Shown here: positions 1-64,000 of the stretch, in pieces
How the letters are laid out: each line of letters begins with the position of its first letter
Position numbering within the stretch: position 1 is the first letter of the stretch
From: Bacteroidales bacterium
Lineage (GTDB): Bacteria; Bacteroidota; Bacteroidia; Bacteroidales; UBA932
Direction: 5' to 3'
NCBI GenBank assembly: GCA_017459075.1
Contig: JAFUDQ010000035.1
Location: forward strand, 1-64,000
DNA: 64,000 nt
Notes under the pieces: model-generated
Told to the model about the DNA's origin: nothing
The model's database searches: none
Seen by the model: the letters and a program-made list of their open reading frames with translations, nothing else
Position numbers and translations under genes: made by a program

Positions 1-72
1 AACATGTCAGGAGAGTCCTACAGACTTAAAGAAACGCAGCAGTTGTTTGAAAAAAATAAAGAAAAAGTATAA
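1..72 (+). CDS. C-terminal fragment, probable IS21-family helper ATPase IstB (cut by window edge)
   Basis: Frame 1 is open from the first base to a TAA at 70-72 and gives a 23-residue tail containing MSGESYRLKE. IstB proteins of IS21-family elements typically end in a motif like I-x-L-x-GES-x-R-K, which this tail matches. Two near-identical repeats just downstream look like the repeated terminal sequences of IS21 elements and support the call. IstB is the AAA+ helper of the IstA transposase. The rest of the gene and any istA lie left of the window, so the assignment rests on a short stretch and could be wrong. Confidence 0.5.
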   Translation, partial: NMSGESYRLKETQQLFEKNKEKV

Positions 73-90
73 CTTTGCGCAGCCTACCCG

Positions 91-130
91 TGGCTCACAA
101 ATCAGTGAAAATCTGGCTCAAAAATCAGTG
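91..130. repeat. Paired 17-bp repeats, likely IS21-type right-end repeats
   Basis: TGGCTCACAAATCAGTG at 91-107 recurs at 114-130 with one change (C to A), spaced 23 bp from start to start, immediately after the putative istB stop. IS21-family ends carry several internal copies of a terminal repeat that IstA binds. The outer tip of the element was not located; it probably lies within about 130-200. The remaining 200-369 is AT-rich with no gene visible. Confidence 0.45.
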
Positions 131-369
131 CTTATATACAATTCATGGGGTATGGGTTAGTGGGATTACAAAGTTAACGATTTCTTGCAGACTCCGGAAG
201 CGGCGATTATGTTAAGTTTTCAACAAGGACCGTGAATACGCTTTCAGATGCCGTAGGAGGCAGAAAAATTTTTTGAAATTTTTTTCTCGATTTTGGATAC
301 TGTGGGAAATTCCGTTCTATTCTATTATACTTAATGTTTTACTTTCGCTGAATTGATGTAAATAATTGC

Positions 370-400
370 TTTGCAATCATTAAAGTATTTGTTATTTTTG
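370..400 (+). promoter_or_regulatory. Primary-sigma promoter of the phage-like operon
   Basis: TTTG at 370-373 and TATTTTTG at 393-400 are separated by 19 bp, an exact match to the Bacteroidota TTTG-N19-21-TAnnTTTG consensus. Transcription would start near 407, about 33 nt before the first ATG at 440. This suggests the operon is expressed by the housekeeping polymerase rather than only by a phage activator. Confidence 0.75.
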
Positions 401-439
401 TATAGAACAATGGGTGTTCGTGGGATTAAAACTTAAACT

Positions 440-1492
440 ATGATAGCGCTTCCTTCTATTGCTTTCGGGGGTTTTTCTGGGTCGGCAAAGGGTGTTACGG
501 CTCGCCAGGTAGGCGGCCGTAGCATCCTTTCCTTGAAATGCTATCCGACCGGGGTTGCCACTGGAGCACAGCTGGCAAGGAGGGCCTCCTTAAAGAAAAT
601 CGCAAAGAGCTGGGTGACGCTGACCAATGAGCAGCGCCAGGAGTGGGACCGGCTGGCGGAGCACGCCACCGGCGCTTCTTCGCTGGGCCAGAAGGCCGAG
701 CTCTCCGGTATGAATTTGTACGTTCGCCTGAACGCAAACCGGGTTATGGCTGGGGAGACCGTTATGGCCGTTGCTCCTGCTGGGCAGGTGGCGGTGCCGA
801 ATGTAGAGTACAATACTGTGGGAGTTACGCCGCAGCTGGTCGTGTTCGGCGGCATCAAGCACGAATCTGCGCCTTATAAGATGGTCGTGAAGATGTCGGG
901 CTCCCAGAGTTCCGGTATTTCCAATGGGTGGTCGAAGACGGTTATCATTTCCTCTGAAGTGGAAGATGACTGGGGAGAGGCGGATATCACTCGGTTGTAT
1001 CTCAAGACGATTGGCGTGGAGCCTACGCCGGGCCAGAAAGTGTTTATCGAGGCGTACTGGCTGGACACGTCGACTGGGTTCACGGGTCAGGTGTTTAAGG
1101 ATTCGGTGATTGTGACTGGCGAATCCTCTTACACGCCGCGCAAGCGCGTCACTATGGACCGCCTGGCTCCGGATCACGAGCAGCATGTAAGTTCCATCGA
1201 CGTTGATTTCAGTTCCGGAGCTCCTGTAGTTCAGTACGATGTCATGTGCCTTGGCCACAGCAACGTTGCTTCGTCCGAGGTTTATCTTGAAGATGACCTT
1301 CCGACCGAGCTGAGAGGCACTTCCTGGGCGCTTGGACGTGGCAACGGGGAAGACGGCAAGCTGGTGGCGCAGTCCTATGTGATGTGGCTGTACGGTGCCT
1401 CCTACGGAGATCCTGCAAGAATTACTTTCGCTCACCGTGGTGGCTATTATGTCAAACCTACCGAGGTCTTCGGGCCTGGAATACTCTACTAA
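440..1492 (+). CDS. Phage-like protein, paralogue A of the flanking pair
   Basis: This 350-residue protein has no signal peptide or membrane segment. Residues 3-95 resemble the start of the protein at 2983-3675. They share PSIAF, SGSAKGVTA, a K-x-W-x-x-L-x-NEQ-x-x-x-W-x-x-LA block, LG-x-KA, SG-x-NL and a nearby RLN. The middle (about 130-225) looks like a beta-sandwich and shares a weak F-x-x-Y-x-x-x-x-STG match near its end with the paralogue. The last 120 residues are unique to this copy. The R..W..L....W block recalls small accessory proteins of Bacteroidota phages (loosely DUF6266-like), but the fold and function are unknown. It is the first gene of a tightly packed five-gene operon, and the next start lies 1 bp after its stop. 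Confidence 0.8.
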   Translation: MIALPSIAFGGFSGSAKGVTARQVGGRSILSLKCYPTGVATGAQLARRASLKKIAKSWVTLTNEQRQEWDRLAEHATGASSLGQKAELSGMNLYVRLNANRVMAGETVMAVAPAGQVAVPNVEYNTVGVTPQLVVFGGIKHESAPYKMVVKMSGSQSSGISNGWSKTVIISSEVEDDWGEADITRLYLKTIGVEPTPGQKVFIEAYWLDTSTGFTGQVFKDSVIVTGESSYTPRKRVTMDRLAPDHEQHVSSIDVDFSSGAPVVQYDVMCLGHSNVASSEVYLEDDLPTELRGTSWALGRGNGEDGKLVAQSYVMWLYGASYGDPARITFAHRGGYYVKPTEVFGPGILY

Positions 1493-1493
1493 T

Positions 1494-2237
1494 ATGGCTA
1501 CGCTTTTCAACTCTACAGGAAATAACTTTGGGGCAGGGCAGATTGCCTTCAAGTCCCATCAGGAGGAGAACTTCGTGGTCCTCAATGCGAAGCTCACCTA
1601 CAATCCGGAGAATGCGGATTACCAGGCTGCAGATGTGCTGGAAATCTACGTGCCGGATCTCTCCATAGACCGAAGCGCCATCTCCGGTGTCATAATGCGA
1701 TTCCGTGATGTCCGGGACAGCTATGGATATACTTGGGATAACAGTGGCGGCACCGTGCTCAAGAGCTGGGTCAAAGACAAGAATACCCTCTGCATCGAGA
1801 AGCTTACAAACTTCGATGAGAAGGGAGAGATTACCATCTACATCCTTGCGCTGTACACGATGCTTGCCCGCGGTGGGAATCCCATTAAGGGCACCCGGAC
1901 CAAGCTGCAGACCAGCCAGGAGACAACGTACCTTCGCTGGAGCAATGACACCTTCTTCGTCGAGTTTGAGAACTGGATCTTCCTGCACATGCAGTTCTCC
2001 AGCTGTACTTACGCTTACAGGGATTCACCCTGGGAGTGCAATCTGGATAACCTGCCTTCCGGCATTACTGCAGATCTTCCGTTCTGCGGCGGCGGCAACC
2101 AGTACAACCCGTCCGTGGATGGTATCAGCGAGGCCCATATCGAGAACGGCGTTTTCACTTGCCAGACCAGGACCGCCGGCTTCGAGGACACTGGTCACGA
2201 TCCGTTCATCTTTGCTTTCCTCGTACGTGACAACTAA
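1494..2237 (+). CDS. Unknown phage-like structural protein
   Basis: This is a 247-residue protein starting at the ATG (MATLFNSTG) 1 bp after the upstream stop. An upstream in-frame start at 1395 would overlap the previous gene by about 100 bp and is less likely. It has no signal peptide or membrane helix and is rich in beta-type, aromatic sequence, with cysteines in the second half (around SSCTYAYRDSPWEC and LPFCGG). The composition suggests a fibre, tail or virion-decorating protein. That is an inference from composition and from its position before a holin-like gene; I do not recognise the family. Confidence 0.7.
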   Translation: MATLFNSTGNNFGAGQIAFKSHQEENFVVLNAKLTYNPENADYQAADVLEIYVPDLSIDRSAISGVIMRFRDVRDSYGYTWDNSGGTVLKSWVKDKNTLCIEKLTNFDEKGEITIYILALYTMLARGGNPIKGTRTKLQTSQETTYLRWSNDTFFVEFENWIFLHMQFSSCTYAYRDSPWECNLDNLPSGITADLPFCGGGNQYNPSVDGISEAHIENGVFTCQTRTAGFEDTGHDPFIFAFLVRDN

Positions 2238-2243
2238 TGCCTT

Positions 2244-2501
2244 ATGACTGAGAAGAAACGCATAGAACTGACAAGGCTCCAGGGTGGCATCGCCATAGCC
2301 AGCTTTTCCGCTGGTGTTGCCATTGCCGCCGTTTGCTTGTTCTTCGTTCCGCCGCCGGGGGAGATTACCAATTCCGCCATCAGCATCGTGAGCGAGCTTT
2401 TGGTCCTGTGCGGAGCGATCCTGGGGGTGAAGGCCAGCTTTGATGCGAAACTGAACAAGATGGAGGCTGAGCTCCATCAGAAACTTGACAAGAACGAATA
2501 A
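2244..2501 (+). CDS. Holin-like small membrane protein
   Basis: This 85-residue protein has two hydrophobic helices (about 12-35 and 43-63) joined by a PPPGEI turn, then a charged coiled tail (KLNKMEAELHQKLDK). The pattern helix-PP-x-GEI-x-x-S-helix-G-x-LG is typical of the small holin-like proteins in Bacteroides phage lysis modules. A holin would make lesions in the inner membrane. It lies 6 bp after the preceding gene and 5 bp before the spanin-like gene, as in a lysis module. Function is inferred from topology and context. Confidence 0.65.
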   Translation: MTEKKRIELTRLQGGIAIASFSAGVAIAAVCLFFVPPPGEITNSAISIVSELLVLCGAILGVKASFDAKLNKMEAELHQKLDKNE

Positions 2502-2506
2502 AACCT

Positions 2507-2980
2507 ATGAAATACTATCTGCCACTGCTTTTCCTCGCGCTCGCTTCTGCCTGCAGTACTGTCCGCCCGCTTCCGACGACGGACAGTACCAAGGTGGAGG
2601 TGCGGACGGAGACGGTTATCGAGAAGGATACCGTCTTTGTCGAGCTGCCGCGTGTCGTGGAGCGGGTGGCAGTCCAGGATACCACTTCACATCTTGAGAA
2701 CGAGTTTGCGCTTTCGGATGCTTGCATTTCCGCAGGGGTGCTGAAGCATTCGCTGGAGACGAAGCCGGTGAAGATGCCGGCCGTTGTTGACAAACAGATT
2801 GTTTACCGGGATTCGGTTGTATTCCGTGACCGGGTGCAGACCGTGACCGTTGAAGTGGAAAAGAAACTGACCGGCTGGCAGCAGGCTAAGCTCCGCGTGG
2901 GCGGATTCTGCTTCTTTGCCGTGATCCTGATCGGACTCTATTTTATCATCACTTTTTTACTTAACCTCAAACGTTTTTAG
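2507..2980 (+). CDS. Lipoprotein with C-terminal membrane helix, unimolecular-spanin-like
   Basis: This 157-residue protein starts with a lipoprotein signal (MKYYLPLLFLALASAC, lipidated Cys at 16). A periplasmic stretch rich in V/T/E/R repeats follows (TKVEVRTETVIEKDTVFVE, VVFRDRVQTVTVEVEK), then a WQQAKLRVGG linker and one strong C-terminal membrane helix at about 130-152. A lipid anchor at one end and an inner-membrane helix at the other is the architecture of u-spanins, which fuse inner and outer membranes in phage lysis. Similar short lipoproteins follow holins in Bacteroides phages. No endolysin lies between it and the holin-like gene. Confidence 0.65.
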   Translation: MKYYLPLLFLALASACSTVRPLPTTDSTKVEVRTETVIEKDTVFVELPRVVERVAVQDTTSHLENEFALSDACISAGVLKHSLETKPVKMPAVVDKQIVYRDSVVFRDRVQTVTVEVEKKLTGWQQAKLRVGGFCFFAVILIGLYFIITFLLNLKRF

Positions 2981-2982
2981 CC

Positions 2983-3675
2983 ATGAAGTACATTCCTTCC
3001 ATCGCCTTCGAGGAGATGAGCGGCAGCGCCAAGGGCGTGACTGCTGCAAAAATGAAGAGCCGTAAGTACATCCGCAACCGCGGATATGGCGGCTCCGTCC
3101 GTACCGCTGACCAGGCCAAGGTCAAAGGTATCTTCAAGCAGCTCACCACTATGTGGAAGAGCCTCAGCAACGAGCAGATTCTCGCGTGGAATAAGCTCGC
3201 TCTCTCTCAGGAGGGCCGCAGCGTCCTTGGCACCAAGGCCAAGATTTCCGGCGCCAACCTGTTCACCCGCCTGAACTACTGGATCGTAGCCTGCGGCGGT
3301 TCCGCCTCCGTCACTCCTCCCACGCTCGTGGGTGTGGAGAATCCCTCCAGCGCCACCATCGTGTGTCAGGGCGACACCTTCACCTTCAAGCTGGACCAGG
3401 CCCTGGTTGACAACGGCGGCATCTTCCTCGTGATCGAGGCCTCCGAAGGCCAGTCCAATGGTGTGGCCCGCGCACACGGCAAGGCCGTCGCCATCAAGAT
3501 GGTCGAAGAGCCGGACGCCACTGCTGTCAACATCCGTGCTGACTACGTGGCCAAGCACGGTGCTCCGAGCGCAGCTGCGCCGAAGATCTTCTTCCGCTAC
3601 TACTTCGTGAACTCCAGCACCGGCGAGAAGTCCGGTACCATGCTGGCCGAAGTCAAGTGGACCGCCGGCGCATAG
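2983..3675 (+). CDS. Phage-like protein, paralogue B of the flanking pair
   Basis: This 230-residue protein starts 2 bp after the spanin-like gene. Its N-terminal ~90 residues match the protein at 440-1492 (PSIAF, SGSAKGVTA, W-x-x-L-x-NEQ-x-x-x-W-x-x-LA, LGTKA, SGANL, RLN). The rest is a predicted beta-rich domain ending near YYFVNSSTGEKSG, without the 120-residue C-terminal extension of the other copy. Codon use is strongly biased to C-ending codons (GGC, GCC, CGC, AAG), more than in the other operon genes, as expected for an abundant product such as a structural protein. A strong terminator follows. Function unknown. Confidence 0.8.
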   Translation: MKYIPSIAFEEMSGSAKGVTAAKMKSRKYIRNRGYGGSVRTADQAKVKGIFKQLTTMWKSLSNEQILAWNKLALSQEGRSVLGTKAKISGANLFTRLNYWIVACGGSASVTPPTLVGVENPSSATIVCQGDTFTFKLDQALVDNGGIFLVIEASEGQSNGVARAHGKAVAIKMVEEPDATAVNIRADYVAKHGAPSAAAPKIFFRYYFVNSSTGEKSGTMLAEVKWTAGA

Positions 3676-3708
3676 CCATTGGCCTCCGGGCCTGAAACCT
3701 GAACCTGT

Positions 3709-3747
3709 CATCCCCGTGGGAAAAATTCCTACGGGGATGATTTTTTT
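3709..3747 (+). terminator. Intrinsic terminator of the phage-like operon
   Basis: CATCCCCGT (3709-3717) pairs perfectly with ACGGGGATG (3731-3739), with a partly pairing interior, and a run of seven T follows at 3741-3747. It lies 33 bp after the last stop of the operon. Confidence 0.85.
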
Positions 3748-3882
3748 GCATGGTGGATTTCTTCGTGAAGGCGAGGAAATCTTCTTCTTTTATAAAAGGT
3801 ATGGCGTGGATAGTTTCCGGTTCGACCCTCCTAGGGACCAAGACGCAGGGTAGGGGAAACGCATAGAGTATAAAAACAAAAA

Positions 3883-3935
3883 TTACGCAGAAATTTATGT
3901 AATTTTCTGCGTAACTTTCTGCGTAACTCTGTAAC
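3883..3935. repeat. Direct and inverted repeats beside tRNA-Ala, candidate recombinase sites
   Basis: TTTCTGCGTAAC occurs twice back to back (3904-3915, 3916-3927), followed by a partial copy to 3935. An inverted copy, TTACGCAGAAA, is at 3883-3893. The cluster lies 25-77 bp from the 3' end of tRNA-Ala, on the side of the phage-like operon. Arrays like this are typical of tyrosine-recombinase arm sites at tRNA attachment sites, but no integrase gene is in the window. The 3748-3882 stretch holds nothing else I can identify. Confidence 0.4.
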
Positions 3936-3959
3936 TACACTGATTATCAGTGGGTTTTG

Positions 3960-4032
3960 TGGAGCATAGGAGAATCGAACTCCTGACCTTTTGAATGCCA
4001 TTCAAACGCTCTACCAACTGAGCTAATACCCC
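3960..4032 (-). tRNA. tRNA-Ala (anticodon GGC)
   Basis: Read on the minus strand this gives a full cloverleaf of 73 nt. The acceptor stem GGGGTAT/ATGCTCC contains the G3:U70 wobble pair that defines alanine identity. The D-arm is GCTCAGTTGGTAGAGC, the anticodon loop ATGGCAT has anticodon GGC, and the T-loop is TTCGAAT. The CCA end is not encoded. The 3' end faces the phage-like operon, the usual orientation for integration into a tRNA gene. Confidence 0.95.
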
Positions 4033-4044
4033 GTGATTGGATTG

Positions 4045-4075
4045 CAAAGTTACGAATTTTATTTTTATTTCCAAA
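4045..4075 (-). promoter_or_regulatory. Promoter of tRNA-Ala
   Basis: On the minus strand TTTG (4072-4075) and TAACTTTG (4045-4052) are 19 bp apart, an exact consensus match. Transcription would start a few bases before the mature tRNA 5' end at 4032. Confidence 0.7.
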
Positions 4076-4133
4076 TGTAAGTTGTACCTTTGAATCTTGT
4101 TGAGAAAATTATTAACCATTAATATTATTAGTC

Positions 4134-4721
4134 ATGAAAAAAGTAATGTACATTGCAATGGCAGCAGCCATGATTATGGCAGTCGGTTGCAAAAACGGAA
4201 ACAAAGGCGCCCAGAACGCAGAAAACGCTCTTGAAGGTGCAGCAGAATCAGTAGAAGAAGCTCTCGAAGGCGTAGCTGAAAGCGTAAAGGCAGAAGGCGA
4301 GACCGTTCGCGACCTTGCTCTTGAGGCCCTTGATGACATCAAGACAGATGCAGAGGCAAACGCAGCAGAGACCCTTCTCAAAACCCTTGGCGTAGCAGAC
4401 GCAGTTCCTTTCGTATCAGTAGAGGAGAAACCTACTTTCAACGGTGGCAGTGCAGACACCTTCTCACAGTGGATTAACGCTAACGTGGCTTATCCCCAGG
4501 CTGCAATTGACGGCAATATTGAAGGCAGGGTACTTGTAGGCTTCGTAGTAAACGAGGATGGAAACGTTACCAACGTAAAAGTTATCAAGGGCGTTAACGA
4601 ACTCCTTGACAACGCAGCTGCAGAGACCGTAGCAAAATCCCCCAAGTGGGAGCCCGGAAAGCAGAATGGCAACAACGTAAAAGTTGCTTACACAATGCCC
4701 GTTATCTTCAAGCTCAAATAG
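4134..4721 (+). CDS. Lipoprotein with TonB C-terminal domain
   Basis: This 195-residue protein has a lipoprotein signal ending at MAVGC (Cys 19). An alanine- and glutamate-rich helical segment (about 25-90) with repeating LEG-A-ES-V-EA units comes next. A TonB C-terminal domain follows at about 100-195 (NGGSADTFSQWINANVAYP, GRVLVGFVVNEDGNV, then VAYTMPVIFKL). TonB normally has an N-terminal membrane anchor and couples inner-membrane energy to outer-membrane receptors. This version is lipidated and has no ExbB/ExbD neighbours, so it may act in the envelope without energy coupling. Single gene, with a terminator after it. Confidence 0.75.
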   Translation: MKKVMYIAMAAAMIMAVGCKNGNKGAQNAENALEGAAESVEEALEGVAESVKAEGETVRDLALEALDDIKTDAEANAAETLLKTLGVADAVPFVSVEEKPTFNGGSADTFSQWINANVAYPQAAIDGNIEGRVLVGFVVNEDGNVTNVKVIKGVNELLDNAAAETVAKSPKWEPGKQNGNNVKVAYTMPVIFKLK

Positions 4722-4740
4722 TTGAAGAGCAAATGAAAAA

Positions 4741-4778
4741 AAACAGGCCCGGACGCAAATCCGAGCCTGTTTTTTTGC
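4741..4778. terminator. Bidirectional terminator
   Basis: AAACAGGC at 4741-4748 pairs with GCCTGTTT at 4765-4772 around an interior that pairs further (CGGA/TCCG), with A-runs before and T-runs after. It serves the converging lipoprotein gene and the decarboxylase operon. Confidence 0.8.
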
Positions 4779-4787
4779 TTAGAACCT

Positions 4788-5933
4788 TTATCCAAGGAAA
4801 CTCAGAAGAATACCTGCTGCTACCGCAGAACCGATAACTCCGGCAACATTAGGTCCCATTGCATGCATGAGAAGATGATTGTTCTTGTCGAACTCACGTC
4901 CTACGACTTCTGAAACTCGTGCGCTGTCAGGAACCGCTGAAACACCTGCATTACCAATGAGAGGATTGATTTTCTTGGCCGGATTCTTAATGAAGATGTT
5001 GATGAACTTCACGAAGAGAACGCCGCAGGTCGTTGCGATAACGAAGGACAAAAGACCAAGTCCGAAGATAAGCAATGACTTGCCGGTCAGGAACTTGTCT
5101 GCCTGGGTCGATGCACCAACGGTAAGGCCGATGAGGGTTGTAACAACGTCGATGAGCGGACCGCGTGCAGTCTCTGCCAGGCGGCGGGTTACACCGCTTT
5201 CCTTAAGCAGGTTGCCGAAGAACAGCATACCCAGCAACGGAAGGCCTGAAGGAACGATGAAAGCCGTTGTGAGGAAGCCTACGATAGGGAAAATCATCTT
5301 CTCCTTCGGACTTACCTGACGCGGGGTAGGCATCTTTATAAGACGCTCCTTCTTGTTGGTAAGCGCAAGCATAATAGGCCTTTGAATCACAGGCACAAGG
5401 GCCATGTAAGAGTAAGCCGATACTGCAATTGCACCCATAAGGTCCGGTGCGAGCTTCGAAGAGAGGAAGATTGCGGTAGGACCGTCTGCTCCGCCGATGA
5501 TGCCGATGGCGCCGGCCTCGTTAGGCAGGAAACCTACGTGCATAGCCAGCAGATAAGCTCCGAAGATACCCATCTGGGCAGCTGCGCCAATCAGAATCAG
5601 CCTTGGCTGCGAAATAAGCGCGGAAAAGTCCGTCATCGCTCCGATGCCAAGGAAAATCAGCGGGGGATACCAGCCCTGCTTCACTCCCTGGTAAAGGGTG
5701 TTCAGAACGGAACCGTTCTCGTAAATACCAATATTCAGTCCAGGGAACATGGGAATATTGCCTATAATCATACCGAAGCCGATAGGGACAAGGAGCAGCG
5801 GCTCCCATTCCTTTATAATGGCAACGGTAATGAAGGCTATACCGATGGCAATCATCACCAGGTTCTGCCAAGCCACGTTGGCAAAGCCGGTAAACTGCCA
5901 GAATTGCTCCAGACTGCTGATAATCTGCTCCAT
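4788..5933 (-). CDS. Sodium-pumping decarboxylase beta subunit
   Basis: This 381-residue protein of the OadB/MmdB/GcdB family is built almost entirely of membrane helices. It has the family landmarks GNIPMFPGL, IGAMTDFSALI, GIIGGADGPTAIFLSS (with the conserved Asp) and a VAGVIGSAVAAG end. In the complex it couples decarboxylation of the biotin-bound carboxyl group to export of Na+ across the inner membrane. It is the last gene of the operon with carboxyltransferase, gamma-like subunit and biotin carrier. Together with those it most likely forms methylmalonyl-CoA decarboxylase of the succinate-to-propionate pathway. Confidence 0.92.
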   Translation of the reverse strand: MEQIISSLEQFWQFTGFANVAWQNLVMIAIGIAFITVAIIKEWEPLLLVPIGFGMIIGNIPMFPGLNIGIYENGSVLNTLYQGVKQGWYPPLIFLGIGAMTDFSALISQPRLILIGAAAQMGIFGAYLLAMHVGFLPNEAGAIGIIGGADGPTAIFLSSKLAPDLMGAIAVSAYSYMALVPVIQRPIMLALTNKKERLIKMPTPRQVSPKEKMIFPIVGFLTTAFIVPSGLPLLGMLFFGNLLKESGVTRRLAETARGPLIDVVTTLIGLTVGASTQADKFLTGKSLLIFGLGLLSFVIATTCGVLFVKFINIFIKNPAKKINPLIGNAGVSAVPDSARVSEVVGREFDKNNHLLMHAMGPNVAGVIGSAVAAGILLSFLG

Positions 5934-5937
5934 AAAC

Positions 5938-6372
5938 CTATGCTATAGAAACGATATCTGCACCTTCAAGTACGGAATCACCCTTGTTTACGTGGATTGC
6001 AGAAATAGTACCGTCCTGGGTAGCTGCAATCTCGTTTTCCATCTTCATTGCCTCGATAACGGCAACTTTCTGGCCGGCCTTCACAGCCTGGCCTTCCTTG
6101 ACGGAGACTTCAATGATAACACCGGGAAGGGGAGAGGTAACCTTCACGCCAGGGCCGGCTGCCGGCTTTGCTGCGGGAGCAGCAGCCGGGGCTGCCGCAG
6201 CAGCGGGCGCAGCTGCTACAGCAGGCGCTGCAGCCGGCACTGCCACGGGCTGGTTCTCCAGCTCCACATCGTAATCTGCACCATTAACGTTTACTTTGGC
6301 AATCTTATTCTCAATTTCGCCAATGGTAACGTTGTATTCTTTACCGAAAATTTTGAACTTATAAGTAGACAT
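5938..6372 (-). CDS. Biotin carrier subunit of the decarboxylase
   Basis: This 144-residue protein uses the ATG at 6372 (MSTYKFKIFGKEY). A longer in-frame opening exists, but it runs into the upstream gene. It has an N-terminal domain of about 40 residues, a flexible Ala/Pro linker (about 45-75), then a biotinyl domain with the EAMKMEN motif whose Lys is biotinylated. It carries CO2 from the alpha subunit to the membrane beta subunit. It lies 4 bp before the beta-subunit gene and 10 bp after the gamma-like gene. Confidence 0.93.
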   Translation of the reverse strand: MSTYKFKIFGKEYNVTIGEIENKIAKVNVNGADYDVELENQPVAVPAAAPAVAAAPAAAAAPAAAPAAKPAAGPGVKVTSPLPGVIIEVSVKEGQAVKAGQKVAVIEAMKMENEIAATQDGTISAIHVNKGDSVLEGADIVSIA

Positions 6373-6382
6373 AATAATAGAT

Positions 6383-7312
6383 TTATCTTGGTAACTGCCT
6401 GAAATTCTGTTGTTTATTGCGCCATGCAGAGTTCTTTCCAGCCTCGGTGTCATAAGTGATAATGAAGCTCTCATTATCGTGGACAGCCTGGGTCAGATGC
6501 AGGTGCAAAGCCATGGCGATAGCAGCGAAGTCTCCGCCACCACGCTCCATTTCAAGAGCCATTGCAATGGCAACAGCCACGCCTTCATCCTCGGGGCTCT
6601 TGGCACCGGAGGCCTTCTTGGCAGGAGCTTTCTCCTTAGGCTGCTTCTTGCTCTTGTCCCTGAACAATGAAGTGAACAGAAACCAGAGAATAGCAAGGGA
6701 AATGAAAACCACAGACACGGAAACAACCGTAAGGATGAATCCGTGAGGGTCTTTCTCTGCCATTACCTGGGCTTTGGTCTTGGAGTCAATGCTGTCGTTA
6801 AGAATGCCTGGGGATGGAATGCACGGTTCCTGAGCCGTAGCATGCTTAATCAATTTGGCATCCACGGGAAATTTTGCAACCGACATTCCGTCCGGAATGC
6901 CTTCAGGCACCATCAGGGAATCAACTATGGTGCGGCCGTCGTTGCTGACCAGATAGATTGTGCTACCCTTTGTGACCTTGAAGTCTGTATAGAAGGTGCC
7001 CTGGGAGCCTTTTCCGCTGGCGTAGAACAGCATGACCTGCCTTGGCAGAATCTGTGAACGGCTGTCGCTCTTGGGAATCAGGCTCTTGGTAAGGTTGTCC
7101 CTGTCATCAGTCAGGAAACATCCGCCAATGGTAACCGTACCCTGCGAAGTGTTCATGATTTCTATCCAGCCGTTTCTGGCGCCGTAGTCGTCAAGGATTC
7201 CCGTACTGTCCGGAACTGCCAGGACCTCAGATATAATAAGGTCTGACACATTCTGGGCTTTTGCGGCCAGTCCTGCGGCAAGGACAGACAATATTAATAA
7301 TACTCTTTTCAT
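6383..7312 (-). CDS. OadG-like gamma subunit fused to an extracytoplasmic lamin-tail domain
   Basis: This 309-residue protein starts at the ATG at 7312 (MKRVLLILSVLA); the codon at 7321 is TTG. A signal peptide (1-20) precedes a lamin-tail domain at about 24-150 (IISEVLAVPDS, WIEIMNTSQGTVTIGG, FYASGKGSQG). A membrane helix follows at about 191-215, then a Lys/Ala-rich linker and a cytoplasmic end with AIAMALHLHL and a W-x-NKQQNFRQLPR finish typical of Bacteroidota OadG proteins. OadG stabilises the complex. Here the small subunit has gained a large periplasmic domain whose ligand is unknown. Confidence 0.82.
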   Translation of the reverse strand: MKRVLLILSVLAAGLAAKAQNVSDLIISEVLAVPDSTGILDDYGARNGWIEIMNTSQGTVTIGGCFLTDDRDNLTKSLIPKSDSRSQILPRQVMLFYASGKGSQGTFYTDFKVTKGSTIYLVSNDGRTIVDSLMVPEGIPDGMSVAKFPVDAKLIKHATAQEPCIPSPGILNDSIDSKTKAQVMAEKDPHGFILTVVSVSVVFISLAILWFLFTSLFRDKSKKQPKEKAPAKKASGAKSPEDEGVAVAIAMALEMERGGGDFAAIAMALHLHLTQAVHDNESFIITYDTEAGKNSAWRNKQQNFRQLPR

Positions 7313-7324
7313 CAGCGTCAAGCT

Positions 7325-8887
7325 TTAGAGAGGGAGATTGTCATGCTTCTTGGCAGGAACATTCTGCTTCTTGCCTGCGAGCTGCTCAAGAGCCCTGATT
7401 ACGCGGAAACGGGTATTGCGAGGCTCGATGACATCGTCAATATAACCTTTTTCAGCAGCGCGGTAAGGATTGTTGAAAAGCTCTTCGTACTCTTCCTTCT
7501 TCGCTGCGCGGATGGCTGCCTTTTCCGTAGGATCCTCCGTACTCTTGAGATCCTTTGCATAGAGGATATTAACGGCACCATCGGCACCCATAACTGCAAT
7601 CTGTGCGGAAGGCCATGCATAGTTGATGTCGCCGCGAAGCTGTTTGCAACTCATGACGATGTGCGCTCCGCCGTAAGACTTGCGAAGGGTGACGGTCACC
7701 TTTGGAACAGTGGCCTCTCCGTAAGCGTAGAGCAGTTTTGCGCCATTGGTAATGATTGCACCATACTCCTGCTGCGTTCCGGGAAGGAAGCCGGGAACGT
7801 CAACCAGCGTTACCAGAGGAATGTTGAAGGCATCGCAGAAGCGGACGAAACGGCTGGCTTTGCGGGATGCGTTGATATCAAGCACACCTGCAAGCATCTG
7901 GGGTTGGTTGGCAACGATACCAACGCTGCGTCCGTTCATGTGGGCGAAACCAACTATGATATTCTTTGCGTAATTCTGGTGAACCTCAAAGAATTTTCCG
8001 TCGTCTACAATGGCTCCGATAACCTTGTACATATCGTATGCCTTGTTGGGATTGTCAGGAATAATCTCGTTCAGGCTGTCCTCTACGCGTGAAACGGGGT
8101 CAAGGGTAGGAACGTAAGGAGCCTCTTCCATGTTATTCTGGGGAATATATGAAAGGAGTTCCTTGATAGTTGCGATAGCCTCGTCCTCATTCTCTGCTGC
8201 AAAGTGAGCCACACCACTCTTAGTAGCATGAACGCTTGCGCCACCAAGATGCTCCTGGTCTACATCCTCTCCTGTTACGCTCTTTACAACGGCCGGGCCG
8301 GTAAGGAACATGTAGGATGTATTTTTGACCATAAGGGTGAAGTCCGTAAGGGCGGGGGAGTAAACTGCACCACCTGCACATGGGCCGAAGATTCCCGAAA
8401 TCTGGGGTACTACGCCTGAAGCCAGGATGTTTCGCTCAAAAATCTCTCCGAAGCCTGCCAGGGAGTCAATTCCTTCCTGGATACGGGCACCGCCGGAATC
8501 GTTGATTCCGATGCAGGGTGCTCCGTTGCGGACTGCCATATCCATGACCTTGCAGATTTTCTCTGACATGGTCTTTGAAAGCGAACCGCCGGACACGGTG
8601 AAGTCCTGTGCAAATACATATACGAGCCTGCCGCCGATGGTTCCGCAACCGGTCACAACGCCGTCGCCGTCAAAATGCTGTTTCTCCATCCCGAAGTTGG
8701 TGCATCTGTGCTGCACGAACATGTCGAATTCCTCAAAACTGCCTTCATCAAGGAGTTTTGCGATTCTTTCACGGGCTGTGAACTTGCCTTTCTGGTGCTG
8801 GGCCTCAATCCTTTTTTCTCCGCCGCCAAGTTTGGCGTTGGCCCTGCGCTCTACCAGTTTTTTTATGTTGTCTTGCTGGATTGACAT
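7325..8887 (-). CDS. mmdA: Acyl-CoA carboxyltransferase, methylmalonyl-CoA decarboxylase alpha subunit
   Basis: This 520-residue protein has two crotonase-fold carboxyltransferase halves. Landmarks include [25 protein letters not shown], the conserved [13 protein letters not shown] and the acyl-CoA pocket segment [12 protein letters not shown]. It moves the carboxyl group between methylmalonyl-CoA (or propionyl-CoA) and biotin on the carrier subunit. The beta, gamma-like and carrier genes lie directly downstream, and no biotin carboxylase is nearby, which favours a decarboxylase over propionyl-CoA carboxylase. It starts 13 bp after yebC in the same operon. Confidence 0.9.
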
Positions 8888-8899
8888 ACTGAAAATCTA

Positions 8900-9658
8900 T
8901 TATTCTTCTGCGGGCTTCATTGTGGTGTAGACGTTGGTCACGTCCTCATCATCCTCAAGAAGGCCGGTGAGTTTTTCAAGAGTAGACCTCTGCTCGGGAG
9001 TAACGTCCTTGAGTTCTACGTTAGGTATACGCTCGAAGCCTCCGGAGATGAGCTCATAGCCATTCTCCTCTATGTACTTCTGGATTGCGCCGTAAGCGGT
9101 ATAGTCACCGTAAATGCAAATCTCAACGGTTACGTTCTCATCCTCGTCCTCTACTTCCTGCTTGAAGACCTCGTCTGCTCCAAAGTCAATGAGCTCAAGC
9201 TCAAGTTCTTCAATATCAATGGGTTTTGCGGGATCTTCCTTGATGCGGAACACACACTTGTGGTCGAACATGAAGGCTACGCTGCCGCTTGTTCCAAGGG
9301 AACCTCCGCACTTTGTGAAGTATGAACGTACGTTTGCAACGGTACGGGTGTTGTTGTCTGTTGCAGATTCAACGAGGTAGGCGATTCCGTGAGGGCCATA
9401 TCCTTCGTATACGATTTCCTTGAAGTCTCCAAGGGTCTTGTCAGTTGCCTTCTTGATTGCACGCTCAATGTTCTCCTTAGGCATCTGCTCTGAACGGGCC
9501 TCTGCCAAAAGGGCACGAAGACGGGGGTTACCGGTTACATCAGGACCTCCGTTCTTTACGGCGATAGTGATTTCTTTTCCGAGTTTTGTGAAGACGCGGG
9601 CCATGTGACCCCATCTTTTCATTTTTCTTTCCTTGCGGAACTCAAACGCTCTTCCCAT
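8900..9658 (-). CDS. yebC: YebC/PmpR family protein
   Basis: This 252-residue protein has the canonical N-terminus MGRAFEFRKERKMKRWGHMA, the NPRLRALL and MPKENIERAIKKA helices, and the YEGYGP and GTSGSVAFMF motifs. Family members act as DNA-binding regulators or, for TACO1/YebC types, help ribosomes through difficult stretches. It starts 6 bp after the TPR gene and precedes mmdA, so it probably heads a transcript with the decarboxylase genes. It is acidic at the C-terminus and of normal length. Confidence 0.92.
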   Translation of the reverse strand: MGRAFEFRKERKMKRWGHMARVFTKLGKEITIAVKNGGPDVTGNPRLRALLAEARSEQMPKENIERAIKKATDKTLGDFKEIVYEGYGPHGIAYLVESATDNNTRTVANVRSYFTKCGGSLGTSGSVAFMFDHKCVFRIKEDPAKPIDIEELELELIDFGADEVFKQEVEDEDENVTVEICIYGDYTAYGAIQKYIEENGYELISGGFERIPNVELKDVTPEQRSTLEKLTGLLEDDEDVTNVYTTMKPAEE

Positions 9659-9664
9659 GGTATT

Positions 9665-10348
9665 TTATTTTGAAGACTCGATTCTGGTGATGAATTTATC
9701 AATTGCCATACCCTGTACGGTTGCAGGATACTGGTCTTTAATCTCTTTGTAAAGTGCGAGGGCTTTCTCTGTGTTGCCAAGTTCCTCTGCTACGCGGCCG
9801 GCTTTCTGGAGATATTCTGCGGCATAGGCGTTGTCTGCATAGCGGGCAGCTTTCTCATAGAACTCAAGGGCTTTGTTGTAGTCCTCAAGGCCTTCGTATG
9901 CTGTTGCCTGTGCTGCGATAGCCCTTGCTGCCATGATTGTATCATCTGTCTTGTACTGGTTGAGGTAACCGAGGGCCTCCTGCCAGTTGCCAAGCTGAAG
10001 CTCGCAAACGCCTGCATAGAAATAAACAGCCTCTCCTGCTGCTGAGCCGTATTCTGATACGAGCTGCTCGAAGCCAAGGAAGTTGCCGTCACCCTTGAGT
10101 GCGAGTTCGAATTCTCCGTTGCGGAATACTTCTTCTGCCTGGAAGGTCTGAGCCTGTGCCTCTTTGATTTTGGGCTGGCGTACGAAGTTGTTGTATGCGA
10201 GTATGCCGACACCGACTACGAGCACTGCGCAGAGGCAGCCCCAGATGGTCTTTTTGTTTTCGTTGAAGAACTGTTCAACTTTTGATACTCTTTCTTCTAC
10301 TTTCTCCTGCTGGAGTTTTTCCTGGTTTTTAAGTTCTTTGTTTGCCAT
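9665..10348 (-). CDS. Membrane-anchored tetratricopeptide protein (YfgM-like)
   Basis: This 227-residue protein starts at the ATG at 10348 (MANKELKNQEKLQ). It has a charged cytoplasmic N-terminus, one membrane helix (about 38-56, IWGCLCAVLVVGVGILAY) and a periplasmic part with TPR-type repeats (GNWQEALGYLNQY, EDYNKALEFYEKAARY, GNTEKALALYKEI). Its topology matches YfgM/AncA, which assists envelope protein handling at the translocon. The assignment is by topology. It opens the operon leading into yebC. Confidence 0.75.
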   Translation of the reverse strand: MANKELKNQEKLQQEKVEERVSKVEQFFNENKKTIWGCLCAVLVVGVGILAYNNFVRQPKIKEAQAQTFQAEEVFRNGEFELALKGDGNFLGFEQLVSEYGSAAGEAVYFYAGVCELQLGNWQEALGYLNQYKTDDTIMAARAIAAQATAYEGLEDYNKALEFYEKAARYADNAYAAEYLQKAGRVAEELGNTEKALALYKEIKDQYPATVQGMAIDKFITRIESSK

Positions 10349-10411
10349 AATATTTGTTTGTTTTTTTATTTTCGTTTGTTGGCACCATTCTTCATCGCAA
10401 AAAATGGGATG

Positions 10412-10443
10412 CAAAAATACAAAAAAATATATTATAGTGCAAT
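10412..10443 (-). promoter_or_regulatory. Probable promoter of the TPR-yebC-mmd operon
   Basis: On the minus strand a perfect -7 box TATTTTTG (10412-10419) is preceded, 20 bp away, by ATTG (10440-10443), one mismatch from the -33 TTTG. No other candidate stands out in the divergent gap with recF. Confidence 0.45.
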
Positions 10444-10512
10444 TTGATTGAAAGATTAGTTCATATTGAAAAGAATATTTGGTAAATTTGCAAGGATTTA
10501 ATACGATATGCC

Positions 10513-11616
10513 GTGCAGTTTTTAAGCAAAATAATAGTTAACGACTTCAGGAACATAGCGTTGGCAGAATTGGAGTTTTCCCCTAACGTGAACTGTATTT
10601 CAGGTAACAACGGAGAGGGAAAAACCAACATGCTTGACGCAATCTATTACCTCTCAATGACAAAAAGTGCATTTTCTTCATCAGAAAAGCATAACTTCAG
10701 GTATGGGTGTGAAACATTCTCAATATCAGGTGTTTATGTGATGAACGACGGCCTTCGCTCTCGCTTCTCCATCAAGGTCGATGCCGGCGGGGAAAAGAAG
10801 ATTCGCCGTGATGACAAACCCAGTGGCAGAATCTCCGCTCACATCGGCACTCTTCCCGTTGTCATGGTGTCTCCGGAAGACACCCAGCTCGTGAGCGAGT
10901 CGGGAGAGGAAAGGCGCCGCTTTGCGAATATGGTGCTGTCGCAGATGGATTCGGCCTACCTGAATGATATCCAGCAGTATAACCGCCTGCTTGCTCAGAG
11001 GAACCGCCTGCTGAAAGAGATGTCCCCGGACCTTGGCCTGCTGGGCGTCCTTACGGAAAGGATGTCTTTGTATGCCGATGCCGTCCATGCCCGCCGCAAG
11101 GCTTTCACGGAAGGCCTGAAGCCTTTGCTCGGCAAATATTACGAGCTCATTTCCGGAGGCAAGGAAAAAGTTGGCATCGAGTATGTTTCAGATATTGACA
11201 AAGCGCCTCTTGTGGATATTCTGGAAAGCCATAGGGAAAGGGACCTTGCAGTCGGTTACACAACAGCCGGAGTACAGAGGGATGACTTCCTCTTTACCCT
11301 TGACGGCTATCCTATCCGTTCCTGCGGTTCCCAGGGCCAGCAGAAATCCTTCCTTGTGGCCCTTAAATTCGCCCAGTATGAACTTATGAGAGAAGGCTAC
11401 GGATTCGCTCCCGTGCTGCTTCTGGACGATGTTTTTGATAAATTGGATCCTGGCAGGATATCCAATCTCCTTGGCCTTGTGGCCGGAAATGACTTCGGCC
11501 AGATTTTCATTACGGACTGCAACAAAGTCCGCATGAAGTCAATTGTTGACAGTATCACGGAAGACCGGACTTATTACGAGGCTGTGGCCGGTTCCTTTGA
11601 AAAAGCGGAGGCGTAG
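10513..11616 (+). CDS. recF: DNA repair ATPase RecF (GTG start)
   Basis: This 367-residue SMC-like ATPase has a Walker A at about 32-40 (GNNGEGKTN), a signature region ending in CGSQGQQKS and a Walker B VLLLDDVFDKLD. RecF loads RecA at single-strand gaps and helps restart replication. The only start that places the conserved N-terminus (FLSKIIVNDFRNI) correctly is GTG at 10513; the nearby ATG at 10508 is in another frame. A TAAATTTG -7 box lies upstream. It is followed 3 bp later by the DUF721 gene. Confidence 0.95.
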   Translation: MQFLSKIIVNDFRNIALAELEFSPNVNCISGNNGEGKTNMLDAIYYLSMTKSAFSSSEKHNFRYGCETFSISGVYVMNDGLRSRFSIKVDAGGEKKIRRDDKPSGRISAHIGTLPVVMVSPEDTQLVSESGEERRRFANMVLSQMDSAYLNDIQQYNRLLAQRNRLLKEMSPDLGLLGVLTERMSLYADAVHARRKAFTEGLKPLLGKYYELISGGKEKVGIEYVSDIDKAPLVDILESHRERDLAVGYTTAGVQRDDFLFTLDGYPIRSCGSQGQQKSFLVALKFAQYELMREGYGFAPVLLLDDVFDKLDPGRISNLLGLVAGNDFGQIFITDCNKVRMKSIVDSITEDRTYYEAVAGSFEKAEA

Positions 11617-11619
11617 GCT

Positions 11620-11970
11620 ATGGCAGTGAAGTTAACCGGTCCGGTAAGGCTTGAGCGTAGGGAGGCCGTGGGCATGGAGCAACTGATAGAGGAATATATC
11701 AGGGATATGAAGCTCTCTTCCGGGCTCAATGAGCAGCGGGTTTTCGCAGCGTGGGATGAAGCCAGCGGGGCCGGGCCGTACACCCTTGGAAAATCCTTCC
11801 GCAAAGGGGTGCTTTACTGCAATCTGTCGTCGTCGGCCCTGCGTCAGAGACTTTTTTTCCAAAGGACGGAAATATTACGTAAAATGAATGAAATCCTGAA
11901 GGAGGATTCACTTTATACAAAGGTTGAGACAAGTGAGGCTAACTACGTGAAAAACATTATATTGAAATAA
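11620..11970 (+). CDS. DUF721 (DciA-like) protein
   Basis: This 116-residue protein with the DUF721 pattern has WDEASGAGPYTLGKSFRKGVLYCNLSSSALRQRL followed by a helical, basic tail. That pattern runs across about residues 45-85. DUF721 includes DciA, the ancestral loader of the replicative helicase DnaB, and in Bacteroidota it often sits next to recF, as here. An upstream Met at residue 19 (MEQLIEEYIRDMKLS) is an alternative start that better matches family length. Its stop overlaps the next start (TAATG). Confidence 0.8.
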   Translation: MAVKLTGPVRLERREAVGMEQLIEEYIRDMKLSSGLNEQRVFAAWDEASGAGPYTLGKSFRKGVLYCNLSSSALRQRLFFQRTEILRKMNEILKEDSLYTKVETSEANYVKNIILK

Positions 11971-13019
11971 TGAAAAAACCAAAGATCATAATAGATTTTG
12001 CCATCCCTTTCATTAACGGTTTGTTCGAACCGTTCGCAACTGTTGAGTATTACTCTTCGGACGCTATCGTAAGGGAAGTCGTTTCTGATGCCGATGTCCT
12101 TATAACCCGCACCAGAACCAAATGCAACAAGGCCTTGCTGGATGGCACATCGGTTAAGATGATTGCATCCGCCACCATCGGCACAGACCATATTGATACT
12201 GCCTATTGCGACAAGAAGGGGATCATTTACCGTAATGCTCCCGGATGTAACGCCGGAGGCGTGATGGAATATGTATTTTGCGCCCTGTACGGCGTGGCTT
12301 CAAGAAAAAGGATAAACCTTGCCGGAAGGACCATGGGTATCATAGGCGTTGGAAATGTTGGCAAGAGGGTGGCAGGAATGGCCAGGGCGCTGGGCTTCAA
12401 GACCCTGCTTTGTGACCCGCCAAGGGCTGCTGAGGAAGGCCCCTTCGATTTTACCTCCCTTGATGACCTGCTTGCCGGCTCGGACATCATTACCATGCAT
12501 GTGCCGCTTAATGACACTACCGTGAATATGGCGGACAAAAACTTTTTCAAAAAGATTCGCAAAGGGACGATATTTATCAATGCATCAAGGGGCGAAGTTG
12601 TTGATGAGCAGGCACTTATCGATACAATTCCCAATCTTGGCCCTGTTATTATCGACACCTGGAGGAATGAGCCCCGGATTAATCTGGAACTGATGGAGAA
12701 GGTGGATGTGGCCACTCCTCACATCGCCGGTTATTCATACCAGGGAAAAATGAATGCGACGGCGGCTGTTGTGCGTGCGGTCGCCCGTTTCCTGAAGATT
12801 TCTTCCCTGTATGAATTCTTCCCTTCTGACGACCGTCCGGAGAGTACGGCCGTCAAATTGGAACTTGACGGGCTCAGCCAGGGCGAAATAGCCTCGGTAT
12901 TGTCATATAATTATCCTATATTTACGGACGATTTCATGTTCCGCCTGGACCCGTCCGCTTTTGAGAGGATGCGGGAGGAATATAATTACAGGCGTGAGAT
13001 TTACGTAGAATACAAATAA
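11970..13019 (+). CDS. pdxB: 4-phosphoerythronate dehydrogenase
   Basis: This 349-residue D-2-hydroxyacid dehydrogenase oxidises 4-phospho-D-erythronate in the DXP-dependent pathway to pyridoxal 5'-phosphate. The NAD-binding motif is MGIIGVGNVGKRV. The catalytic Arg (NASRGEVVD), Glu (WRNEP) and His (ATPHIAGYSYQGK) are all present, and the C-terminal PdxB-type dimerisation region distinguishes it from SerA. The start codon overlaps the stop of the DUF721 gene. Confidence 0.9.
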   Translation: MKKPKIIIDFAIPFINGLFEPFATVEYYSSDAIVREVVSDADVLITRTRTKCNKALLDGTSVKMIASATIGTDHIDTAYCDKKGIIYRNAPGCNAGGVMEYVFCALYGVASRKRINLAGRTMGIIGVGNVGKRVAGMARALGFKTLLCDPPRAAEEGPFDFTSLDDLLAGSDIITMHVPLNDTTVNMADKNFFKKIRKGTIFINASRGEVVDEQALIDTIPNLGPVIIDTWRNEPRINLELMEKVDVATPHIAGYSYQGKMNATAAVVRAVARFLKISSLYEFFPSDDRPESTAVKLELDGLSQGEIASVLSYNYPIFTDDFMFRLDPSAFERMREEYNYRREIYVEYK

Positions 13020-13037
13020 CTTTAAAACTATAATAAC

Positions 13038-14543
13038 ATGTTTACACAGAAGGATTTGCAACAGTTTGCAGTTGCGGGCATCCAGGAAAAAACAGTTGCC
13101 TCGCAGGTGGAGCGCTTCAAGAAGGGCTTCCCCTGGATGAAAATTGTAGGAGCCGCTACCCCCAAGAGAGGAATCACAGTCCTTTCAAAAGAAGAAGAGG
13201 ATGAAGCCATTGCCTATGTGGCAAAAGCTAAAGTAGCCGGCAAATGCAAATTTGTTCCGGCCTCCGGCGCAGCTTCCCGTATGTTCAAGGACATTTTCTC
13301 CGGCCTTGACAAACTGGAAAAAGGGGAGTCCCTGCCTGCCGATGCCCCGGTGAACAAACTTGCTGCTAATATAGAAAAATTCGCGTTCTACAGGGAGGAA
13401 ATCTTCGGCAAGCCGGAGAAAGGCCCTGAATATGCCCGCAAAGTGGCTGCCACCCTGCTTCTTGACGCAGGCCTTGGCTACGGTGCAAAACCTAAGGGCG
13501 TCCTTGATTTTCATAGGTATGAAAATGAGGTTCGTACTCCTTTCGCAGAGCATCTTGTAGAAGCTCAGGACTATATGCGTAATGAGGATGGCTCCGTAAC
13601 CCTTTGTGTAACAATTTCTCCGGAGCATCGCCCCTTGTTCGAGGCTGCTTTCGCAAAGGTGAAAGACGTATATGAGAAGAAGTATGGTGTAAAGTACGAC
13701 GTAGAGTTCACATATCAGGACAAGTCAACAGACACCATCGCCGTAGATTTGGAGAACAAACCTTTCCGTACCGATGACGGCAAGCTTCTCTTCCGTCCCG
13801 CCGGCCACGGAGCCCTTATTTACAATCTGGGCAAGGTGAAGTCTGAACTTGTTTCCATCAAGAATATAGACAATGTGTCGATGGAGCGTATGCTCCCCGT
13901 TACCGCACGTTACAAGAAAGTGCTGATGGGCAAGTGCTTGCAGCTGAGGGACACCATCTTTGGTATGCTCCGAGAGTTCGATGCAATTAGTAATCCTCTT
14001 TCTCCCGAGGCCCGTGCCCTCTGCGACAGAGTTGAGGCCTTCCTTGACAGGGAACTTTGCATCCAGCTTCCGCTTTGCACCAATCCTATGGAAAGGTTCA
14101 ATCTTATCCGTAGCAAACTTGACCGTCCTATCCGCGTATGCGGCATGGTAAAGAATGAGGGCGAACCTGGCGGCGGACCTTTCATCATCGCCGGAAAAGA
14201 TGGCTCAACAAACCTGCAAATACTTGAGAGTGTGCAGATTAACAAGCAGGACCCGCAGTATAGCTTCATCATGTCTCAGGTTACCCATTTCAATCCTGTA
14301 GACCTTGTATGCTGCCTGAACCGCTATAACGGAGAGAAGTTCGACCTCCTGAAATATGTAGACGAGGATGCCGGCTTCATGAGTTCCAAGAGTTATCAGG
14401 GCAGGGACCTTAAGGCTCTTGAACTCCCCGGCCTGTGGAATGGCGCCATGAGCGACTGGAACACTATTTTCGTAGAAGTTCCGCTGGATACATTCAATCC
14501 TGTGAAAGTTGTGCTGGATCTTCTGCGTCCCGCTCACCAGTAG
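13038..14543 (+). CDS. DUF4301 family protein
   Basis: This 501-residue soluble protein matches the Bacteroidota DUF4301 family in length and landmarks: VPASGAASRMFKDIF near residue 75 (a nucleotidyltransferase-like loop), GALIYNLGK, NEGEPGGGPF and QGRDLKALELPGLWNGAMSDWN at the C-terminus. The first motif suggests a sugar-nucleotide or nucleotidyl transferase fold, but no substrate is known to me. It lies 18 bp after pdxB and is probably cotranscribed with it. Confidence 0.8.
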   Translation: MFTQKDLQQFAVAGIQEKTVASQVERFKKGFPWMKIVGAATPKRGITVLSKEEEDEAIAYVAKAKVAGKCKFVPASGAASRMFKDIFSGLDKLEKGESLPADAPVNKLAANIEKFAFYREEIFGKPEKGPEYARKVAATLLLDAGLGYGAKPKGVLDFHRYENEVRTPFAEHLVEAQDYMRNEDGSVTLCVTISPEHRPLFEAAFAKVKDVYEKKYGVKYDVEFTYQDKSTDTIAVDLENKPFRTDDGKLLFRPAGHGALIYNLGKVKSELVSIKNIDNVSMERMLPVTARYKKVLMGKCLQLRDTIFGMLREFDAISNPLSPEARALCDRVEAFLDRELCIQLPLCTNPMERFNLIRSKLDRPIRVCGMVKNEGEPGGGPFIIAGKDGSTNLQILESVQINKQDPQYSFIMSQVTHFNPVDLVCCLNRYNGEKFDLLKYVDEDAGFMSSKSYQGRDLKALELPGLWNGAMSDWNTIFVEVPLDTFNPVKVVLDLLRPAHQ

Positions 14544-14545
14544 AA

Positions 14546-15040
14546 TCAGTGGTTATTCTGCATTCTCCATTGTTTAGGCGTGCACCCAGTGGCACGCCTG
14601 AACTGTCTCAGGAAGTTGGTCTTGTCTTCGTATCCCAGCTGTTTGGCTATTGAGCCAATGGTTCTGTAAGGGTCGCTTTTCATGATGTCAAGCGCCTCCT
14701 GCATGCGCACTTTCATTTTCCATTGGCGGAAGCAGGTGTGAAGCTCGTCCCTGAAATAGATTCTCAGGAACCTGTCGGAAATCTTTACCTTGTCCGCCAG
14801 TTCCGCCAGGGTGAAGTCTTTGCTCTTGTTGGCGCGTTTCTCCAGCCACTTCTGCAATTTGCGTTCAATTTCCGCAGTGCTTGGCGCGGACGACTTCCTG
14901 CCGCCATGGGGCCTTTCTCCCTGCGGGATGACATCGGAAGGTGAAAAACCGAAAAGTAGCAGATACAGGCTGTCCGGCAGTCCAAAGCGGAGCAGGAATC
15001 TCAGGAAAGGTATTTCTCTTATAACTGGCGTAGCTACCAT
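14546..15040 (-). CDS. AraC-family transcriptional regulator
   Basis: This is a 164-residue protein from the ATG at 15040; upstream in-frame codons are non-ATG. The C-terminal ~100 residues hold two helix-turn-helix motifs (LAELADKVKISDRFLRIYF and IGSIAKQLGYEDKTNFLRQF) ending in GCTPKQWR, the AraC signature. The N-terminal part is short, hydrophobic and has no recognisable ligand domain. It is divergent from lysA and converges with the DUF4301 gene, its stop lying 2 bp away. Target unknown. Confidence 0.85.
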   Translation of the reverse strand: MVATPVIREIPFLRFLLRFGLPDSLYLLLFGFSPSDVIPQGERPHGGRKSSAPSTAEIERKLQKWLEKRANKSKDFTLAELADKVKISDRFLRIYFRDELHTCFRQWKMKVRMQEALDIMKSDPYRTIGSIAKQLGYEDKTNFLRQFRRATGCTPKQWRMQNNH

Positions 15041-15093
15041 AACTCTCAAATCAAACAATATTGGCTTCGCAGAGTGCGAAAGAAAAAATCATC

Positions 15094-15126
15094 TTTGGCA
15101 AATATAGCGAAAAATAACTAAATTTG
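15094..15126 (+). promoter_or_regulatory. lysA promoter
   Basis: TTTG (15094-15097) and TAAATTTG (15119-15126) are 21 bp apart. The predicted transcription start is near 15133, leaving a leader of only about 8-10 nt before the lysA ATG. Confidence 0.7.
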
Positions 15127-15140
15127 CCAAAATTTGCGTG

Positions 15141-16301
15141 ATGAAGGACTTATCGGCATATAAAAATGCTTTCAGCGTTATAGAAACTCCGTTCTATTTC
15201 TATGATACGGAGCTCTTGCAGCGTACCGTGGATGAAGTGTCGCGTGCGTCGGCAAAATACGGTATCGATGTTCATTATGCCGTTAAGGCGAATGTAGAGG
15301 AACGTCTGCTCCAAATCATATCCGCGGCCGGTATTGGTGCCGATGCTGTCAGTGGAAATGAGGTTTCCAGGGCAGTGGAATGCGGTTTCCCGAAGAATAA
15401 GGTGGTTTTTGCCGGGGTAGGAAAGACGGATAAGGAGATTCGTCAGTCCCTTGGCATCGAGGCTTTCAATGTAGAGTCTTTGCAGGAACTGGAGGTTATT
15501 GACTCCATCGCCGGGGCGGAAGGTGTTATGGCTGATGTTTCCCTCAGGATTAATCCCGGTGTCGATGCCCATACACACAAGTTTATTACCACCGGCCTGG
15601 AAGCCAATAAGTTCGGCCTTGTGCCGGAAGAATTCCAGGCTGCCGCCGATTTGCTCGGCCGCTTGAAGAATGTGCGTTTTACCGGACTTCATTTTCACGT
15701 AGGCTCGCAAATAACTGATATCCAGGAGGTTTTCTCCCAGGAGTGTGCCAGGGCCAATGAGATAGCCGGTTTTTTTGAGTCACAGGGGCTTAAGATGGAG
15801 CATATTGACCTTGGAGGTGGTCTTGGGGTTGATTATCTTACCCCTGACCAGAATCCTGTCCCTGATTTTGAGCTTTGGTTCCGCACACTCTCAGAGAATA
15901 TGCCCAGGAGGGAAGGTGTACGCCTCTTTGCTGAGCCCGGACGCTCTCTTGTTGCCCAGTGCGGCAGTCTTATAACAAAGGTCCTTTATATCAAGAAGAG
16001 GACTTCCAAGACTTTCGCCGTGGTGGATGCCGGAATGAACAATCTTGTGCGCCCGGCTCTTTACGGGGCTTATCATCGCATTGACAATATATGCAGCCAG
16101 GCTCCGGCCGAAGTATATGACATAGTCGGTCCTGTGTGCGAGTCAAGCGATGTCTGGGGCACTGACCGTCCGCTGGCGTCATGCGGCAGGGGAGACCTTC
16201 TTGCAATTCGCAGCGCAGGGGCCTACGGCAGCGTTATGAGCAGCTCCTATAACCTCAGGGACAAAGCTCCGGCCTATTTTTCAGATGATTTTAATATTTG
16301 A
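15141..16301 (+). CDS. lysA: Diaminopimelate decarboxylase
   Basis: This 386-residue PLP enzyme makes the last step of lysine synthesis, meso-diaminopimelate to L-lysine. The PLP lysine is in HYAVKANV. HVGSQI, the GGGLGVDY glycine loop, AEPGRSLV and the C-terminal CESSDVW substrate motif (Cys from the partner subunit) are all present. ATG 15141 is preferred over GTG 15138 directly before it. The AraC-type gene is divergent, and ffh follows 8 bp later. Confidence 0.94.
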   Translation: MKDLSAYKNAFSVIETPFYFYDTELLQRTVDEVSRASAKYGIDVHYAVKANVEERLLQIISAAGIGADAVSGNEVSRAVECGFPKNKVVFAGVGKTDKEIRQSLGIEAFNVESLQELEVIDSIAGAEGVMADVSLRINPGVDAHTHKFITTGLEANKFGLVPEEFQAAADLLGRLKNVRFTGLHFHVGSQITDIQEVFSQECARANEIAGFFESQGLKMEHIDLGGGLGVDYLTPDQNPVPDFELWFRTLSENMPRREGVRLFAEPGRSLVAQCGSLITKVLYIKKRTSKTFAVVDAGMNNLVRPALYGAYHRIDNICSQAPAEVYDIVGPVCESSDVWGTDRPLASCGRGDLLAIRSAGAYGSVMSSSYNLRDKAPAYFSDDFNI

Positions 16302-16309
16302 CTTGATAT

Positions 16310-17632
16310 ATGTTTGAGAATTTAAGTGACAGACTGGAAAGGTCTTTCAAGATACTGAAGGGCGAAGGAAAGATTACGGAAATCAATATTTCCGAAACTG
16401 TTAAAGATATCAGGCGCGCACTCCTTGATGCCGATGTGAGCTATCATGTTGCAAAGGATTTCTGCGACCGCGTAAAGACCAAGGCCCTCGGCCAGAACGT
16501 GATTACGGCCGTTAAGCCGCAGCAGCTCATGGTGAAGATTGTCCATGATGAGCTTGCAGAGTTCATGGGCAGTTCTTCTTATGATATCAACCTTAAAGGA
16601 AGCCCTGCGGTTGTTCTGGTAGCCGGTCTTAACGGTTCCGGTAAAACCACCTTCTCCGGCAAGCTGGCACTCCACGTTAAGAGCAAGAAGGGCATGAAGG
16701 TCTTGCTTGCCGCCTGTGATACCTTCCGTCCGGCTGCAATTGAGCAGTTGAAGGTCTTGGGTGAACAGGTTGGTGTTCCTGTTTACACTGAAGAGGGTGT
16801 AAAAGACCCCATCGGCATCGCTAAAAATGCTGTCCGTTATGCAAAGGATAACGGTTTCTCAGTAGTTATCGTGGATACCGCCGGCCGCCTCTCTGTTGAT
16901 GAGGAGCTGATGAATGAGATTTCCGCCCTGCATAAGTCTCTGGAGCCTCAGGAAACCCTGTTTGTTGTGGATGCAATGACCGGTCAGGATGCTGTTGCAA
17001 CGGCCAAGGCTTTCAACGACAGGCTTGATTTTGACGGTGTTGTACTTACGAAGATGGATGGTGATACCCGTGGTGGCGCCGCCCTTTCCATCAAGGCAGT
17101 GGTTGGAAAGCCTATCAAGTTCGTTTCTTCAGGAGAGAAGATGGAGGCTCTGGATATCTTCCATCCGGACCGCGTCGCAGACCGTATCCTGGGCATGGGT
17201 GATGTTGTTACCCTCGTTGAGAAAGCTCAGGAGCAGTTTGATGAGAAGCAGGCTCGTGAGCTTAAGAAGAAGCTTGCTAAGGATAAGTTTACGTTCATGG
17301 ATTTCTATGAGCAGATTCAGCAGGTTAAGAAGATGGGTAATATCAAAGACCTGGCTTCTATGATTCCTGGTGTTGGCAAGGCTCTTAAGGATGTTGATAT
17401 TGACAATGATTCGTTCAAGGGTGTTGAGGCTATTATTATGTCGATGACTCCTTATGAGCGTGAGCATCCGGAGGTTATTAATGGCAGTCGCCGTAAGCGT
17501 ATTGCTGATGGTTCCGGTACTTCGATTCCTGAGGTGAATCGTTTGCTGAAGCAGTTTGAGAGTACGCGTAAGATGATGAAGACTGCGATGACCGGCAACC
17601 TTATGCAGAAGATGAAAGGTTTCAGAAGATAA
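16310..17632 (+). CDS. ffh: Signal recognition particle protein
   Basis: This 440-residue SRP54 GTPase has an N-terminal helical bundle and a G domain (GLNGSGKTTFSGKLA, DTFRPAAIEQL, DTAGRLSVDEE, TKMDGDTRGGAALS). A C-terminal M domain follows, rich in Met and basic residues, with the GSRRKRIADGSG RNA-binding loop. It binds signal sequences and targets nascent membrane proteins to the translocon. It ends at a perfect bidirectional terminator. Confidence 0.97.
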   Translation: MFENLSDRLERSFKILKGEGKITEINISETVKDIRRALLDADVSYHVAKDFCDRVKTKALGQNVITAVKPQQLMVKIVHDELAEFMGSSSYDINLKGSPAVVLVAGLNGSGKTTFSGKLALHVKSKKGMKVLLAACDTFRPAAIEQLKVLGEQVGVPVYTEEGVKDPIGIAKNAVRYAKDNGFSVVIVDTAGRLSVDEELMNEISALHKSLEPQETLFVVDAMTGQDAVATAKAFNDRLDFDGVVLTKMDGDTRGGAALSIKAVVGKPIKFVSSGEKMEALDIFHPDRVADRILGMGDVVTLVEKAQEQFDEKQARELKKKLAKDKFTFMDFYEQIQQVKKMGNIKDLASMIPGVGKALKDVDIDNDSFKGVEAIIMSMTPYEREHPEVINGSRRKRIADGSGTSIPEVNRLLKQFESTRKMMKTAMTGNLMQKMKGFRR

Positions 17633-17664
17633 AAAAAAGTCCTGCAGACTGCAGGACTTTTTTT
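17632..17664. terminator. Bidirectional terminator between ffh and the 5'-nucleotidase
   Basis: A perfect inverted repeat has 16-bp arms at 17632-17647 and 17649-17664, with core GTCCTGCAG/CTGCAGGAC and A-run/T-run flanks. It overlaps the last base of the ffh stop and the first base of the opposing stop. Confidence 0.92.
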
Positions 17665-19415
17665 TATCGCTTGAAAAGCAGTGCCATGTCACGGGCGAGG
17701 GCGATGTCGGCAAGGACGGCGGGAGTGAAACGCCACTGGCCTATGACGGCATGGTTGCCAATGACTTCCGGATCGATGGAACCGTTTTTCTGAAGGTACT
17801 GATAGATGATTTCACGGATTTCAGGATAACGGGCAACAGTGCGGTCTCCGATATGCTCTGTGTCAATGCCGGCACCTTCGTGAAGGAGGTTGCCGCCACC
17901 GCTGGCGCGATATGATGTCATTGCCACGTTGTACGTCTTGCCAAAGTCAAAGGCGGCACCGGAGGCCATTGTAATGATGTTTACGCGCTCTCCAAAGGGC
18001 TTTGTGACATCCACGGTGTAGTTGATTCCGGCAGCTGAATCAAAGTTGTATGAGCGTCCGATGAAAGACCAGCCTTTCTGCTGTGTGCGCGGGTCATCGT
18101 AATTCTGAATCTTGAGGATATGGTCCGTCGGACTGGAAATAGTATTAATCCACTGATCATAAGACTTCTCAAGATAGTTCTTAATCTCCTGCCCTGTCAT
18201 CGTTATTACAAACAACTGATTCTCAAAAGGATAGATGGTGAACAGGTCATTGTAAATAAGTACGCCCTGTTTTACGGTTCCGTTGTAGGTAAGGGGAGCG
18301 GCGAATGAAATCTCTGCCGGAGAGCAGCCAAGGCTGACGGTGTGAATAAGGTTGATGTAGTCGCTCATTCCCTTGTAGGCATCGCGGGTGCGAAGATCTG
18401 TATTAAGAACTCCTACGGGCTTAACGGTGAAGGCTTTGACGGCTTCATAGTCTTTCTGGAAGTGAGCCCTCATTGCAGTATCCGCTTTCTCTGCTTTTAC
18501 CTTGATAAGTTCTGTAGCAAAGGATTTCGATACAATGGCGCCGTCTTTTACATCCAGCTTAAGGGTGCCGTGGGCAACGAAGCGGCTGTGGCTTCCGGAG
18601 TTGAGAAGGGCGGTGCTGTCACGGGTAATTACATTTGGCCTGTGGTCATGTCCGCAAACCAGGAAGTCTACTCCGCGAACACTGTTAAATACGTCAAGAG
18701 CCTCGTTCTCACGGATTTTGCCGTCTCCGTGGCCGCAACCGGAGTGCATCGCTACTATCATTACATCCGGATTTTCCTTTGCGCGGACGCGGTCTACATC
18801 GCCCTGAACCTGATTCATAATCAGTTCAAAGGTCATACCGCTCCAGAGTTCCTCCGTGAGCCATGCCTTGATGTTGGCGTTGGTGTAGCCAAGCACTGCG
18901 ATCTTGAGACCGGCCTTTGTAAATACCTTGTATTCAGGGAAGTAGGCCTTTCCGTTGTCTGTCCTAAGTGCGTTTGCAGCAAGGAAGGGGGCGTCATAGC
19001 CCTCAAGGTCCCTGGTCACGCGGTCATATACGGGATGGCCGGTTTCTATATCATGGTTTCCAACTGCAATGGCATCGTATTTCATGTATCCCATCAGCCT
19101 TGGGAAAAGGTGAGGGGTAACTGTGTCTACGTAATTGAAATAATAGGCGGCATTATCTCCCTGAAGGCAGTCTCCAGCGTCTATAAGCGCCACATTATCA
19201 AAGCCGTACACATTTCGCACGCTGTCTATGTAATGGCTCATGGCGTAAAGGGACTTCTTTACGCCTCCGCCTACATAAGTTGAGTCGAACCAGGTGCTGT
19301 GTACGTCGTTTGTAGAGAGAACATGCAGTTCATATGAGCCGTCCTTAAGAGCTCTTCCGCAGGAAATGGCCGCTGCTGCAACCAGTGCTGTTGTCAATAG
19401 GTTTCTGAGTTTCAT
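17664..19415 (-). CDS. UshA-like bifunctional metallophosphatase / 5'-nucleotidase lipoprotein
   Basis: This 583-residue protein starts at the ATG at 19415 (MKLRNLLTTALVAAAAISC), which gives a clean lipoprotein signal with Cys 19. The metallophosphoesterase domain carries STNDVH, DAGDCLQGD, GNHDIE, HSGCGH and CGHDHRP metal ligands. The C-terminal 5'-nucleotidase domain (about 330-540) includes FAAPLTYNG and YRASGGGNL. It probably hydrolyses nucleotides or related phosphoesters at the cell surface or in the periplasm. It is divergent from the GSCFA gene. Confidence 0.9.
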   Translation of the reverse strand: MKLRNLLTTALVAAAAISCGRALKDGSYELHVLSTNDVHSTWFDSTYVGGGVKKSLYAMSHYIDSVRNVYGFDNVALIDAGDCLQGDNAAYYFNYVDTVTPHLFPRLMGYMKYDAIAVGNHDIETGHPVYDRVTRDLEGYDAPFLAANALRTDNGKAYFPEYKVFTKAGLKIAVLGYTNANIKAWLTEELWSGMTFELIMNQVQGDVDRVRAKENPDVMIVAMHSGCGHGDGKIRENEALDVFNSVRGVDFLVCGHDHRPNVITRDSTALLNSGSHSRFVAHGTLKLDVKDGAIVSKSFATELIKVKAEKADTAMRAHFQKDYEAVKAFTVKPVGVLNTDLRTRDAYKGMSDYINLIHTVSLGCSPAEISFAAPLTYNGTVKQGVLIYNDLFTIYPFENQLFVITMTGQEIKNYLEKSYDQWINTISSPTDHILKIQNYDDPRTQQKGWSFIGRSYNFDSAAGINYTVDVTKPFGERVNIITMASGAAFDFGKTYNVAMTSYRASGGGNLLHEGAGIDTEHIGDRTVARYPEIREIIYQYLQKNGSIDPEVIGNHAVIGQWRFTPAVLADIALARDMALLFKR

Positions 19416-19493
19416 TGCAGTATGTTTATTTTTGCAAATATAGGTAATTTGAGGCGATATTGCTATATTTGCCATGCTTATAAAATTATCGAA

Positions 19494-20351
19494 ATGAAAC
19501 TCCAGACTCCCGTGGATTGCGGCCGAAGCAGCATCGGCATCTCATATAAGGACAAGGTTCTTGTGCTGGGCAGCTGTTTTGCAGACAACATCGGCCAGAA
19601 GATGATGCAGGCCGGCTTTGACGTTTGCGTGAATCCTTTTGGCACTTTGTATAATCCTATGTCCCTGATGAAGGCAATGAGGCGGCTTCGCGTGCGGAAT
19701 CTTTTTACCAGGGAGGATTGTGTGCCGATGGGGGCTGGTGCCGGAAAGATTTGTTCTTTCAGTCATCATACTTCTTTTGCGCGCGATACTGAGGAGGAGT
19801 TCCTGGCTAACGCCAATGCGGTTTTGGAGAAGGCTTGCGACTTCTACCAAAACTGTAACAAAGTTATTGTAACTCTCGGAACTTCATTTTGTTACGTTCA
19901 TGGCGATGTTTTTGTTTCCAACTGCCTGAAGCGTCCTGCGGCTGAGTTTCACAGAGTCCTTTTGAAGCCTGATGAATCTACCGATTTGATTAAGTCTATG
20001 AAGGCGCTCTCTTCCGGACGGAAGTTTATTTTTACTGTCAGTCCTATCCGTCATATGGCCGACGGTCCTGTTCTTAACCAGATTAGCAAGTCCAGCCTTC
20101 TTCTTGCCGTTAACAATGTCTGCTCTCTTTATAAAGATTCGACGGAGTATTTCCCTGCCTACGAGATTGTTATGGATGAACTTCGTGATTACCGTTTCTA
20201 TGCAGAAGATATGGTTCACCCATCCCAGCAGACTGTTGATTACATTTGGGAACGTTTCACAGATTTCGCCCTCCCTTCTGATGAGTTGCCGACGTTAAAA
20301 GAACGTGAAAAGTCCTATCGCCAATCCTTGCACCGACCAAATCTGTTTTAG
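19494..20351 (+). CDS. GSCFA domain protein
   Basis: This 285-residue protein has the family-defining LGSCFADNIG near the N-terminus, NPFGTLYNP and the ITLGTSF-like block (VTLGTSFCYVH). FTVSPIRHMADG and a C-terminal YFPAYEIVMDELRDYRFYAEDMVHPS complete the pattern. GSCFA proteins look like SGNH-type hydrolases, with Ser in GSCFAD and the Asp/His in DMVHPS, but substrates are unknown. The start at 19494 was chosen because the conserved domain begins about 25 residues later and a TATATTTG -7 box lies at 19464-19471. Confidence 0.85.
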   Translation: MKLQTPVDCGRSSIGISYKDKVLVLGSCFADNIGQKMMQAGFDVCVNPFGTLYNPMSLMKAMRRLRVRNLFTREDCVPMGAGAGKICSFSHHTSFARDTEEEFLANANAVLEKACDFYQNCNKVIVTLGTSFCYVHGDVFVSNCLKRPAAEFHRVLLKPDESTDLIKSMKALSSGRKFIFTVSPIRHMADGPVLNQISKSSLLLAVNNVCSLYKDSTEYFPAYEIVMDELRDYRFYAEDMVHPSQQTVDYIWERFTDFALPSDELPTLKEREKSYRQSLHRPNLF

Positions 20352-20362
20352 ATAATTAGATA

Positions 20363-20386
20363 AAAAGAGGATTACTTTCCTCTTTT
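20363..20386. terminator. Bidirectional terminator overlapping the dsbD stop
   Basis: AAAAGAGG (20363-20370) pairs with CCTCTTTT (20379-20386) around an 8-nt loop. The loop holds the minus-strand stop of the DsbD-family gene, so its last codons form one arm. Confidence 0.7.
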
Positions 20387-22408
20387 AAATGCGTCTAAAC
20401 CAGATTGTAAGAATGAGATATAAGACTCAATGTTAAGATTGTAACCACGAACAGGAACAAGCTGTTTGCCATCAGTATCAAGAATGGTATAATTCGGCTG
20501 CGCATTAACACCGAAACGCGAACGAACAATATAAGAATTCTTACGACCTAAATCCTTGAGCACCTTGCCATTATCAGTTGTTATCCAATCCGATTCTTCA
20601 AGTGAACTCTTGTCGTCAGTATACAAAGCAACAATAACAAAATCATTAGCCAGCATACCCAAAACCCTCTCATCACTCCACACCCTCTGCTCCATCTCAC
20701 GGCAGTTGACGCAACCATGTCCGGTGATATCCACAAACACCGGCTTGCCCTGTTTTTTGGCAGCCTCCAAACCCTCTTCCAAGGTAAAGTAGCCGCTCAG
20801 GCCAAGAGGCATCTTGAGGTCATATTTAGAGTTTACGGCCTGCTGTGAAGAAGCGGCGGGCAAAGACTTTCCAAGAACAAAATCCTGGGTCTCCATAGGA
20901 GGAAGGAATCCGGAAATACCCTTAAGGGGAGCACCCCACATGCCGGGAATCATGTAAACGACAAAGGCAAACGACGCAATTGAAAGCCCAAGACGTACAA
21001 GACCTATGTGCTCTACTTTGTCGTCATACTTGAATCTTATCTTTCCAAGAAGGTAAAGTCCTAACAGTGAGAATATTACAATCCAAAGTGCCAAATAAAT
21101 CTCCCTGTCAAGAAGATGCCAGTGATAAGTCTGGTCCGCAACGCTCAGGAATTTAAGGCCGAAGGCAAGTTCAATGAAACCAAACACTACTTTAACGGAA
21201 TTCATCCAAGGGCCGTTCTTAAGAAGTGTCGGGAAAATTGCAAAGAAGGTGAATCCAAGGGCAAAGGCGGTAGAGAAGGCCAGCATTGTAATCATCGGTG
21301 TCCAGAATTCACCCTGGGTAGACTTGATAAGCACGGAACCTACGATAGGGCCTGTGCATGAGAATGAAACCAGCACAAGGGTAAGAGCCATGAAGAAGAT
21401 TCCGGCAAGCCCCTTCTTGTCTGACTTGGCGTCGCTCTTGTTTACCAGTTTGGAGGGAAGGGTAATCTCAAAAGCACCAAAGAAGGATGCTGCAAATACA
21501 AGAAAGACCACAAAGAAAATAAGGTTGGGAACCCAGTGGGTAGACAGCCAGTTGAAGATATCGGCAGTGACAGCTTCTCCTCCTATTATCCATGTAAGTC
21601 CTATTATAATACTTATAGGTACAGTGTACAGAAGAATGATGAAAAGTCCGTACATAAGAGCCTTGAACCTGCCGCCGGCAGGGGAGTCTGAACTCTTGAG
21701 GAAGTAGGACACAGTCATCGGAATCATCGGGAAGACGCAGGGGGTAAGAATCATTGCAAAACCCCAGATTACAGCCTCAAGGATGAGGGCCCATAGGGTC
21801 TTGTTGTCCTGTTCTGACGGGGTTTCCTCCTCTTCCGGGTCTTCTATAGTTGTAAAATTCTCCGGCGTTGTCTCCTCCTCTGTAACTATCTTATTTTCAC
21901 CTGATGAAACATTGTTGTTTATTATAGTAACATTTTTGTTATCGTTACTTTTGTCAACTTTTTCGGCTGGTTTTACTCCTTTTTCAGAGAATTCCCAGTC
22001 ATCAGGAGAAGAGCACCTCTGGTCTGTACAACCAATCCAGGTTACATAGCCATCTACGGACCAGCAGCTGTCTGTTATCAGGAACTTCTGGCCAATCTTG
22101 AAGTCTCCTTCGTAGATAATGTTGCCGTCGCTGTTCTCCTTGGGGACTGTAATTGCATACGGAGCACCATCGGCCTTCAAACCCTTAAGTTCGGTGACGG
22201 TAATGGTTGTGGCACTATAAGGGTCATTAAGGGAATAAGTGTGCCATCCGTTCTGGCAAGCTCCCTTAATGATAAGTTCAACGGTATTGTCTTTGACAAC
22301 TGTACTGCTGCTCCATATGACAGTTACTTCATCCTGCTGGGAAGAAGCAAAAAGCGCAACATTCCCCAGGAGGAATGCTGCGCAGATAATTGTTATGAAC
22401 CTTTTCAT
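20372..22408 (-). CDS. DsbD-family thiol:disulfide interchange protein
   Basis: This 678-residue protein has three parts. A secreted N-terminal immunoglobulin-like domain (about 22-140) contains GCTDQRCSSPDDWEF cysteines. A membrane core of about eight helices carries the redox cysteines in TPCVFPMIPMTVSYFL and FSCTGPIVGS. A C-terminal periplasmic thioredoxin domain has the CVNC active site (GHGCVNCREM). It passes electrons from cytoplasmic thioredoxin to periplasmic disulfide partners. An acidic Thr/Glu/Pro-rich linker at about 145-200 is longer than usual. Confidence 0.9.
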   Translation of the reverse strand: MKRFITIICAAFLLGNVALFASSQQDEVTVIWSSSTVVKDNTVELIIKGACQNGWHTYSLNDPYSATTITVTELKGLKADGAPYAITVPKENSDGNIIYEGDFKIGQKFLITDSCWSVDGYVTWIGCTDQRCSSPDDWEFSEKGVKPAEKVDKSNDNKNVTIINNNVSSGENKIVTEEETTPENFTTIEDPEEEETPSEQDNKTLWALILEAVIWGFAMILTPCVFPMIPMTVSYFLKSSDSPAGGRFKALMYGLFIILLYTVPISIIIGLTWIIGGEAVTADIFNWLSTHWVPNLIFFVVFLVFAASFFGAFEITLPSKLVNKSDAKSDKKGLAGIFFMALTLVLVSFSCTGPIVGSVLIKSTQGEFWTPMITMLAFSTAFALGFTFFAIFPTLLKNGPWMNSVKVVFGFIELAFGLKFLSVADQTYHWHLLDREIYLALWIVIFSLLGLYLLGKIRFKYDDKVEHIGLVRLGLSIASFAFVVYMIPGMWGAPLKGISGFLPPMETQDFVLGKSLPAASSQQAVNSKYDLKMPLGLSGYFTLEEGLEAAKKQGKPVFVDITGHGCVNCREMEQRVWSDERVLGMLANDFVIVALYTDDKSSLEESDWITTDNGKVLKDLGRKNSYIVRSRFGVNAQPNYTILDTDGKQLVPVRGYNLNIESYISFLQSGLDAFKRGK

Positions 22409-22414
22409 CAGATG

Positions 22415-23959
22415 TTATTTTGCATATGCAACTGAACGGGTTTCCCTGATTACTGTAATCTTGACCTGTCCGGGATAGGTCATTTCGTTCTGGATTTTTT
22501 GTGCAATCTCTGTAGACAAAGCCTCTGCCTGCTGGTCTGAAACCTCTTCTGCGCCAACTACAACGCGAAGCTCACGTCCGGCCTGGATAGCATAACTCTT
22601 TGTAACTCCAGGATAAGAAGAAGCCAGGTCTTCCATTCCCTTGAGCCTCTTGATGTAAGACTCAATAACCTCACGCCTTGCACCGGGCCTTGCTCCTGAA
22701 ATAGCGTCGCTGGCAAGGACGATGGGAGCGATGATAGAAGTCATCTCCATCTCTTCATGGTGGGCGCCGATGGCATTGCAAATCTCAGGACGTTCTTTGT
22801 ACTGCTCTGCAAGCTTGGCTCCAAGAAGGGCGTGCGGTAACTCAGGATCTTCGGTAGATACCTTTCCGATATCGTGAAGGAGACCTGCCCTCTTGGCGGC
22901 TTTGACATTGAGCCCCAGCTCGGAAGCCATTAAGGCACAGATATTTGCAACTTCACGGGAGTGCTGCAGCAGGTTCTGTCCGTAAGAAGAACGGTATTTC
23001 ATTCGGCCTATGAGCCTTACAAGCTCTATGTTCATGCCGTGGATTCCAAGGTCTATGCATGTGCGCTTTCCTGTTTCCAGCATTTCATCATCAAGCTGCT
23101 TCTGAACCTTAGCCACAACCTCTTCAATTCTTGCAGGGTGGATTCGTCCGTCAATTACAAGCTGATGCAGGGCAAGGCGGGCAACCTCCCTGCGGACAGG
23201 GTCGAAAGCAGAGAGAAGAATTGCATCCGGAGTGTCATCGACAACTATTTCAACGCCCGTAGCAGCCTCCAGAGCCCTGATGTTCCTGCCTTCACGGCCG
23301 ATGATGCGGCCCTTGATTTCATCGCTCTCGATAGGGAAGGTGGTGACGGCGTTCTCAATCGCAGCCTCGGTTGCGGTGCGCTGAATGGTGGTAATGACGA
23401 TTCTCTTGGCTTCGCGGGAAGCGTTAAGGCGGGCCTCGTCAATCGTATCATTGATATAGGCCTGGGCCTCTGAGCGGGCCTCTGCCTTCATGTTCTCAAC
23501 GAGTTTCTCCTTGGCCTCGGCCGCTGTCATGCCGGCGATATTCTCTATCTGCTTTGTGACTTCTGCCTTGAGAGTGTCGAACTCCTTGCTCTTACGCTCC
23601 AGGCTTTCACGCTGGCCGGCAAGGGATTTCTTCATGTTCTCTGCCTCTGAAAGCTTCTTCTGAAGCTCTCCGTTCTGCTGGTTAAGGGTATTCTCTTTCT
23701 GCTTCAGGCGGCCTTCCGTTTCACGTATCTGGGCGTTTTTCTCATTTACGTACTTGTCATGCTCGCTCTTGAGCTGAAGGAATTTTTCTTTTGCCTGAAG
23801 GATTTTCTCTTTCTTGATACCCTCTGCTTCAATGTTGGCCTGCTCTATTATCTCATCCCTGCGGCCTTTCATAAGTACCTTGCGTACGGCAAGATAGATG
23901 GAAAGCGCAAGAACGGCTCCTGCGGCAGCGCCTATCAAAAGTGCTAATATTGGTGACAT
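22415..23959 (-). CDS. rny: Ribonuclease Y
   Basis: This 514-residue protein uses the ATG at 23959 ([14 protein letters not shown]); the longer opening begins with TTG. It has an N-terminal membrane helix, a long coiled coil (about 35-190), a KH domain ([18 protein letters not shown]) and an HD domain ([16 protein letters not shown]). RNase Y is a membrane-bound endonuclease that starts mRNA decay. It follows a probable 6S RNA and zapA on the same strand, a conserved-looking neighbourhood. Confidence 0.94.
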
Positions 23960-24019
23960 ATTGTTGTTTAAGTTTAAGTCTTCCAATTAATTAATACAAT
24001 TGAAAACAATGAGGGAGAA

Positions 24020-24218
24020 ATCTTATGTGAAAGGCCGCCGCAGCCAAGTCAGAAAAATCTGTATTGCAAGATTTGGGCTCTGTGCCGGTTCAGTAATCCT
24101 GCGCTGCCCGAAGGCAGATTGGTTACCCAATTCAGGCCCGCCATCCCCGGCTCAAGTTACCCTGTTCCAAGGAACCTGTTGTTTTCAGCCGGATAAGCGG
24201 CGGCTGTATCACATAATA
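24020..24218 (-). ncRNA. ssrS: Probable 6S RNA
   Basis: A gene-free 240-bp gap between zapA and rny folds on the minus strand into one long rod. TTATGTGA/TCACATAA (24209-24216 with 24023-24030) and GCCGCCGC/GCGGCGGC close it. CCGGC/GCCGG helices and a large bulge follow, with an apical CTGCC-TTCG-GGCAG hairpin. A long interrupted hairpin of about 200 nt mimicking open promoter DNA is the 6S RNA design, and ssrS lies beside zapA in many bacteria. Its 5' strand overlaps the zapA stop codon, so it is either processed from the zapA transcript or started inside zapA. The identity is by structure and context only. Confidence 0.65.
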
Positions 24219-24493
24219 TTGTTCAGGTAAGAATCAGTTGCCTCCTTAAGTGATGCGGCCTCTTCGCTAAGCGAATTCAGTTTTTTCTGAAAAGAAAGTG
24301 CGCTTATGCTCTCATTAAGAGCAACAAAGGCAAGGATGTCAACAGCCTGACGGTTAGCGAATTTGCCTTTATATGCGTCGATTTTTTTGTTGACGGAGCG
24401 TGCAGCCTTCCGGATCAGTTCTTCCTGCTCCGGACTGGTTGCCTTAAGGGTGTAATCCTTTTCGTTAATCTTGATAGTAATCTTCTGCTCCAT
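24209..24493 (-). CDS. zapA: Cell division protein ZapA
   Basis: This 94-residue protein has the ZapA pattern: an N-terminal beta segment (ITIKINEKDYTLKATSPEQE), EELIRKAARSVNKKI, then DILAFVALNESISALSFQKK in a C-terminal coiled coil. ZapA cross-links FtsZ filaments at the division ring. It follows the coiled-coil gene (ZapB-like position) by 9 bp, and its stop lies inside the first helix of the probable 6S RNA. Confidence 0.88.
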   Translation of the reverse strand: MEQKITIKINEKDYTLKATSPEQEELIRKAARSVNKKIDAYKGKFANRQAVDILAFVALNESISALSFQKKLNSLSEEAASLKEATDSYLNNIM

Positions 24494-24502
24494 CTGTCAA
24501 TA

Positions 24503-24775
24503 TTATCTTTCCAACTGTTCAATGCACTTGTCCAGTTGTTTGAGCAACTTTTCAATCTTTTCCTTTGCGGCAGGATTTCCTCCTTCCGCTGAACTGAAGG
24601 CCTGGGTCAGTTTAAGGTTGTCCAACTGTCTTTCCAGTCCCGCATTTTTTTCCTTTAAGTCCTCGATTGTCTGTTTGCTTTGCAGAAGCTCGGCGGAAAG
24701 TCTTTCACTTTCTGCCTTCTGGCCTTCGTAGAGGGAGATGAGCTTTTCTATATTTTGTTTTAATTCTTCAAGCAT
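24503..24775 (-). CDS. Small coiled-coil protein upstream of zapA
   Basis: This is a 90-residue protein from the ATG at 24775 (MLEELKQNIEKLISLYEG). It is almost wholly heptad-patterned helix, interrupted by a short AFSSAEGGNP loop near residue 65. Size, coiled coil and linkage to zapA suggest a ZapB-like partner in division-ring organisation, but no sequence motif proves it. It is the first gene of the zapA-6S-rny cluster. Confidence 0.7.
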   Translation of the reverse strand: MLEELKQNIEKLISLYEGQKAESERLSAELLQSKQTIEDLKEKNAGLERQLDNLKLTQAFSSAEGGNPAAKEKIEKLLKQLDKCIEQLER

Positions 24776-24800
24776 ACGGATAATCTTAGTCTTATCTTTG

Positions 24801-24833
24801 CAAAGATATAAAAAATTGTCGGTTTTATACAAA
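24801..24833 (-). promoter_or_regulatory. Promoter of the zapA cluster
   Basis: On the minus strand TTTG (24830-24833) and TATCTTTG (24801-24808) are 21 bp apart, with the first ATG at 24775. The opposite strand carries a -7-like TACATTTG (24850-24857) for nadE, but without a good -33 box. Confidence 0.6.
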
Positions 24834-24899
24834 AAATGTATAAAATTCGTACATTTGCACTGATAGCCGCAGCTATCGCAACAAACAATAAGGATTAAA

Positions 24900-26870
24900 A
24901 TGAAAGATTACGGATTCTTCAGGGTTGCTGCCGCCGCTCCTTCGGTTAAACCTTCGGATGTTAAATATAATCTGGAGCAGATAGTTTTGCAGGCCGATGC
25001 TGCCGATGCCGCAGGCGTCTCACTGCTGGTGTTCCCGGAGCTCTCTGTTACCGGATATACCTGCGCAGACCTTTTTGGCCAGCAGCTCCTTCTTCGCGGT
25101 GCGGAGGATGTTATAGAACAGTTGAAAACCAAGTCTTTAGGCTGGAATGCGACCATCATCGTCGGAGTTCCCGTACCTTTCATGGGAAGGTTGTACAACT
25201 GCGCCGCTGTTATCAGCCGTGGCCACATTCACGGACTCGTTCCCAAGATTTATCTGCCGGACTATAATGAATTTTATGAAGGCCGATGGTTCTCTTCAGG
25301 CAAAGATTTCATGCCGGAGCTGGCAACCGTTTTCTATGCCGGGGAACAGGTGGAGCTCTCTCCTCTTCAGATGTTCAAGATTGGCAAGGCTGTAGTTGCC
25401 GTTGAAATCTGCGAGGATTTGTGGACTCCTCTTCCGCCTTCTTCCTATCACGCATTATGCGGGGCGACGGTTATTGCAAACCTCTCTGCAAGCAACGAAG
25501 TATTACTTAAACACGCATATCGTAAAGACTTGATATCCAATCAGTCTGCAAGAACGTCATCTGCGTATGTATATGCTTCAAGTGGCTTCGGTGAGTCTAC
25601 CCAGGATCTAGTTTTTGCCGGCAGTTCCGTCATTTGTGAAAACGGTTCCGTTCTGGCAGAGAATGAGCGGTTCCAGACTTCCGGCAGCTTTATTATTGCC
25701 GATGTTGACCTTGAAAAGCTGGATGCCCTCCGACGCAAGCAAAGCACCTTCGGCGCTGTTGCTCCGGACGGTATGAGTTCCGCCGGCCTTCGTCCTTTAT
25801 ATAATATTGCAGACCTTGGTAATGCGGCCGATACGGATTTTGAATCCGCCCTTTACAGATACATTGAGCCTCTGCCTTTTGTTCCTGGAGGGAATCCGGC
25901 GGAGCTTGATTCCAGGGCAAGGGAGATTATTTCCATCCAGGTGGCCGGGCTTGCCACAAGGCTTAGCCATATTAATTGCAAGACAGCCGTAATAGGTATT
26001 TCAGGCGGTCTGGACAGTACTTTGGCCCTGCTTGTTACTGTTATGGCGTTTGACAAACTGGGTTTGGACAGGAGGGGAGTGTACGGCGTTACTATGCCGG
26101 GCTTCGGTACTACAGACCGTACATATAACAATGCCATCTCACTAATGCAGTCTCTTGGAATTACCTTGCAGGAGATTCCTATCGGAGCCGCCGTTATGCA
26201 GCATTTTAGTGATATCGGCCAAAATCCTGACAATCATGATGTTACGTATGAGAATTCGCAGGCTCGCGAGCGTACGCAGATTCTCATGGACCTTGCTAAC
26301 AAGCTTGGAGGCATTGTTGTTGGTACGGGTGATTTGTCTGAGCTGGCTCTTGGCTGGGCTACCTATAACGGAGATCACATGTCTATGTATGGCGTAAATG
26401 CCGGTGTTCCAAAGACTCTTGTCCGTTATCTTGTTGGCTGGGCTTCAGCGAATTATTTTGCAACCACGGGTAGCGGCGCTTCGGCTGTTCTTAATGACAT
26501 TATTGATACTCCTATTAGTCCGGAACTTATTCCGGCTGGTAAGGATGGAGAGATTTTGCAGAAGACTGAAGATCTTGTGGGGCCTTATGAACTGCATGAT
26601 TTCTTCCTTTATAATTTCTTCCGCTTCGGTTATACTCCCGACAAGCTTTTCTTCCTTGCGAAGAAGGCTCACGGCGGTTATCCGGATTATGTTATTCGCA
26701 AGTGGCTCAGGACTTTCCTGCGGCGTTTCTTTAACCAGCAGTTCAAGCGGTCATGCCTGCCGGATGGCCCCAAGGTCGGTTCCGTAGCCCTGTCGCCTCG
26801 CGGCGACCTCAGGATGCCAAGTGATGCGTCTTCCAACCTATGGTTGTCAGACGCATCACTGGCCGACTAA
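24900..26870 (+). CDS. nadE: Glutamine-dependent NAD+ synthetase
   Basis: This 656-residue fusion has an N-terminal nitrilase-type glutaminase (Glu in VFPELSVTGY, Lys in PKIYLPDYNEFYEG, Cys in VEICEDLW) and a C-terminal synthetase with the P-loop GISGGLDSTLALL. It converts deamido-NAD+ to NAD+ using ammonia released from glutamine. Length and domain order are normal. The last ~17 codons are unusual in forming a 12-bp inverted repeat in the DNA (26820-26860), so the C-terminal SDASSNLWLSDASLAD segment contains the repeated SDAS. Confidence 0.95.
   Translation: MKDYGFFRVAAAAPSVKPSDVKYNLEQIVLQADAADAAGVSLLVFPELSVTGYTCADLFGQQLLLRGAEDVIEQLKTKSLGWNATIIVGVPVPFMGRLYNCAAVISRGHIHGLVPKIYLPDYNEFYEGRWFSSGKDFMPELATVFYAGEQVELSPLQMFKIGKAVVAVEICEDLWTPLPPSSYHALCGATVIANLSASNEVLLKHAYRKDLISNQSARTSSAYVYASSGFGESTQDLVFAGSSVICENGSVLAENERFQTSGSFIIADVDLEKLDALRRKQSTFGAVAPDGMSSAGLRPLYNIADLGNAADTDFESALYRYIEPLPFVPGGNPAELDSRAREIISIQVAGLATRLSHINCKTAVIGISGGLDSTLALLVTVMAFDKLGLDRRGVYGVTMPGFGTTDRTYNNAISLMQSLGITLQEIPIGAAVMQHFSDIGQNPDNHDVTYENSQARERTQILMDLANKLGGIVVGTGDLSELALGWATYNGDHMSMYGVNAGVPKTLVRYLVGWASANYFATTGSGASAVLNDIIDTPISPELIPAGKDGEILQKTEDLVGPYELHDFFLYNFFRFGYTPDKLFFLAKKAHGGYPDYVIRKWLRTFLRRFFNQQFKRSCLPDGPKVGSVALSPRGDLRMPSDASSNLWLSDASLAD
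26820..26860. other. Inverted repeat inside the 3' end of nadE
   Basis: AGTGATGCGTCT (26820-26831) and AGACGCATCACT (26849-26860) pair perfectly, with AACC/GGTT pairing inside the loop. It is coding sequence ending 10 bp before the stop. It lacks a T-run, so it may stabilise the mRNA end rather than terminate. Confidence 0.7.
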
Positions 26871-26937
26871 CGTCGACCAGTATACTATTCACAACCTTTG
26901 GCTTGATGAAATGGTAGATATTTAAGTCTTTTTTTAC

Positions 26938-27065
26938 TTTTACAACGAGTATTACTGTCTGATCCGGTTCGCTTCGCTCATCCCACCATCGGCTACGCCG
27001 ACGGTCCCCCCGTTCACGAGGACACGGGCGTCCACGCCTCTCAGACAGTAATACTCGTTGTAAAA
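26938..27065. repeat. Palindromic dispersed element, copy 1 (conserved core, private arms)
   Basis: Perfect 25-bp inverted arms (26938-26962 and 27041-27065) enclose a 78-bp core (26963-27040). The core begins TCCGGTTCGCTTCGCTCATC and ends CCACGCCTC, exactly like the core at 51116-51204, whereas the arms have no similarity to the arms there. Inside the core are hairpins CGGC-TAC-GCCG and GGAC-ACGGGC-GTCC, the latter bracketed by GAGG/CCTC. It lies between the converging nadE and pnp genes. Confidence 0.85.
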
Positions 27066-27097
27066 ATTGTAAATACCAAATAAAAAATAAAGCACAC

Positions 27098-27184
27098 GCG
27101 CCTTCAGGCGCGGTGCGAAGCGTTAACGAGACTTTTGAAAAAAGTCGAAGTAGCGGAGCACGGGGTCTGGGGGCTTGCCCCCAG
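27098..27184. repeat. Cluster of three hairpins, repeat-like module
   Basis: GCGCC-TTCA-GGCGC (27098-27111), GACTTTT-GAA-AAAAGTC (27130-27146) and CTGGGGG-CTTG-CCCCCAG (27167-27184) follow one another in a GC-rich stretch unlike the flanking AT-rich DNA. The composition suggests a second mobile or dispersed intergenic repeat. No other copy was seen in this window. No gene is present in 26871-27220. Confidence 0.5.
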
Positions 27185-27196
27185 TATTAAAGATGT

Positions 27197-27257
27197 GTCA
27201 ACAGTCCTAGACTTATCGAATCATAATGATTCGATAAGTCTGGTAAAGACTGTTGAC
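27197..27257. terminator. Long nested palindrome across the pnp stop codon
   Basis: Arms of 15 bp (27209-27223 and 27227-27241) are separated by 3 bp, and outside them GTCAACAGTC (27197-27206) pairs with GACTGTTGAC (27248-27257). The right half is the last ~11 codons of pnp; the left half is an inverted copy of that coding sequence after the stop at 27221-27223. It probably acts as a terminator or 3'-end protector. Confidence 0.7.
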
Positions 27258-28054
27258 ATCTTGTCGGCGGCAGCGTTCGCGGCAACCACAACATCATCGC
27301 CATCGTTCACATAATCCTCTGCATACTCATCATGAGCCTCATTGGTAATGACAGACATACCAAAAACAGGAACACTCATGTGACGGGCAATAATAACCTC
27401 CGGAACAGTAGACATACCGGTAGCATCGGCACCGATAGTACGGATATACTTATACTCCGCAGGAGTCTCATAAGTTGGGCCGGTACCGGCAAAATAAACG
27501 CCCTTGTGCACAGGAATACCCTCCTCAGCAGCAATAGCCTCAGCCCTCTTGATAAGCCCAAGATCATAAGGACGGGTCATGTCAGGGAAACGGGGGCCGA
27601 ACTCATCCATGTTCTTGCCAATCAGAGGGTTGGGAATATGGCCGATATGGTCTTTGATAATCATCAGGTCTCCAACGTGATAGTCATAATTGACTCCACC
27701 TGCGGCATTTGAAACAAAGAGATATTTGATGCCAACAACAACCATTACCCTTGTAGGCAGGGTAACCATCTCCATAGGATAACCCTCGTAATAATGGATT
27801 CTGCCCTGCATAGCCATGACGGTTTTGCCGCCCAGCTCTCCAATGATGAAGTTTCCTTTATGGCCGATGGCAGTAGAAACCGGGAATCCCGGGATTTCAC
27901 GGTAGGGGATAACAACAGGGTCTGCAATCTTGTCTGCAAGTTTGCCAAGACCGCTTCCCAGGATGATGCCCACAGAGGGCTTCAAACCTTTATCTGCAAG
28001 CACGCCCTTGATATAATCGGCTGCTGTGTAAATTCTTTCAACTCTTGGATCCAT
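27221..28054 (-). CDS. Purine-nucleoside phosphorylase
   Basis: This 277-residue trimeric-type PNP has [13 protein letters not shown] (phosphate loop), [24 protein letters not shown], the base-binding [16 protein letters not shown] segment and the [21 protein letters not shown] motifs. It splits purine nucleosides with phosphate for salvage. It follows the deaminase gene by 6 bp, a sensible nucleoside-salvage pair. Its 3' end is mirrored by a palindrome. Confidence 0.93.
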
Positions 28055-28060
28055 ATAGTT

Positions 28061-29329
28061 TCAGTTTAAATCATTCATAATCTTTCTGGCATTCTCCAGA
28101 ATCTCCTTTTCTCCGTGGACAACGCGGTTCTTCATGACGATCCTGCCCCCGCAGATGACGGAATCAATGCAGTCGCTGTGCGCTGAATAGACGAAATTGG
28201 CCAGGAAAGGAGCGGGAGACAGGAAGAAGGTATTGTCCGTATCGACAATAAGGATATCGGCCCGCTTCCCAACCTCCAGCACGCCGGTGTTCAGCCTCAG
28301 TGCCTTTGCCCCGTTTGACGTTGCCGATGCTGCCAGTTCCTCCAGCGGCCATGCCTCCGGGTTGTTCCTCCACACTTTTTGAAGCAGTGCCGATGTCTTC
28401 ATGGCCTCCAGCATGTCCAGGTTATTGGACGATGCGCTACCGTCCGTACCCAGGCAAATGTTTACGCCGGCATCACTAAGCTCCTGATATTTAAACATAT
28501 AGCCGGACGCCAGCTTAAGGTTGGAGTTGACGTTGTGAACGCAGTTTACCTTGCGCTCTCCAAGCAGTTGGATGTCAGAGTCTGACAGCCATAGCGAGTG
28601 TGCCGCAATTACATCAGGCCCAAGTACGCCAAGCCTGTCAAGGTATTCAACAGGCGTCAGGCCACCATGGGCAGCCTTGCAATCCTCAACTTCCTTAAGT
28701 GTTTCACTTACATGGATATGTATAAGAAGGTTGCGCTTGCGGGCATATTCCGTGGCCCAGAGAATCATCGGCTCACTGACGGAGTATATCGCATGGATGG
28801 ATATTCCGAAGGCGGAATCCTCTTTCCATGATTTTGACATTTCATAATACTGCTCGCATTCGTCTTTCTGGAACGCCGCCGCTTCTTTATCGTGCCTGTC
28901 AAGGACGACGTATGTAACGCACGGGTTAATCCCCAGTTCCATGGCTGCCTTCCTTGTGGTGGGGGAGAACCAATATTGGTCGTAGAAGGTGGTGGTTCCG
29001 GTCTTTATCATTTCCAGGGCGGCTACCTTGGATGCCCAGTAAATATAGTCCGGAGTTATCTTCGCCTCCATGCCCCAAATCTTTGCCAGCCAGTCGTGAA
29101 GGGCTGTGTCTTCCTGGACGCCCCTCATCATTGCCATTGCGGAGTGGGTATGCATGTTTATAAAGCCCGGGAAAGCAGTTTTCCCCGAGCAATCCATAAC
29201 CTCGACTCCTGAATCAATGGCAGGTACCTCCTGCCCGGCCTTGGAGATTTTGGAAATCAGTCCGTCACAAACGAATATGTCAGATAGTGAGCCATTCAGT
29301 ATTATGTTTTTTAAGAGAATGGGCTTCAT
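28061..29329 (-). CDS. mtaD: Amidohydrolase, probable methylthioadenosine/S-adenosylhomocysteine deaminase
   Basis: This 422-residue metal-dependent deaminase of the TRZ/ATZ group has the HTH metal motif (MHTHSAMAMMRG), HIHVSETLKEVEDC, AHSLWLSDSD and LGTDGSASSNNLDM, with the small N- and C-terminal beta domain of the superfamily. Family members deaminate S-adenosylhomocysteine, methylthioadenosine or adenosine. Pairing with pnp supports a nucleoside-salvage role. The exact substrate cannot be read from sequence. Confidence 0.85.
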   Translation of the reverse strand: MKPILLKNIILNGSLSDIFVCDGLISKISKAGQEVPAIDSGVEVMDCSGKTAFPGFINMHTHSAMAMMRGVQEDTALHDWLAKIWGMEAKITPDYIYWASKVAALEMIKTGTTTFYDQYWFSPTTRKAAMELGINPCVTYVVLDRHDKEAAAFQKDECEQYYEMSKSWKEDSAFGISIHAIYSVSEPMILWATEYARKRNLLIHIHVSETLKEVEDCKAAHGGLTPVEYLDRLGVLGPDVIAAHSLWLSDSDIQLLGERKVNCVHNVNSNLKLASGYMFKYQELSDAGVNICLGTDGSASSNNLDMLEAMKTSALLQKVWRNNPEAWPLEELAASATSNGAKALRLNTGVLEVGKRADILIVDTDNTFFLSPAPFLANFVYSAHSDCIDSVICGGRIVMKNRVVHGEKEILENARKIMNDLN

Positions 29330-29330
29330 C

Positions 29331-29654
29331 TTAGAATTCGTCTGTGTAGGTGTTGTCAGAAGGCTGGTCTGAAAGGCAATTTGTACGGATATAATCTATT
29401 ACTTCCTGCAAGCCCTCCGTGAACTTGTCAAAGTCTTCCTTATAAAGGAAAATCTTGTGCTTGTCAAAGGAGAAACGGCCGTCAGCCTCTGTGCGACGCC
29501 TGCTTTCTGTGATTGTCAGGAAGAAGTCCTTTGCTCCCTTGGTTGATTTTACATCAAAAAAATAAGTGCGTTTGCCAGCCCTTACAGGCTTGGAAAAAAC
29601 ATCGTCGCCCTGTTTTTCACGGGCGTAACCTCCATCATAATCTTCCCTATACAT
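29331..29654 (-). CDS. PUR-alpha/DUF3276 nucleic-acid-binding protein
   Basis: This is a 107-residue protein from the ATG at 29654 (MYREDYDGGYA). An upstream TTG is embedded in a TAAATTTG promoter-like box and cannot be translated from that promoter. VFSKPVRAGKRTYFFDVK and YLTITESRR-like FFLTITESRRR, then FDKHKIFLYKEDFDKF, are the DUF3276/PUR repeat signature. Bacterial PUR proteins bind single-stranded DNA or RNA; the role in Bacteroidota is not defined. It lies 1 bp before mtaD. Confidence 0.85.
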   Translation of the reverse strand: MYREDYDGGYAREKQGDDVFSKPVRAGKRTYFFDVKSTKGAKDFFLTITESRRRTEADGRFSFDKHKIFLYKEDFDKFTEGLQEVIDYIRTNCLSDQPSDNTYTDEF

Positions 29655-29741
29655 ATCTAAATGTTTAATAATACTTGCCAAATTTAATAAATTTTATCAA
29701 AAATGACACTATATTTGCAAGAAATTTTAGATAAAAAGACG

Positions 29742-30680
29742 ATGTTAGGCAGAAGGATACTTAGAATCAAGGCGTTTAAGACCATATATGCATACGCAGT
29801 TACGGGTAAAATGACCCAGGCAGAGGCCGCAGAACAGTTCAAAGCTTCATGTGAGGCAGTCCGTTACCTGTACCTGTTCATGTTGTCATCTGTACCGTAT
29901 ATTACAGCAGAGGCCCGTTCCCGCATTGAGGCGGCAAAAGGCAAACTGAACCCCTCCGCAGAGGATTTGAATCCGAACGAGAAATTTGCCGGCAACGCCC
30001 TTGCCGTCTTACTGGAGAATGACCCAGACTTCAATAAGATTCTTGAACGAAAGAAACTGTCATGGACTCCTTACGATATTCTTATAAGGAATATCTTTGA
30101 CTCCATTTCAGGCAAGGACTATTATAAGAGGTATATGGAGGCTCCCGGAACCTCGCTGGCAGAGGACTGCAAGCTTTTCACAAAGATTTTTGAGCAGGAG
30201 TTTGTAGACAATGAGGCCCTTGAGCCAGTTCTGGAAGAGATTTCACTGCTTTGGGTCGATGACCTTGCCTATGCGCTTACGTGGTGCTGCCACAGCGTGG
30301 ATGATTTGGCTGCAGGCAAGCCCTGGAGGCTGCCGGAGCTTTATCAGAGCGACCAAATCCTGAGGGACAGGCCGGAGGCCAAGGTAGACAGCGACAAGGA
30401 TTTTGCAACCAAGCTTGTCAGATGCGCCCTTGCCGGGTATGAGAAGTATTTTGAGAAGGTTGTATCGATGGTTCCCGGTTGGGACAAAGACCGCCTCTTC
30501 TCTTCCGACATGGCTGTTATCGCCTGCGCAATGGCAGAAATTGAGAATTTCAAAGACATTCCCGCCAAGGTTTCGCTCAATGAGTATGTAGAGATTTCAA
30601 AATTCTACTGCTCTCCCAAGAGCCGTAGTTTCATAAACGGCGTCCTTGACAGGCTTATAAAAGAAAACAATTTAATTTAA
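29742..30680 (+). CDS. nusB: Transcription antitermination factor NusB, long Bacteroidota form
   Basis: This is a 312-residue protein from the ATG at 29742 (MLGRRILRIKAFKTIYAY). The conserved NusB core is at the C-terminus (DMAVIACAMAEIENFKDIPAKVSLNEYVEISKFYCSPKSRSFINGVLD), matching the canonical end. The N-terminal ~170 residues are an extension typical of Bacteroidetes NusB, roughly doubling the E. coli size. NusB binds boxA RNA with S10 during rRNA transcription. It heads a run of co-directional housekeeping genes. Confidence 0.9.
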   Translation: MLGRRILRIKAFKTIYAYAVTGKMTQAEAAEQFKASCEAVRYLYLFMLSSVPYITAEARSRIEAAKGKLNPSAEDLNPNEKFAGNALAVLLENDPDFNKILERKKLSWTPYDILIRNIFDSISGKDYYKRYMEAPGTSLAEDCKLFTKIFEQEFVDNEALEPVLEEISLLWVDDLAYALTWCCHSVDDLAAGKPWRLPELYQSDQILRDRPEAKVDSDKDFATKLVRCALAGYEKYFEKVVSMVPGWDKDRLFSSDMAVIACAMAEIENFKDIPAKVSLNEYVEISKFYCSPKSRSFINGVLDRLIKENNLI

Positions 30681-30690
30681 CCGGTTAATT

Positions 30691-31053
30691 ATGAGTATTT
30701 TAACAATTTTACAGGCTGTAGAACAGACAGTTCCCCAGGCTACTTCACAGGCTGCAGACGGTGCTCAGCAGATGGCTCCCGCAGGCGGCGGAATGATGTG
30801 GATTATGCTTATCCTCATCTTCGTTGTCATGTGGTTCTTCATGATCCGTCCCCAGCGCAAACAGCAGAAAGAACTCCAGAAGTTCCGTGAGGGACTCAAG
30901 AAGGGTGACAAAGTTGTTACAGCCGGCGGTATCTATGGTACTGTAGACCAGGTGAACGAAAAGAGTGTTCTTATCAAGGTTGACGGCGAGACCAAGCTTC
31001 GCGTTGCCAAGGAATCTCTTGTAAAGGATTTCTCTGACGTACAGCAGCAGTAA
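30691..31053 (+). CDS. yajC: Preprotein translocase subunit YajC
   Basis: This 120-residue protein has one membrane helix (GGGMMWIMLILIFVVMWFF) followed by the invariant MIRPQRKQQKE and a small soluble domain (LKKGDKVVTAGGIYGTVD). YajC associates with SecDF at the translocon. The ~30-residue Gln/Ala-rich N-terminal extension is common in Bacteroidota. It lies 10 bp after nusB. Confidence 0.93.
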   Translation: MSILTILQAVEQTVPQATSQAADGAQQMAPAGGGMMWIMLILIFVVMWFFMIRPQRKQQKELQKFREGLKKGDKVVTAGGIYGTVDQVNEKSVLIKVDGETKLRVAKESLVKDFSDVQQQ

Positions 31054-31065
31054 TTTTCCTGTCTG

Positions 31066-32028
31066 ATGAGCTGGGAAGCCATCCGCAGCAAGATTAGCGG
31101 AAGGGACGTGGTAGTTTTTACCCTGTCTCTTCTGCTTGCATTTGCTGTCTGGCTCATACATAACCTCAGTTTCAACTACAAGGAACAGGTTGCGGTTCCG
31201 GTTCTTGCGCATTGCAGCCTTGACGGCCATGCATACAGCAGCTCCGCTCCTTCGCTGGTTCACGCCCGCTGCCGGGCCTCGGGATTTTCGCTTATCGGCC
31301 TGCTGAAAAGTACTGAAAAACCTCCTGTAGAAGTTGATTTCGCTTCATCGGACTTGCATCATAAGGCCGGGGAAGTCTTCTACATTACGGCTCAGGAGCT
31401 TCAGGCTTATTCGGCAAAGATTTTCGGGGAAGGAACTAATGTAGAGGCTTTTCTTTCAGATACCCTCTTCTTCCGCTTCCCTTACCAGGCAAGCCGCAGG
31501 GTTCCTGTTTCAGGCCGTGGCAGTTTGTCTTACCGTTCGCAGTATATAGCCTGCGGCGGCTTTGAGTTCGAACCGGACTCGGTGACTGTGTTCGGGGAGC
31601 CTGAAATCATCGACAGGATAGACAAGGTGTCAACGAACACCATTGTTCGCAGCGATATCGCAGGGCCTTTGCATGGCACGGTAAAGCTGGATGCCATCCC
31701 GGGCGTTCGCCTGTCTGATGAGTCGGTGGAATATGACCTTGACGTTTCAAGATATGTAGAGCTTGTGTCAGAGGTCAAGGTTTCGGTTGTGAATGTGCCC
31801 TCCGGCAGGACTGTGGTTGTATACCCGGCTGTGGCAAGGGTTGCGGTCAGGTGCCGGTTCCCGTTTACCTTCGGTAATATGGACGGAGTCACGCTGACTA
31901 TTGATTACGCTGATTTCAAGAAGTCTTTGAGCGGACGTTGTCTGCCAAAGGCTGTGAATCTTCCCGGAGGGGCGATTGATGTTGTGGTAGAGCCGGAAGT
32001 ATTTGATTGTGTGGAGATTGCGTTATGA
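31066..32028 (+). CDS. YbbR-domain membrane protein
   Basis: This 320-residue protein has an N-terminal membrane helix (about 15-33, VVVFTLSLLLAFAVWLIH) and YbbR-type beta repeats outside, seen in VPVSGRGSLSYRSQYIACGG and EPDSVTVFGEPEIIDRI. YbbR/CdaR proteins regulate cyclic-di-AMP synthase in Firmicutes. In Bacteroidota the partner is not certain, and no diadenylate cyclase is adjacent here. The stop overlaps the coaE start. Confidence 0.82.
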   Translation: MSWEAIRSKISGRDVVVFTLSLLLAFAVWLIHNLSFNYKEQVAVPVLAHCSLDGHAYSSSAPSLVHARCRASGFSLIGLLKSTEKPPVEVDFASSDLHHKAGEVFYITAQELQAYSAKIFGEGTNVEAFLSDTLFFRFPYQASRRVPVSGRGSLSYRSQYIACGGFEFEPDSVTVFGEPEIIDRIDKVSTNTIVRSDIAGPLHGTVKLDAIPGVRLSDESVEYDLDVSRYVELVSEVKVSVVNVPSGRTVVVYPAVARVAVRCRFPFTFGNMDGVTLTIDYADFKKSLSGRCLPKAVNLPGGAIDVVVEPEVFDCVEIAL

Positions 32029-32600
32029 TGAAGGTCCTTCTAACCGGCGGCATCGGCAGCGGAAAATCTGTTGTTGCCGGCTATTTCTCCACCCGGGGAG
32101 CCTTCGTATATGACAGCGATTCCGCGGCCCGCAGGCTTTATGCACAGGATGCCCGCCTGCGGGAAAAAATAAAGGAAATGTTTGGCTCCGGTGTACTGAC
32201 TCCGGATGGTGTCAACACCCGCGAACTGGCCAATATTGTTTTTGCCGATGCAGCCGCTCTTTCCGCCCTGGAGGCGGTCGTACATCCGGCAGTGATGGAA
32301 GATTTCCTTCGTGAGGCGGAGGCTTCAGGAAAGGAAGTGGCCGTGATGGAATCGGCAATCGCTGCCGCAAAGCCTTTGTTCAAAGGGTTTTTTGACAAGG
32401 TCGTGGTGGTGGACGCTCCGCAGAGGCTCAGGCTTGAAAGGGCTTGCGTCAGGGACAGGGCCTCGGAAGCATCGGTCCGTAAAAGGATGGATGCCCAGAA
32501 TGACGGGATGCTGGTAAAAGCAGACATCGTCATAGAAAATGATAAAGATTTTGAATATTTGAAAAAACAGGCAGAAAAGGCCTGGAACAGCTTAAAATAA
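32025..32600 (+). CDS. coaE: Dephospho-CoA kinase
   Basis: This 191-residue P-loop kinase has LLTGGIGSGKSVVAGYF, then YDSDSAARRLY and the VVVDAPQRLRLERA lid region. It phosphorylates dephospho-CoA to complete coenzyme A. Two tandem ATGs (32025, 32028) are possible; the first overlaps the YbbR stop as ATGA, consistent with translational coupling. Confidence 0.93.
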   Translation: MMKVLLTGGIGSGKSVVAGYFSTRGAFVYDSDSAARRLYAQDARLREKIKEMFGSGVLTPDGVNTRELANIVFADAAALSALEAVVHPAVMEDFLREAEASGKEVAVMESAIAAAKPLFKGFFDKVVVVDAPQRLRLERACVRDRASEASVRKRMDAQNDGMLVKADIVIENDKDFEYLKKQAEKAWNSLK

Positions 32601-32608
32601 GTTTAAAA

Positions 32609-33043
32609 ATGGAACAGACTAAAACAGATCTCGCAAAAATTCTTTCAGTGTCCGGTTTCAGCGGACTTTATCTCTATCTTGCACAGGCCCGTAATGGTGC
32701 CATCGCAGAGCAACTTCAGACCAAGGAAAGAACAGTTTTCCCTGTCCGCAGCAAGATAACTACGCTGGAAGATATTTCTATTTATACAGAGGAAGGTGAA
32801 CTCAAGCTCAGGGAGGTTTTCCTGAAGCTTAAGGAAGTTCTCGGAGACAAGGATGCACCTGACCAGAAAGCCGCTCCGGAGGCTCTCAAGGAGCTTTTCG
32901 CCCAGGCAGTGCCGGATTACGATGCCAACCGTTTCTATGTTTCTCACATGCGCAAGGTTGTGCTCTGGTACAATATCCTCAAGAATTACGCTTCCCTGGA
33001 CTTCGTGCTTCCTGAGGAAGGGGAAAAGGCTCCCGAAGCATAG
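32609..33043 (+). CDS. DUF5606 family protein
   Basis: This 144-residue soluble protein has the conserved start DLAKILSVSGFSGLYLYLAQARNGAIAEQL and KERTVFPVRSKITTLEDISIYT, matching a Bacteroidota-only family I recognise as DUF5606. No enzymatic motif is visible. It sits 8 bp after coaE and 6 bp before rimO in a housekeeping run. Function unknown. Confidence 0.75.
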   Translation: MEQTKTDLAKILSVSGFSGLYLYLAQARNGAIAEQLQTKERTVFPVRSKITTLEDISIYTEEGELKLREVFLKLKEVLGDKDAPDQKAAPEALKELFAQAVPDYDANRFYVSHMRKVVLWYNILKNYASLDFVLPEEGEKAPEA

Positions 33044-33049
33044 TTTCCG

Positions 33050-34369
33050 ATGGAGAAGAAGACCCTTCAGGTGATTACCCTTGGCTGTTCCAAGAACAGC
33101 GTGGATACCTCGCATCTGCTTAGCCAGGTGCAGGACCTTTATACTGTATTGCCTGAGGATTATGACGGTCATGCCGATTACCTTCTGCTGAATACCTGTG
33201 GCTTTATCGGGGATGCAAAAGAGCAGTCCATCCAGGCTATTTTTGATGCAGTAGACCGTAAAAACCGCGGCCTGGCTGATAAAATTCTGGTATTCGGCTG
33301 CCTGTCCCAGAGGTATATGGACCAGCTTCCGGCCATGATTCCGGAGGTGGACGGCTGGTATGGCGCCCGGGAACTGGCTCCGCTCGTGAAGGCCCTTGGC
33401 GGGCCTGAGGCCGATGAAAACGATTACGGTCGCTTCATGCCTGCGGAGAAGGCTTCCTATGCGTTTATGAAGATTTCCGAAGGTTGCGACCGTCGTTGTT
33501 CATATTGCGCAATACCTCTTATCCGCGGCCTGCATCGTTCCGTACCTATGGAAAAGCTTGTCCGCGAGGCGGAGACTCTTGCCGCAAGGGGAGTGAAAGA
33601 GCTTGTCCTGATAGCCCAGGATACTACTTTTTACGGTCTTGACCTTTACAAGAAGCGCTCTCTGGCAGAGCTTTTGCGCCGCCTTTCGGCCGTCAATGGC
33701 ATTGAATGGATACGTATCCATTATTCTTATCCGGCTGATTTCCCGGAGGATGTCCTGGAGGAGATGGCTACGAATTCCAAGGTGTGCAAGTACCTTGATA
33801 TTCCTTTGCAACACGTTGCAGACAGCGTCCTGTCTGCGATGAGGCGCAATGTGGATGCTGCCTGGACAAAGGACCTCGTCCGGAAAATGAGGGAGAAGGT
33901 TCCGGGGATTGTGCTTCGTACAACCATGATGGTGGGGCATCCCGGCGAGTCCAGGAAGGATTTTGAATTCCTTCTTGATTTCCTTCGAGAGGCCCGTTTT
34001 GAGAGGCTTGGAGCATTCAAGTATTCAGAGGAAGAGGGTACTTGGGGAGCACAGCACCTGCGTGACAGCGTGGCTCCGAAAACAAAAGAGAGGCGCCTTG
34101 CCGCCCTTATGGAAGTGCAGCGTGGTATATCTTTTGCATACAATTTGTCCAGAATCGGCACCGTAGAAAAAGTGCTTGCGGATTCTTATTCTGACGGCAT
34201 CCTTGTTTGCCGCAGCCAGTATGAGAGTCCGGAAGTTGACGGTGAGATTCTGGTCCGTTATGATTCCCGCATGGGTGTGTCTCCGGAGCAGATGCCCGGG
34301 CATTTCTTCAATGCGAAGATTGTATCGGCCGATGAATACGACCTTATAGCAGATTTTGAGTCTTTGTAG
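33050..34369 (+). CDS. rimO: Ribosomal protein S12 methylthiotransferase
   Basis: This 439-residue radical-SAM protein has an N-terminal UPF0004 domain with cluster cysteines (LGCSKNSVD, NTCGFIGDA, FGCLSQRY), the radical-SAM CDRRCSYCAIP motif and a C-terminal TRAM domain. It adds a methylthio group to the conserved Asp of S12. IPLQHVADSVLSAMRR and TTMMVGHPGES are family landmarks that separate it from MiaB. Confidence 0.94.
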   Translation: MEKKTLQVITLGCSKNSVDTSHLLSQVQDLYTVLPEDYDGHADYLLLNTCGFIGDAKEQSIQAIFDAVDRKNRGLADKILVFGCLSQRYMDQLPAMIPEVDGWYGARELAPLVKALGGPEADENDYGRFMPAEKASYAFMKISEGCDRRCSYCAIPLIRGLHRSVPMEKLVREAETLAARGVKELVLIAQDTTFYGLDLYKKRSLAELLRRLSAVNGIEWIRIHYSYPADFPEDVLEEMATNSKVCKYLDIPLQHVADSVLSAMRRNVDAAWTKDLVRKMREKVPGIVLRTTMMVGHPGESRKDFEFLLDFLREARFERLGAFKYSEEEGTWGAQHLRDSVAPKTKERRLAALMEVQRGISFAYNLSRIGTVEKVLADSYSDGILVCRSQYESPEVDGEILVRYDSRMGVSPEQMPGHFFNAKIVSADEYDLIADFESL

Positions 34370-34370
34370 T

Positions 34371-35180
34371 ATGAGAAAGTTATCCGGTTTTCTGACAGCC
34401 GTTGCAGGCTTGATGCTGGCGGTTTCGTGCTCGCCAAGCATATACAGGATGGATTTGCAGATGAGACAGCCCTCTTCGTCGGGTTATGACCTTGGCGGAA
34501 AGGAGCTTGCCGTTGTGTATTTGTCTCCTGCAAAGGATACTGCTTTTGTGAAGGCGCTTGCGGAAGGTTTCGCTTCTGCCCTTGAAGATGATTACTTTGG
34601 TGGCAATGAGACTGTGGGTATTTATAATATGCCGATTTCTCCTGTTGCCAACTATGCGTCCAGGGACACACTTGTCAATCTTGTGATGGACACTGAGAAG
34701 GATGTGATTTTCCTTATTGAGTGTCAGCCGGATGTGGCTGACAAGGTTGCCCTGAAACTGCATGTTTATGATTCAATGGGCAAGGCCGATACCGTAAGGA
34801 CTTTTGCAGGTACCGTTCCTTCAGACGGAGGTGCCGGACTTGGAAAGGTTACTGGCCAGAAGGCATCGTCCCAGTTCCTGTCAAACTGGAGGCCGGAGAG
34901 TTTCTATTTCTATTATTACGATAGCGGAGAATGGGCTTCAGCAGCCCAGGATGCCTATGATTTCAAATGGCACTCAGCTATGGAGAAATGGCTTAAGATT
35001 GCGGCAAAGGCAAAGGGTAATGATCTTTGCTGCGTTGCTTACAACCTGGCATCGGCAAGTTATATCCTTGGGGATTATTCCCTTAGTGAGAGATGGCTGC
35101 TGATTGCAGAGAAGGCTGGTGGCTCGGAGTTTACTTCTTCCCTGAGGGTTAAGCTGATGGGTAAGTTAGGAGCTGATTAA
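34371..35180 (+). CDS. DUF6340-like lipoprotein
   Basis: This is a 269-residue protein from the ATG 1 bp after the rimO stop, with lipoprotein signal MLAVSCSP (Cys at about 20). A mixed alpha/beta body includes NMPISPVANYASRDTLVNLV, and helical repeats near the C-terminus (DFKWHSAMEKWLKIA, CCVAYNLASASYILGDYSLSERWL) resemble TPR units. It matches the layout of Bacteroidota DUF6340 proteins. Function unknown. Its stop is directly back to back with the queE stop on the other strand. Confidence 0.7.
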   Translation: MRKLSGFLTAVAGLMLAVSCSPSIYRMDLQMRQPSSSGYDLGGKELAVVYLSPAKDTAFVKALAEGFASALEDDYFGGNETVGIYNMPISPVANYASRDTLVNLVMDTEKDVIFLIECQPDVADKVALKLHVYDSMGKADTVRTFAGTVPSDGGAGLGKVTGQKASSQFLSNWRPESFYFYYYDSGEWASAAQDAYDFKWHSAMEKWLKIAAKAKGNDLCCVAYNLASASYILGDYSLSERWLLIAEKAGGSEFTSSLRVKLMGKLGAD

Positions 35181-35744
35181 TTACCTGATGTTCAGATATT
35201 TATGAGTCTGAAGGCTCAGACGCCAATGGGGGTGGGACATTATATATGTTACCACCTCTTTTGTATTCTGTCCGGAGCATGGCTGAAGGAAATAGTGGGT
35301 GGCGGGGAAGTCCAGCCAGTGTTCGGCGTCCTGGCCGGTGTAGACGAGTTTCAGCTCGTCGGCCCTTGTTATTGCGGTTTTTGCTGATGTCTGCCAGTCG
35401 TTTTTGGGACTGAATGTGACCCAGTCTATGCCTTCCGGAAGTTCCTGGGTGCCGTTGGTTTCTATGTGAATGAAATATCCTTCTTTGTGTAGACGGCGCA
35501 CCAGTTTGTCATCGAGTTGCAGGGAGGGTTCGCCTCCTGTTATGATGATTCTGTTGCATGAGGGGGCTGTTTCTTTCAGGTTCTTGACGATGGTGTCTTC
35601 GTTCATCGGCTGCGATGCTGCAAAGTCTGTGTCGCAGAACGGGCATTTTAGGTTGCATCCGCTGAATCGCAGGAATACCGCCGGTGTTCCTGTCCAAAAT
35701 CCTTCTCCTTGTAAAGAGTAGAATATTTCGTTGATTCTGTACAT
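35181..35744 (-). CDS. queE: 7-carboxy-7-deazaguanine synthase
   Basis: This 187-residue small radical-SAM enzyme starts with YSLQGEGFWTGTPAVF and has the CxxxCxxC cluster motif SGCNLKCPFCDTDF, TGGEPSLQL and ETNGTQELP. It converts carboxytetrahydropterin to 7-carboxy-7-deazaguanine, the second radical step towards preQ0 and queuosine. It is third in the queC-queD-queE order, 14 bp after queD. Confidence 0.94.
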   Translation of the reverse strand: MYRINEIFYSLQGEGFWTGTPAVFLRFSGCNLKCPFCDTDFAASQPMNEDTIVKNLKETAPSCNRIIITGGEPSLQLDDKLVRRLHKEGYFIHIETNGTQELPEGIDWVTFSPKNDWQTSAKTAITRADELKLVYTGQDAEHWLDFPATHYFLQPCSGQNTKEVVTYIMSHPHWRLSLQTHKYLNIR

Positions 35745-35758
35745 AGTGTTCTGATTTT

Positions 35759-36094
35759 CTATTCTTCTATTTCGTAGATGGCTTTGTTGTTTTCGGATTC
35801 CCAGATTTCAACTTTGTAGCAGTTTTCTACATTGTCGCAAATCCATTTGGCAATGTTTTCTGCGGTGGGGTTGAAAGGAAGAATCTCGTTAAGGTTCTGG
35901 TGGTCAAGGGTACCGCTGATTTTCTTCTTGATGGCGGTGAAATCCGTGACCATTCCATCCTCGTTAAGGGTTTCGCTCTTGCAATGGACAATTACAATCC
36001 AGTTGTGACCATGCATAGCCTCGCACTTGCTCTCATAAGAAAGATGAAGGCTGTGGGACGATGATATCTCAAGACGTTTGCTGACGTAGTACAT
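35759..36094 (-). CDS. queD: 6-carboxy-5,6,7,8-tetrahydropterin synthase
   Basis: This 111-residue T-fold enzyme has the zinc histidines in SSSHSLHL and MHGHNW, the catalytic Cys in KCEAMHGH and the conserved DFTAIKK and LDHQNLNE. It makes the pterin precursor from GTP-derived dihydroneopterin triphosphate. It sits between queC and queE. Confidence 0.94.
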   Translation of the reverse strand: MYYVSKRLEISSSHSLHLSYESKCEAMHGHNWIVIVHCKSETLNEDGMVTDFTAIKKKISGTLDHQNLNEILPFNPTAENIAKWICDNVENCYKVEIWESENNKAIYEIEE

Positions 36095-36113
36095 ATCTCT
36101 GTATTTCAGTTAT

Positions 36114-36755
36114 TTACAATTCGTATTCAGTTGGGTCGAAGCCTTCAAGGGCTTCTTTTCTTTCACGGCAGGTGGCGCAGTCCCCGCAGTGCTGTGGGCG
36201 GCCTTCGTAGCAGGAATAGGTGTGCTCGAAGGGAACGCCAAGTGCCTTGCCTTCAAGGGCGATTTCCCGTTTAGTCATATTGCAGAAAGGGGAGCGCAGC
36301 CTGATGTTCTTATATGTGCCTTCATATATGGCGCTGTCCATTGCTTCAATGAAGCCGGGACGGCAGTCGGGATAAATGGCGTGGTCTCCCGCATGATTTG
36401 CGATTAGGACGGTATCAAGGTCGTGGCTTTCTGCAAGGCCGGCGGCTATTGCCAGCATGATGCCATTGCGGAAGGGTACCACGGTGCTTTTCATGTTGTC
36501 TGCGTCATAGTCCTGGTGGGGAATGTCTGCCCCTCCTTTAAGAATACTGCTTTGGAAATACTGGCCAATGAAGTCAATAGGTATTACCAAATGCTTGATA
36601 CCCAGTTTGTTACAATTGAACTTGGCGCACTCTGTCTGCTCCTCATCCTGCCTGGCTCCATATGTGAATGTAACCGCCAGGGCAATCTCTTTCTGATATT
36701 TGTAAAGGAGGCACGTACTGTCCATTCCTCCCGAATAAATCAACACTGCTTTCAT
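36114..36755 (-). CDS. queC: 7-cyano-7-deazaguanine synthase
   Basis: This 213-residue ATP-dependent ligase has the PP-loop LIYSGGMDSTCLLY and a C-terminal zinc site CYEGRPQHCGDCATCRERKEA (split into C-x8-C-x2-C-x2-C). It converts carboxydeazaguanine to preQ0. It is the first gene of the queuosine-precursor operon. No preQ1 riboswitch was seen in the short gap before it. Confidence 0.95.
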   Translation of the reverse strand: MKAVLIYSGGMDSTCLLYKYQKEIALAVTFTYGARQDEEQTECAKFNCNKLGIKHLVIPIDFIGQYFQSSILKGGADIPHQDYDADNMKSTVVPFRNGIMLAIAAGLAESHDLDTVLIANHAGDHAIYPDCRPGFIEAMDSAIYEGTYKNIRLRSPFCNMTKREIALEGKALGVPFEHTYSCYEGRPQHCGDCATCRERKEALEGFDPTEYEL

Positions 36756-36806
36756 TGTCGATATTTGTTTTGTCTTGCAAAATTACTAATATTTATTTCA
36801 AATAAA

Positions 36807-36829
36807 AAGGGTGGCAGTGAGCCACCCTT
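36807..36829 (-). terminator. Terminator of rnpB
   Basis: AAGGGTGGC and GCCACCCTT pair around AGTGA. Read on the minus strand the hairpin is followed by TTTTTATTT, directly after the RNase P RNA and before queC. Confidence 0.85.
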
Positions 36830-36833
36830 GACG

Positions 36834-37146
36834 GTACAGCGAGGCCGTAAGCCGGGTTCTGTTTTTAAATCTGTCATTTATCTTCGCAACCTACCCCCTG
36901 ACATCGGGCGGGCAGCCCTCATCTGTCAGTATATTTGGTCTTGCAGGCCCTGATTCCGTACCCCGGTGGCATCGCTGACGCCGGTCGTGGGCTCTTACCC
37001 CGCGTTTTCACCCTTACCCGAAGGCGGTTATTTTCTGTTACGGAACATATAAGATTTCTCCCATCTGTGCTTTCCACAGCAGGGCGCCCTGTCCTGTCCG
37101 GACTTTCCTCACCCAAAATGGCGCGACAGATCGCCTCGCATCCGCG
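36834..37146 (-). ncRNA. rnpB: RNase P RNA
   Basis: The minus strand carries the universal landmarks in order. GAGGAAAGTCCGGAC lies at the 5' side, then CACAGATGGGAG and GGGTAAGGGTGAAA-type sequence. CGGGGTAAGAGCCCAC, GGGTACGGAATCAGGG and the 3' GAACCCGGCTTACGGCCTCGC follow. Helix P1 closes with GCGAGGC (37133-37139) and GCCTCGC (36839-36845). It is the catalytic RNA that matures tRNA 5' ends. A TACCTTTG -7 box lies at 37150-37157. Ends are approximate. Confidence 0.94.
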
Positions 37147-37187
37147 GCGCAAAGGTACGAAGATTTTTTAAGTTTATCACTTCCAGT

Positions 37188-37218
37188 TTTGAAATAGATG
37201 TTTTTTGCACTAATTTTG
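37188..37218 (+). promoter_or_regulatory. Promoter of the glutaminyl cyclase gene
   Basis: TTTG (37188-37191) and TAATTTTG (37211-37218) are 19 bp apart, with the ATG at 37238 about 13 nt after the expected start point. Confidence 0.7.
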
Positions 37219-37237
37219 CAAACAGTAATGCCAGAAC

Positions 37238-38011
37238 ATGAAAAAGACAGTACTTTCCATAATGCTTGTGTTCTTTACCGCCGTCATCGGCCTTTCTTCA
37301 TGTGCCGATGCCGCAGTAAAGCGCTACAGGGTTGTCGTCGTGAAGGAGTATCCTCATGATGAGGGGTCTTATACCCAGGGGCTTTTCTTTGACGGAGGCC
37401 GCTTGTATGAGAGCACTGGGCAGAAAGGGGAGTCCAAGTTCAGGGAAGTGGACATTAACTCCGGAAAGCCCGTTAGGAACCTGGATTTTGCGAAAAAGTA
37501 TTTTGCGGAGGGTTCAGTAATGTTTGGCGGAGAGCTTTTCATCCTTACCTGGACAAGCCGGGTGGCCTTTGTCTATGATGCCGCCACACTCAAATTCAAA
37601 CAGGCTTACCGTTATCCGCGTGAGGGCTGGGGCATAACTACGGACGGCAGGCAGCTTATTGCCAGTGACGGCTCCTCCAAACTCTTTTTCATGGACAGCA
37701 AATTCAATGTGAAGAAGACTGTCGTAGTGAAGCTGGACGGCAAGAGCGTGCAGTACCTTAATGAATTGGAATACATCGACGGTAAAATATGGGCAAATGT
37801 TTATACATCGGATATGATAGTCATTATCAATCCCGATGACGGCAGGGTGGAGGCCACGGTAGACTGCACCGGCCTGCTCCCGGAAAAGCTCAGGGATGAC
37901 CGTACCGATGTGCTTAACGGGATTGCCTACAATCCGGAAACAAAAAAGACTTATCTTACAGGAAAGTATTGGAAACGCCTGTATGAGATAAAATTGGAAG
38001 AGATTAAATAA
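37238..38011 (+). CDS. Glutaminyl-peptide cyclotransferase, lipoprotein
   Basis: This 257-residue protein has a lipoprotein signal (IGLSSCAD, Cys 22) and a beta-propeller typical of plant/bacterial-type glutamine cyclotransferases (SYTQGLFFDGGRLYESTGQKGES, LTWTSRVAFVYD, GWGITTDGRQLIASDGSS, VYTSDMIVIINPD, LNGIAYNPETKKTYLTGKYW). The motifs lie in order through the chain. It would cyclise N-terminal glutamine of exported proteins to pyroglutamate. In Bacteroidota many secreted proteins begin with Gln after signal cleavage, giving a wide substrate set. Confidence 0.9.
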   Translation: MKKTVLSIMLVFFTAVIGLSSCADAAVKRYRVVVVKEYPHDEGSYTQGLFFDGGRLYESTGQKGESKFREVDINSGKPVRNLDFAKKYFAEGSVMFGGELFILTWTSRVAFVYDAATLKFKQAYRYPREGWGITTDGRQLIASDGSSKLFFMDSKFNVKKTVVVKLDGKSVQYLNELEYIDGKIWANVYTSDMIVIINPDDGRVEATVDCTGLLPEKLRDDRTDVLNGIAYNPETKKTYLTGKYWKRLYEIKLEEIK

Positions 38012-38029
38012 AGTTTTAATTTAAATAAC

Positions 38030-38107
38030 AAGCGGGGGTACCGGCAAGGCCGGTTGAGAGAGACCCAAGGAACCTGATCCGGTTCATACCGGCGTAGGGA
38101 AGCTTGA
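38030..38107 (+). promoter_or_regulatory. TPP riboswitch (THI element)
   Basis: The sequence contains the class signatures TTGAGAGAGACCC and GAACCTGATC...ATACCGGCGTAGGGA. The P1 stem is CAAGC (38030-38034) with GCTTG (38103-38107), and there is an inner ACCGGC/GCCGGT hairpin. It binds thiamine pyrophosphate. A GCACC-ATGC-GGTGC hairpin follows at about 38116-38129 with no T-run, suggesting control of translation rather than termination. It lies directly upstream of the TonB-dependent receptor. Confidence 0.95.
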
Positions 38108-38152
38108 CCTCAGGCACCATGCGGTGCGCCCCTTGCATAACAACTAACATTT

Positions 38153-40426
38153 ATGCGAGGTTTTTTATTTATTGCAGCAGCCCTTGTGGCCGGAATGACG
38201 GCGGCATCGGCACAGGAATCAGAGAAACAGGAAAGGTTGGACAGCGTTGTGGTGTCGGCTTCCAGGGCCGGCAAATCTACACCGGTCAGTTACACTATGG
38301 TTAACAGGGAGTCGCTCCGCCAGACAAATCCAATCAATTCACTTCCAATGACTTTGGCCCTTCAACCTTCAGTAGTGGTAAGCCACGAGGGAGGCACTGG
38401 AATAGGCTATTCCAAACTGACAGTCAGGGGCTCCAAGGGTTCCCAGATTAATGTAACCCTGAACGGCATTACCCTTAACGACGGAGAATCCCAGGAAGTC
38501 TTCTGGGTGAACATTCCGGCCCTTACTTCAATACTTTCAGGCGTACAGATTCAAAGGGGACTGGGCACATCGGCCAACGGAGCAGGCGCATTCGGCGCAA
38601 GTATTAATATGAATACGGCTTTCGTGGGCAGCGAACCTTCTTTTTCCGCCGACTTCAGCACAGGTTCTTATTCAACTCACATAACTACTGTCAGGGCATC
38701 TTCCGGCCTTCTTTCAAGCGGCCTGTATCTTGATGTCCTGTGGTCTGCCAACACTACGGAGGGATATGTGAAGAATGGTTGGGGTAATTCTTCGTCATTG
38801 CTTGCTGTTCTTGGCTGGCTTAAGGAAAATAATTCCCTTAGGCTGACTTACCTTCGCGGGGAACAGAAAACCGGAATTACCTGGACGGGCGTTTCCCTGG
38901 CTGACATGGCACGTGATCGCAGGTACAATCCCGAGGGCCTGCATTATGATGAAAACGGCAATCTCAAGTATTACCGGAACCATACTGACAATTATCTTCA
39001 GCAGCATCTTCAGCTCAACTATACCCATCGTTTTTCAGACAATTGGACATGGATTACAACTGCCAATTACACAGATGGTTACGGCTTTAATGAGCGTTAC
39101 AAGATGAATAAAAAGCTGTCGGCCTACGGCTTCCCTTCTTCGTTCTCTTATGGCAATGTCAATTACAAGACCAAGGGCGATGTCATCTTCCGCAAAACCA
39201 TGGACAATGGTTACTGGGTGCTGAATTCAGAGCTGAAGTACAAGAATGACAGGCTCAATGCAGTTGCTGGCGTCAATGTTTCACGTTACAGCGGAGATCA
39301 TTACGGAGAATTACTTTGGCACAATGCCCTTGGCGATGGGTATGATTACGAATCCCTGAACAATCACGACAGCTCTAATAACTGGTATTTTAATAATGGC
39401 AAGAAGAAAGAGGTGAACGTGTTCGGAAGGGGAGAGTATCTTATTGTTTCATGGCTAACTGCTTATGCTGACCTTCAGTACCGTCGCGTCCGCCTTGATA
39501 TGAATGGTATTGATGACGAGGATGATTTGCCGATGGATTTCGGCACTACCTGGAATTTCTTCAATCCGCGTGCGGGTCTTTCTGCTGAAATAGGTGGCGG
39601 AAAGCTTTATGCTTCAGTTGCTTACGGTAACCGAGAGCCTGGAAGGAGTGATATCAAGGAGGTAATCGAAAGTAATAATCTTGAGGGCGGAAACCGTAAG
39701 CTGAAGCCGGAGAAGATGGTGGATTTTGAACTTGGTTACAATTATTCCGGAAGTAATTTCAGCGCCGGGGTGAACCTGTATATGATGGAGTATCGGGATA
39801 TGCTTCTTGAGACTGGTGAGTTGTCGGCTTCAGGGTATGCTATCAAGGATAATGTGGACAAGAGTTACCGCCGCGGCGTGGAGCTTTCTGCTGCATGGCA
39901 GCCGTCACGGGCTTTCGGCCTTTCCGGTAATGTGACGTTCAGCTCCAACAAGATTTTGGATTATACTAAGTATTACGAGGTTTATGACAATCTTGATGAC
40001 TGGGGTTACATCGGCCAGCAGACTGAAAATTTCGACAAGGTGACTATGCTTATGTCGCCTTCAGTTACCGCTGCTGCAATCGCTGAGTGGTCTCCGCTTC
40101 TGAATTCCGCATGCAAGGCTCTCAGGAGTACAAAATTGTCTCTTACCGGGAAGTATGTTGGCAAGCAGTATTGGGATAATACGGAATCTTCTGACAGGTG
40201 TATTCCTTCTTATTTTGTTTCCGATGCTTCCTTGACTTATGAACTTCCGCTGCCTCTTGGTTCCCTTGGTCTCGGCTTTTATGTGAACAATCTTTTTGGT
40301 AAGAAGTATTATGCCGATGCGTGGGTGTATCGGGCTTTCTTCCAGGATGGTGGCTGGTATCAGGAGGAGGGTGTTTTTCCCCAGGCTCCAAGGAACTTCA
40401 TGTTTAAAATCAGCTATAAATTCTGA
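38153..40426 (+). CDS. TonB-dependent outer-membrane receptor, probable thiamine importer
   Basis: This 757-residue protein has a signal peptide (about 1-20, ending ASAQE) and a plug domain (VSASRAGKSTPVSYTMV as the TonB-box region, SKLTVRGSKGSQINVTLNG). A 22-strand-type barrel follows, ending in NFMFKISYKF with the terminal aromatic. There is no N-terminal CarboxypepD domain, so it is not a SusC-type glycan receptor. Its position under a TPP riboswitch indicates uptake of thiamine or a precursor. No periplasmic or inner-membrane thiamine gene follows; trmD converges on it. Confidence 0.9.
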   Translation: MRGFLFIAAALVAGMTAASAQESEKQERLDSVVVSASRAGKSTPVSYTMVNRESLRQTNPINSLPMTLALQPSVVVSHEGGTGIGYSKLTVRGSKGSQINVTLNGITLNDGESQEVFWVNIPALTSILSGVQIQRGLGTSANGAGAFGASINMNTAFVGSEPSFSADFSTGSYSTHITTVRASSGLLSSGLYLDVLWSANTTEGYVKNGWGNSSSLLAVLGWLKENNSLRLTYLRGEQKTGITWTGVSLADMARDRRYNPEGLHYDENGNLKYYRNHTDNYLQQHLQLNYTHRFSDNWTWITTANYTDGYGFNERYKMNKKLSAYGFPSSFSYGNVNYKTKGDVIFRKTMDNGYWVLNSELKYKNDRLNAVAGVNVSRYSGDHYGELLWHNALGDGYDYESLNNHDSSNNWYFNNGKKKEVNVFGRGEYLIVSWLTAYADLQYRRVRLDMNGIDDEDDLPMDFGTTWNFFNPRAGLSAEIGGGKLYASVAYGNREPGRSDIKEVIESNNLEGGNRKLKPEKMVDFELGYNYSGSNFSAGVNLYMMEYRDMLLETGELSASGYAIKDNVDKSYRRGVELSAAWQPSRAFGLSGNVTFSSNKILDYTKYYEVYDNLDDWGYIGQQTENFDKVTMLMSPSVTAAAIAEWSPLLNSACKALRSTKLSLTGKYVGKQYWDNTESSDRCIPSYFVSDASLTYELPLPLGSLGLGFYVNNLFGKKYYADAWVYRAFFQDGGWYQEEGVFPQAPRNFMFKISYKF

Positions 40427-40455
40427 TTTTCTATTTCAGAAGATTGGATGGTGGT

Positions 40456-41133
40456 CTATTTTTTAAGGAGATTGGGACGAAGTTCCTTGGTGCGGGCAAG
40501 AGCCTGTTCATCCTGCCACTGGCGGATGAGTTTGGGGTTGCCGCTGAGAAGGACATCAGGGACTTTCCAACCTTTATAGTCTGCCGGACGGGTGTAGACA
40601 GGAGGGGAGAGAAGCCCGTCCTGGAAACTGTCGCTAAGAGCCGAAGTCTCATCGGTAAGGGCGCCAGGAATAAGACGGACAATTGAATCTGCAAGCAAGG
40701 CGGCGGGGATTTCTCCGCCGCTAACTACGTAATCTCCGACGGAAATCTCTCGGGTCACAAGATGCTCTCGGATCCGGTGATCGATACCCTTGTAATGACC
40801 GCAGAGAATAATGATGTTCCCTTTCAGGGAAAGCTCGTTGGCGATACCCTGGTCAAGAATCTCCCCGTCAGGAGACATGTAGATAACTTCATCGTAATCC
40901 CTTTCGGACTTCAGCTCTGCAATCATCCTGTCAACCGGCTCCACCATCATAACCATTCCGGCATCGCCGCCGTAACTGTAATCATCTACATTCTGGCGCG
41001 GTCCAAGGCCGTATTTGCGAAGATTGTGAATATGGATTTCTACAATTCCCTTCTTGATGGCCCTGCCCACGATGGAATGGCTCAGGGGGCTTTCAAGCAG
41101 TTCCGGTACAACGGAGAGTATATCAATTCTCAT
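40456..41133 (-). CDS. trmD: tRNA (guanine-37-N1)-methyltransferase
   Basis: This 225-residue SPOUT enzyme starts at the ATG at 41133 ([20 protein letters not shown]); an upstream in-frame Met would precede the predicted transcript start. It has the trefoil-knot motifs [12 protein letters not shown] and [13 protein letters not shown] and the N-terminal [14 protein letters not shown]. It methylates G37 of tRNAs to prevent frameshifting. It stands alone rather than with rpsP/rplS. Confidence 0.95.
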
Positions 41134-41160
41134 ATCAATGCTTTTTCTTGTTAACTTCGG

Positions 41161-41192
41161 CAAAATTAGCCGATATTTTCCTAAAACTCAAA
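41161..41192 (-). promoter_or_regulatory. trmD promoter
   Basis: On the minus strand TTTG (41189-41192) and TAATTTTG (41161-41168) are 20 bp apart. Predicted transcription start is about 20 nt before the ATG at 41133. Confidence 0.7.
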
Positions 41193-41304
41193 GTTTTTTG
41201 CATCGGCTTGATGCTTAAAAGAATAATTGTTATATTTGCAATCTTAAAAGTGTAAAACTTAACCTGACCGGAAAACTTTTTTATTACAAATAAAAACTGA
41301 TATT

Positions 41305-43086
41305 ATGAGCGAAGAACTTAACCCCGAGGTAGTAAATGCTGCCAAGGATGTAGCTGAAATCACAGAAGAAGCAAACGTCCCTTCTGTAAATTATGCAGAA
41401 TTGACCCTGGGAGAGCTATCCCAGATGTTCGAAGGCCTTATGGCTGATGAGGAAAGGATGAAACGTGCCAAGGAAGCAGAGAACATAAAAACTGCATTCT
41501 ACAAAAAATTAACAAAGGAAAAAGCAGAAATCAAACCCGCTGACACTGAGGAAGAGGCGGCAGAGGCTTCGAATATATTCGAATCCATTGAAAACGGATT
41601 CAAAACGCTCTATGCAAACTTCAAGAAAGAGCGTGCGGAATACAGCCGCAAGCAGGAAGAGGAGCGTGGCGCCAACCTGGTAGCCAAACAGGCTGTTATT
41701 GAGGACCTTAAGGCTCTTGTTGACAAGCAGGAGGACGTTACCGCAACCTTCCCTGAGTTCCGCGCAATTCAGGCAAGGTGGAGGGAAATCGGTCCCGTTC
41801 CGGCATCCGCTTTCCGTGATTTGAATGATACCTACCAGTTCTATGTAGAGAAATTCTATGACAAGGTCCAGATTAACCGCGACATGCGTGACCTTGACTT
41901 CCGCAAGAACCTGGAGGCTAAGCAGGGCTTCTGCGAAGAGGCTGAGCGTCTGGCAGAGGATGAGAATGTAATTGACGCATTCAAGGAGCTCCAGAAACTG
42001 CATGAGCAGTGGAAAGAGTACGGCCCTGTTGCCAAGGAGTTCCGCGATTCCATCTGGGACCGCTTCAAGGCAGCTACAGCCAAAATTAACAAGAATTACC
42101 AGGCTTATTTCGAGGGTCAGAAAGAGCAGCATGAAGAGAATCTTCAGGCAAAGATCGCCCTTTGTGAGAAGGTGGAAGCCATCGTCGCAAAAGAGGAAAT
42201 CGGCTCTTCAGAGTGGAGCACTCTTACCAAAGAGATTGAAGATATCCAGAAGGAATGGAAGACTATCGGCTACGCTTCAAAGAAAGAGAATCAGAAGGTT
42301 TATGCCCGCTTCCGTGCCGCTAATGACAAATTCTTCGAGCGCAAGCGCGTGTTCTATGCAGAGTATAAAGACGGCATGTCTGTAAATGCAGAGCGCAAAC
42401 TCGCAATTGTAGAGAAGGCAGAGGCTCTTAAGGACAGCACGGAGTGGAAGAAGACTACTGACGCCCTTATCCAGCTCCAGAAGGAGTGGAAAGAGATTGG
42501 CGCTGTTCCCCGCAAGAAGGCTGAGGCTCTCTGGAAGAGATTCCGCGCTGCATGCGACGAATTCTTCGCCCGCAAGGAAGAGAATGCCAAGAGTGAGTCC
42601 GGATTCCGCGAGAATCTCCGCGCTAAGAAGGCCCTGGTAGAGGAAATCAAGGCTATGGAGCCTTCAGAGGACAAGGCTCTCATGAAGGATCTCCTCCAGT
42701 CATATCAGGAGAAGTGGAACGCCATCGGCTTTGTTCCTTTCCGTGAGAAAGACGCCATCAACAAGGCTTACCGTGAGGCTCTCGAAGAGAAATTCAGCGA
42801 GCTGCTCGGCGGTAACGGACGCGGAAGCCGCCAGAATTCCGGCAAGGGCGCTCCCAAAGGACAGAGGACTCTGTCAGAGAAGGATAAACTCATTCAGCAG
42901 TACAACCGCCTGCAGCAGGAAGCCCAGACCTGTGAGAACAATATAGGCTTCTTTGCAGCATCCAAGAATTCTGAACCTCTTATCCGCCAGATGCAGGAGA
43001 AGATTGAAGGATACCGTGCAGAGCTCAAGGAACTTGAGGCTAAAATCCTCAAGCTGGAGGAAGGCTCAAATGAGTCAGAGGAGTAG
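41305..43086 (+). CDS. DUF349 repeat protein
   Basis: This 593-residue, highly charged, helical protein carries about five DUF349 repeats from residue 140 to 500. Each has the pattern K..W..IG.(V/A)..K....W..F (RWREIGPVPASAFRDL, QWKEYGPVAKEFRDS, EWKTIGYASKKENQK, EWKEIGAVPRKKAE, KWNAIGFVPFREKD). The C-terminal ~70 residues form a coiled coil. It has no signal or membrane segment. DUF349 proteins are common in Bacteroidota and their function is not established. A TATATTTG -7 box lies upstream without a clear -33. Confidence 0.85.
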   Translation: MSEELNPEVVNAAKDVAEITEEANVPSVNYAELTLGELSQMFEGLMADEERMKRAKEAENIKTAFYKKLTKEKAEIKPADTEEEAAEASNIFESIENGFKTLYANFKKERAEYSRKQEEERGANLVAKQAVIEDLKALVDKQEDVTATFPEFRAIQARWREIGPVPASAFRDLNDTYQFYVEKFYDKVQINRDMRDLDFRKNLEAKQGFCEEAERLAEDENVIDAFKELQKLHEQWKEYGPVAKEFRDSIWDRFKAATAKINKNYQAYFEGQKEQHEENLQAKIALCEKVEAIVAKEEIGSSEWSTLTKEIEDIQKEWKTIGYASKKENQKVYARFRAANDKFFERKRVFYAEYKDGMSVNAERKLAIVEKAEALKDSTEWKKTTDALIQLQKEWKEIGAVPRKKAEALWKRFRAACDEFFARKEENAKSESGFRENLRAKKALVEEIKAMEPSEDKALMKDLLQSYQEKWNAIGFVPFREKDAINKAYREALEEKFSELLGGNGRGSRQNSGKGAPKGQRTLSEKDKLIQQYNRLQQEAQTCENNIGFFAASKNSEPLIRQMQEKIEGYRAELKELEAKILKLEEGSNESEE

Positions 43087-43111
43087 AATTTATTCATCAA
43101 ACTGATTTGAA

Positions 43112-45004
43112 ATGAAGAAAAATACCGTTATAGGCTGGGTCCTCATCGCCGCCATCATGATTGGCTTCATGGTGATTCAGTCAAACCAGATGGAGAAGCA
43201 GCGTGCTTCAATGCTTGCGCAAAAGCACGTCAGGGATTCCATCGAACAGGTACAGAGAAAGGCAGATTCAGTGGCGAAGGCAGAGAGGGATTCCCTCATT
43301 GCCGCAGGAGTCATCAAGGAGGATGCCCCGGTTGTAGAAGAAACCACAGCCCAGGGCCCCGCCTTTAAGGACAGCCTTCTTATTAAGGCATCAGATGAGT
43401 CCGCCCAGGCTCAGCTTGTTACCCTGTCAAATGAGAAACTGGAGGTTACCCTTACGACAAAGGGCGGTCAGCCTTATTCCGCCCATGTAAAGGATTACAC
43501 CAATTATGACAAGAGTGACCTTTACCTTTTCAACTGTGCCGCTACACCTAACGCAAGTACTTATAATGTAGCTATTTACGTTAACGAACTTGTCAATACC
43601 AAAGACTTTAACTTCGAGGTAGCCAGCGCCACTGACTCTTCCGTTGTAATGCGTCTTCCTTTCGCTGGTGGCGGTTACATAGAGCAGGCATATACGCTGA
43701 AGAAAGACTCTTACCTGGTAGACAACACGCTGTCTTTTGTGAATCTTGACATTCCCAAGAATGTTTATTCATTTGACGTAGACTGGAATGTTATCGTTCC
43801 AAGGATGGAAAAAGGCTACCGCAACGAGATGCAGTATTCCCTTGCGGCCTACCGTCTTGACGGTGACGATGATCCTGAGGAGTTTGCAAAGGGACGCAAC
43901 GGCAATGTCAGTGTTAATTCCAAGATATCCTGGCTTGCATATCACCAGCAGTTCTTCTCTGCTATTTTCAGGGCAAAGGACAACTTCGACGCTCTTCAGT
44001 CTGCCGTTGCCTATGTTCCTGAGAATGAGCCCGGTCATAACCTCATGGCTTGCGGAGCCCGCTTCAAGAAGGAACTTGACCTAACTTCCCAGGAAAGGGT
44101 GTTCGAGCACGAGTTCTATTTCGGCCCCAACAATTACAACGGCCTTAAGTCCCTTGACCAGAAGTATGAGAAGACCATCCCTCTGGGCGGCAGTATCATC
44201 GGCCTGTTCACAAGGTACGTCATCATTCCTGTATTCGACTTCCTCAATGGTTTTAACCTGAACTTCGGTATCATCATCCTCCTGATGACTATTTTTATCA
44301 AGATTGTGGTGTTCCCGTTGTCATTCAAGTCCTTCTCATCATCGGCAAAGATGCAGATCCTGAAACCGGAGGTTGAGAAGATAAATGCAAAATATCCGAA
44401 GCCGGAGGATGCCATGAAGAAGCAGCAGGCCACTATGGCCCTGTATAAACGGGCCGGTGCCAGCATGATGGGAGGATGCCTTCCGATGTTGCTCCAGTTC
44501 CCGATTCTCTGGGCAATGTTCCGATTCTTCCCTGCTTCCATCGAACTTCGCCAGCAGCCTTTCCTTTGGGCGGAAGACCTCAGCGCCTATGATTCAATCC
44601 TGAATTTCGGCACCAGCATTCCGCTTATCGGAGACCATCTTTCCCTCTTTGCCCTGCTCATGGCGGTTTCAATGTTCTTCTATACGAAACTGACCCAGAC
44701 ACAGATGTCAAGCAATGACCCCAACGGCAAGATGATGCGCTTCATGACCATGTATTTCATGCCTATCATGATGTTCGTCATTTGTAACAATCTTTCTTCC
44801 GGTCTTAGCTACTACTATCTGCTTTCCAATATCATCACTATGATAACCACCTGGGTTATCCGCAAGTGGGTTGTGAAGCCGGAAGATGTATATGCACGCC
44901 TTAAGGCTACAGAGGGCAAGCCTATGCCTAAGAGCAAATGGCAGCAGAGGCTGGAAGAGGCTCAGAAGATGCAACAGCAGCAGATGAGAAATGCTAGAAG
45001 ATAA
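43112..45004 (+). CDS. yidC: Membrane protein insertase YidC
   Basis: This 630-residue protein has an N-terminal membrane helix, a large periplasmic beta domain (about 60-350) and a C-terminal five-helix insertase core. The core contains FKSFSSSAKMQILKPEV, a cytoplasmic helical hairpin and GASMMGGCLPMLLQFPILWAMF. It inserts inner-membrane proteins alone or with SecYEG. Its C-terminal basic, Gln/Met-rich tail overlaps the start of the YggS gene by 14 bp. Confidence 0.95.
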   Translation: MKKNTVIGWVLIAAIMIGFMVIQSNQMEKQRASMLAQKHVRDSIEQVQRKADSVAKAERDSLIAAGVIKEDAPVVEETTAQGPAFKDSLLIKASDESAQAQLVTLSNEKLEVTLTTKGGQPYSAHVKDYTNYDKSDLYLFNCAATPNASTYNVAIYVNELVNTKDFNFEVASATDSSVVMRLPFAGGGYIEQAYTLKKDSYLVDNTLSFVNLDIPKNVYSFDVDWNVIVPRMEKGYRNEMQYSLAAYRLDGDDDPEEFAKGRNGNVSVNSKISWLAYHQQFFSAIFRAKDNFDALQSAVAYVPENEPGHNLMACGARFKKELDLTSQERVFEHEFYFGPNNYNGLKSLDQKYEKTIPLGGSIIGLFTRYVIIPVFDFLNGFNLNFGIIILLMTIFIKIVVFPLSFKSFSSSAKMQILKPEVEKINAKYPKPEDAMKKQQATMALYKRAGASMMGGCLPMLLQFPILWAMFRFFPASIELRQQPFLWAEDLSAYDSILNFGTSIPLIGDHLSLFALLMAVSMFFYTKLTQTQMSSNDPNGKMMRFMTMYFMPIMMFVICNNLSSGLSYYYLLSNIITMITTWVIRKWVVKPEDVYARLKATEGKPMPKSKWQQRLEEAQKMQQQQMRNARR

Positions 45005-45641
45005 ATTAAGAGCCATACTTGATAAACTGCCATCAGGGGTTCGCCTGGTGGCAGTTTCAAAATTCCACCCGGCAGAAGCTGTTATGGAAGCCTACAACGC
45101 CGGGCAGAGGGTTTTCGGGGAAAGCCGTCCGCAGGAGTTTATGGCTAAGGCAAAGGCTCTTCCTGATGACATCTGCTGGCATTTCATCGGCCATCTCCAG
45201 ACTAACAAACTAAAAATGGTCCTTCCTTATGTGTCGATGGTTGAATCCATTGATTCATTGCACCTTCTGGAGGCTGTGAACCGATGGGGACTTGAAAACG
45301 GCCGGAAAACCGATGTCCTTCTGGAACTTCATGTTGCTGCGGAGGAAACCAAACAGGGCTTTTCAGAAGATGAGATTCTGTCGTTGCTCAAGCAGGAGTG
45401 GACCGGAGTCCGCTTGCGCGGCATCATGGGTATGGCAACAAATACGGACGATGAATCTGTCGTTTGTGCAGATTTCAAGAGACTGAGTGACTTTAAACAA
45501 TTGATTAACAGGGAATTCCCTCTGCTCGACAGTTTCACTGAGCTGAGCATGGGAATGTCCGGAGACTGGCCACTGGCTATCCGCTATGGTTCAACTATAG
45601 TAAGAATAGGCACGGCTATCTTCGGAGAAAGGCAATACTAA
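44991..45641 (+). CDS. YggS/PLPBP family PLP-binding protein
   Basis: This 216-residue alanine-racemase-like TIM barrel has the PLP lysine in LVAVSKFHPAE, GESRPQEF, WHFIGHLQTNK and ELSMGMSGDWPLAI. These proteins maintain PLP and amino-acid balance. It is slightly shorter than E. coli YggS. It starts inside yidC, so the two are probably translationally coupled. It precedes the antiporter gene by 2 bp. Confidence 0.92.
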   Translation: MLEDKLRAILDKLPSGVRLVAVSKFHPAEAVMEAYNAGQRVFGESRPQEFMAKAKALPDDICWHFIGHLQTNKLKMVLPYVSMVESIDSLHLLEAVNRWGLENGRKTDVLLELHVAAEETKQGFSEDEILSLLKQEWTGVRLRGIMGMATNTDDESVVCADFKRLSDFKQLINREFPLLDSFTELSMGMSGDWPLAIRYGSTIVRIGTAIFGERQY

Positions 45642-45643
45642 AT

Positions 45644-47899
45644 ATGGGTGAACTTGAACCAATGATAAAGGACCTTGCTCTGATTCTTATTTTTGCCGGC
45701 GCGATGACTCTTATTTTCAAGAAGCTGGGACAACCGCTTGTCCTGGGCTATATCGTTGCGGGTTTTCTGGCAGGTCCTCATTTTGGTTTGCTCCCTTCCG
45801 TGGTTGATACGGTGAATGTTCACCTGTGGTCAGACATTGGTGTAATCTTCCTTTTGTTTGCCCTTGGCCTGGAATTCAGCTTCAAGAAAATACTTAAAGT
45901 AGGTGGGACGGCCGTTGTGGCGGCCCTGGTAATCATTGTCGGAATGATTTTCCTGGGCTTTACCCTGGGTACAGCTTTCGGCTGGCAGAAGATGGATGCT
46001 CTTTTCCTTGGTGGAATGATTGCAATGTCTTCTACTACAATTATTTACAAGGCCTTTGATGACCTTGGACTTCGCAAGAAGCAGTTTACGGGACTTGTTC
46101 TAAGCATCCTTATTCTTGAAGATATCCTTGCGGTTGTGCTAATGGTGCTTTTGTCCACCATTGCAGTGAGCAACAGCGTTAATGGCTTTGAGCTTGTCCA
46201 GAGCATTGCCAAACTTGCTTTCTTCCTGATCCTGTGGTTTGTGGTAGGCTTGTACATCATCCCTATTTTCCTGAAGTGGGCCAGGAAACTGCTTACCGGT
46301 GAGACCCTTCTTGTCGTCGCCCTTGGACTTTGCTTCGGTATGGTGGTGTTCGCTGCCGCTATGGGTTTCTCTGCCGCCTTCGGCGCCTTTATCATGGGCT
46401 CTATACTTGCGGAAACTATTGAAGCAGAAAGGATTGACAAGCTTGTAAATCCTGTAAAGGACCTCTTCGGGGCTATATTCTTTGTGTCTGTTGGAATGAT
46501 GGTAGACCCTGCCATGATTGCCCAGTATGCATTGCCTATAATTCTTATTACCCTTACGGTAATAGTGGGCCAGGCTACTTTCGCTACCCTTGGCGTACTA
46601 CTGTCCGGACAGCCCCTTAAGACTGCCGTCCAGTGCGGATTCAGCCTTACCCAGATTGGAGAATTCGCATTCATTATTGCGGCCCTTGGCCAGTCCCTGA
46701 AGGTTACGAGCGATTTCCTTTACCCTATCGTGGTGGCTGTGTCGGTCATTACAATCTTCCTGACTCCGTATATGATACGTCTTGCGGAGCCGTTCTACGG
46801 CCTCCTTAGCAAGCGTTTGCCTAAGAAATGGCTGGATTTAGCGAACCGGGTTGCTGACCGTGGCTCTTCCTCCGCAGCCCAGGATGACAGCAGCTGGCGG
46901 AAGTATCTCAGGTCTACTGTTACGACGGTGCTTATATACGGAATTGTCGCATTCGCCATCACTGCCCTGGCTTTCCTGTGGTTTGTTCCGCTGATGGACA
47001 GTATCCTCCCCGGAACCGTCGGCAAGGCACTGTCGGCATTGGGAATATTGATTGTGCTGGGACCTTTTATTTATACGATAAGCCTCAGGCATACGTTTTC
47101 AGATGATTTCAAGAAGCTGTGGGGAGAGAACCGTAATTATATGCCGCTTCTTGTGGCGATAGTGATTGTCCGTTTCCTTATTGCGATGGGCTTTGTGTTC
47201 TATGTCCTTTACAGTCTTTTCCATCTGAGGGGAATTCCTATTTTCCTTTTGGCTTTCGCTGCGGTTATCTTTATTTTGAGCAGCCGGCTTATCCGTCGCC
47301 AGTCCCTCAGGATTGAGAGTAACTTCAAGGATAACCTCAGGGCCCGTGATGTTCAGGCCGAGTATCTTGGACAGAAGCAGCCGGAGTATGCTTCCCGTCT
47401 GATTTCCAAGGATTTGCATTTTGCTGATTTTACTGTGCCAGGTGATTCAGAGTGGGCTGGAAAGACTCTTGCGGAGCTGAATCTGGGGCGCCGCTTCAGT
47501 ATTCATGTGGCTTCAATTCTTCGCGGGAATGTGAGGATTAATGTGCCGGAGGCTCATGAGCATGTTTTCCCGCAGGATGTGCTTCAGGTTATTGGTACGG
47601 ATACTGATATGGAGGTTTTCTCTCGTGAGCTTAAGTCAAGTGGCAGGGCTTTGGATGAGGATGTTGCGGCTCGCAGTGAGATGGTTCTTCGCCAGGTTAT
47701 TATTCATGAGAATTCTCCTTTCAATGGCAAGACTATTAAGGAGTGTGGTATTCGCAAGGATTATCATTGCCTTATCGCGGGGGTGGAGACTAAGGATGGC
47801 AAATTGTACCAGCCTGCGGTTGATATTCCTTTTGTTGTTGGCGATGTTGTCTGGGTTGTCGGCCAGAAGGCCGATGTCGGATTATTACTTCAGGTTTAG
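45644..47899 (+). CDS. CPA2-type cation:proton antiporter with two C-terminal regulatory domains
   Basis: This 751-residue protein has a Kef/CPA2 membrane domain (about 1-390, LGYIVAGFLAGPHFGLLP, FALGLEFSFKKILK) and then a second block of four or so helices (about 420-550). Two RCK-C/TrkA-C-like domains follow at about 580-660 (WAGKTLAELNLGRRFSIHV) and 675-751 (FNGKTIKECGIRKDYHCLI). No NAD-binding TrkA-N domain separates them, unlike KefB/KefC. It likely exchanges K+ or Na+ for protons. It converges with lpxB, overlapping it by 15 bp. Confidence 0.85.
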   Translation: MGELEPMIKDLALILIFAGAMTLIFKKLGQPLVLGYIVAGFLAGPHFGLLPSVVDTVNVHLWSDIGVIFLLFALGLEFSFKKILKVGGTAVVAALVIIVGMIFLGFTLGTAFGWQKMDALFLGGMIAMSSTTIIYKAFDDLGLRKKQFTGLVLSILILEDILAVVLMVLLSTIAVSNSVNGFELVQSIAKLAFFLILWFVVGLYIIPIFLKWARKLLTGETLLVVALGLCFGMVVFAAAMGFSAAFGAFIMGSILAETIEAERIDKLVNPVKDLFGAIFFVSVGMMVDPAMIAQYALPIILITLTVIVGQATFATLGVLLSGQPLKTAVQCGFSLTQIGEFAFIIAALGQSLKVTSDFLYPIVVAVSVITIFLTPYMIRLAEPFYGLLSKRLPKKWLDLANRVADRGSSSAAQDDSSWRKYLRSTVTTVLIYGIVAFAITALAFLWFVPLMDSILPGTVGKALSALGILIVLGPFIYTISLRHTFSDDFKKLWGENRNYMPLLVAIVIVRFLIAMGFVFYVLYSLFHLRGIPIFLLAFAAVIFILSSRLIRRQSLRIESNFKDNLRARDVQAEYLGQKQPEYASRLISKDLHFADFTVPGDSEWAGKTLAELNLGRRFSIHVASILRGNVRINVPEAHEHVFPQDVLQVIGTDTDMEVFSRELKSSGRALDEDVAARSEMVLRQVIIHENSPFNGKTIKECGIRKDYHCLIAGVETKDGKLYQPAVDIPFVVGDVVWVVGQKADVGLLLQV

Positions 47900-49024
47900 T
47901 TCGGAGAGCATGGCGGCGGCGACTTTTTCGGAGGCGCCGCGGCCGCCGAGGAGGCTGCGGATTTCCAGGTAGCCGGTTTTCATGGAGCGGATATAGTCCT
48001 GGTCGGAAGTTAGCCGGATAACTTCTTCCGTCACCTTGGCGGCATTGAAATCTTCCTGCAACAACTCCTTGAAAACAAGCCTGTTAGCAATAAGATTTCC
48101 AAGACTGATATATTTGACCTTGATAATTCTTCTGGCAATTGCCGCATTGATGGCGCTGGTGGCGTATACAACGACCTGGGGAGTATCGGCAATAGCCGTC
48201 TCCAGAGAAGCCGTGCCTGAATTCACAACTGCTGCTGCAGCGTGGCGAATAATTCGCTGTGTCTTTCCAAAGACAACTTCAAGTTTGCTGTCGCCTCCAG
48301 TCCAAGGGGCATAGTCTTCAATGCTGCGGGACGGCGCTCCTGCCACTAGGAATTTATAATTCTCATATCCGGGAGTAGCTGAAAGGCGGTTTGCTATTTC
48401 CTTGAAAACAGGCATCATGGACTTGACTTCTCCTTTCCTTGAGCCGGCAAGCATGGCAATATATGGCTGCCCGCAGGCTTCTTCAGGAGCATGGGACTCC
48501 TCTTCCATCGCATCCATCAGCGGATTGCCGCAATAAATGTAGGGAACACCCTTCGCATCGAAATACGGCTTCTCGAAGGGGAAGACAATGAAGAGCCGGT
48601 CTACGTATTTTTTAATCTTGGCGATTCGGCCTTCACGTGAGGCCCAAACCTTCGGGGCAATGTACCAGAATACTTTGAGTCCGTGGTTATGTGCGAATTC
48701 GGCTATTTTCAGGTTGAATCCGGGGTAGTCAATCAGGATTACTACGTCGGGTGCCCAGGAAAGTATGTCTTTTTTGCAGTTCTTGAGGTTGGAAAGTATT
48801 GTCCCGGCTTTTAGTATTACATCTTTGAAGCCCATGATTGCGCCTTCTTTGTAATCTTTTACAAGCGCGTTAACTCCAGGGCGGTTGGCTTTTGATACTG
48901 CATCCATGAGGGAGCCTCCCCAGAAGCGTATGTCGGCATCCGGGTCTTTAGCAAAAAGGCCTTTCATGAGGTTGGAGCCGTGAAGGTCTCCGGATGCTTC
49001 GCCAGCTATGATGTAATACTTCAT
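47885..49024 (-). CDS. lpxB: Lipid-A-disaccharide synthase
   Basis: This 379-residue GT19 glycosyltransferase begins with the family motif YIIAGEASGDLHGSNL. It has ILIDYPGFNLKIAEFA, YIAPKVWASREGRI and the C-terminal AVVNSGTASLETAIADTPQVVVY. It joins UDP-2,3-diacylglucosamine and lipid X in lipid A synthesis at the inner membrane. It follows surE by 4 bp on the minus strand. Confidence 0.95.
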   Translation of the reverse strand: MKYYIIAGEASGDLHGSNLMKGLFAKDPDADIRFWGGSLMDAVSKANRPGVNALVKDYKEGAIMGFKDVILKAGTILSNLKNCKKDILSWAPDVVILIDYPGFNLKIAEFAHNHGLKVFWYIAPKVWASREGRIAKIKKYVDRLFIVFPFEKPYFDAKGVPYIYCGNPLMDAMEEESHAPEEACGQPYIAMLAGSRKGEVKSMMPVFKEIANRLSATPGYENYKFLVAGAPSRSIEDYAPWTGGDSKLEVVFGKTQRIIRHAAAAVVNSGTASLETAIADTPQVVVYATSAINAAIARRIIKVKYISLGNLIANRLVFKELLQEDFNAAKVTEEVIRLTSDQDYIRSMKTGYLEIRSLLGGRGASEKVAAAMLSELNLK

Positions 49025-49028
49025 TATT

Positions 49029-49877
49029 TTAAAAATCCTTGTTCAATGTCGAATCCTCTTTTAGGGCGGCGGTTTCAGTGGGGTCGGAGGTCATGATGTT
49101 ATGGGCGGTGACGGAGATGTATCCGTCCCTTACAAGATGATGGTCAGAGAGGGGAGTGTTGTTCTCACTGTCGATGAATGTTCCTATCATCATATAGTAT
49201 TTCTCTCCGTCTTCCTCTTTGTTCATCTGCGAGCTGAACATCTCCATCGTCATGCCAAGGCGCCTGTAAATATCGGGATTCCAATCAGTGAATTCCTTTA
49301 CCCATCGGCCTAAACCCATATGGCCTGTGCGTATGCCTTTAGTGTCCTTTAAATCAGGGAAGTTGACGTTGTAGTAGACGCCGAATGGGGCGTTTTTGCT
49401 GCGGTTGTAAAGGTCTTCGAATATGGCGGGGAAGTATTTTTCCACGTTGGAGAAATCTGCATCCGGATGAATGTTGTCGATGGAGACTCCGATGCCGGGG
49501 ATGCCATTGAGGGCTGCTTCCATCACGGCGCCCAGGGTGCCGGAATAGCAGGCTGCTGTGGCTGCATTGGAACCATGGTTGATACCGCTGATGACTACGT
49601 CCGGCTTAGGGTCTCCGAAGTTGATACCGTACTTGACGCAACTTGCCGGGGTAGAATCCAGATAGGCCCAGTGGCAGCCGTCATACTCTCCCAAGTCCTT
49701 GTAAGCCAGTTTTTTTATGCCGATGCTTACCGCCATTCCCATTCCGGACTGATGGAATTTGGGGCCGATGACGCTGACGTTTCCGAATCTTGACATTATT
49801 CTTGCAAGTACCCTGATTCCCTTGGCGTTATAGCCGTCGTCGTTGGTGATAAGTATGTTTAATTTTCCGTTAATCAT
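49029..49877 (-). CDS. surE: 5'/3'-nucleotidase SurE
   Basis: This 282-residue phosphatase has the metal-binding ILITNDDGYNAKGI, SVIGPKFHQSGMG, VVISGINHGSNAATAACYSGTLGAVMEA and a C-terminal region ending PLSDHHLVRDGYISVTAHN. SurE hydrolyses nucleoside monophosphates. It pairs with lpxB, a common Bacteroidota arrangement. It is divergent from gapA. Confidence 0.94.
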   Translation of the reverse strand: MINGKLNILITNDDGYNAKGIRVLARIMSRFGNVSVIGPKFHQSGMGMAVSIGIKKLAYKDLGEYDGCHWAYLDSTPASCVKYGINFGDPKPDVVISGINHGSNAATAACYSGTLGAVMEAALNGIPGIGVSIDNIHPDADFSNVEKYFPAIFEDLYNRSKNAPFGVYYNVNFPDLKDTKGIRTGHMGLGRWVKEFTDWNPDIYRRLGMTMEMFSSQMNKEEDGEKYYMMIGTFIDSENNTPLSDHHLVRDGYISVTAHNIMTSDPTETAALKEDSTLNKDF

Positions 49878-49906
49878 TGGTATTTAAACGATTAATGTTT
49901 TTTTTG

Positions 49907-49938
49907 TTTGCAAAGGTATGATATTTTAGTTAAATTTG
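49907..49938 (+). promoter_or_regulatory. gapA promoter
   Basis: TTTG (49907-49910) and TAAATTTG (49931-49938) are 20 bp apart. The predicted start is near 49945, giving a leader of about 50 nt. Confidence 0.8.
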
Positions 49939-49970
49939 CAGTCCCTAAATAGAAGATTTTATAATTATAG

Positions 49971-50993
<1,023 letters not shown>

Positions 50994-51053
50994 CGAAGTC
51001 GCTTCAAAATGCATTTGCATCACAAAGTAAGCTTTACTTTATGACCATCCACA

Positions 51054-51080
51054 AAGGCTGCCGGAAACGGTGGCCTTTTT
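51054..51080 (+). terminator. gapA terminator
   Basis: AAGGC (51054-51058) pairs with GCCTT (51073-51077) around a CCG-GAAA-CGG inner hairpin and is followed by TTT. Confidence 0.75.
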
Positions 51081-51092
51081 AATGTCCATGGC

Positions 51093-51227
51093 ACACCAAA
51101 GCACAGCCCTCCCAATCCGGTTCGCTTCGCTCATCCCACCATACGTGGGCCTGACGGCCGCACTTTGGTCCCCCCATTTACGAGGCCATGGGTGGCCACG
51201 CCTCTTGGGAGGGCTGTGCTTTGGTGT
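51093..51227. repeat. Palindromic dispersed element, copy 2 (conserved core, private arms)
   Basis: Perfect 23-bp arms (51093-51115 and 51205-51227) enclose an 89-bp core (51116-51204) that starts and ends exactly like the core at 26963-27040. The arm sequence (ACACCAAAGCACAGCCC... on the left) is unrelated to copy 1. Core hairpins change in step with copy 1: GGCC-ATGGGT-GGCC here where copy 1 has GGAC-ACGGGC-GTCC. GTGGGCC/GGCCGCAC here replaces CGGC/GCCG. It lies between gapA and the CocE-type gene. Confidence 0.85.
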
Positions 51228-51252
51228 ATATGGCAGAAAATTGCTATATTAG
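51220..51252 (+). promoter_or_regulatory. Possible promoter using the element's right arm
   Basis: TTTG at 51220-51223, inside the right arm of the palindromic element, lies 21 bp before TATATTAG (51245-51252), one mismatch from TAnnTTTG. The ATG of the hydrolase is at 51270. The duplicated TATGGCAGAAAA (at 51229 and again at 51269) flanks this site. Confidence 0.4.
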
Positions 51253-51269
51253 CAGAAAAATGTACTTGT

Positions 51270-53042
51270 ATGGCAGAAAAGGTTACAGTTAGGTTTCTGA
51301 AGGATAATTACTCCAAGCGGGAGGTGATGGTGCCGATGCGGGATGGGGTGAGGTTGTATACGGCTGTGTATGAGCCGGTGGATGGTGCAGACCCCGGGAC
51401 AGGGGAGGCTGGCGTTCATCCGGTGATTATGATTCGTACGCCGTTCCCGCTGAATCCTTATGGAAAGACTTTCACTAAGGACTTAAGGACGTACATGAAC
51501 CTTTTTGCAGCAGCGCGGTACATTATTGTGTTCCAGAATGTCCGGGGCCAGTTTATGAGCGAAGGGGAATTTGAAAACGTCAGGCCATTCGTCTCTGGCA
51601 AGACTCCAGGCCAGATTAGCGGAAGTGAACCAGGCCCGGTAGATGAGGCAACAGATACGTACGATACTATAGAATGGTTGCTGGCCAATTGCCGCACTAA
51701 CGGAAAAGTTGGCGTAAAAGGCATGTCTTACCCCGGCTTTTATGCGACGATGGCTTCTCTTAGCGGTCATCCTGCACTTAAAGCCGTCTCTCCTCAAGCC
51801 CCTGTAACAGACTGGTTTATGGGCGACGATGCCCATATTTCTGGCATTACCCAGTTGCCGCTTTATCCTTTTGGCGCGTCATTTTTCAAGACGCGAAAAG
51901 GCCCCGGCGGCCGCTGGCCCAAGCCTGTTGCAGACCTTCCTGAAGGCGACTTGTATGATGCCTTTATGAATGCCAGTAGACGTCCGATGGCAAGCCTTAA
52001 GGACAAACTGCCTTTTGTAGATGAAATGCTTAGTCACCCTGACTACGATGACTTCTGGCAGCAGCGCAATGCAGCATCGGCTTTAAAACCGCAAAATTTG
52101 CCCGGTGGCAAATTCCCGGCCTTTCTCATAGTAGCAGGATTTTATGACGCTGAAGATTGCTACGGCCCCTTTGAAGTTTACGGTAAGCTAAGGGCTCAAG
52201 CACCTGATACAGAAGTATTTCTGTGCGCTGGCCCCTGGTATCACGGAGCATGGAAAAAGTCCTGGTACAGGAACATCGGCGATGTATGGTTCACCCCTTG
52301 GTCCGCCGAATACTTCCGTGAGCAGGTGGAATTCCCTTTCTTCGAGCATTACCTGAATGGCAAACCTTCGTTGCCGGCAAAAGTTAACATTCTCCCTTCC
52401 GGGGAGACAATGCCTGATGCCGATGCTGCCGGGAGCCGGGCCCGTGGTAAATCATCTATTATCAACGCCCGCCCGGACTGGATGAGGATGGAACAGTGGC
52501 CTCCGGTAGGAAGAGGAGTGGAAATTACGCTGCCTTCCGGCTCAATTATTTCAAATCCTTTGCGCGCAGTCCCTTATACAGATGGCATTCTGGAATATTT
52601 CTCGCGGGAAGCCTTTGTGGCAGACCAGCGTTTCGCCTCCCGCCGGCCTGATGTTTATGTCTATTCTACAGATAAACTGAAGGAGCCTTTGAAGGTGTAC
52701 GGAAAGGTAACTGTGAACCTATCCATGACTGTAGACCAGCCGGATGCCGATATTATTGTCAAGCTTATTGACGTTCGCCCGGACGGTTATCAGCTTCCTG
52801 TCAGAATCGGCGCAAAGCCTTTAAGATACCGTAACTCGTTCAGCGCTCCTGAACCGGCAGAACCCGGAAAGGAATATCAGCTTACCGTCGAACTGACAGA
52901 TATCGCCCATCATTTCATGCCCGGCCACAGGCTGATGCTCCAGATTCAGGGTACGATGTTCCCTCTGCTGGAACTTCCTGCCATAAAAGCCCCTGTGGAA
53001 ATTTCAATCAATGAAGGAATAATAAGAATGACGGCCGTGTAG
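51270..53042 (+). CDS. CocE/NonD-type (S15) hydrolase
   Basis: This is a 590-residue protein from the ATG at 51270 (MAEKVTVRFLKDNYSKREV); a longer opening would start inside the palindromic element. The alpha/beta-hydrolase domain has the nucleophile in VKGMSYPGFYATM, a probable Asp in VAGFYDAEDCYG and His in CAGPWYHGAWKK. The C-terminal jelly-roll domain of the X-Pro dipeptidyl-peptidase/cocaine-esterase family follows (RPDVYVYSTDKLKEPLKVYG, HHFMPGHRLMLQIQG). There is no signal peptide, so it is probably cytoplasmic. Its last seven codons form one arm of a terminator shared with glnS. Confidence 0.85.
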   Translation: MAEKVTVRFLKDNYSKREVMVPMRDGVRLYTAVYEPVDGADPGTGEAGVHPVIMIRTPFPLNPYGKTFTKDLRTYMNLFAAARYIIVFQNVRGQFMSEGEFENVRPFVSGKTPGQISGSEPGPVDEATDTYDTIEWLLANCRTNGKVGVKGMSYPGFYATMASLSGHPALKAVSPQAPVTDWFMGDDAHISGITQLPLYPFGASFFKTRKGPGGRWPKPVADLPEGDLYDAFMNASRRPMASLKDKLPFVDEMLSHPDYDDFWQQRNAASALKPQNLPGGKFPAFLIVAGFYDAEDCYGPFEVYGKLRAQAPDTEVFLCAGPWYHGAWKKSWYRNIGDVWFTPWSAEYFREQVEFPFFEHYLNGKPSLPAKVNILPSGETMPDADAAGSRARGKSSIINARPDWMRMEQWPPVGRGVEITLPSGSIISNPLRAVPYTDGILEYFSREAFVADQRFASRRPDVYVYSTDKLKEPLKVYGKVTVNLSMTVDQPDADIIVKLIDVRPDGYQLPVRIGAKPLRYRNSFSAPEPAEPGKEYQLTVELTDIAHHFMPGHRLMLQIQGTMFPLLELPAIKAPVEISINEGIIRMTAV

Positions 53043-53060
53043 CCGTCATTCTTATTATTC
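53017..53060. terminator. Shared terminator built from both coding ends
   Basis: Perfect 19-bp arms (53017-53035 and 53042-53060) flank a 6-bp loop CGTGTA. The left arm is hydrolase coding sequence, and the right arm includes the last base of the hydrolase stop and the glnS stop (53055-53057). T-rich sequence lies on both sides in the correct orientation. Confidence 0.85.
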
Positions 53061-54728
53061 AACTTTGTAGGAGTCCTTGAGGGCTACTGTCTTGTTGAAG
53101 ACTGGATGTTCAGGAGTGCTGTCCTTGTCTTTGAAGTAGTAACCTGTACGCTCAAACTGAACGGCAATTCCGGAGTTGTCGTCAATAAGGGCAGGCTCGG
53201 CCCAACCCTTGCCCATAATAAGGGACTCCGGATTCAGGAAGTCCTTGTAATCCTTGTCCTCAGGAACCTGGGACATATCGGCAAGAGTGAAGAGACGGTC
53301 GTAGTTGCGGAGCTCAATCTCTTTTGCGAAAGCAGTTGATACCCAGTGAATTGTGCCCTTAACGGAACGCCACTGTGAAGGGTCTCCTCCGGGACGGGTG
53401 GTAGGATCGTAGGTGCACTTGAGCTCAACTACGTTACCATCGGCATCCTTGATAACCTCATTGCACTTGATGATGTAGGTGTATTTGAGGCGGACCTCAC
53501 CGTCAGGTTTCAGGCGGAAGAACTTCTTGGGAGCATCCTCCATGAAGTCTGCCTTCTCTATGAGAAGCTCTCCGGTGAAGGGAACCTTGCGGGTTGCACC
53601 CTCAGGCTCTGCGGGGTTAAGAGGGCAGTCGAACCACTCAACCTTGCCTTCAGGCCAGTTTGTAATTGTAACCTTAACAGGCTCCTGAACAACCATATAG
53701 CGGTTGCTGCTGGCGTTAAGGTCCTGTCTTACACACCATTCCAGAAGCTGGATGTCCATGAGCTGGTCACGCTTGGAAACACCAATCTTGTCACAGAACA
53801 TCTTCAGGGCCTCGGCAGTATAACCGCGCCTGCGAACTCCGCAAAGCGTAGGCATGCGAGGGTCATCCCAACCGGAAACAATCTGCTTCTGAACCAGTTC
53901 AAGCAGCTTGCGCTTGCTCATAAGGGTATAGGTGAGGTTCAGGCGGGCAAACTCGTACTGATGGCTGGGATAGATGCCAAGAGTCTCAATGAACCAGTCG
54001 TACAGGGGACGGTGAACATCGAACTCAAGTGTGCAGATGGAATGGGTGATATGCTCTATGGAGTCACACTGGCCGTGGGTGTAATCGTACATGGGATAAA
54101 TGCACCATTTGTCACCTGTGCGGTGGTGTGAGGCATGTTTGATCCTGTAAAGAAGAGGGTCACGGAACATCATGTTGGGATGAGCCATGTCTATCTTTGC
54201 ACGAAGGACCTTTTCACCATCGGCATATTTTCCGTCACGCATCTCCCTGAAAAGGCGAAGATTCTCTTCAACGCTGCGGTTCCTGTAAGGAGAGTCTGTT
54301 CCGGGAGTGTCGATGGTTCCGCGGCCTGCACGGATTTCTTCCTGGGTCTGATCGTCTACGTAAGCCAGTCCGCGCTGGATAAGGTCTTCCGCCCACTGGT
54401 AGAGCTGGTCGAAGTAATCTGATGCATAGAGTTCCTTATCCCATTGGAAGCCAAGCCATTTGATATCTTCTTTGATGGAGTCTACATACTCCACATCTTC
54501 TTTGACAGGGTTGGTGTCATCGTAGCGGAGGTTGGTCTTGCCGCCGTATTTCTGTGCCAGACCGAAGTTAAGGCAGATACTTTTGGCATGGCCAAGGTGA
54601 AGATAACCGTTAGGCTCCGGAGGGAAACGTGTCATGATGCTGTCCATTTTCCCTTCTGCGAGGTCTTTCTCAATGATTTCTTCAAGGAAATTCAGTTTCC
54701 TGGTTTCGTTATTGACGTTCTCTTCCAT
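53055..54728 (-). CDS. glnS: Glutaminyl-tRNA synthetase
   Basis: This 557-residue class I synthetase has the HIGH-type motif PPEPNGYLHLGHAKS, the tRNA-reading region VDDQTQEEIRAGRGT and the KMSKS-type YTLMSKRKL. A C-terminal beta-barrel anticodon-binding domain follows. It charges tRNA-Gln directly, so this organism need not use the GatCAB route for Gln. A minus-strand TATATTTG box (CAAATATA on the plus strand) lies shortly upstream. Confidence 0.96.
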   Translation of the reverse strand: MEENVNNETRKLNFLEEIIEKDLAEGKMDSIMTRFPPEPNGYLHLGHAKSICLNFGLAQKYGGKTNLRYDDTNPVKEDVEYVDSIKEDIKWLGFQWDKELYASDYFDQLYQWAEDLIQRGLAYVDDQTQEEIRAGRGTIDTPGTDSPYRNRSVEENLRLFREMRDGKYADGEKVLRAKIDMAHPNMMFRDPLLYRIKHASHHRTGDKWCIYPMYDYTHGQCDSIEHITHSICTLEFDVHRPLYDWFIETLGIYPSHQYEFARLNLTYTLMSKRKLLELVQKQIVSGWDDPRMPTLCGVRRRGYTAEALKMFCDKIGVSKRDQLMDIQLLEWCVRQDLNASSNRYMVVQEPVKVTITNWPEGKVEWFDCPLNPAEPEGATRKVPFTGELLIEKADFMEDAPKKFFRLKPDGEVRLKYTYIIKCNEVIKDADGNVVELKCTYDPTTRPGGDPSQWRSVKGTIHWVSTAFAKEIELRNYDRLFTLADMSQVPEDKDYKDFLNPESLIMGKGWAEPALIDDNSGIAVQFERTGYYFKDKDSTPEHPVFNKTVALKDSYKVE

Positions 54729-54840
54729 ATTTATAATTCATTTTATCCGTCAAATATAGCAATAATTTGTCACACATAGGCCTGTATATACGCTATTATT
54801 TTTATTGTATCGTTTCAATAGCTAAAAAATAAACATGTGT

Positions 54841-54871
54841 TTTGCGATTTAAAATGAATGTGCTATATTTG
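54841..54871 (+). promoter_or_regulatory. Promoter of the serine palmitoyltransferase gene
   Basis: TTTG (54841-54844) and TATATTTG (54864-54871) are exactly 19 bp apart. Predicted start near 54878, 16 nt before the ATG. Confidence 0.8.
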
Positions 54872-54893
54872 CATGTTACTAAGACCATAGATT

Positions 54894-56084
54894 ATGAACC
54901 TTTTAGAAGAAAGATTAGCGAAATATACTCTTCCCCAGAAAATGATGCAGAAGGGTATATATCCTTATTTCAGGGAGATTGAGAGCAAGCAGGGCACAGA
55001 GGTAGAGATGGAAGGCCATCCTGTCCTTATGTTCGGCTCCAACGCTTATACCGGCCTTACCGGTGATGAGCGTGTAATTGAAGCCGGCATCAAGGCTATG
55101 CGTCAATACGGCTCCGGTTGCGCTGGTTCCCGTTTTTTGAACGGAACCCTTGATATACATGTCAAGCTTGAGAAAGAACTCGCTGCTTTTGTAGGAAAAG
55201 ACGAGGCTTTGTGCTTCGCTACTGGTTTCACGGTTAATTCAGGTGTGATTCCCCAGCTTCTTACAAAGGATGACTATATTATCTGTGATGACAGGGACCA
55301 TGCTTCAATAGTTGACGGCCGCAGGCTTTCATTCGCCAAGGCCCTCCATTATAAGCATAATGACATGGCAGACCTTGAGCGTACGCTCAGCAAACTTCCG
55401 GACGATGCTGTCAAGTTTATCGTAGTTGACGGTGTATTCTCCATGGAAGGAGACCTTGCCAAGCTTCCTGAAATCGTAGACTTCAAGAAGAAATTCAAGA
55501 ACGTAGTCGTCATGGTGGATGAAGCTCACGGACTTGGCGTATTCGGCAAGCAGGGACGCGGTGTATGCAACCACTTCGGCCTTACAGACCAGGTAGACCT
55601 TATAATGGGTACCTTCAGCAAGTCTCTCGCATCCATCGGCGGTTTCATCGCAGCCAACAGCGTAATTATCAATTATTTGCGTCATACAGCAAGAACTTAC
55701 ATCTTCAGCGCGTCATGTACTCCCGCAGCAACAGCCAGCGCACTTGAGGCCCTTCATATCATCCAGAATGAGCCTGAGCGCATAGAGGCATTGTGGAAGG
55801 TTACCAACTACGCCCTAAGCCGTTTCCGTGAGGCCGGCTTCGAGATTGGAGATACAGAGAGCCCTATCATTCCTCTTTATGTAAGGGATTTGGAGAAGAC
55901 CTTCATTGTAACCGCAGAGGCATTCAAGAATGGAGTGTTCATCAATTCAGTAATACCTCCGGCATGCGCTCCTCAGGATACTCTGGTTCGCTTCGCCCTC
56001 ATGGCAACCCATACCAATGAGCAGGTAGACAGGGCGGTAGCAATCCTGACGAAGATTTTCAAAGAGCAGGGTATCATCAAATAG
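54894..56084 (+). CDS. spt: Serine palmitoyltransferase (sphingolipid synthesis)
   Basis: This 396-residue alpha-oxoamine synthase has AYTGLTGDERVI, GSGCAGSRFLNGT, DDRDHASIVDGRRLS, VDEAHGLGVFGKQGRG and the PLP lysine in MGTFSKSLASIGG. The sequence closely follows what I recall of the Bacteroides enzyme (BT_0870 type) and is unlike Kbl or BioF in its N-terminal EIESKQGTEVEMEG region. It condenses serine with a fatty acyl-CoA to start sphingolipid synthesis, a hallmark of Bacteroidales membranes. yicC follows. Confidence 0.85.
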   Translation: MNLLEERLAKYTLPQKMMQKGIYPYFREIESKQGTEVEMEGHPVLMFGSNAYTGLTGDERVIEAGIKAMRQYGSGCAGSRFLNGTLDIHVKLEKELAAFVGKDEALCFATGFTVNSGVIPQLLTKDDYIICDDRDHASIVDGRRLSFAKALHYKHNDMADLERTLSKLPDDAVKFIVVDGVFSMEGDLAKLPEIVDFKKKFKNVVVMVDEAHGLGVFGKQGRGVCNHFGLTDQVDLIMGTFSKSLASIGGFIAANSVIINYLRHTARTYIFSASCTPAATASALEALHIIQNEPERIEALWKVTNYALSRFREAGFEIGDTESPIIPLYVRDLEKTFIVTAEAFKNGVFINSVIPPACAPQDTLVRFALMATHTNEQVDRAVAILTKIFKEQGIIK

Positions 56085-56153
56085 TTGAAGATTTTCTTTG
56101 TTTATTACCGGAACTCGGATACTCCCTGTTCCGGTTTTAGCATTAAAAAAGGT

Positions 56154-57044
56154 ATGCATACAGTAAAATCAATGACTGGATACGGCAAGGCGGAAGCAAT
56201 ACTTTCGTCCGGCTGCAAAATGACGGTAGAGATAAGAACACTTAACGGCAAAACCGCCGATATCAACATCAAATCGCAGGCCCTTCCAAAAGAGAAGGAA
56301 CTGGCAATACGTTCCCTTATAGCGCAGAGGCTGCAAAGGGGAACCATCGACGTATATATCACCCTTGAGCAGCAGCCGGATAAGCTTGCACATCCCATCA
56401 ATTCAGAACTGCTGGCCTCTTATCTCGGGCAGCTAAGGGATTTTGCCGCCAAAGAGGAGATTGACCTTCAGCAGAATGATGGCCTTATCCTGTCTTCGCT
56501 TCTTCGTCTGCCGGATGTCCTTGATTCAAGGAAGGCTGAACTTGTGACGGAGGAGGACTATCCTCTGATTGATGAAGTTTTTGACAAGGCTCTTTCTGCC
56601 GTAGAGGCTTACCGTGACAGGGAAGGTGCCGTCCTTGATGCTGATATCCGCAGCCGTATTGCCAATATACTGGCTCTTTACGAGCAGGTGGAAGGCTTTG
56701 AGCAGGAGCGTATAGAAGCTGTTCGCACCAAGCTAAAGCATAACTTGGATGAACTTGAGCAAAAAGTTGACCCTCAGCGTTTTGAGCAGGAAATGATTTT
56801 CTATTTAGAGAAGCTTGACATCAATGAGGAAAAGGTTCGCCTGCGCCAGCATTGCAAGTATTTCCTGGAGACTATGGAAGGGGAGGTCTATCCTGGCAAG
56901 AAACTTGGATTCATCATTCAGGAAATCGGCCGTGAAATTAATACCACAGGCTCAAAAGCAAATCATTCAGGCATCCAGAAGTGCGTCGTCAAAATGAAGG
57001 ATGAACTGGAAAAGATGCGCGAACAGAGCATGAATGTTCTTTAG
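56154..57044 (+). CDS. yicC: YicC family endoribonuclease
   Basis: This is a 296-residue protein from the ATG at 56154 (MHTVKSMTGYGKAEA); the start fits the family, whose proteins begin near SMTGYG. The N-terminal YicC domain has EIRTLNGKTADINIK. The C-terminal DUF1732 domain has ITEEKVRLRQH-like INEEKVRLRQHCKYF and KLGFIIQEIGREINTTGSKAN. YicC proteins are metal-dependent endoribonucleases implicated in sRNA decay. gmk, a frequent partner, is not downstream here. Confidence 0.93.
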   Translation: MHTVKSMTGYGKAEAILSSGCKMTVEIRTLNGKTADINIKSQALPKEKELAIRSLIAQRLQRGTIDVYITLEQQPDKLAHPINSELLASYLGQLRDFAAKEEIDLQQNDGLILSSLLRLPDVLDSRKAELVTEEDYPLIDEVFDKALSAVEAYRDREGAVLDADIRSRIANILALYEQVEGFEQERIEAVRTKLKHNLDELEQKVDPQRFEQEMIFYLEKLDINEEKVRLRQHCKYFLETMEGEVYPGKKLGFIIQEIGREINTTGSKANHSGIQKCVVKMKDELEKMREQSMNVL

Positions 57045-57089
57045 GAGGAAAATTCTTATTATATTTGCAAAGATGCAATTCTTGTGAAT

Positions 57090-57914
57090 ATGGCAAGACT
57101 TAAGAAAATACTTGGCAAGCTTAAGCTGACGATGCGCGGTAAGATTACGATGAGCCTTACTGCGATTGCCGCTATACTGCTGGTCTCAACCATCATCTCT
57201 GTATTTGAGTACAGGGGAATGAGCAATTATGTGTCAGACCTTATTGCGGACAATATTGAAAGTATCAACGCTGCCCAGAAGCTGGCGAACGTGACAGATG
57301 CTTACAACCTCAATATCCTGGCCGTTATTGGCGATGAGGACAACAATGACCTTCCGGACTTCAACCGTTCGGAGTTCCTTGCTCACTGCGACAGCCTCAG
57401 GACCTCGCTCAGCTCCATAAACATGCAGAATCTTGCAGACTCCGTTGAGTATTCATGGAGCGCCTATATGCTTACTTCCCTTGAGCTTCCGAATGTCCTG
57501 GAAGCCGATTTCATTGATTCAAGGTCATGGTACTTTGAGCGCCTTCAGCCGGTTTACAACCGCCTTCACGGCGATATTGATGTACTTAACACCGCCATTT
57601 ACAATGAGTTGCAGCGAAACTCGGCTACTTTTGAGAGGGGCTTCTACCGCAGTATCATCCCCGGTGCCGTGGCAGTTGCCGTAGGCCTTCTTCTGGTCCT
57701 TTTGCTGCTGTTCTTCCTGTCTGTATACTACGTCACTCCAATTTATAAAATGCTGTCCTCGCTAAGGAATTACCGCTCCTTCGGGAAGGCGTATACAACT
57801 GAATTTGAAGGAGATGACCAGTTAAAGGAACTAAGTGACAATATCTCTGAGATTACCCAGGAAAACCTCCAGCTCAGGCGGCGCATCAAGATGCTTCGCA
57901 GTGACAAGTCTTAG
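57090..57914 (+). CDS. Membrane protein with four-helix-bundle sensor-like domain, no output domain
   Basis: This is a 274-residue protein from the ATG at 57090. It has a basic N-terminus, a membrane helix (about 15-38), a periplasmic helical domain of ~140 residues resembling the four-helix-bundle ligand domain of chemoreceptors and kinases, a second helix (about 190-215) and a short HAMP-like/coiled tail (about 220-274). No kinase, cyclase or receptor module follows. TrkH starts 9 bp later, so it may sense conditions for the transporter. That link is inferred from adjacency only. Confidence 0.65.
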   Translation: MARLKKILGKLKLTMRGKITMSLTAIAAILLVSTIISVFEYRGMSNYVSDLIADNIESINAAQKLANVTDAYNLNILAVIGDEDNNDLPDFNRSEFLAHCDSLRTSLSSINMQNLADSVEYSWSAYMLTSLELPNVLEADFIDSRSWYFERLQPVYNRLHGDIDVLNTAIYNELQRNSATFERGFYRSIIPGAVAVAVGLLLVLLLLFFLSVYYVTPIYKMLSSLRNYRSFGKAYTTEFEGDDQLKELSDNISEITQENLQLRRRIKMLRSDKS

Positions 57915-57923
57915 TAATCTGAA

Positions 57924-59405
57924 ATGAACCTTAAAGTCATATCGCGCAATGTGGGCTTTGCACTTCTGGTGAGTGCATTGTTCATGTTTTTGTCTGTGAT
58001 TGTTTCCCTGAAGAACGGTCACGACAGCGCTTTGGCTGCCCTTCTTATCAGTTTTACTATCACCTTCATTGCAGGTGCTTTCCCCTTTATTTTCGTAAGG
58101 CATAATGAGGTCATAACCCTTAAGGACGGCTACCTTATCATATTCCTGTCATGGATGCTGTCTTTCATCTTCGGAATGCTGCCTTACCTTTTGTGGGGCG
58201 GGCCTTTTACAGTCATAAATGCCTGGTTTGAAAGTGTTTCCGGCTTTACAACCACCGGCTCAAGCATACTTGAAAACATAGAAGCCCTCCCGGACAGCCT
58301 TCTTTTCTGGCGGTCTTCCACCCATTTCATCGGTGGTTTGGGAGTAGTTGTCTTCCTGCTTCTGATTATACCATCTTCAAGCCCTGTCAAGCTGCGTCTT
58401 GCCAATATGGAGTTATCCAAACTTTCCAAGGACGGATATATGGCCCGGGCTAACAAGACAGTGTATATTTTCACTTATGTTTACATAGGTCTTGCGGTAA
58501 GCGCCTTCCTTGCATATTGGATTGCCGGCATGAGCCCATTCGATGCCATCAATCATGCCTTCAGCGTATGCGCAACCGGCGGTTTCAGTACAAAGAACCT
58601 GTCAATCGCCGCCTTCCATTCGCCGGCAATCAATATCATCACAATTATCTTCATGATTGTCGGCTCCATCCATTTTGGCATCATTTTCATGGTTTTCGTG
58701 ACCCGGTCTTTCAAGCCGCTTAAGAACAAGGTGCTGCGATTCTATATAACCACGATTGCAGTATGTGCCTTGATAGTGGCCTTCTCCCTTAAGATTGAGG
58801 GTATTGAGAAGACTTGGGGCGATGCCTTCATGAGCGGAGTCTTCCAGGTATCGGCTTACGCCTCTACGACCGGCTTCGCAATCAGTGACAACAGCTTGTG
58901 GCCGCTTCTGCCTTGCATTATCCTGATGTTTGTGGGTATCCAGTGCGGTATGTCCGGCTCTACCAGCGGCGGTATAAAAAGCGACCGCATGCTCTATCTG
59001 GTTAAGGCGATGTCCAGGCAGATCCGTCGTACCATCAATCCGTCATCGGTAAACAAAATAAAGGTTGGAGATAAGTTCTTCAGCGATGAAGAGGTGTTCC
59101 CGCATATCCTGTATATAACCATATTCCTGCTTTTTATAGTTATATCGATGGTGCTGTGCCTTATCTTCGGTACAAATAATTATAATGCACTTTCCGGCAC
59201 CATCGCATCGCTTGCGAATGTGGGACTGGCTCTTGGAGAAATCGGCTCTGCGGGCAATTATAATTGCGAGCCATCGATGGTGAAGTTTATCTATACTCTT
59301 GATATGTTGCTCGGGCGACTGGAGATTTATCCCGTGATAGCCGCCCTCTCTATACTTTTGAAAAGAAACAAGAAGTTCGTCCGCAAGGCCGATGCTGATA
59401 ATTAA
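57924..59405 (+). CDS. trkH: TrkH family potassium uptake protein
   Basis: This 493-residue membrane protein has the four selectivity-filter repeats of the SKT superfamily (ESVSGFTTTGSS, FSVCATGGFST, VSAYASTTGFA and SLANVGLALGE) and long intervening helices. With a TrkA ring it transports K+. No trkA gene is next to it in this window. It follows the small sensor-like gene by 9 bp, and its stop overlaps the helicase start (TAATG). Confidence 0.92.
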   Translation: MNLKVISRNVGFALLVSALFMFLSVIVSLKNGHDSALAALLISFTITFIAGAFPFIFVRHNEVITLKDGYLIIFLSWMLSFIFGMLPYLLWGGPFTVINAWFESVSGFTTTGSSILENIEALPDSLLFWRSSTHFIGGLGVVVFLLLIIPSSSPVKLRLANMELSKLSKDGYMARANKTVYIFTYVYIGLAVSAFLAYWIAGMSPFDAINHAFSVCATGGFSTKNLSIAAFHSPAINIITIIFMIVGSIHFGIIFMVFVTRSFKPLKNKVLRFYITTIAVCALIVAFSLKIEGIEKTWGDAFMSGVFQVSAYASTTGFAISDNSLWPLLPCIILMFVGIQCGMSGSTSGGIKSDRMLYLVKAMSRQIRRTINPSSVNKIKVGDKFFSDEEVFPHILYITIFLLFIVISMVLCLIFGTNNYNALSGTIASLANVGLALGEIGSAGNYNCEPSMVKFIYTLDMLLGRLEIYPVIAALSILLKRNKKFVRKADADN

Positions 59406-60847
59406 TGCGGCGTATGATAAGCAGGTCGGAGCAGTTGTATAATGGTTTTCTGGATAATCTTGGCTTCGCTCCTACGGCTTGCCAAGACCGTTGTCTTGGG
59501 CAGATTGCGGGTTTTGTGACAAGTGACGACAGTGATATAATGGTGCTGTCAGGTTTTGCCGGAACCGGAAAGACCACCATGCTTGCCGCTGTTGTAAAAA
59601 CCCTTGAGGCATTCCATACAAAGTATGTGCTCCTGGCTCCTACAGGCCGCGCTGCAAAAGTTATAGCTAATTATTCAGGACGTCAGGCTTTCACAATTCA
59701 CAAGCATATTTACAGGCAGAAATCCGTCGGGGACAACGGCCTGGGCTTGTTTTCCATCTCACCCAACAAGGCTGTCCGCACCCTTTTTATTGTGGATGAG
59801 GCTTCCTTGATAGGTGGAGCGCAGGGCGATGGTAGCAATATGTTCGGCACCGGGGATCTTCTGTCTGATTTGATTGGATTTGTGCGTTCCGGTGCCGTTT
59901 GCAAACTCCTTCTGGTTGGTGACAAGGCGCAGCTGCCGCCCGTCGGACTGGATGACAGTCCTGCTTTGAATGAGGCTGTGATGGCCGGCTTCGGAGGTAC
60001 AGAGTTCGCCTCTATGACAACGGTTGTACGCCAGAGTGCAGAGTCCGGCATCCTTGCAAATGCTACAAGGTTGCGTGAGGTTTTGTTTGAGGAGGGGGCT
60101 TATTCCCTTCCAATGTCGGAACTTAATCTTTCCACCAGGCATTTTACTGATATTGAGCGTATTACGGGGGGAGATTTGCTGGATGTGCTGTATGATGCCT
60201 ATGGCCGTTACGGCGATGGTGAGACTATGGTTCTGTGCCGCTCGAACAAAATGGCGAATAGGTATAACGCCGGTATCAGGGCGAAGATTCAGTATAAGGA
60301 GGAGGATTTGGTGAAGGGCGATAAGCTGATGGTTGTAAAGAATTGCTATCAGCTCCCGGAAAGGGTGCAGAATATCGGTTTCATTGCCAATGGCGATGTC
60401 GCTGATTTGCTTAAGATTGGGCGTTATGAAGAGAGGTATGGGCTTCATTTTGCTACCGCCCGCTTGTCTTTCCCGGATTATGACGGGGAGGAAATGTCGG
60501 TTAAGGTTTGCCTGGATGCCCTTTCTTCAGAGACTCCGGCCCTTACTTATGAGCAGCAGAATGCTTTGTATTCCGGGGTTAATGAGGATTACGCTCATAT
60601 TACTTCCAAGAGAAAGCGTTATGAGGCAGTGAAGGAAGACTCTTATTTCAGCGCATTGCAGATTAAGTATGCCTATGCCCTTACCTGCCATAAGGCCCAG
60701 GGCGGGCAGTGGAAGTGTGTTTTTATTGATAATCCTTTTTGGCAGGATGTTCTTGACCGGGACCAGCTCAGGTGGCTTTACACGGCGCTTACAAGGGCTA
60801 CTGAAAAGGTTTATCTTGTTAATTTCAATGATAAGTGTTTCAAATAG
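59405..60847 (+). CDS. RecD/Pif1-like superfamily 1B DNA helicase
   Basis: This 480-residue protein has Walker A LSGFAGTGKTTML, LLAPTGRAAKVIA (motif Ia), IVDEASLI (Walker B), LVGDKAQLPPVG (motif III) and the C-terminal UvrD-type KCHKAQGGQWKCVF-like motif (LTCHKAQGGQW) with LYTALTRATEKVYLV. It lacks the N-terminal domain of RecD2. These helicases occur widely in Bacteroidota and probably act 5' to 3' in repair. It begins inside the trkH stop. Confidence 0.88.
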   Translation: MRRMISRSEQLYNGFLDNLGFAPTACQDRCLGQIAGFVTSDDSDIMVLSGFAGTGKTTMLAAVVKTLEAFHTKYVLLAPTGRAAKVIANYSGRQAFTIHKHIYRQKSVGDNGLGLFSISPNKAVRTLFIVDEASLIGGAQGDGSNMFGTGDLLSDLIGFVRSGAVCKLLLVGDKAQLPPVGLDDSPALNEAVMAGFGGTEFASMTTVVRQSAESGILANATRLREVLFEEGAYSLPMSELNLSTRHFTDIERITGGDLLDVLYDAYGRYGDGETMVLCRSNKMANRYNAGIRAKIQYKEEDLVKGDKLMVVKNCYQLPERVQNIGFIANGDVADLLKIGRYEERYGLHFATARLSFPDYDGEEMSVKVCLDALSSETPALTYEQQNALYSGVNEDYAHITSKRKRYEAVKEDSYFSALQIKYAYALTCHKAQGGQWKCVFIDNPFWQDVLDRDQLRWLYTALTRATEKVYLVNFNDKCFK

Positions 60848-60854
60848 CATATCT

Positions 60855-62951
60855 ATGAAGAAGATTTTCATTTCGATTTTTGTGATTGCTGCGGCTGCAA
60901 TTGCAGCGACGGGACAGCAGTTTAATGAGATTCCGATGGCGTATAAGTGGGTGAGTGGCAATGAGGTGGCTTTCAGTTATGACGGCAGTTTTAAGGGTGC
61001 GAAGGATTTTGTCCTTGACGCCGTAAAACTTAACCGCAAAGGCGGCATTTCATATCCTGCCAAGTATACCAAGTTCCCTCTTTCTCCGGAAGGTGCCGTC
61101 AATCTTACATACAGCCCTGACTCCACGATGCTGGCTTTCACCAGGGATAACAACCTGTGGGTGGCTGACATCGCAACTGGAAAAGAGTCTCAGCTTACAT
61201 TTGATGGTAATGAATTGATTCTGAATGGCTATGCCTCATGGGTTTATTATGAGGAAATCCTTGGACGCCCGTCCCGCTACCGTGCGTTCTGGTGGAGCCC
61301 GGACAGCAGGAAGATTGGCTTCTACAGGTTTGACAATTCTTCCGTGCCGATGTTTCCTATTTACTCTCCCTTCGGCCAGGATGGAAAGCTAAGCCGCACC
61401 CGCTATCCGAAGGCAGGGGAGGCCAACCCCAAGGTTCGCATCGGCATCATCGACCTTTCTGCCGTAAAGGCCTCTTCCGTCAGCAACGGGCCATCAGTGG
61501 TGTGGGCAGACTTCGATGAGAATGAAGACCAGTATTTTGGCATTCCGTTCTGGGGTGCAGACAGCAAGGAGTTCTTTATCTCAAGGGAGCCCCGCATTCA
61601 GAATACTCTTGATTTGTACAGTGTTTCAGCATCCGATGGTTCAAAGACCCATATCTATCATGAGACTTATAAAACATGGCTGGACTGGATTGAGGGCATG
61701 ATTTTCACGGAGAAGGGCCTGTATATGGTCCGTTCTTTTGAGACAGGCTGGCAGCAGGTTTATTTCCTTTCTTATGATGGCAAGACTTTGCGCCGCCTGA
61801 CCGACGGCCCCAACTGGAGAGTGAATCTTCTTCGTGTTGATGAGAAGAAGGGTGATGTTTATTTTACCGCCCGCAGGGAGTCTACAGTTCGCACAGGTGT
61901 TTATAAGGTTGACAAGAAGGGCGTTATTACCGCTCTTACGGATACGGATTACGACGCTGCAAGGGTTTCATTTTCTCCTGACGGAAAGCATTTCGTGTGT
62001 CTTCTGAGTAATTTCACCACGCCTTACCAGACTTGGATTTTCAATACGGAAAGGGTGGCTAAGGCCAAGGATAAGTTCTCTGCAAAGGGTTCCTGCCTGG
62101 TTTCAGACCTTCGCGGCCCGGATTATGATGCTTCTACTTTCGCTTTGCCTAAGCTTGTTACGATAACTACTCATGACGGCTTTGTTCTTCCTGCTTATAT
62201 CGTTTATCCAAAGGATTTTGATCCTTCAAAGAAGTACCCCGTGCATGTTGATATCTATGGCGGTCCGGACACTCCCCGGGTTCAGGACTGCTGGCTTCAG
62301 CCTAATTCCTACAGCCAGTGGTGGTCTGCGAATGGCATTATTGAGGTGACGGCTGATTGCCGTGCTGCCGGTCATAACGGCCGTGCCGGACTGGATTGCA
62401 TTTACCGTCAGCTTGATGTTGTGGAGGTTCAGGATTTCTGCGAGTGGGCTGAGTACCTTAAGTCTTTGCCTTATGTCGATGGTGACAAGATTGGTGTGGA
62501 GGGTTTCTCTTTTGGCGGGACTATGACTTCGCTTCTTGTTATGAATCATTCGGATTTGTTCCATTATGGTATTGCCGGTGGCGGTGTTTATGACTGGAGC
62601 CTGTATGATACTCATTATACTGAGCGCTTCATGGAGACTCCTCAGACTAATCCTGAGGGGTATGCCGCTACGCGTGTTATTTCACAGGTTGCCGCTTATC
62701 CTGCCAATTATGCTTCTGATGCCGGTTCTGCCGCTGCGGTTGCTCCTGTCATGCTTATGTTGACTCACGGTACGGGTGACGACAATGTGCATTTCCAGAA
62801 TACTCTTCAGCTTGTTGATGAGCTTCAGCGTCAGAAGAAGGTGTTTGAGTTTATGATTTATCCTGATGGTATGCATGGTTATCGTGGGTATCAGGGTGCC
62901 CATGATACTGCTGCGCATCGCGCCTTCTGGTTGAAGTATTTGAAAAACTAA
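60855..62951 (+). CDS. Dipeptidyl-peptidase IV-like S9 serine peptidase
   Basis: This is a 698-residue protein from the ATG at 60855, giving a signal peptide (MKKIFISIFVIAAAAIAATG). It has an N-terminal beta-propeller (WVYYEEILGRPSRYRAFWWS contains the substrate-anchoring Glu pair region) and a C-terminal alpha/beta-hydrolase with Ser in GVEGFSFGGTMTS, Asp in GTGDDNVHFQN and His in DGMHGYRG. DPP-IV enzymes remove Xaa-Pro dipeptides from exported or host peptides. The nucleophile motif reads GFSFGG where GWSYGG is usual, a conservative change. Confidence 0.92.
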   Translation: MKKIFISIFVIAAAAIAATGQQFNEIPMAYKWVSGNEVAFSYDGSFKGAKDFVLDAVKLNRKGGISYPAKYTKFPLSPEGAVNLTYSPDSTMLAFTRDNNLWVADIATGKESQLTFDGNELILNGYASWVYYEEILGRPSRYRAFWWSPDSRKIGFYRFDNSSVPMFPIYSPFGQDGKLSRTRYPKAGEANPKVRIGIIDLSAVKASSVSNGPSVVWADFDENEDQYFGIPFWGADSKEFFISREPRIQNTLDLYSVSASDGSKTHIYHETYKTWLDWIEGMIFTEKGLYMVRSFETGWQQVYFLSYDGKTLRRLTDGPNWRVNLLRVDEKKGDVYFTARRESTVRTGVYKVDKKGVITALTDTDYDAARVSFSPDGKHFVCLLSNFTTPYQTWIFNTERVAKAKDKFSAKGSCLVSDLRGPDYDASTFALPKLVTITTHDGFVLPAYIVYPKDFDPSKKYPVHVDIYGGPDTPRVQDCWLQPNSYSQWWSANGIIEVTADCRAAGHNGRAGLDCIYRQLDVVEVQDFCEWAEYLKSLPYVDGDKIGVEGFSFGGTMTSLLVMNHSDLFHYGIAGGGVYDWSLYDTHYTERFMETPQTNPEGYAATRVISQVAAYPANYASDAGSAAAVAPVMLMLTHGTGDDNVHFQNTLQLVDELQRQKKVFEFMIYPDGMHGYRGYQGAHDTAAHRAFWLKYLKN

Positions 62952-62971
62952 GGCTGATTATCAGCATTGGC

Positions 62972-64000
62972 TTAAAAAATGGAAGTAAATAAAAGGATGT
63001 TGCCGGAGGGAGTGGAGGCGGCGAAGATGTGATTGGTTGCGCTGGATGTGGTGTGAAGGCGTTTGCGAAGGTCTTCAGAGGTGATGGGGATGTTGTGGCA
63101 GGAGACTTCAGCGGCAATGTTCTGCTTGGCTAATTCTTTTATGGTTCTGCTCTGTAAGGGCAGGACTTTTTCTATTTTGAAGTATTTGCCGGGGAGTGAG
63201 ATTCCTCCACTTCGGTCGGAATGACAGGAAGCTTGGTCGGAATGACAGGAGGCTTGGTCGGGATGATAGGAAGGAGGGGCGATGTATAGATGGGTGTGGC
63301 GGTCAAGTTTGGTGTAGCCGATGGTGCAGGGATACTCAAAGAGCCCTGCCTTGGTTATGGATTTTCCGGGTTCGTAAAGTATTTTTCCTTCGAGTGATTC
63401 ACCGAAGAGTTGGGATCTCTCTCCGGTGAACTCATAGGTTGAATCTGAATAATAATCCGGGAAGGATAGGGTGGTGCCGTCCTCGTGGATGGTTAGGGTG
63501 GCAGGACCGGTGTGGCCGCGTTGCATAAGGACCAGCAGTTCCTTGCATTCGCCGTCGAAGGCAACTACGTGAACGCCAGTTACTTCCTGTCCAAGCCTTT
63601 GGCGGAGCATGGTGATGTCGGCCATAGGGGAGAGCTTCAGAAGTAGCAGCGGTGCTGCGGCCAGAAGTTCTTCTTTGAGTGTTAGTACATCAGGCTGGCA
63701 GTCTTCCAGAAGGAATACTTTCTTGCCTGTGGCAGAGCGCCTTGCTGGGTCCAGGTAAATTATGTCCGGCTTAAAGTCTCCCAGAATGTCCTGTAAATTT
63801 CCGGGTTCCAGTAACTTGTTGGATACTACTATGTTATCGCAGCCCAAAACTTCAAAATTATGTTTTACGGCAGCTGCCAGTTCCGGATTTGCTTCATTGT
63901 ACAGAATCTTTCCAAAACACTTTGAAAACGCCCAGCTGTCCACTCCCAATCCTCCTGTCAAATCTGCAATTCGTTTCTGTTGCAAACAGAAGTCCTTGGA
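62972..64000 (-). CDS. THUMP-like SAM-dependent methyltransferase (5' end cut by window edge)
   Basis: The reading frame enters from beyond 64000 and runs 342 codons to the stop at 62972. Motif I is ADLTGGLGVDSWAFSK, motif IV is IIYLDPARR, and a ferredoxin-like/THUMP-like C-terminal part follows (VEKVLPLQ-type IEKVLPLQSRTIKEL, IPITSEDLRKRL). The family, which includes Porphyromonas PG_1098, is probably an RNA methyltransferase. An in-frame tandem insertion (SYHPDQASCHSDQASCHSD) interrupts the C-terminal half. A TTG at 63985 is open but the conserved N-terminal domain must lie outside. Confidence 0.8.
   Translation of the reverse strand, partial: SKDFCLQQKRIADLTGGLGVDSWAFSKCFGKILYNEANPELAAAVKHNFEVLGCDNIVVSNKLLEPGNLQDILGDFKPDIIYLDPARRSATGKKVFLLEDCQPDVLTLKEELLAAAPLLLLKLSPMADITMLRQRLGQEVTGVHVVAFDGECKELLVLMQRGHTGPATLTIHEDGTTLSFPDYYSDSTYEFTGERSQLFGESLEGKILYEPGKSITKAGLFEYPCTIGYTKLDRHTHLYIAPPSYHPDQASCHSDQASCHSDRSGGISLPGKYFKIEKVLPLQSRTIKELAKQNIAAEVSCHNIPITSEDLRKRLHTTSSATNHIFAASTPSGNILLFTSIF
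63216..63274. repeat. In-frame 21-bp tandem repeat within the methyltransferase gene
   Basis: TCGGAATGACAGGAAGCTTGG at 63216-63236 (21 bp) repeats at 63237-63257 with one change and partly at 63258-63274. The unit encodes seven residues (QASCHSD) and keeps the frame. It is preceded by GAGATTCCTCCACTTCGG, which together with TCGGAATGACA resembles a dispersed intergenic repeat seen in many bacterial genomes. Confidence 0.8.

Follow-up and report, generated by a model that had tools for sequence, protein, structure and literature searches.

A pseudoknotted core within copy-specific stems: an abundant palindromic repeat family of uncultured Bacteroidales gut bacteria

How does a repeat keep its center constant when the long paired arms that enclose it belong to one copy alone? 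The window, by which we mean the whole 64,000-nucleotide stretch of a Bacteroidales contig analyzed here, raises this question twice. Copy 1 (26938 to 27065, 128 bp in all) consists of a 78-nt core flanked by 25-nt arms that are 100% complementary, and copy 2 (51093 to 51227, 135 bp in all) of an 89-nt core flanked by 23-nt arms that are equally complementary. Of the 18 inverted repeats listed for the window (distance of at most 300), none with full complementarity is longer than these two. The first-pass annotation claimed that the cores match up to exact boundaries and that the arms are specific to each copy, and our searches bear this out: the core limits coincide with the arm boundaries in both copies, the two cores align at 79% over most of the core, the arm sequences of the two copies are unrelated, and in the 2.3-Mb assembly each arm matches only itself and its own partner (E ≤ 10). 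The remaining perfect hairpins of the window (loop 3 to 30, arm of at least 12) number three and are shorter, with a maximum of 19 bp; one perfect 19-bp hairpin with a 6-nt loop lies at 53017 to 53060, at the end of the open reading frame (ORF) 51165 to 53042. Perfect hairpins with a 1-nt loop measure 20 bp at 17628 and 16 bp at 27209.

Both cores read on the minus strand, which we call the core-sense strand. The inverted-repeat listing places the arms of copy 1 at 26938 to 26962 (plus-strand coordinates; the 3' arm of the core-sense strand) and 27041 to 27065, around a core at 26963 to 27040 that was found by DNA search and by a covariance model (CM match 26959 to 27044, 78 bits). In copy 2, the arms at 51093 to 51115 and 51205 to 51227 (plus strand, same listing) enclose a core at 51116 to 51204, found in the same two ways (CM match 51112 to 51208, 53.8 bits). 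Gene and family searches put copy 1 between a convergent pair, an NAD(+) synthase gene on its left (24900 to 26870, plus strand) and a purine-nucleoside phosphorylase gene on its right (27221 to 28054, minus strand), and copy 2 downstream of a glyceraldehyde-3-phosphate dehydrogenase gene (49995 to 50993, plus strand). An intrinsic terminator, a stem followed by a U tract, was considered for copy 1 and rejected: what comes next is GTAAAAAAAGAC on the minus strand and ATTGTAAATACC on the plus strand.

Members of the family mostly measure about 100 to 170 bp, a folded core closed by a stem of about 20 to 35 bp. The core comprises a 7-bp hairpin (P1), an H-type pseudoknot (P2) that pairs the P1 loop with the next single strand, and two further hairpins (P3 and P4). 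In copy 1, the 5' strand of P1, CGTGGAC, occupies 27030 to 27036 on the minus strand by position counted on the sequence, with its partner at 27017 to 27023 and one T.T mismatch, and the helix is supported by covariation. P2 joins CCCGT within the P1 loop (27024 to 27028, minus strand) to ACGGG (27009 to 27013), with 99.2% of cells paired in the covariation alignment, and covariation and folding both indicate the P3 hairpin ACCGTCGGC-GTA-GCCGATGGT (26985 to 27005, minus strand). The pseudoknot changes in a compensatory manner, from CCCGT/ACGGG in copy 1 to CCCAT/ATGGG in copy 2 and CCCTC/GAGGG in locus L008. That the core is structured, as had been proposed from the letters of these two copies, is supported by covariance analysis of 52 copies, which scores 0.232 against 0.078 for shuffled and 0.033 to 0.066 for slid alignments, although P3 is one column out of register between two core classes in that alignment. 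Double changes occur in 11 of the 20 core pairs of P1, P2, and P3 across the 52 copies, a count that understates P1 and P2 because retrieval by an exact pattern fixes the 5' core bases. P3 and P4 are optional, since L134 lacks P3 and several copies carry TTTA in place of P4. Entire elements fold much better than shuffled sequence (z of −7.0 to −8.8); the cores alone do no better than shuffles by single-sequence folding energy (z of 0.15 and −0.08), a result that we count as neutral for core structure because the program does not model pseudoknots. The GATGAG..CGAA of the core resembles the hammerhead core, a likeness that we dropped because GATTTA takes its place in several copies.

In the window's own genome, a DNA search found the core at seven places, and the covariance model, built from 52 copies, gave 29 matches at E ≤ 1, including two pairs of identical duplicates; by eye, the copies of this genome fall into at least three subfamilies. 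Among 39 genomes searched at E ≤ 0.001, copies were present in 20 of the 24 from the genus, absent from the other four, and absent from all 15 from other families, with the highest numbers in G011 (40 copies) and in the 98% complete G016 (35 copies). An order-wide draw of 198 genomes yielded four positives, the window's own genome, one of another genus in the family, and two of other families, which places copies outside the genus in three genomes. At least 120 stretches of genome contigs carry the exact 5' core pattern, and among the 80 matches listed the titles are Bacteroidales, Bacteroidia, Candidatus Cryptobacteroides, or Candidatus Merdivivens; viral contigs gave no exact match to one core pattern. 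The earlier statement that no named element behaves in this manner agrees with the searches made: Rfam gave no element match in the window at gathering thresholds nor in eight loci up to E = 5, and among the open-access papers listed by our literature searches none concerns such an element in Bacteroidales. As far as these searches show, the family is unnamed and undescribed, and it is abundant in a large group of gut bacteria that are uncultured.

Several individual loci deserve mention. In L192 (G029) and L283 (G326), from two families, the element, its arms, and its right flank are largely alike, which points to a larger piece having been transferred horizontally. In L020 (G013:C2), the element is part of a unit of about 305 bp that is present three times head to tail, and two family copies lie adjacent at L023:1785-1945 (the second recognized by eye). 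A copy at L125:46-273 has 78-bp arms with one mismatch, and at L095:1800- perfect 23-bp arms surround a differing core, CGTGCTACCCCCTGGCCGCAGGGGG.., perhaps a distant subfamily. A larger autonomous form with a distant 3' arm was considered for the low-scoring copies and rejected: within the fetched locus, the only match of at least 11 nt is the near one in L108.

Copies often sit at gene 3' ends, with mixed direction relative to the genes. When 146 copies were placed against mechanical ORFs of at least 100 aa, leaving out those within 400 nt of a locus end, 44 lay between convergent, 43 between codirectional, and 10 between divergent frames, 42 lay inside an ORF (16 sense and 26 antisense), and seven were unclear; the class inside ORFs is an upper bound, inflated by mechanical antisense frames such as the longest frame of L013, which is on the wrong strand. 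Some insertions within genes nevertheless keep the frame open. Compared with an empty homologue in L049, one RecG carries a clean in-frame addition of 44 residues after KGP, in an alignment of 72% identity over the whole length (560/777, gaps included), and the open frame also runs through copies in DnaX, PcrA/UvrD-type helicase, and RlmB-like methyltransferase genes, hosts that were named by family search.

The arms are well paired throughout the family but not always perfect: among 156 arm pairs (score of 10 or more, identical arms removed; median length 23), 58 are perfect like those of the window, and 166 of 3470 columns are non-Watson-Crick. These mismatches are lopsided, with 67 G.U against 30 A.C and 29 G.A against 10 C.T (144 G.U against 101 A.C at a looser arm cut). 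When one arm was kept from each of 55 arm clusters, the kinds compatible with folding of the core-sense strand (G.U, G.A, and G.G) outnumbered their mirror kinds 35 to 14 (P = 0.004); taken singly, the excess of G.U over A.C (23 to 9) holds and that of G.A over C.T (9 to 5) does not. We read this bias as probable selection for one strand to fold, whether in the form of RNA or of single-stranded DNA. Coevolution of the arms as a stem, one of the two possibilities raised at the outset, is clearest in subfamily III of the window's genome, in which the arms are homologous: of 36 differing cells, 27 show a change in both arms (a transversion in 14 of these), three are wobbles, and six are mismatches.

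Nor are the arms always different, although those of the two window copies are unrelated. Common arms unite L022, L023, L036, L186, L187, and L206, as they do L282, L285, L288, and L294 and, in part, subfamily III; in G476, the arms are constant and the cores vary. Identity at arm positions 6 to 20 is 0.35 in subfamily II of the window's genome and 0.66 in subfamily III, compared with 0.26 for shuffled arms. Shared arms and frequent imperfection, the two findings that the first-pass annotation had named as refuting its reading, each hold in part. The element is therefore to some extent a dispersed repeat of the ordinary kind, though one whose stem evolves in an unusual way.

What, then, is that way? 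The account that we hold probable, if not by a wide measure, is a nonautonomous, dispersed palindromic element in which template switching rewrites the two halves of the stem together, as a matched pair, and selection for the folding of one strand acts as a filter. The element arrives as a whole hairpin, core and arms together, because most of the empty sites that could be resolved lack both. In L249 and L250 relative to the filled L195 and in L324 relative to L321, core and arms are missing jointly, with no hairpin left behind; the same holds in L049 relative to L013, except perhaps for the outer 7 nt. L325 lacks the core and arms of L319 and has a terminator-like hairpin, and L319 has that hairpin and the element as well. 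Flank identity at these empty sites is about 70 to 93%, and no clear target-site duplication was seen at the compared filled and empty sites. Three further comparisons (L085/L097, L029/L118, and L317/L327) gave no reading, and L195/L247 could be read on the right side only.

After insertion, the arms drift at the background rate, mostly changing on both sides together. Across nine orthologous pairs, three of which come from one trio, identity is 0.878 in the flanks, 0.871 in the arms, and 0.961 in the core, and the arm changes are mostly paired. The core can lie in either direction between the same arms, with one strand as the folding strand. In the close genomes G001 and G154, it is flipped between its arms in two of the four pairs resolved on both flanks (L314/L322 and L305/L312) and kept in direction in L300/L301 and L302/L311; L308/L313, split across contigs in G001, and L320/L323, which do not align as orthologues, were left out of this count. 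L302/L311 differ by two swaps of A:T to T:A, and their arms are perfect in both species. Template switching, which creates and maintains hairpins according to a previous study (PMC8794818), would at replication keep and sometimes extend the pairing of the arms and could also flip the core, and selection on the foldback of the core-sense strand would remove poor stems. For paired arm change and core flips it appears to be the best mechanism on hand, a judgment that we draw from the observed pattern.

Drift of this kind fails to explain one set of copies. Over 68 nt, five cores from G001 and G154 do not differ at all, and the arms of that core type (12 copies) are only 38% alike at positions 6 to 20, against 26% for shuffled arms. 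At the orthologous rates, so much arm change should bring many core changes. Because identical cores have nearly unrelated arms, one of two processes seems needed: either the cores are homogenized by gene conversion or the arms are renewed at copying. The same P3 in all three subfamilies of the window's genome is a hint of core gene conversion. The second process leads to a tentative alternative that we consider possible, namely that at each move or copying the stem is written anew, perfectly self-complementary, rather than being passed on along with the core or derived from the old flank. If true, a conserved folded core would travel with disposable, individually unique arms. Such renewal is not obligatory, because the group of L022 and the copies of G476 keep their arms. 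We also observed a second family of hairpins, with a short conserved loop, TTTSGGC-N-GCCT.. (TTTCGGC..GCCTGCTTTGT or near), and long copy-specific arms at the same kind of gene ends (L326:441-, L330:480-, L303:1860-, L336:555-, and L251); its own copy-specific perfect arms would make stem renewal a general process in these bacteria.

It had been suggested instead that insertion itself produces the arms by copying the flanking target in inverted form, for which snap-back or template-switch copying could serve; we now think this unlikely. At L309 (G154), compared with L312, the outer part of the right arm continues the end of a gene that G001 also has (by eye, 21 of 23 nt agree), and beside unrelated DNA the left arm repeats the right in inverted form, as inverted copying predicts; this site, however, is also rearranged, which makes it one complex event. 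The cores of L317 and L321, which lie 2 kb from each other, are near-identical and their arms agree in the inner 20 nt, but the outer ends differ and yet largely pair. Inverted copying would also account for arms that match nothing else in their genome, as in 12 sets of arms from the window's genome, whose 24 matches (E ≤ 10) are all to these arms or their partners, a result that speaks against copying of the arms from elsewhere in the genome. Against it as a general rule, core and arms are absent together at empty sites, and the empty relatives of L195, L321, and L319 show neither arm nor similar flank; L309 is the one copy that looks like inverted copying.

That the element is a structured RNA encoded by the host, regulatory or stabilizing 3' ends, kept in place by selection and occasionally copied, strikes us as rather unlikely. 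It would fit the conservation of the core at orthologous sites where flanks diverge, the strand-specific folding, the position at gene 3' ends, and one copy in another genome (L131:1105-1260), which has other arms and abuts a phosphorylase gene 63% identical to the neighbor of copy 1, on a locus with no NAD synthase. The site of copy 1 itself argues the other way. Of 29 fetched loci of relatives, 11 align on both sides; the core is absent from the interval in all 11, the interval is near zero length in four, and several carry unrelated hairpins in it. Copy numbers from 0 to 40 among congeners, insertions inside genes, and mixed direction relative to genes also speak against a host element.

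Distinctly doubtful is the reading in which a mobile loop, the core, enters hairpins already standing at gene ends, such as bidirectional terminators, with arms that are site-specific because they are the old hairpin. The 44 of 146 copies between convergent genes and the cores that lie in opposite directions within the same arms would suit it. So would hairpins without a core at sites that are filled elsewhere: perfect ones of 30 bp in G154 and 22 bp in G309 at the L297 site, one of about 30 bp in G307 (L251) at the L197 site, and one of 19 bp at the copy 1 site in the nearest relative, G188 (L340). The hairpins at the L297 and L197 sites, however, have a loop family of their own. One naked hairpin that belongs to neither loop family, perfect with 28-bp arms and an 8-nt loop, stands at L323:2288-, yet such structures are rare: 0.88 Mb contained no naked perfect hairpin (loop 3 to 30) with arms of at least 20 bp, and of the 74 perfect hairpins with such arms in all 1.47 Mb fetched, 64 could be assigned by motif to one or the other loop family, and the remaining 10 include at most four that by eye fit neither. 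The empty sites L049, L249, L250, and L324 have no hairpin to receive a loop, L319 has the element in addition to the terminator-like hairpin of L325, and homology among the arms of related copies ranges from faint to clear. Since several empty sites lack arms, 12 sets of arms of the window's genome find no match elsewhere in it, and naked hairpins are rare, the arms as a rule come from none of three sources: the flank, other parts of the genome, or a hairpin already in place.

Highly improbable is a classical miniature inverted-repeat transposable element (MITE) with decayed or replaced terminal repeats and nothing special about its arms: some groups do share arms, and copies of one such group adjoin a DDE transposase gene (PF13751), but decay predicts mismatches where subfamily III shows mostly paired changes, the conserved part in the window's genome is the center rather than the ends, and the window copies have perfect, unrelated arms. 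That transposase, presumably of the IS1182 type, was the sole transposase among the 25 largest recurring gene clusters near copies, occurring at three loci, and no mobilizing gene was found among them; the largest cluster, at 11 loci, consists of ABC transporters. In L064:53-1610, the transposase gene lies next to the first copy, and L023, with its two adjacent copies, holds an apparent remnant of it. A Y1 transposase or a reverse transcriptase as a needed partner was rejected, given no match to Y1_Tnp or RVT_1 at E ≤ 1e-5 in G016, which has 35 copies; the less complete G004, G014, and G005 likewise gave no Y1_Tnp match at that threshold, and others gave weak partial ones.

The family is of interest for its pseudoknotted core and its in-frame insertions in housekeeping genes. 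Because its identical cores occur within nearly unrelated, often perfect stems, it is also a natural system in which to ask what brings long hairpins into being and keeps them perfect: compensatory selection, template switching, or rewriting at insertion. For template switching, the flipped cores of close species offer a direct test.

Several known systems resemble the element in part. REP and REPIN sequences with their RAYT proteins are hairpin repeats at gene 3' ends, a position that many of our copies share; their Y1 transposase, however, had no match in the 98% complete G016 with its 35 copies. In chloroplast DNA, small loops between inverted repeats flip between close relatives, whereas the loop that flips in our elements is a core conserved across a repeat family. 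MITEs are likewise small, multicopy, and presumably moved in trans, but they have conserved, shared terminal inverted repeats, and most copies in the window's genome have no common arms; of the other MITE hallmarks, we saw no clear target duplication and a DDE transposase beside three loci only. The hairpins made by template switching have perfect stems and change on both sides at once, as here, but they are described for RNA genes rather than a dispersed repeat (PMC8794818), and their application to this family is by analogy. Closest in behavior are the Rickettsia palindromic elements, which are dispersed palindromes of about 150 bp that sit in frame in unrelated genes (PMC10969869). Our elements have a similar size (128 and 135 bp), many copies (29 CM matches in the genome), and in-frame insertions in unrelated protein genes (RecG, PcrA/UvrD-type, DnaX, and RlmB-like). 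Compared by description, they differ from their rickettsial counterparts in belonging to another phylum and in combining a conserved, pseudoknotted center with a stem specific to each copy.
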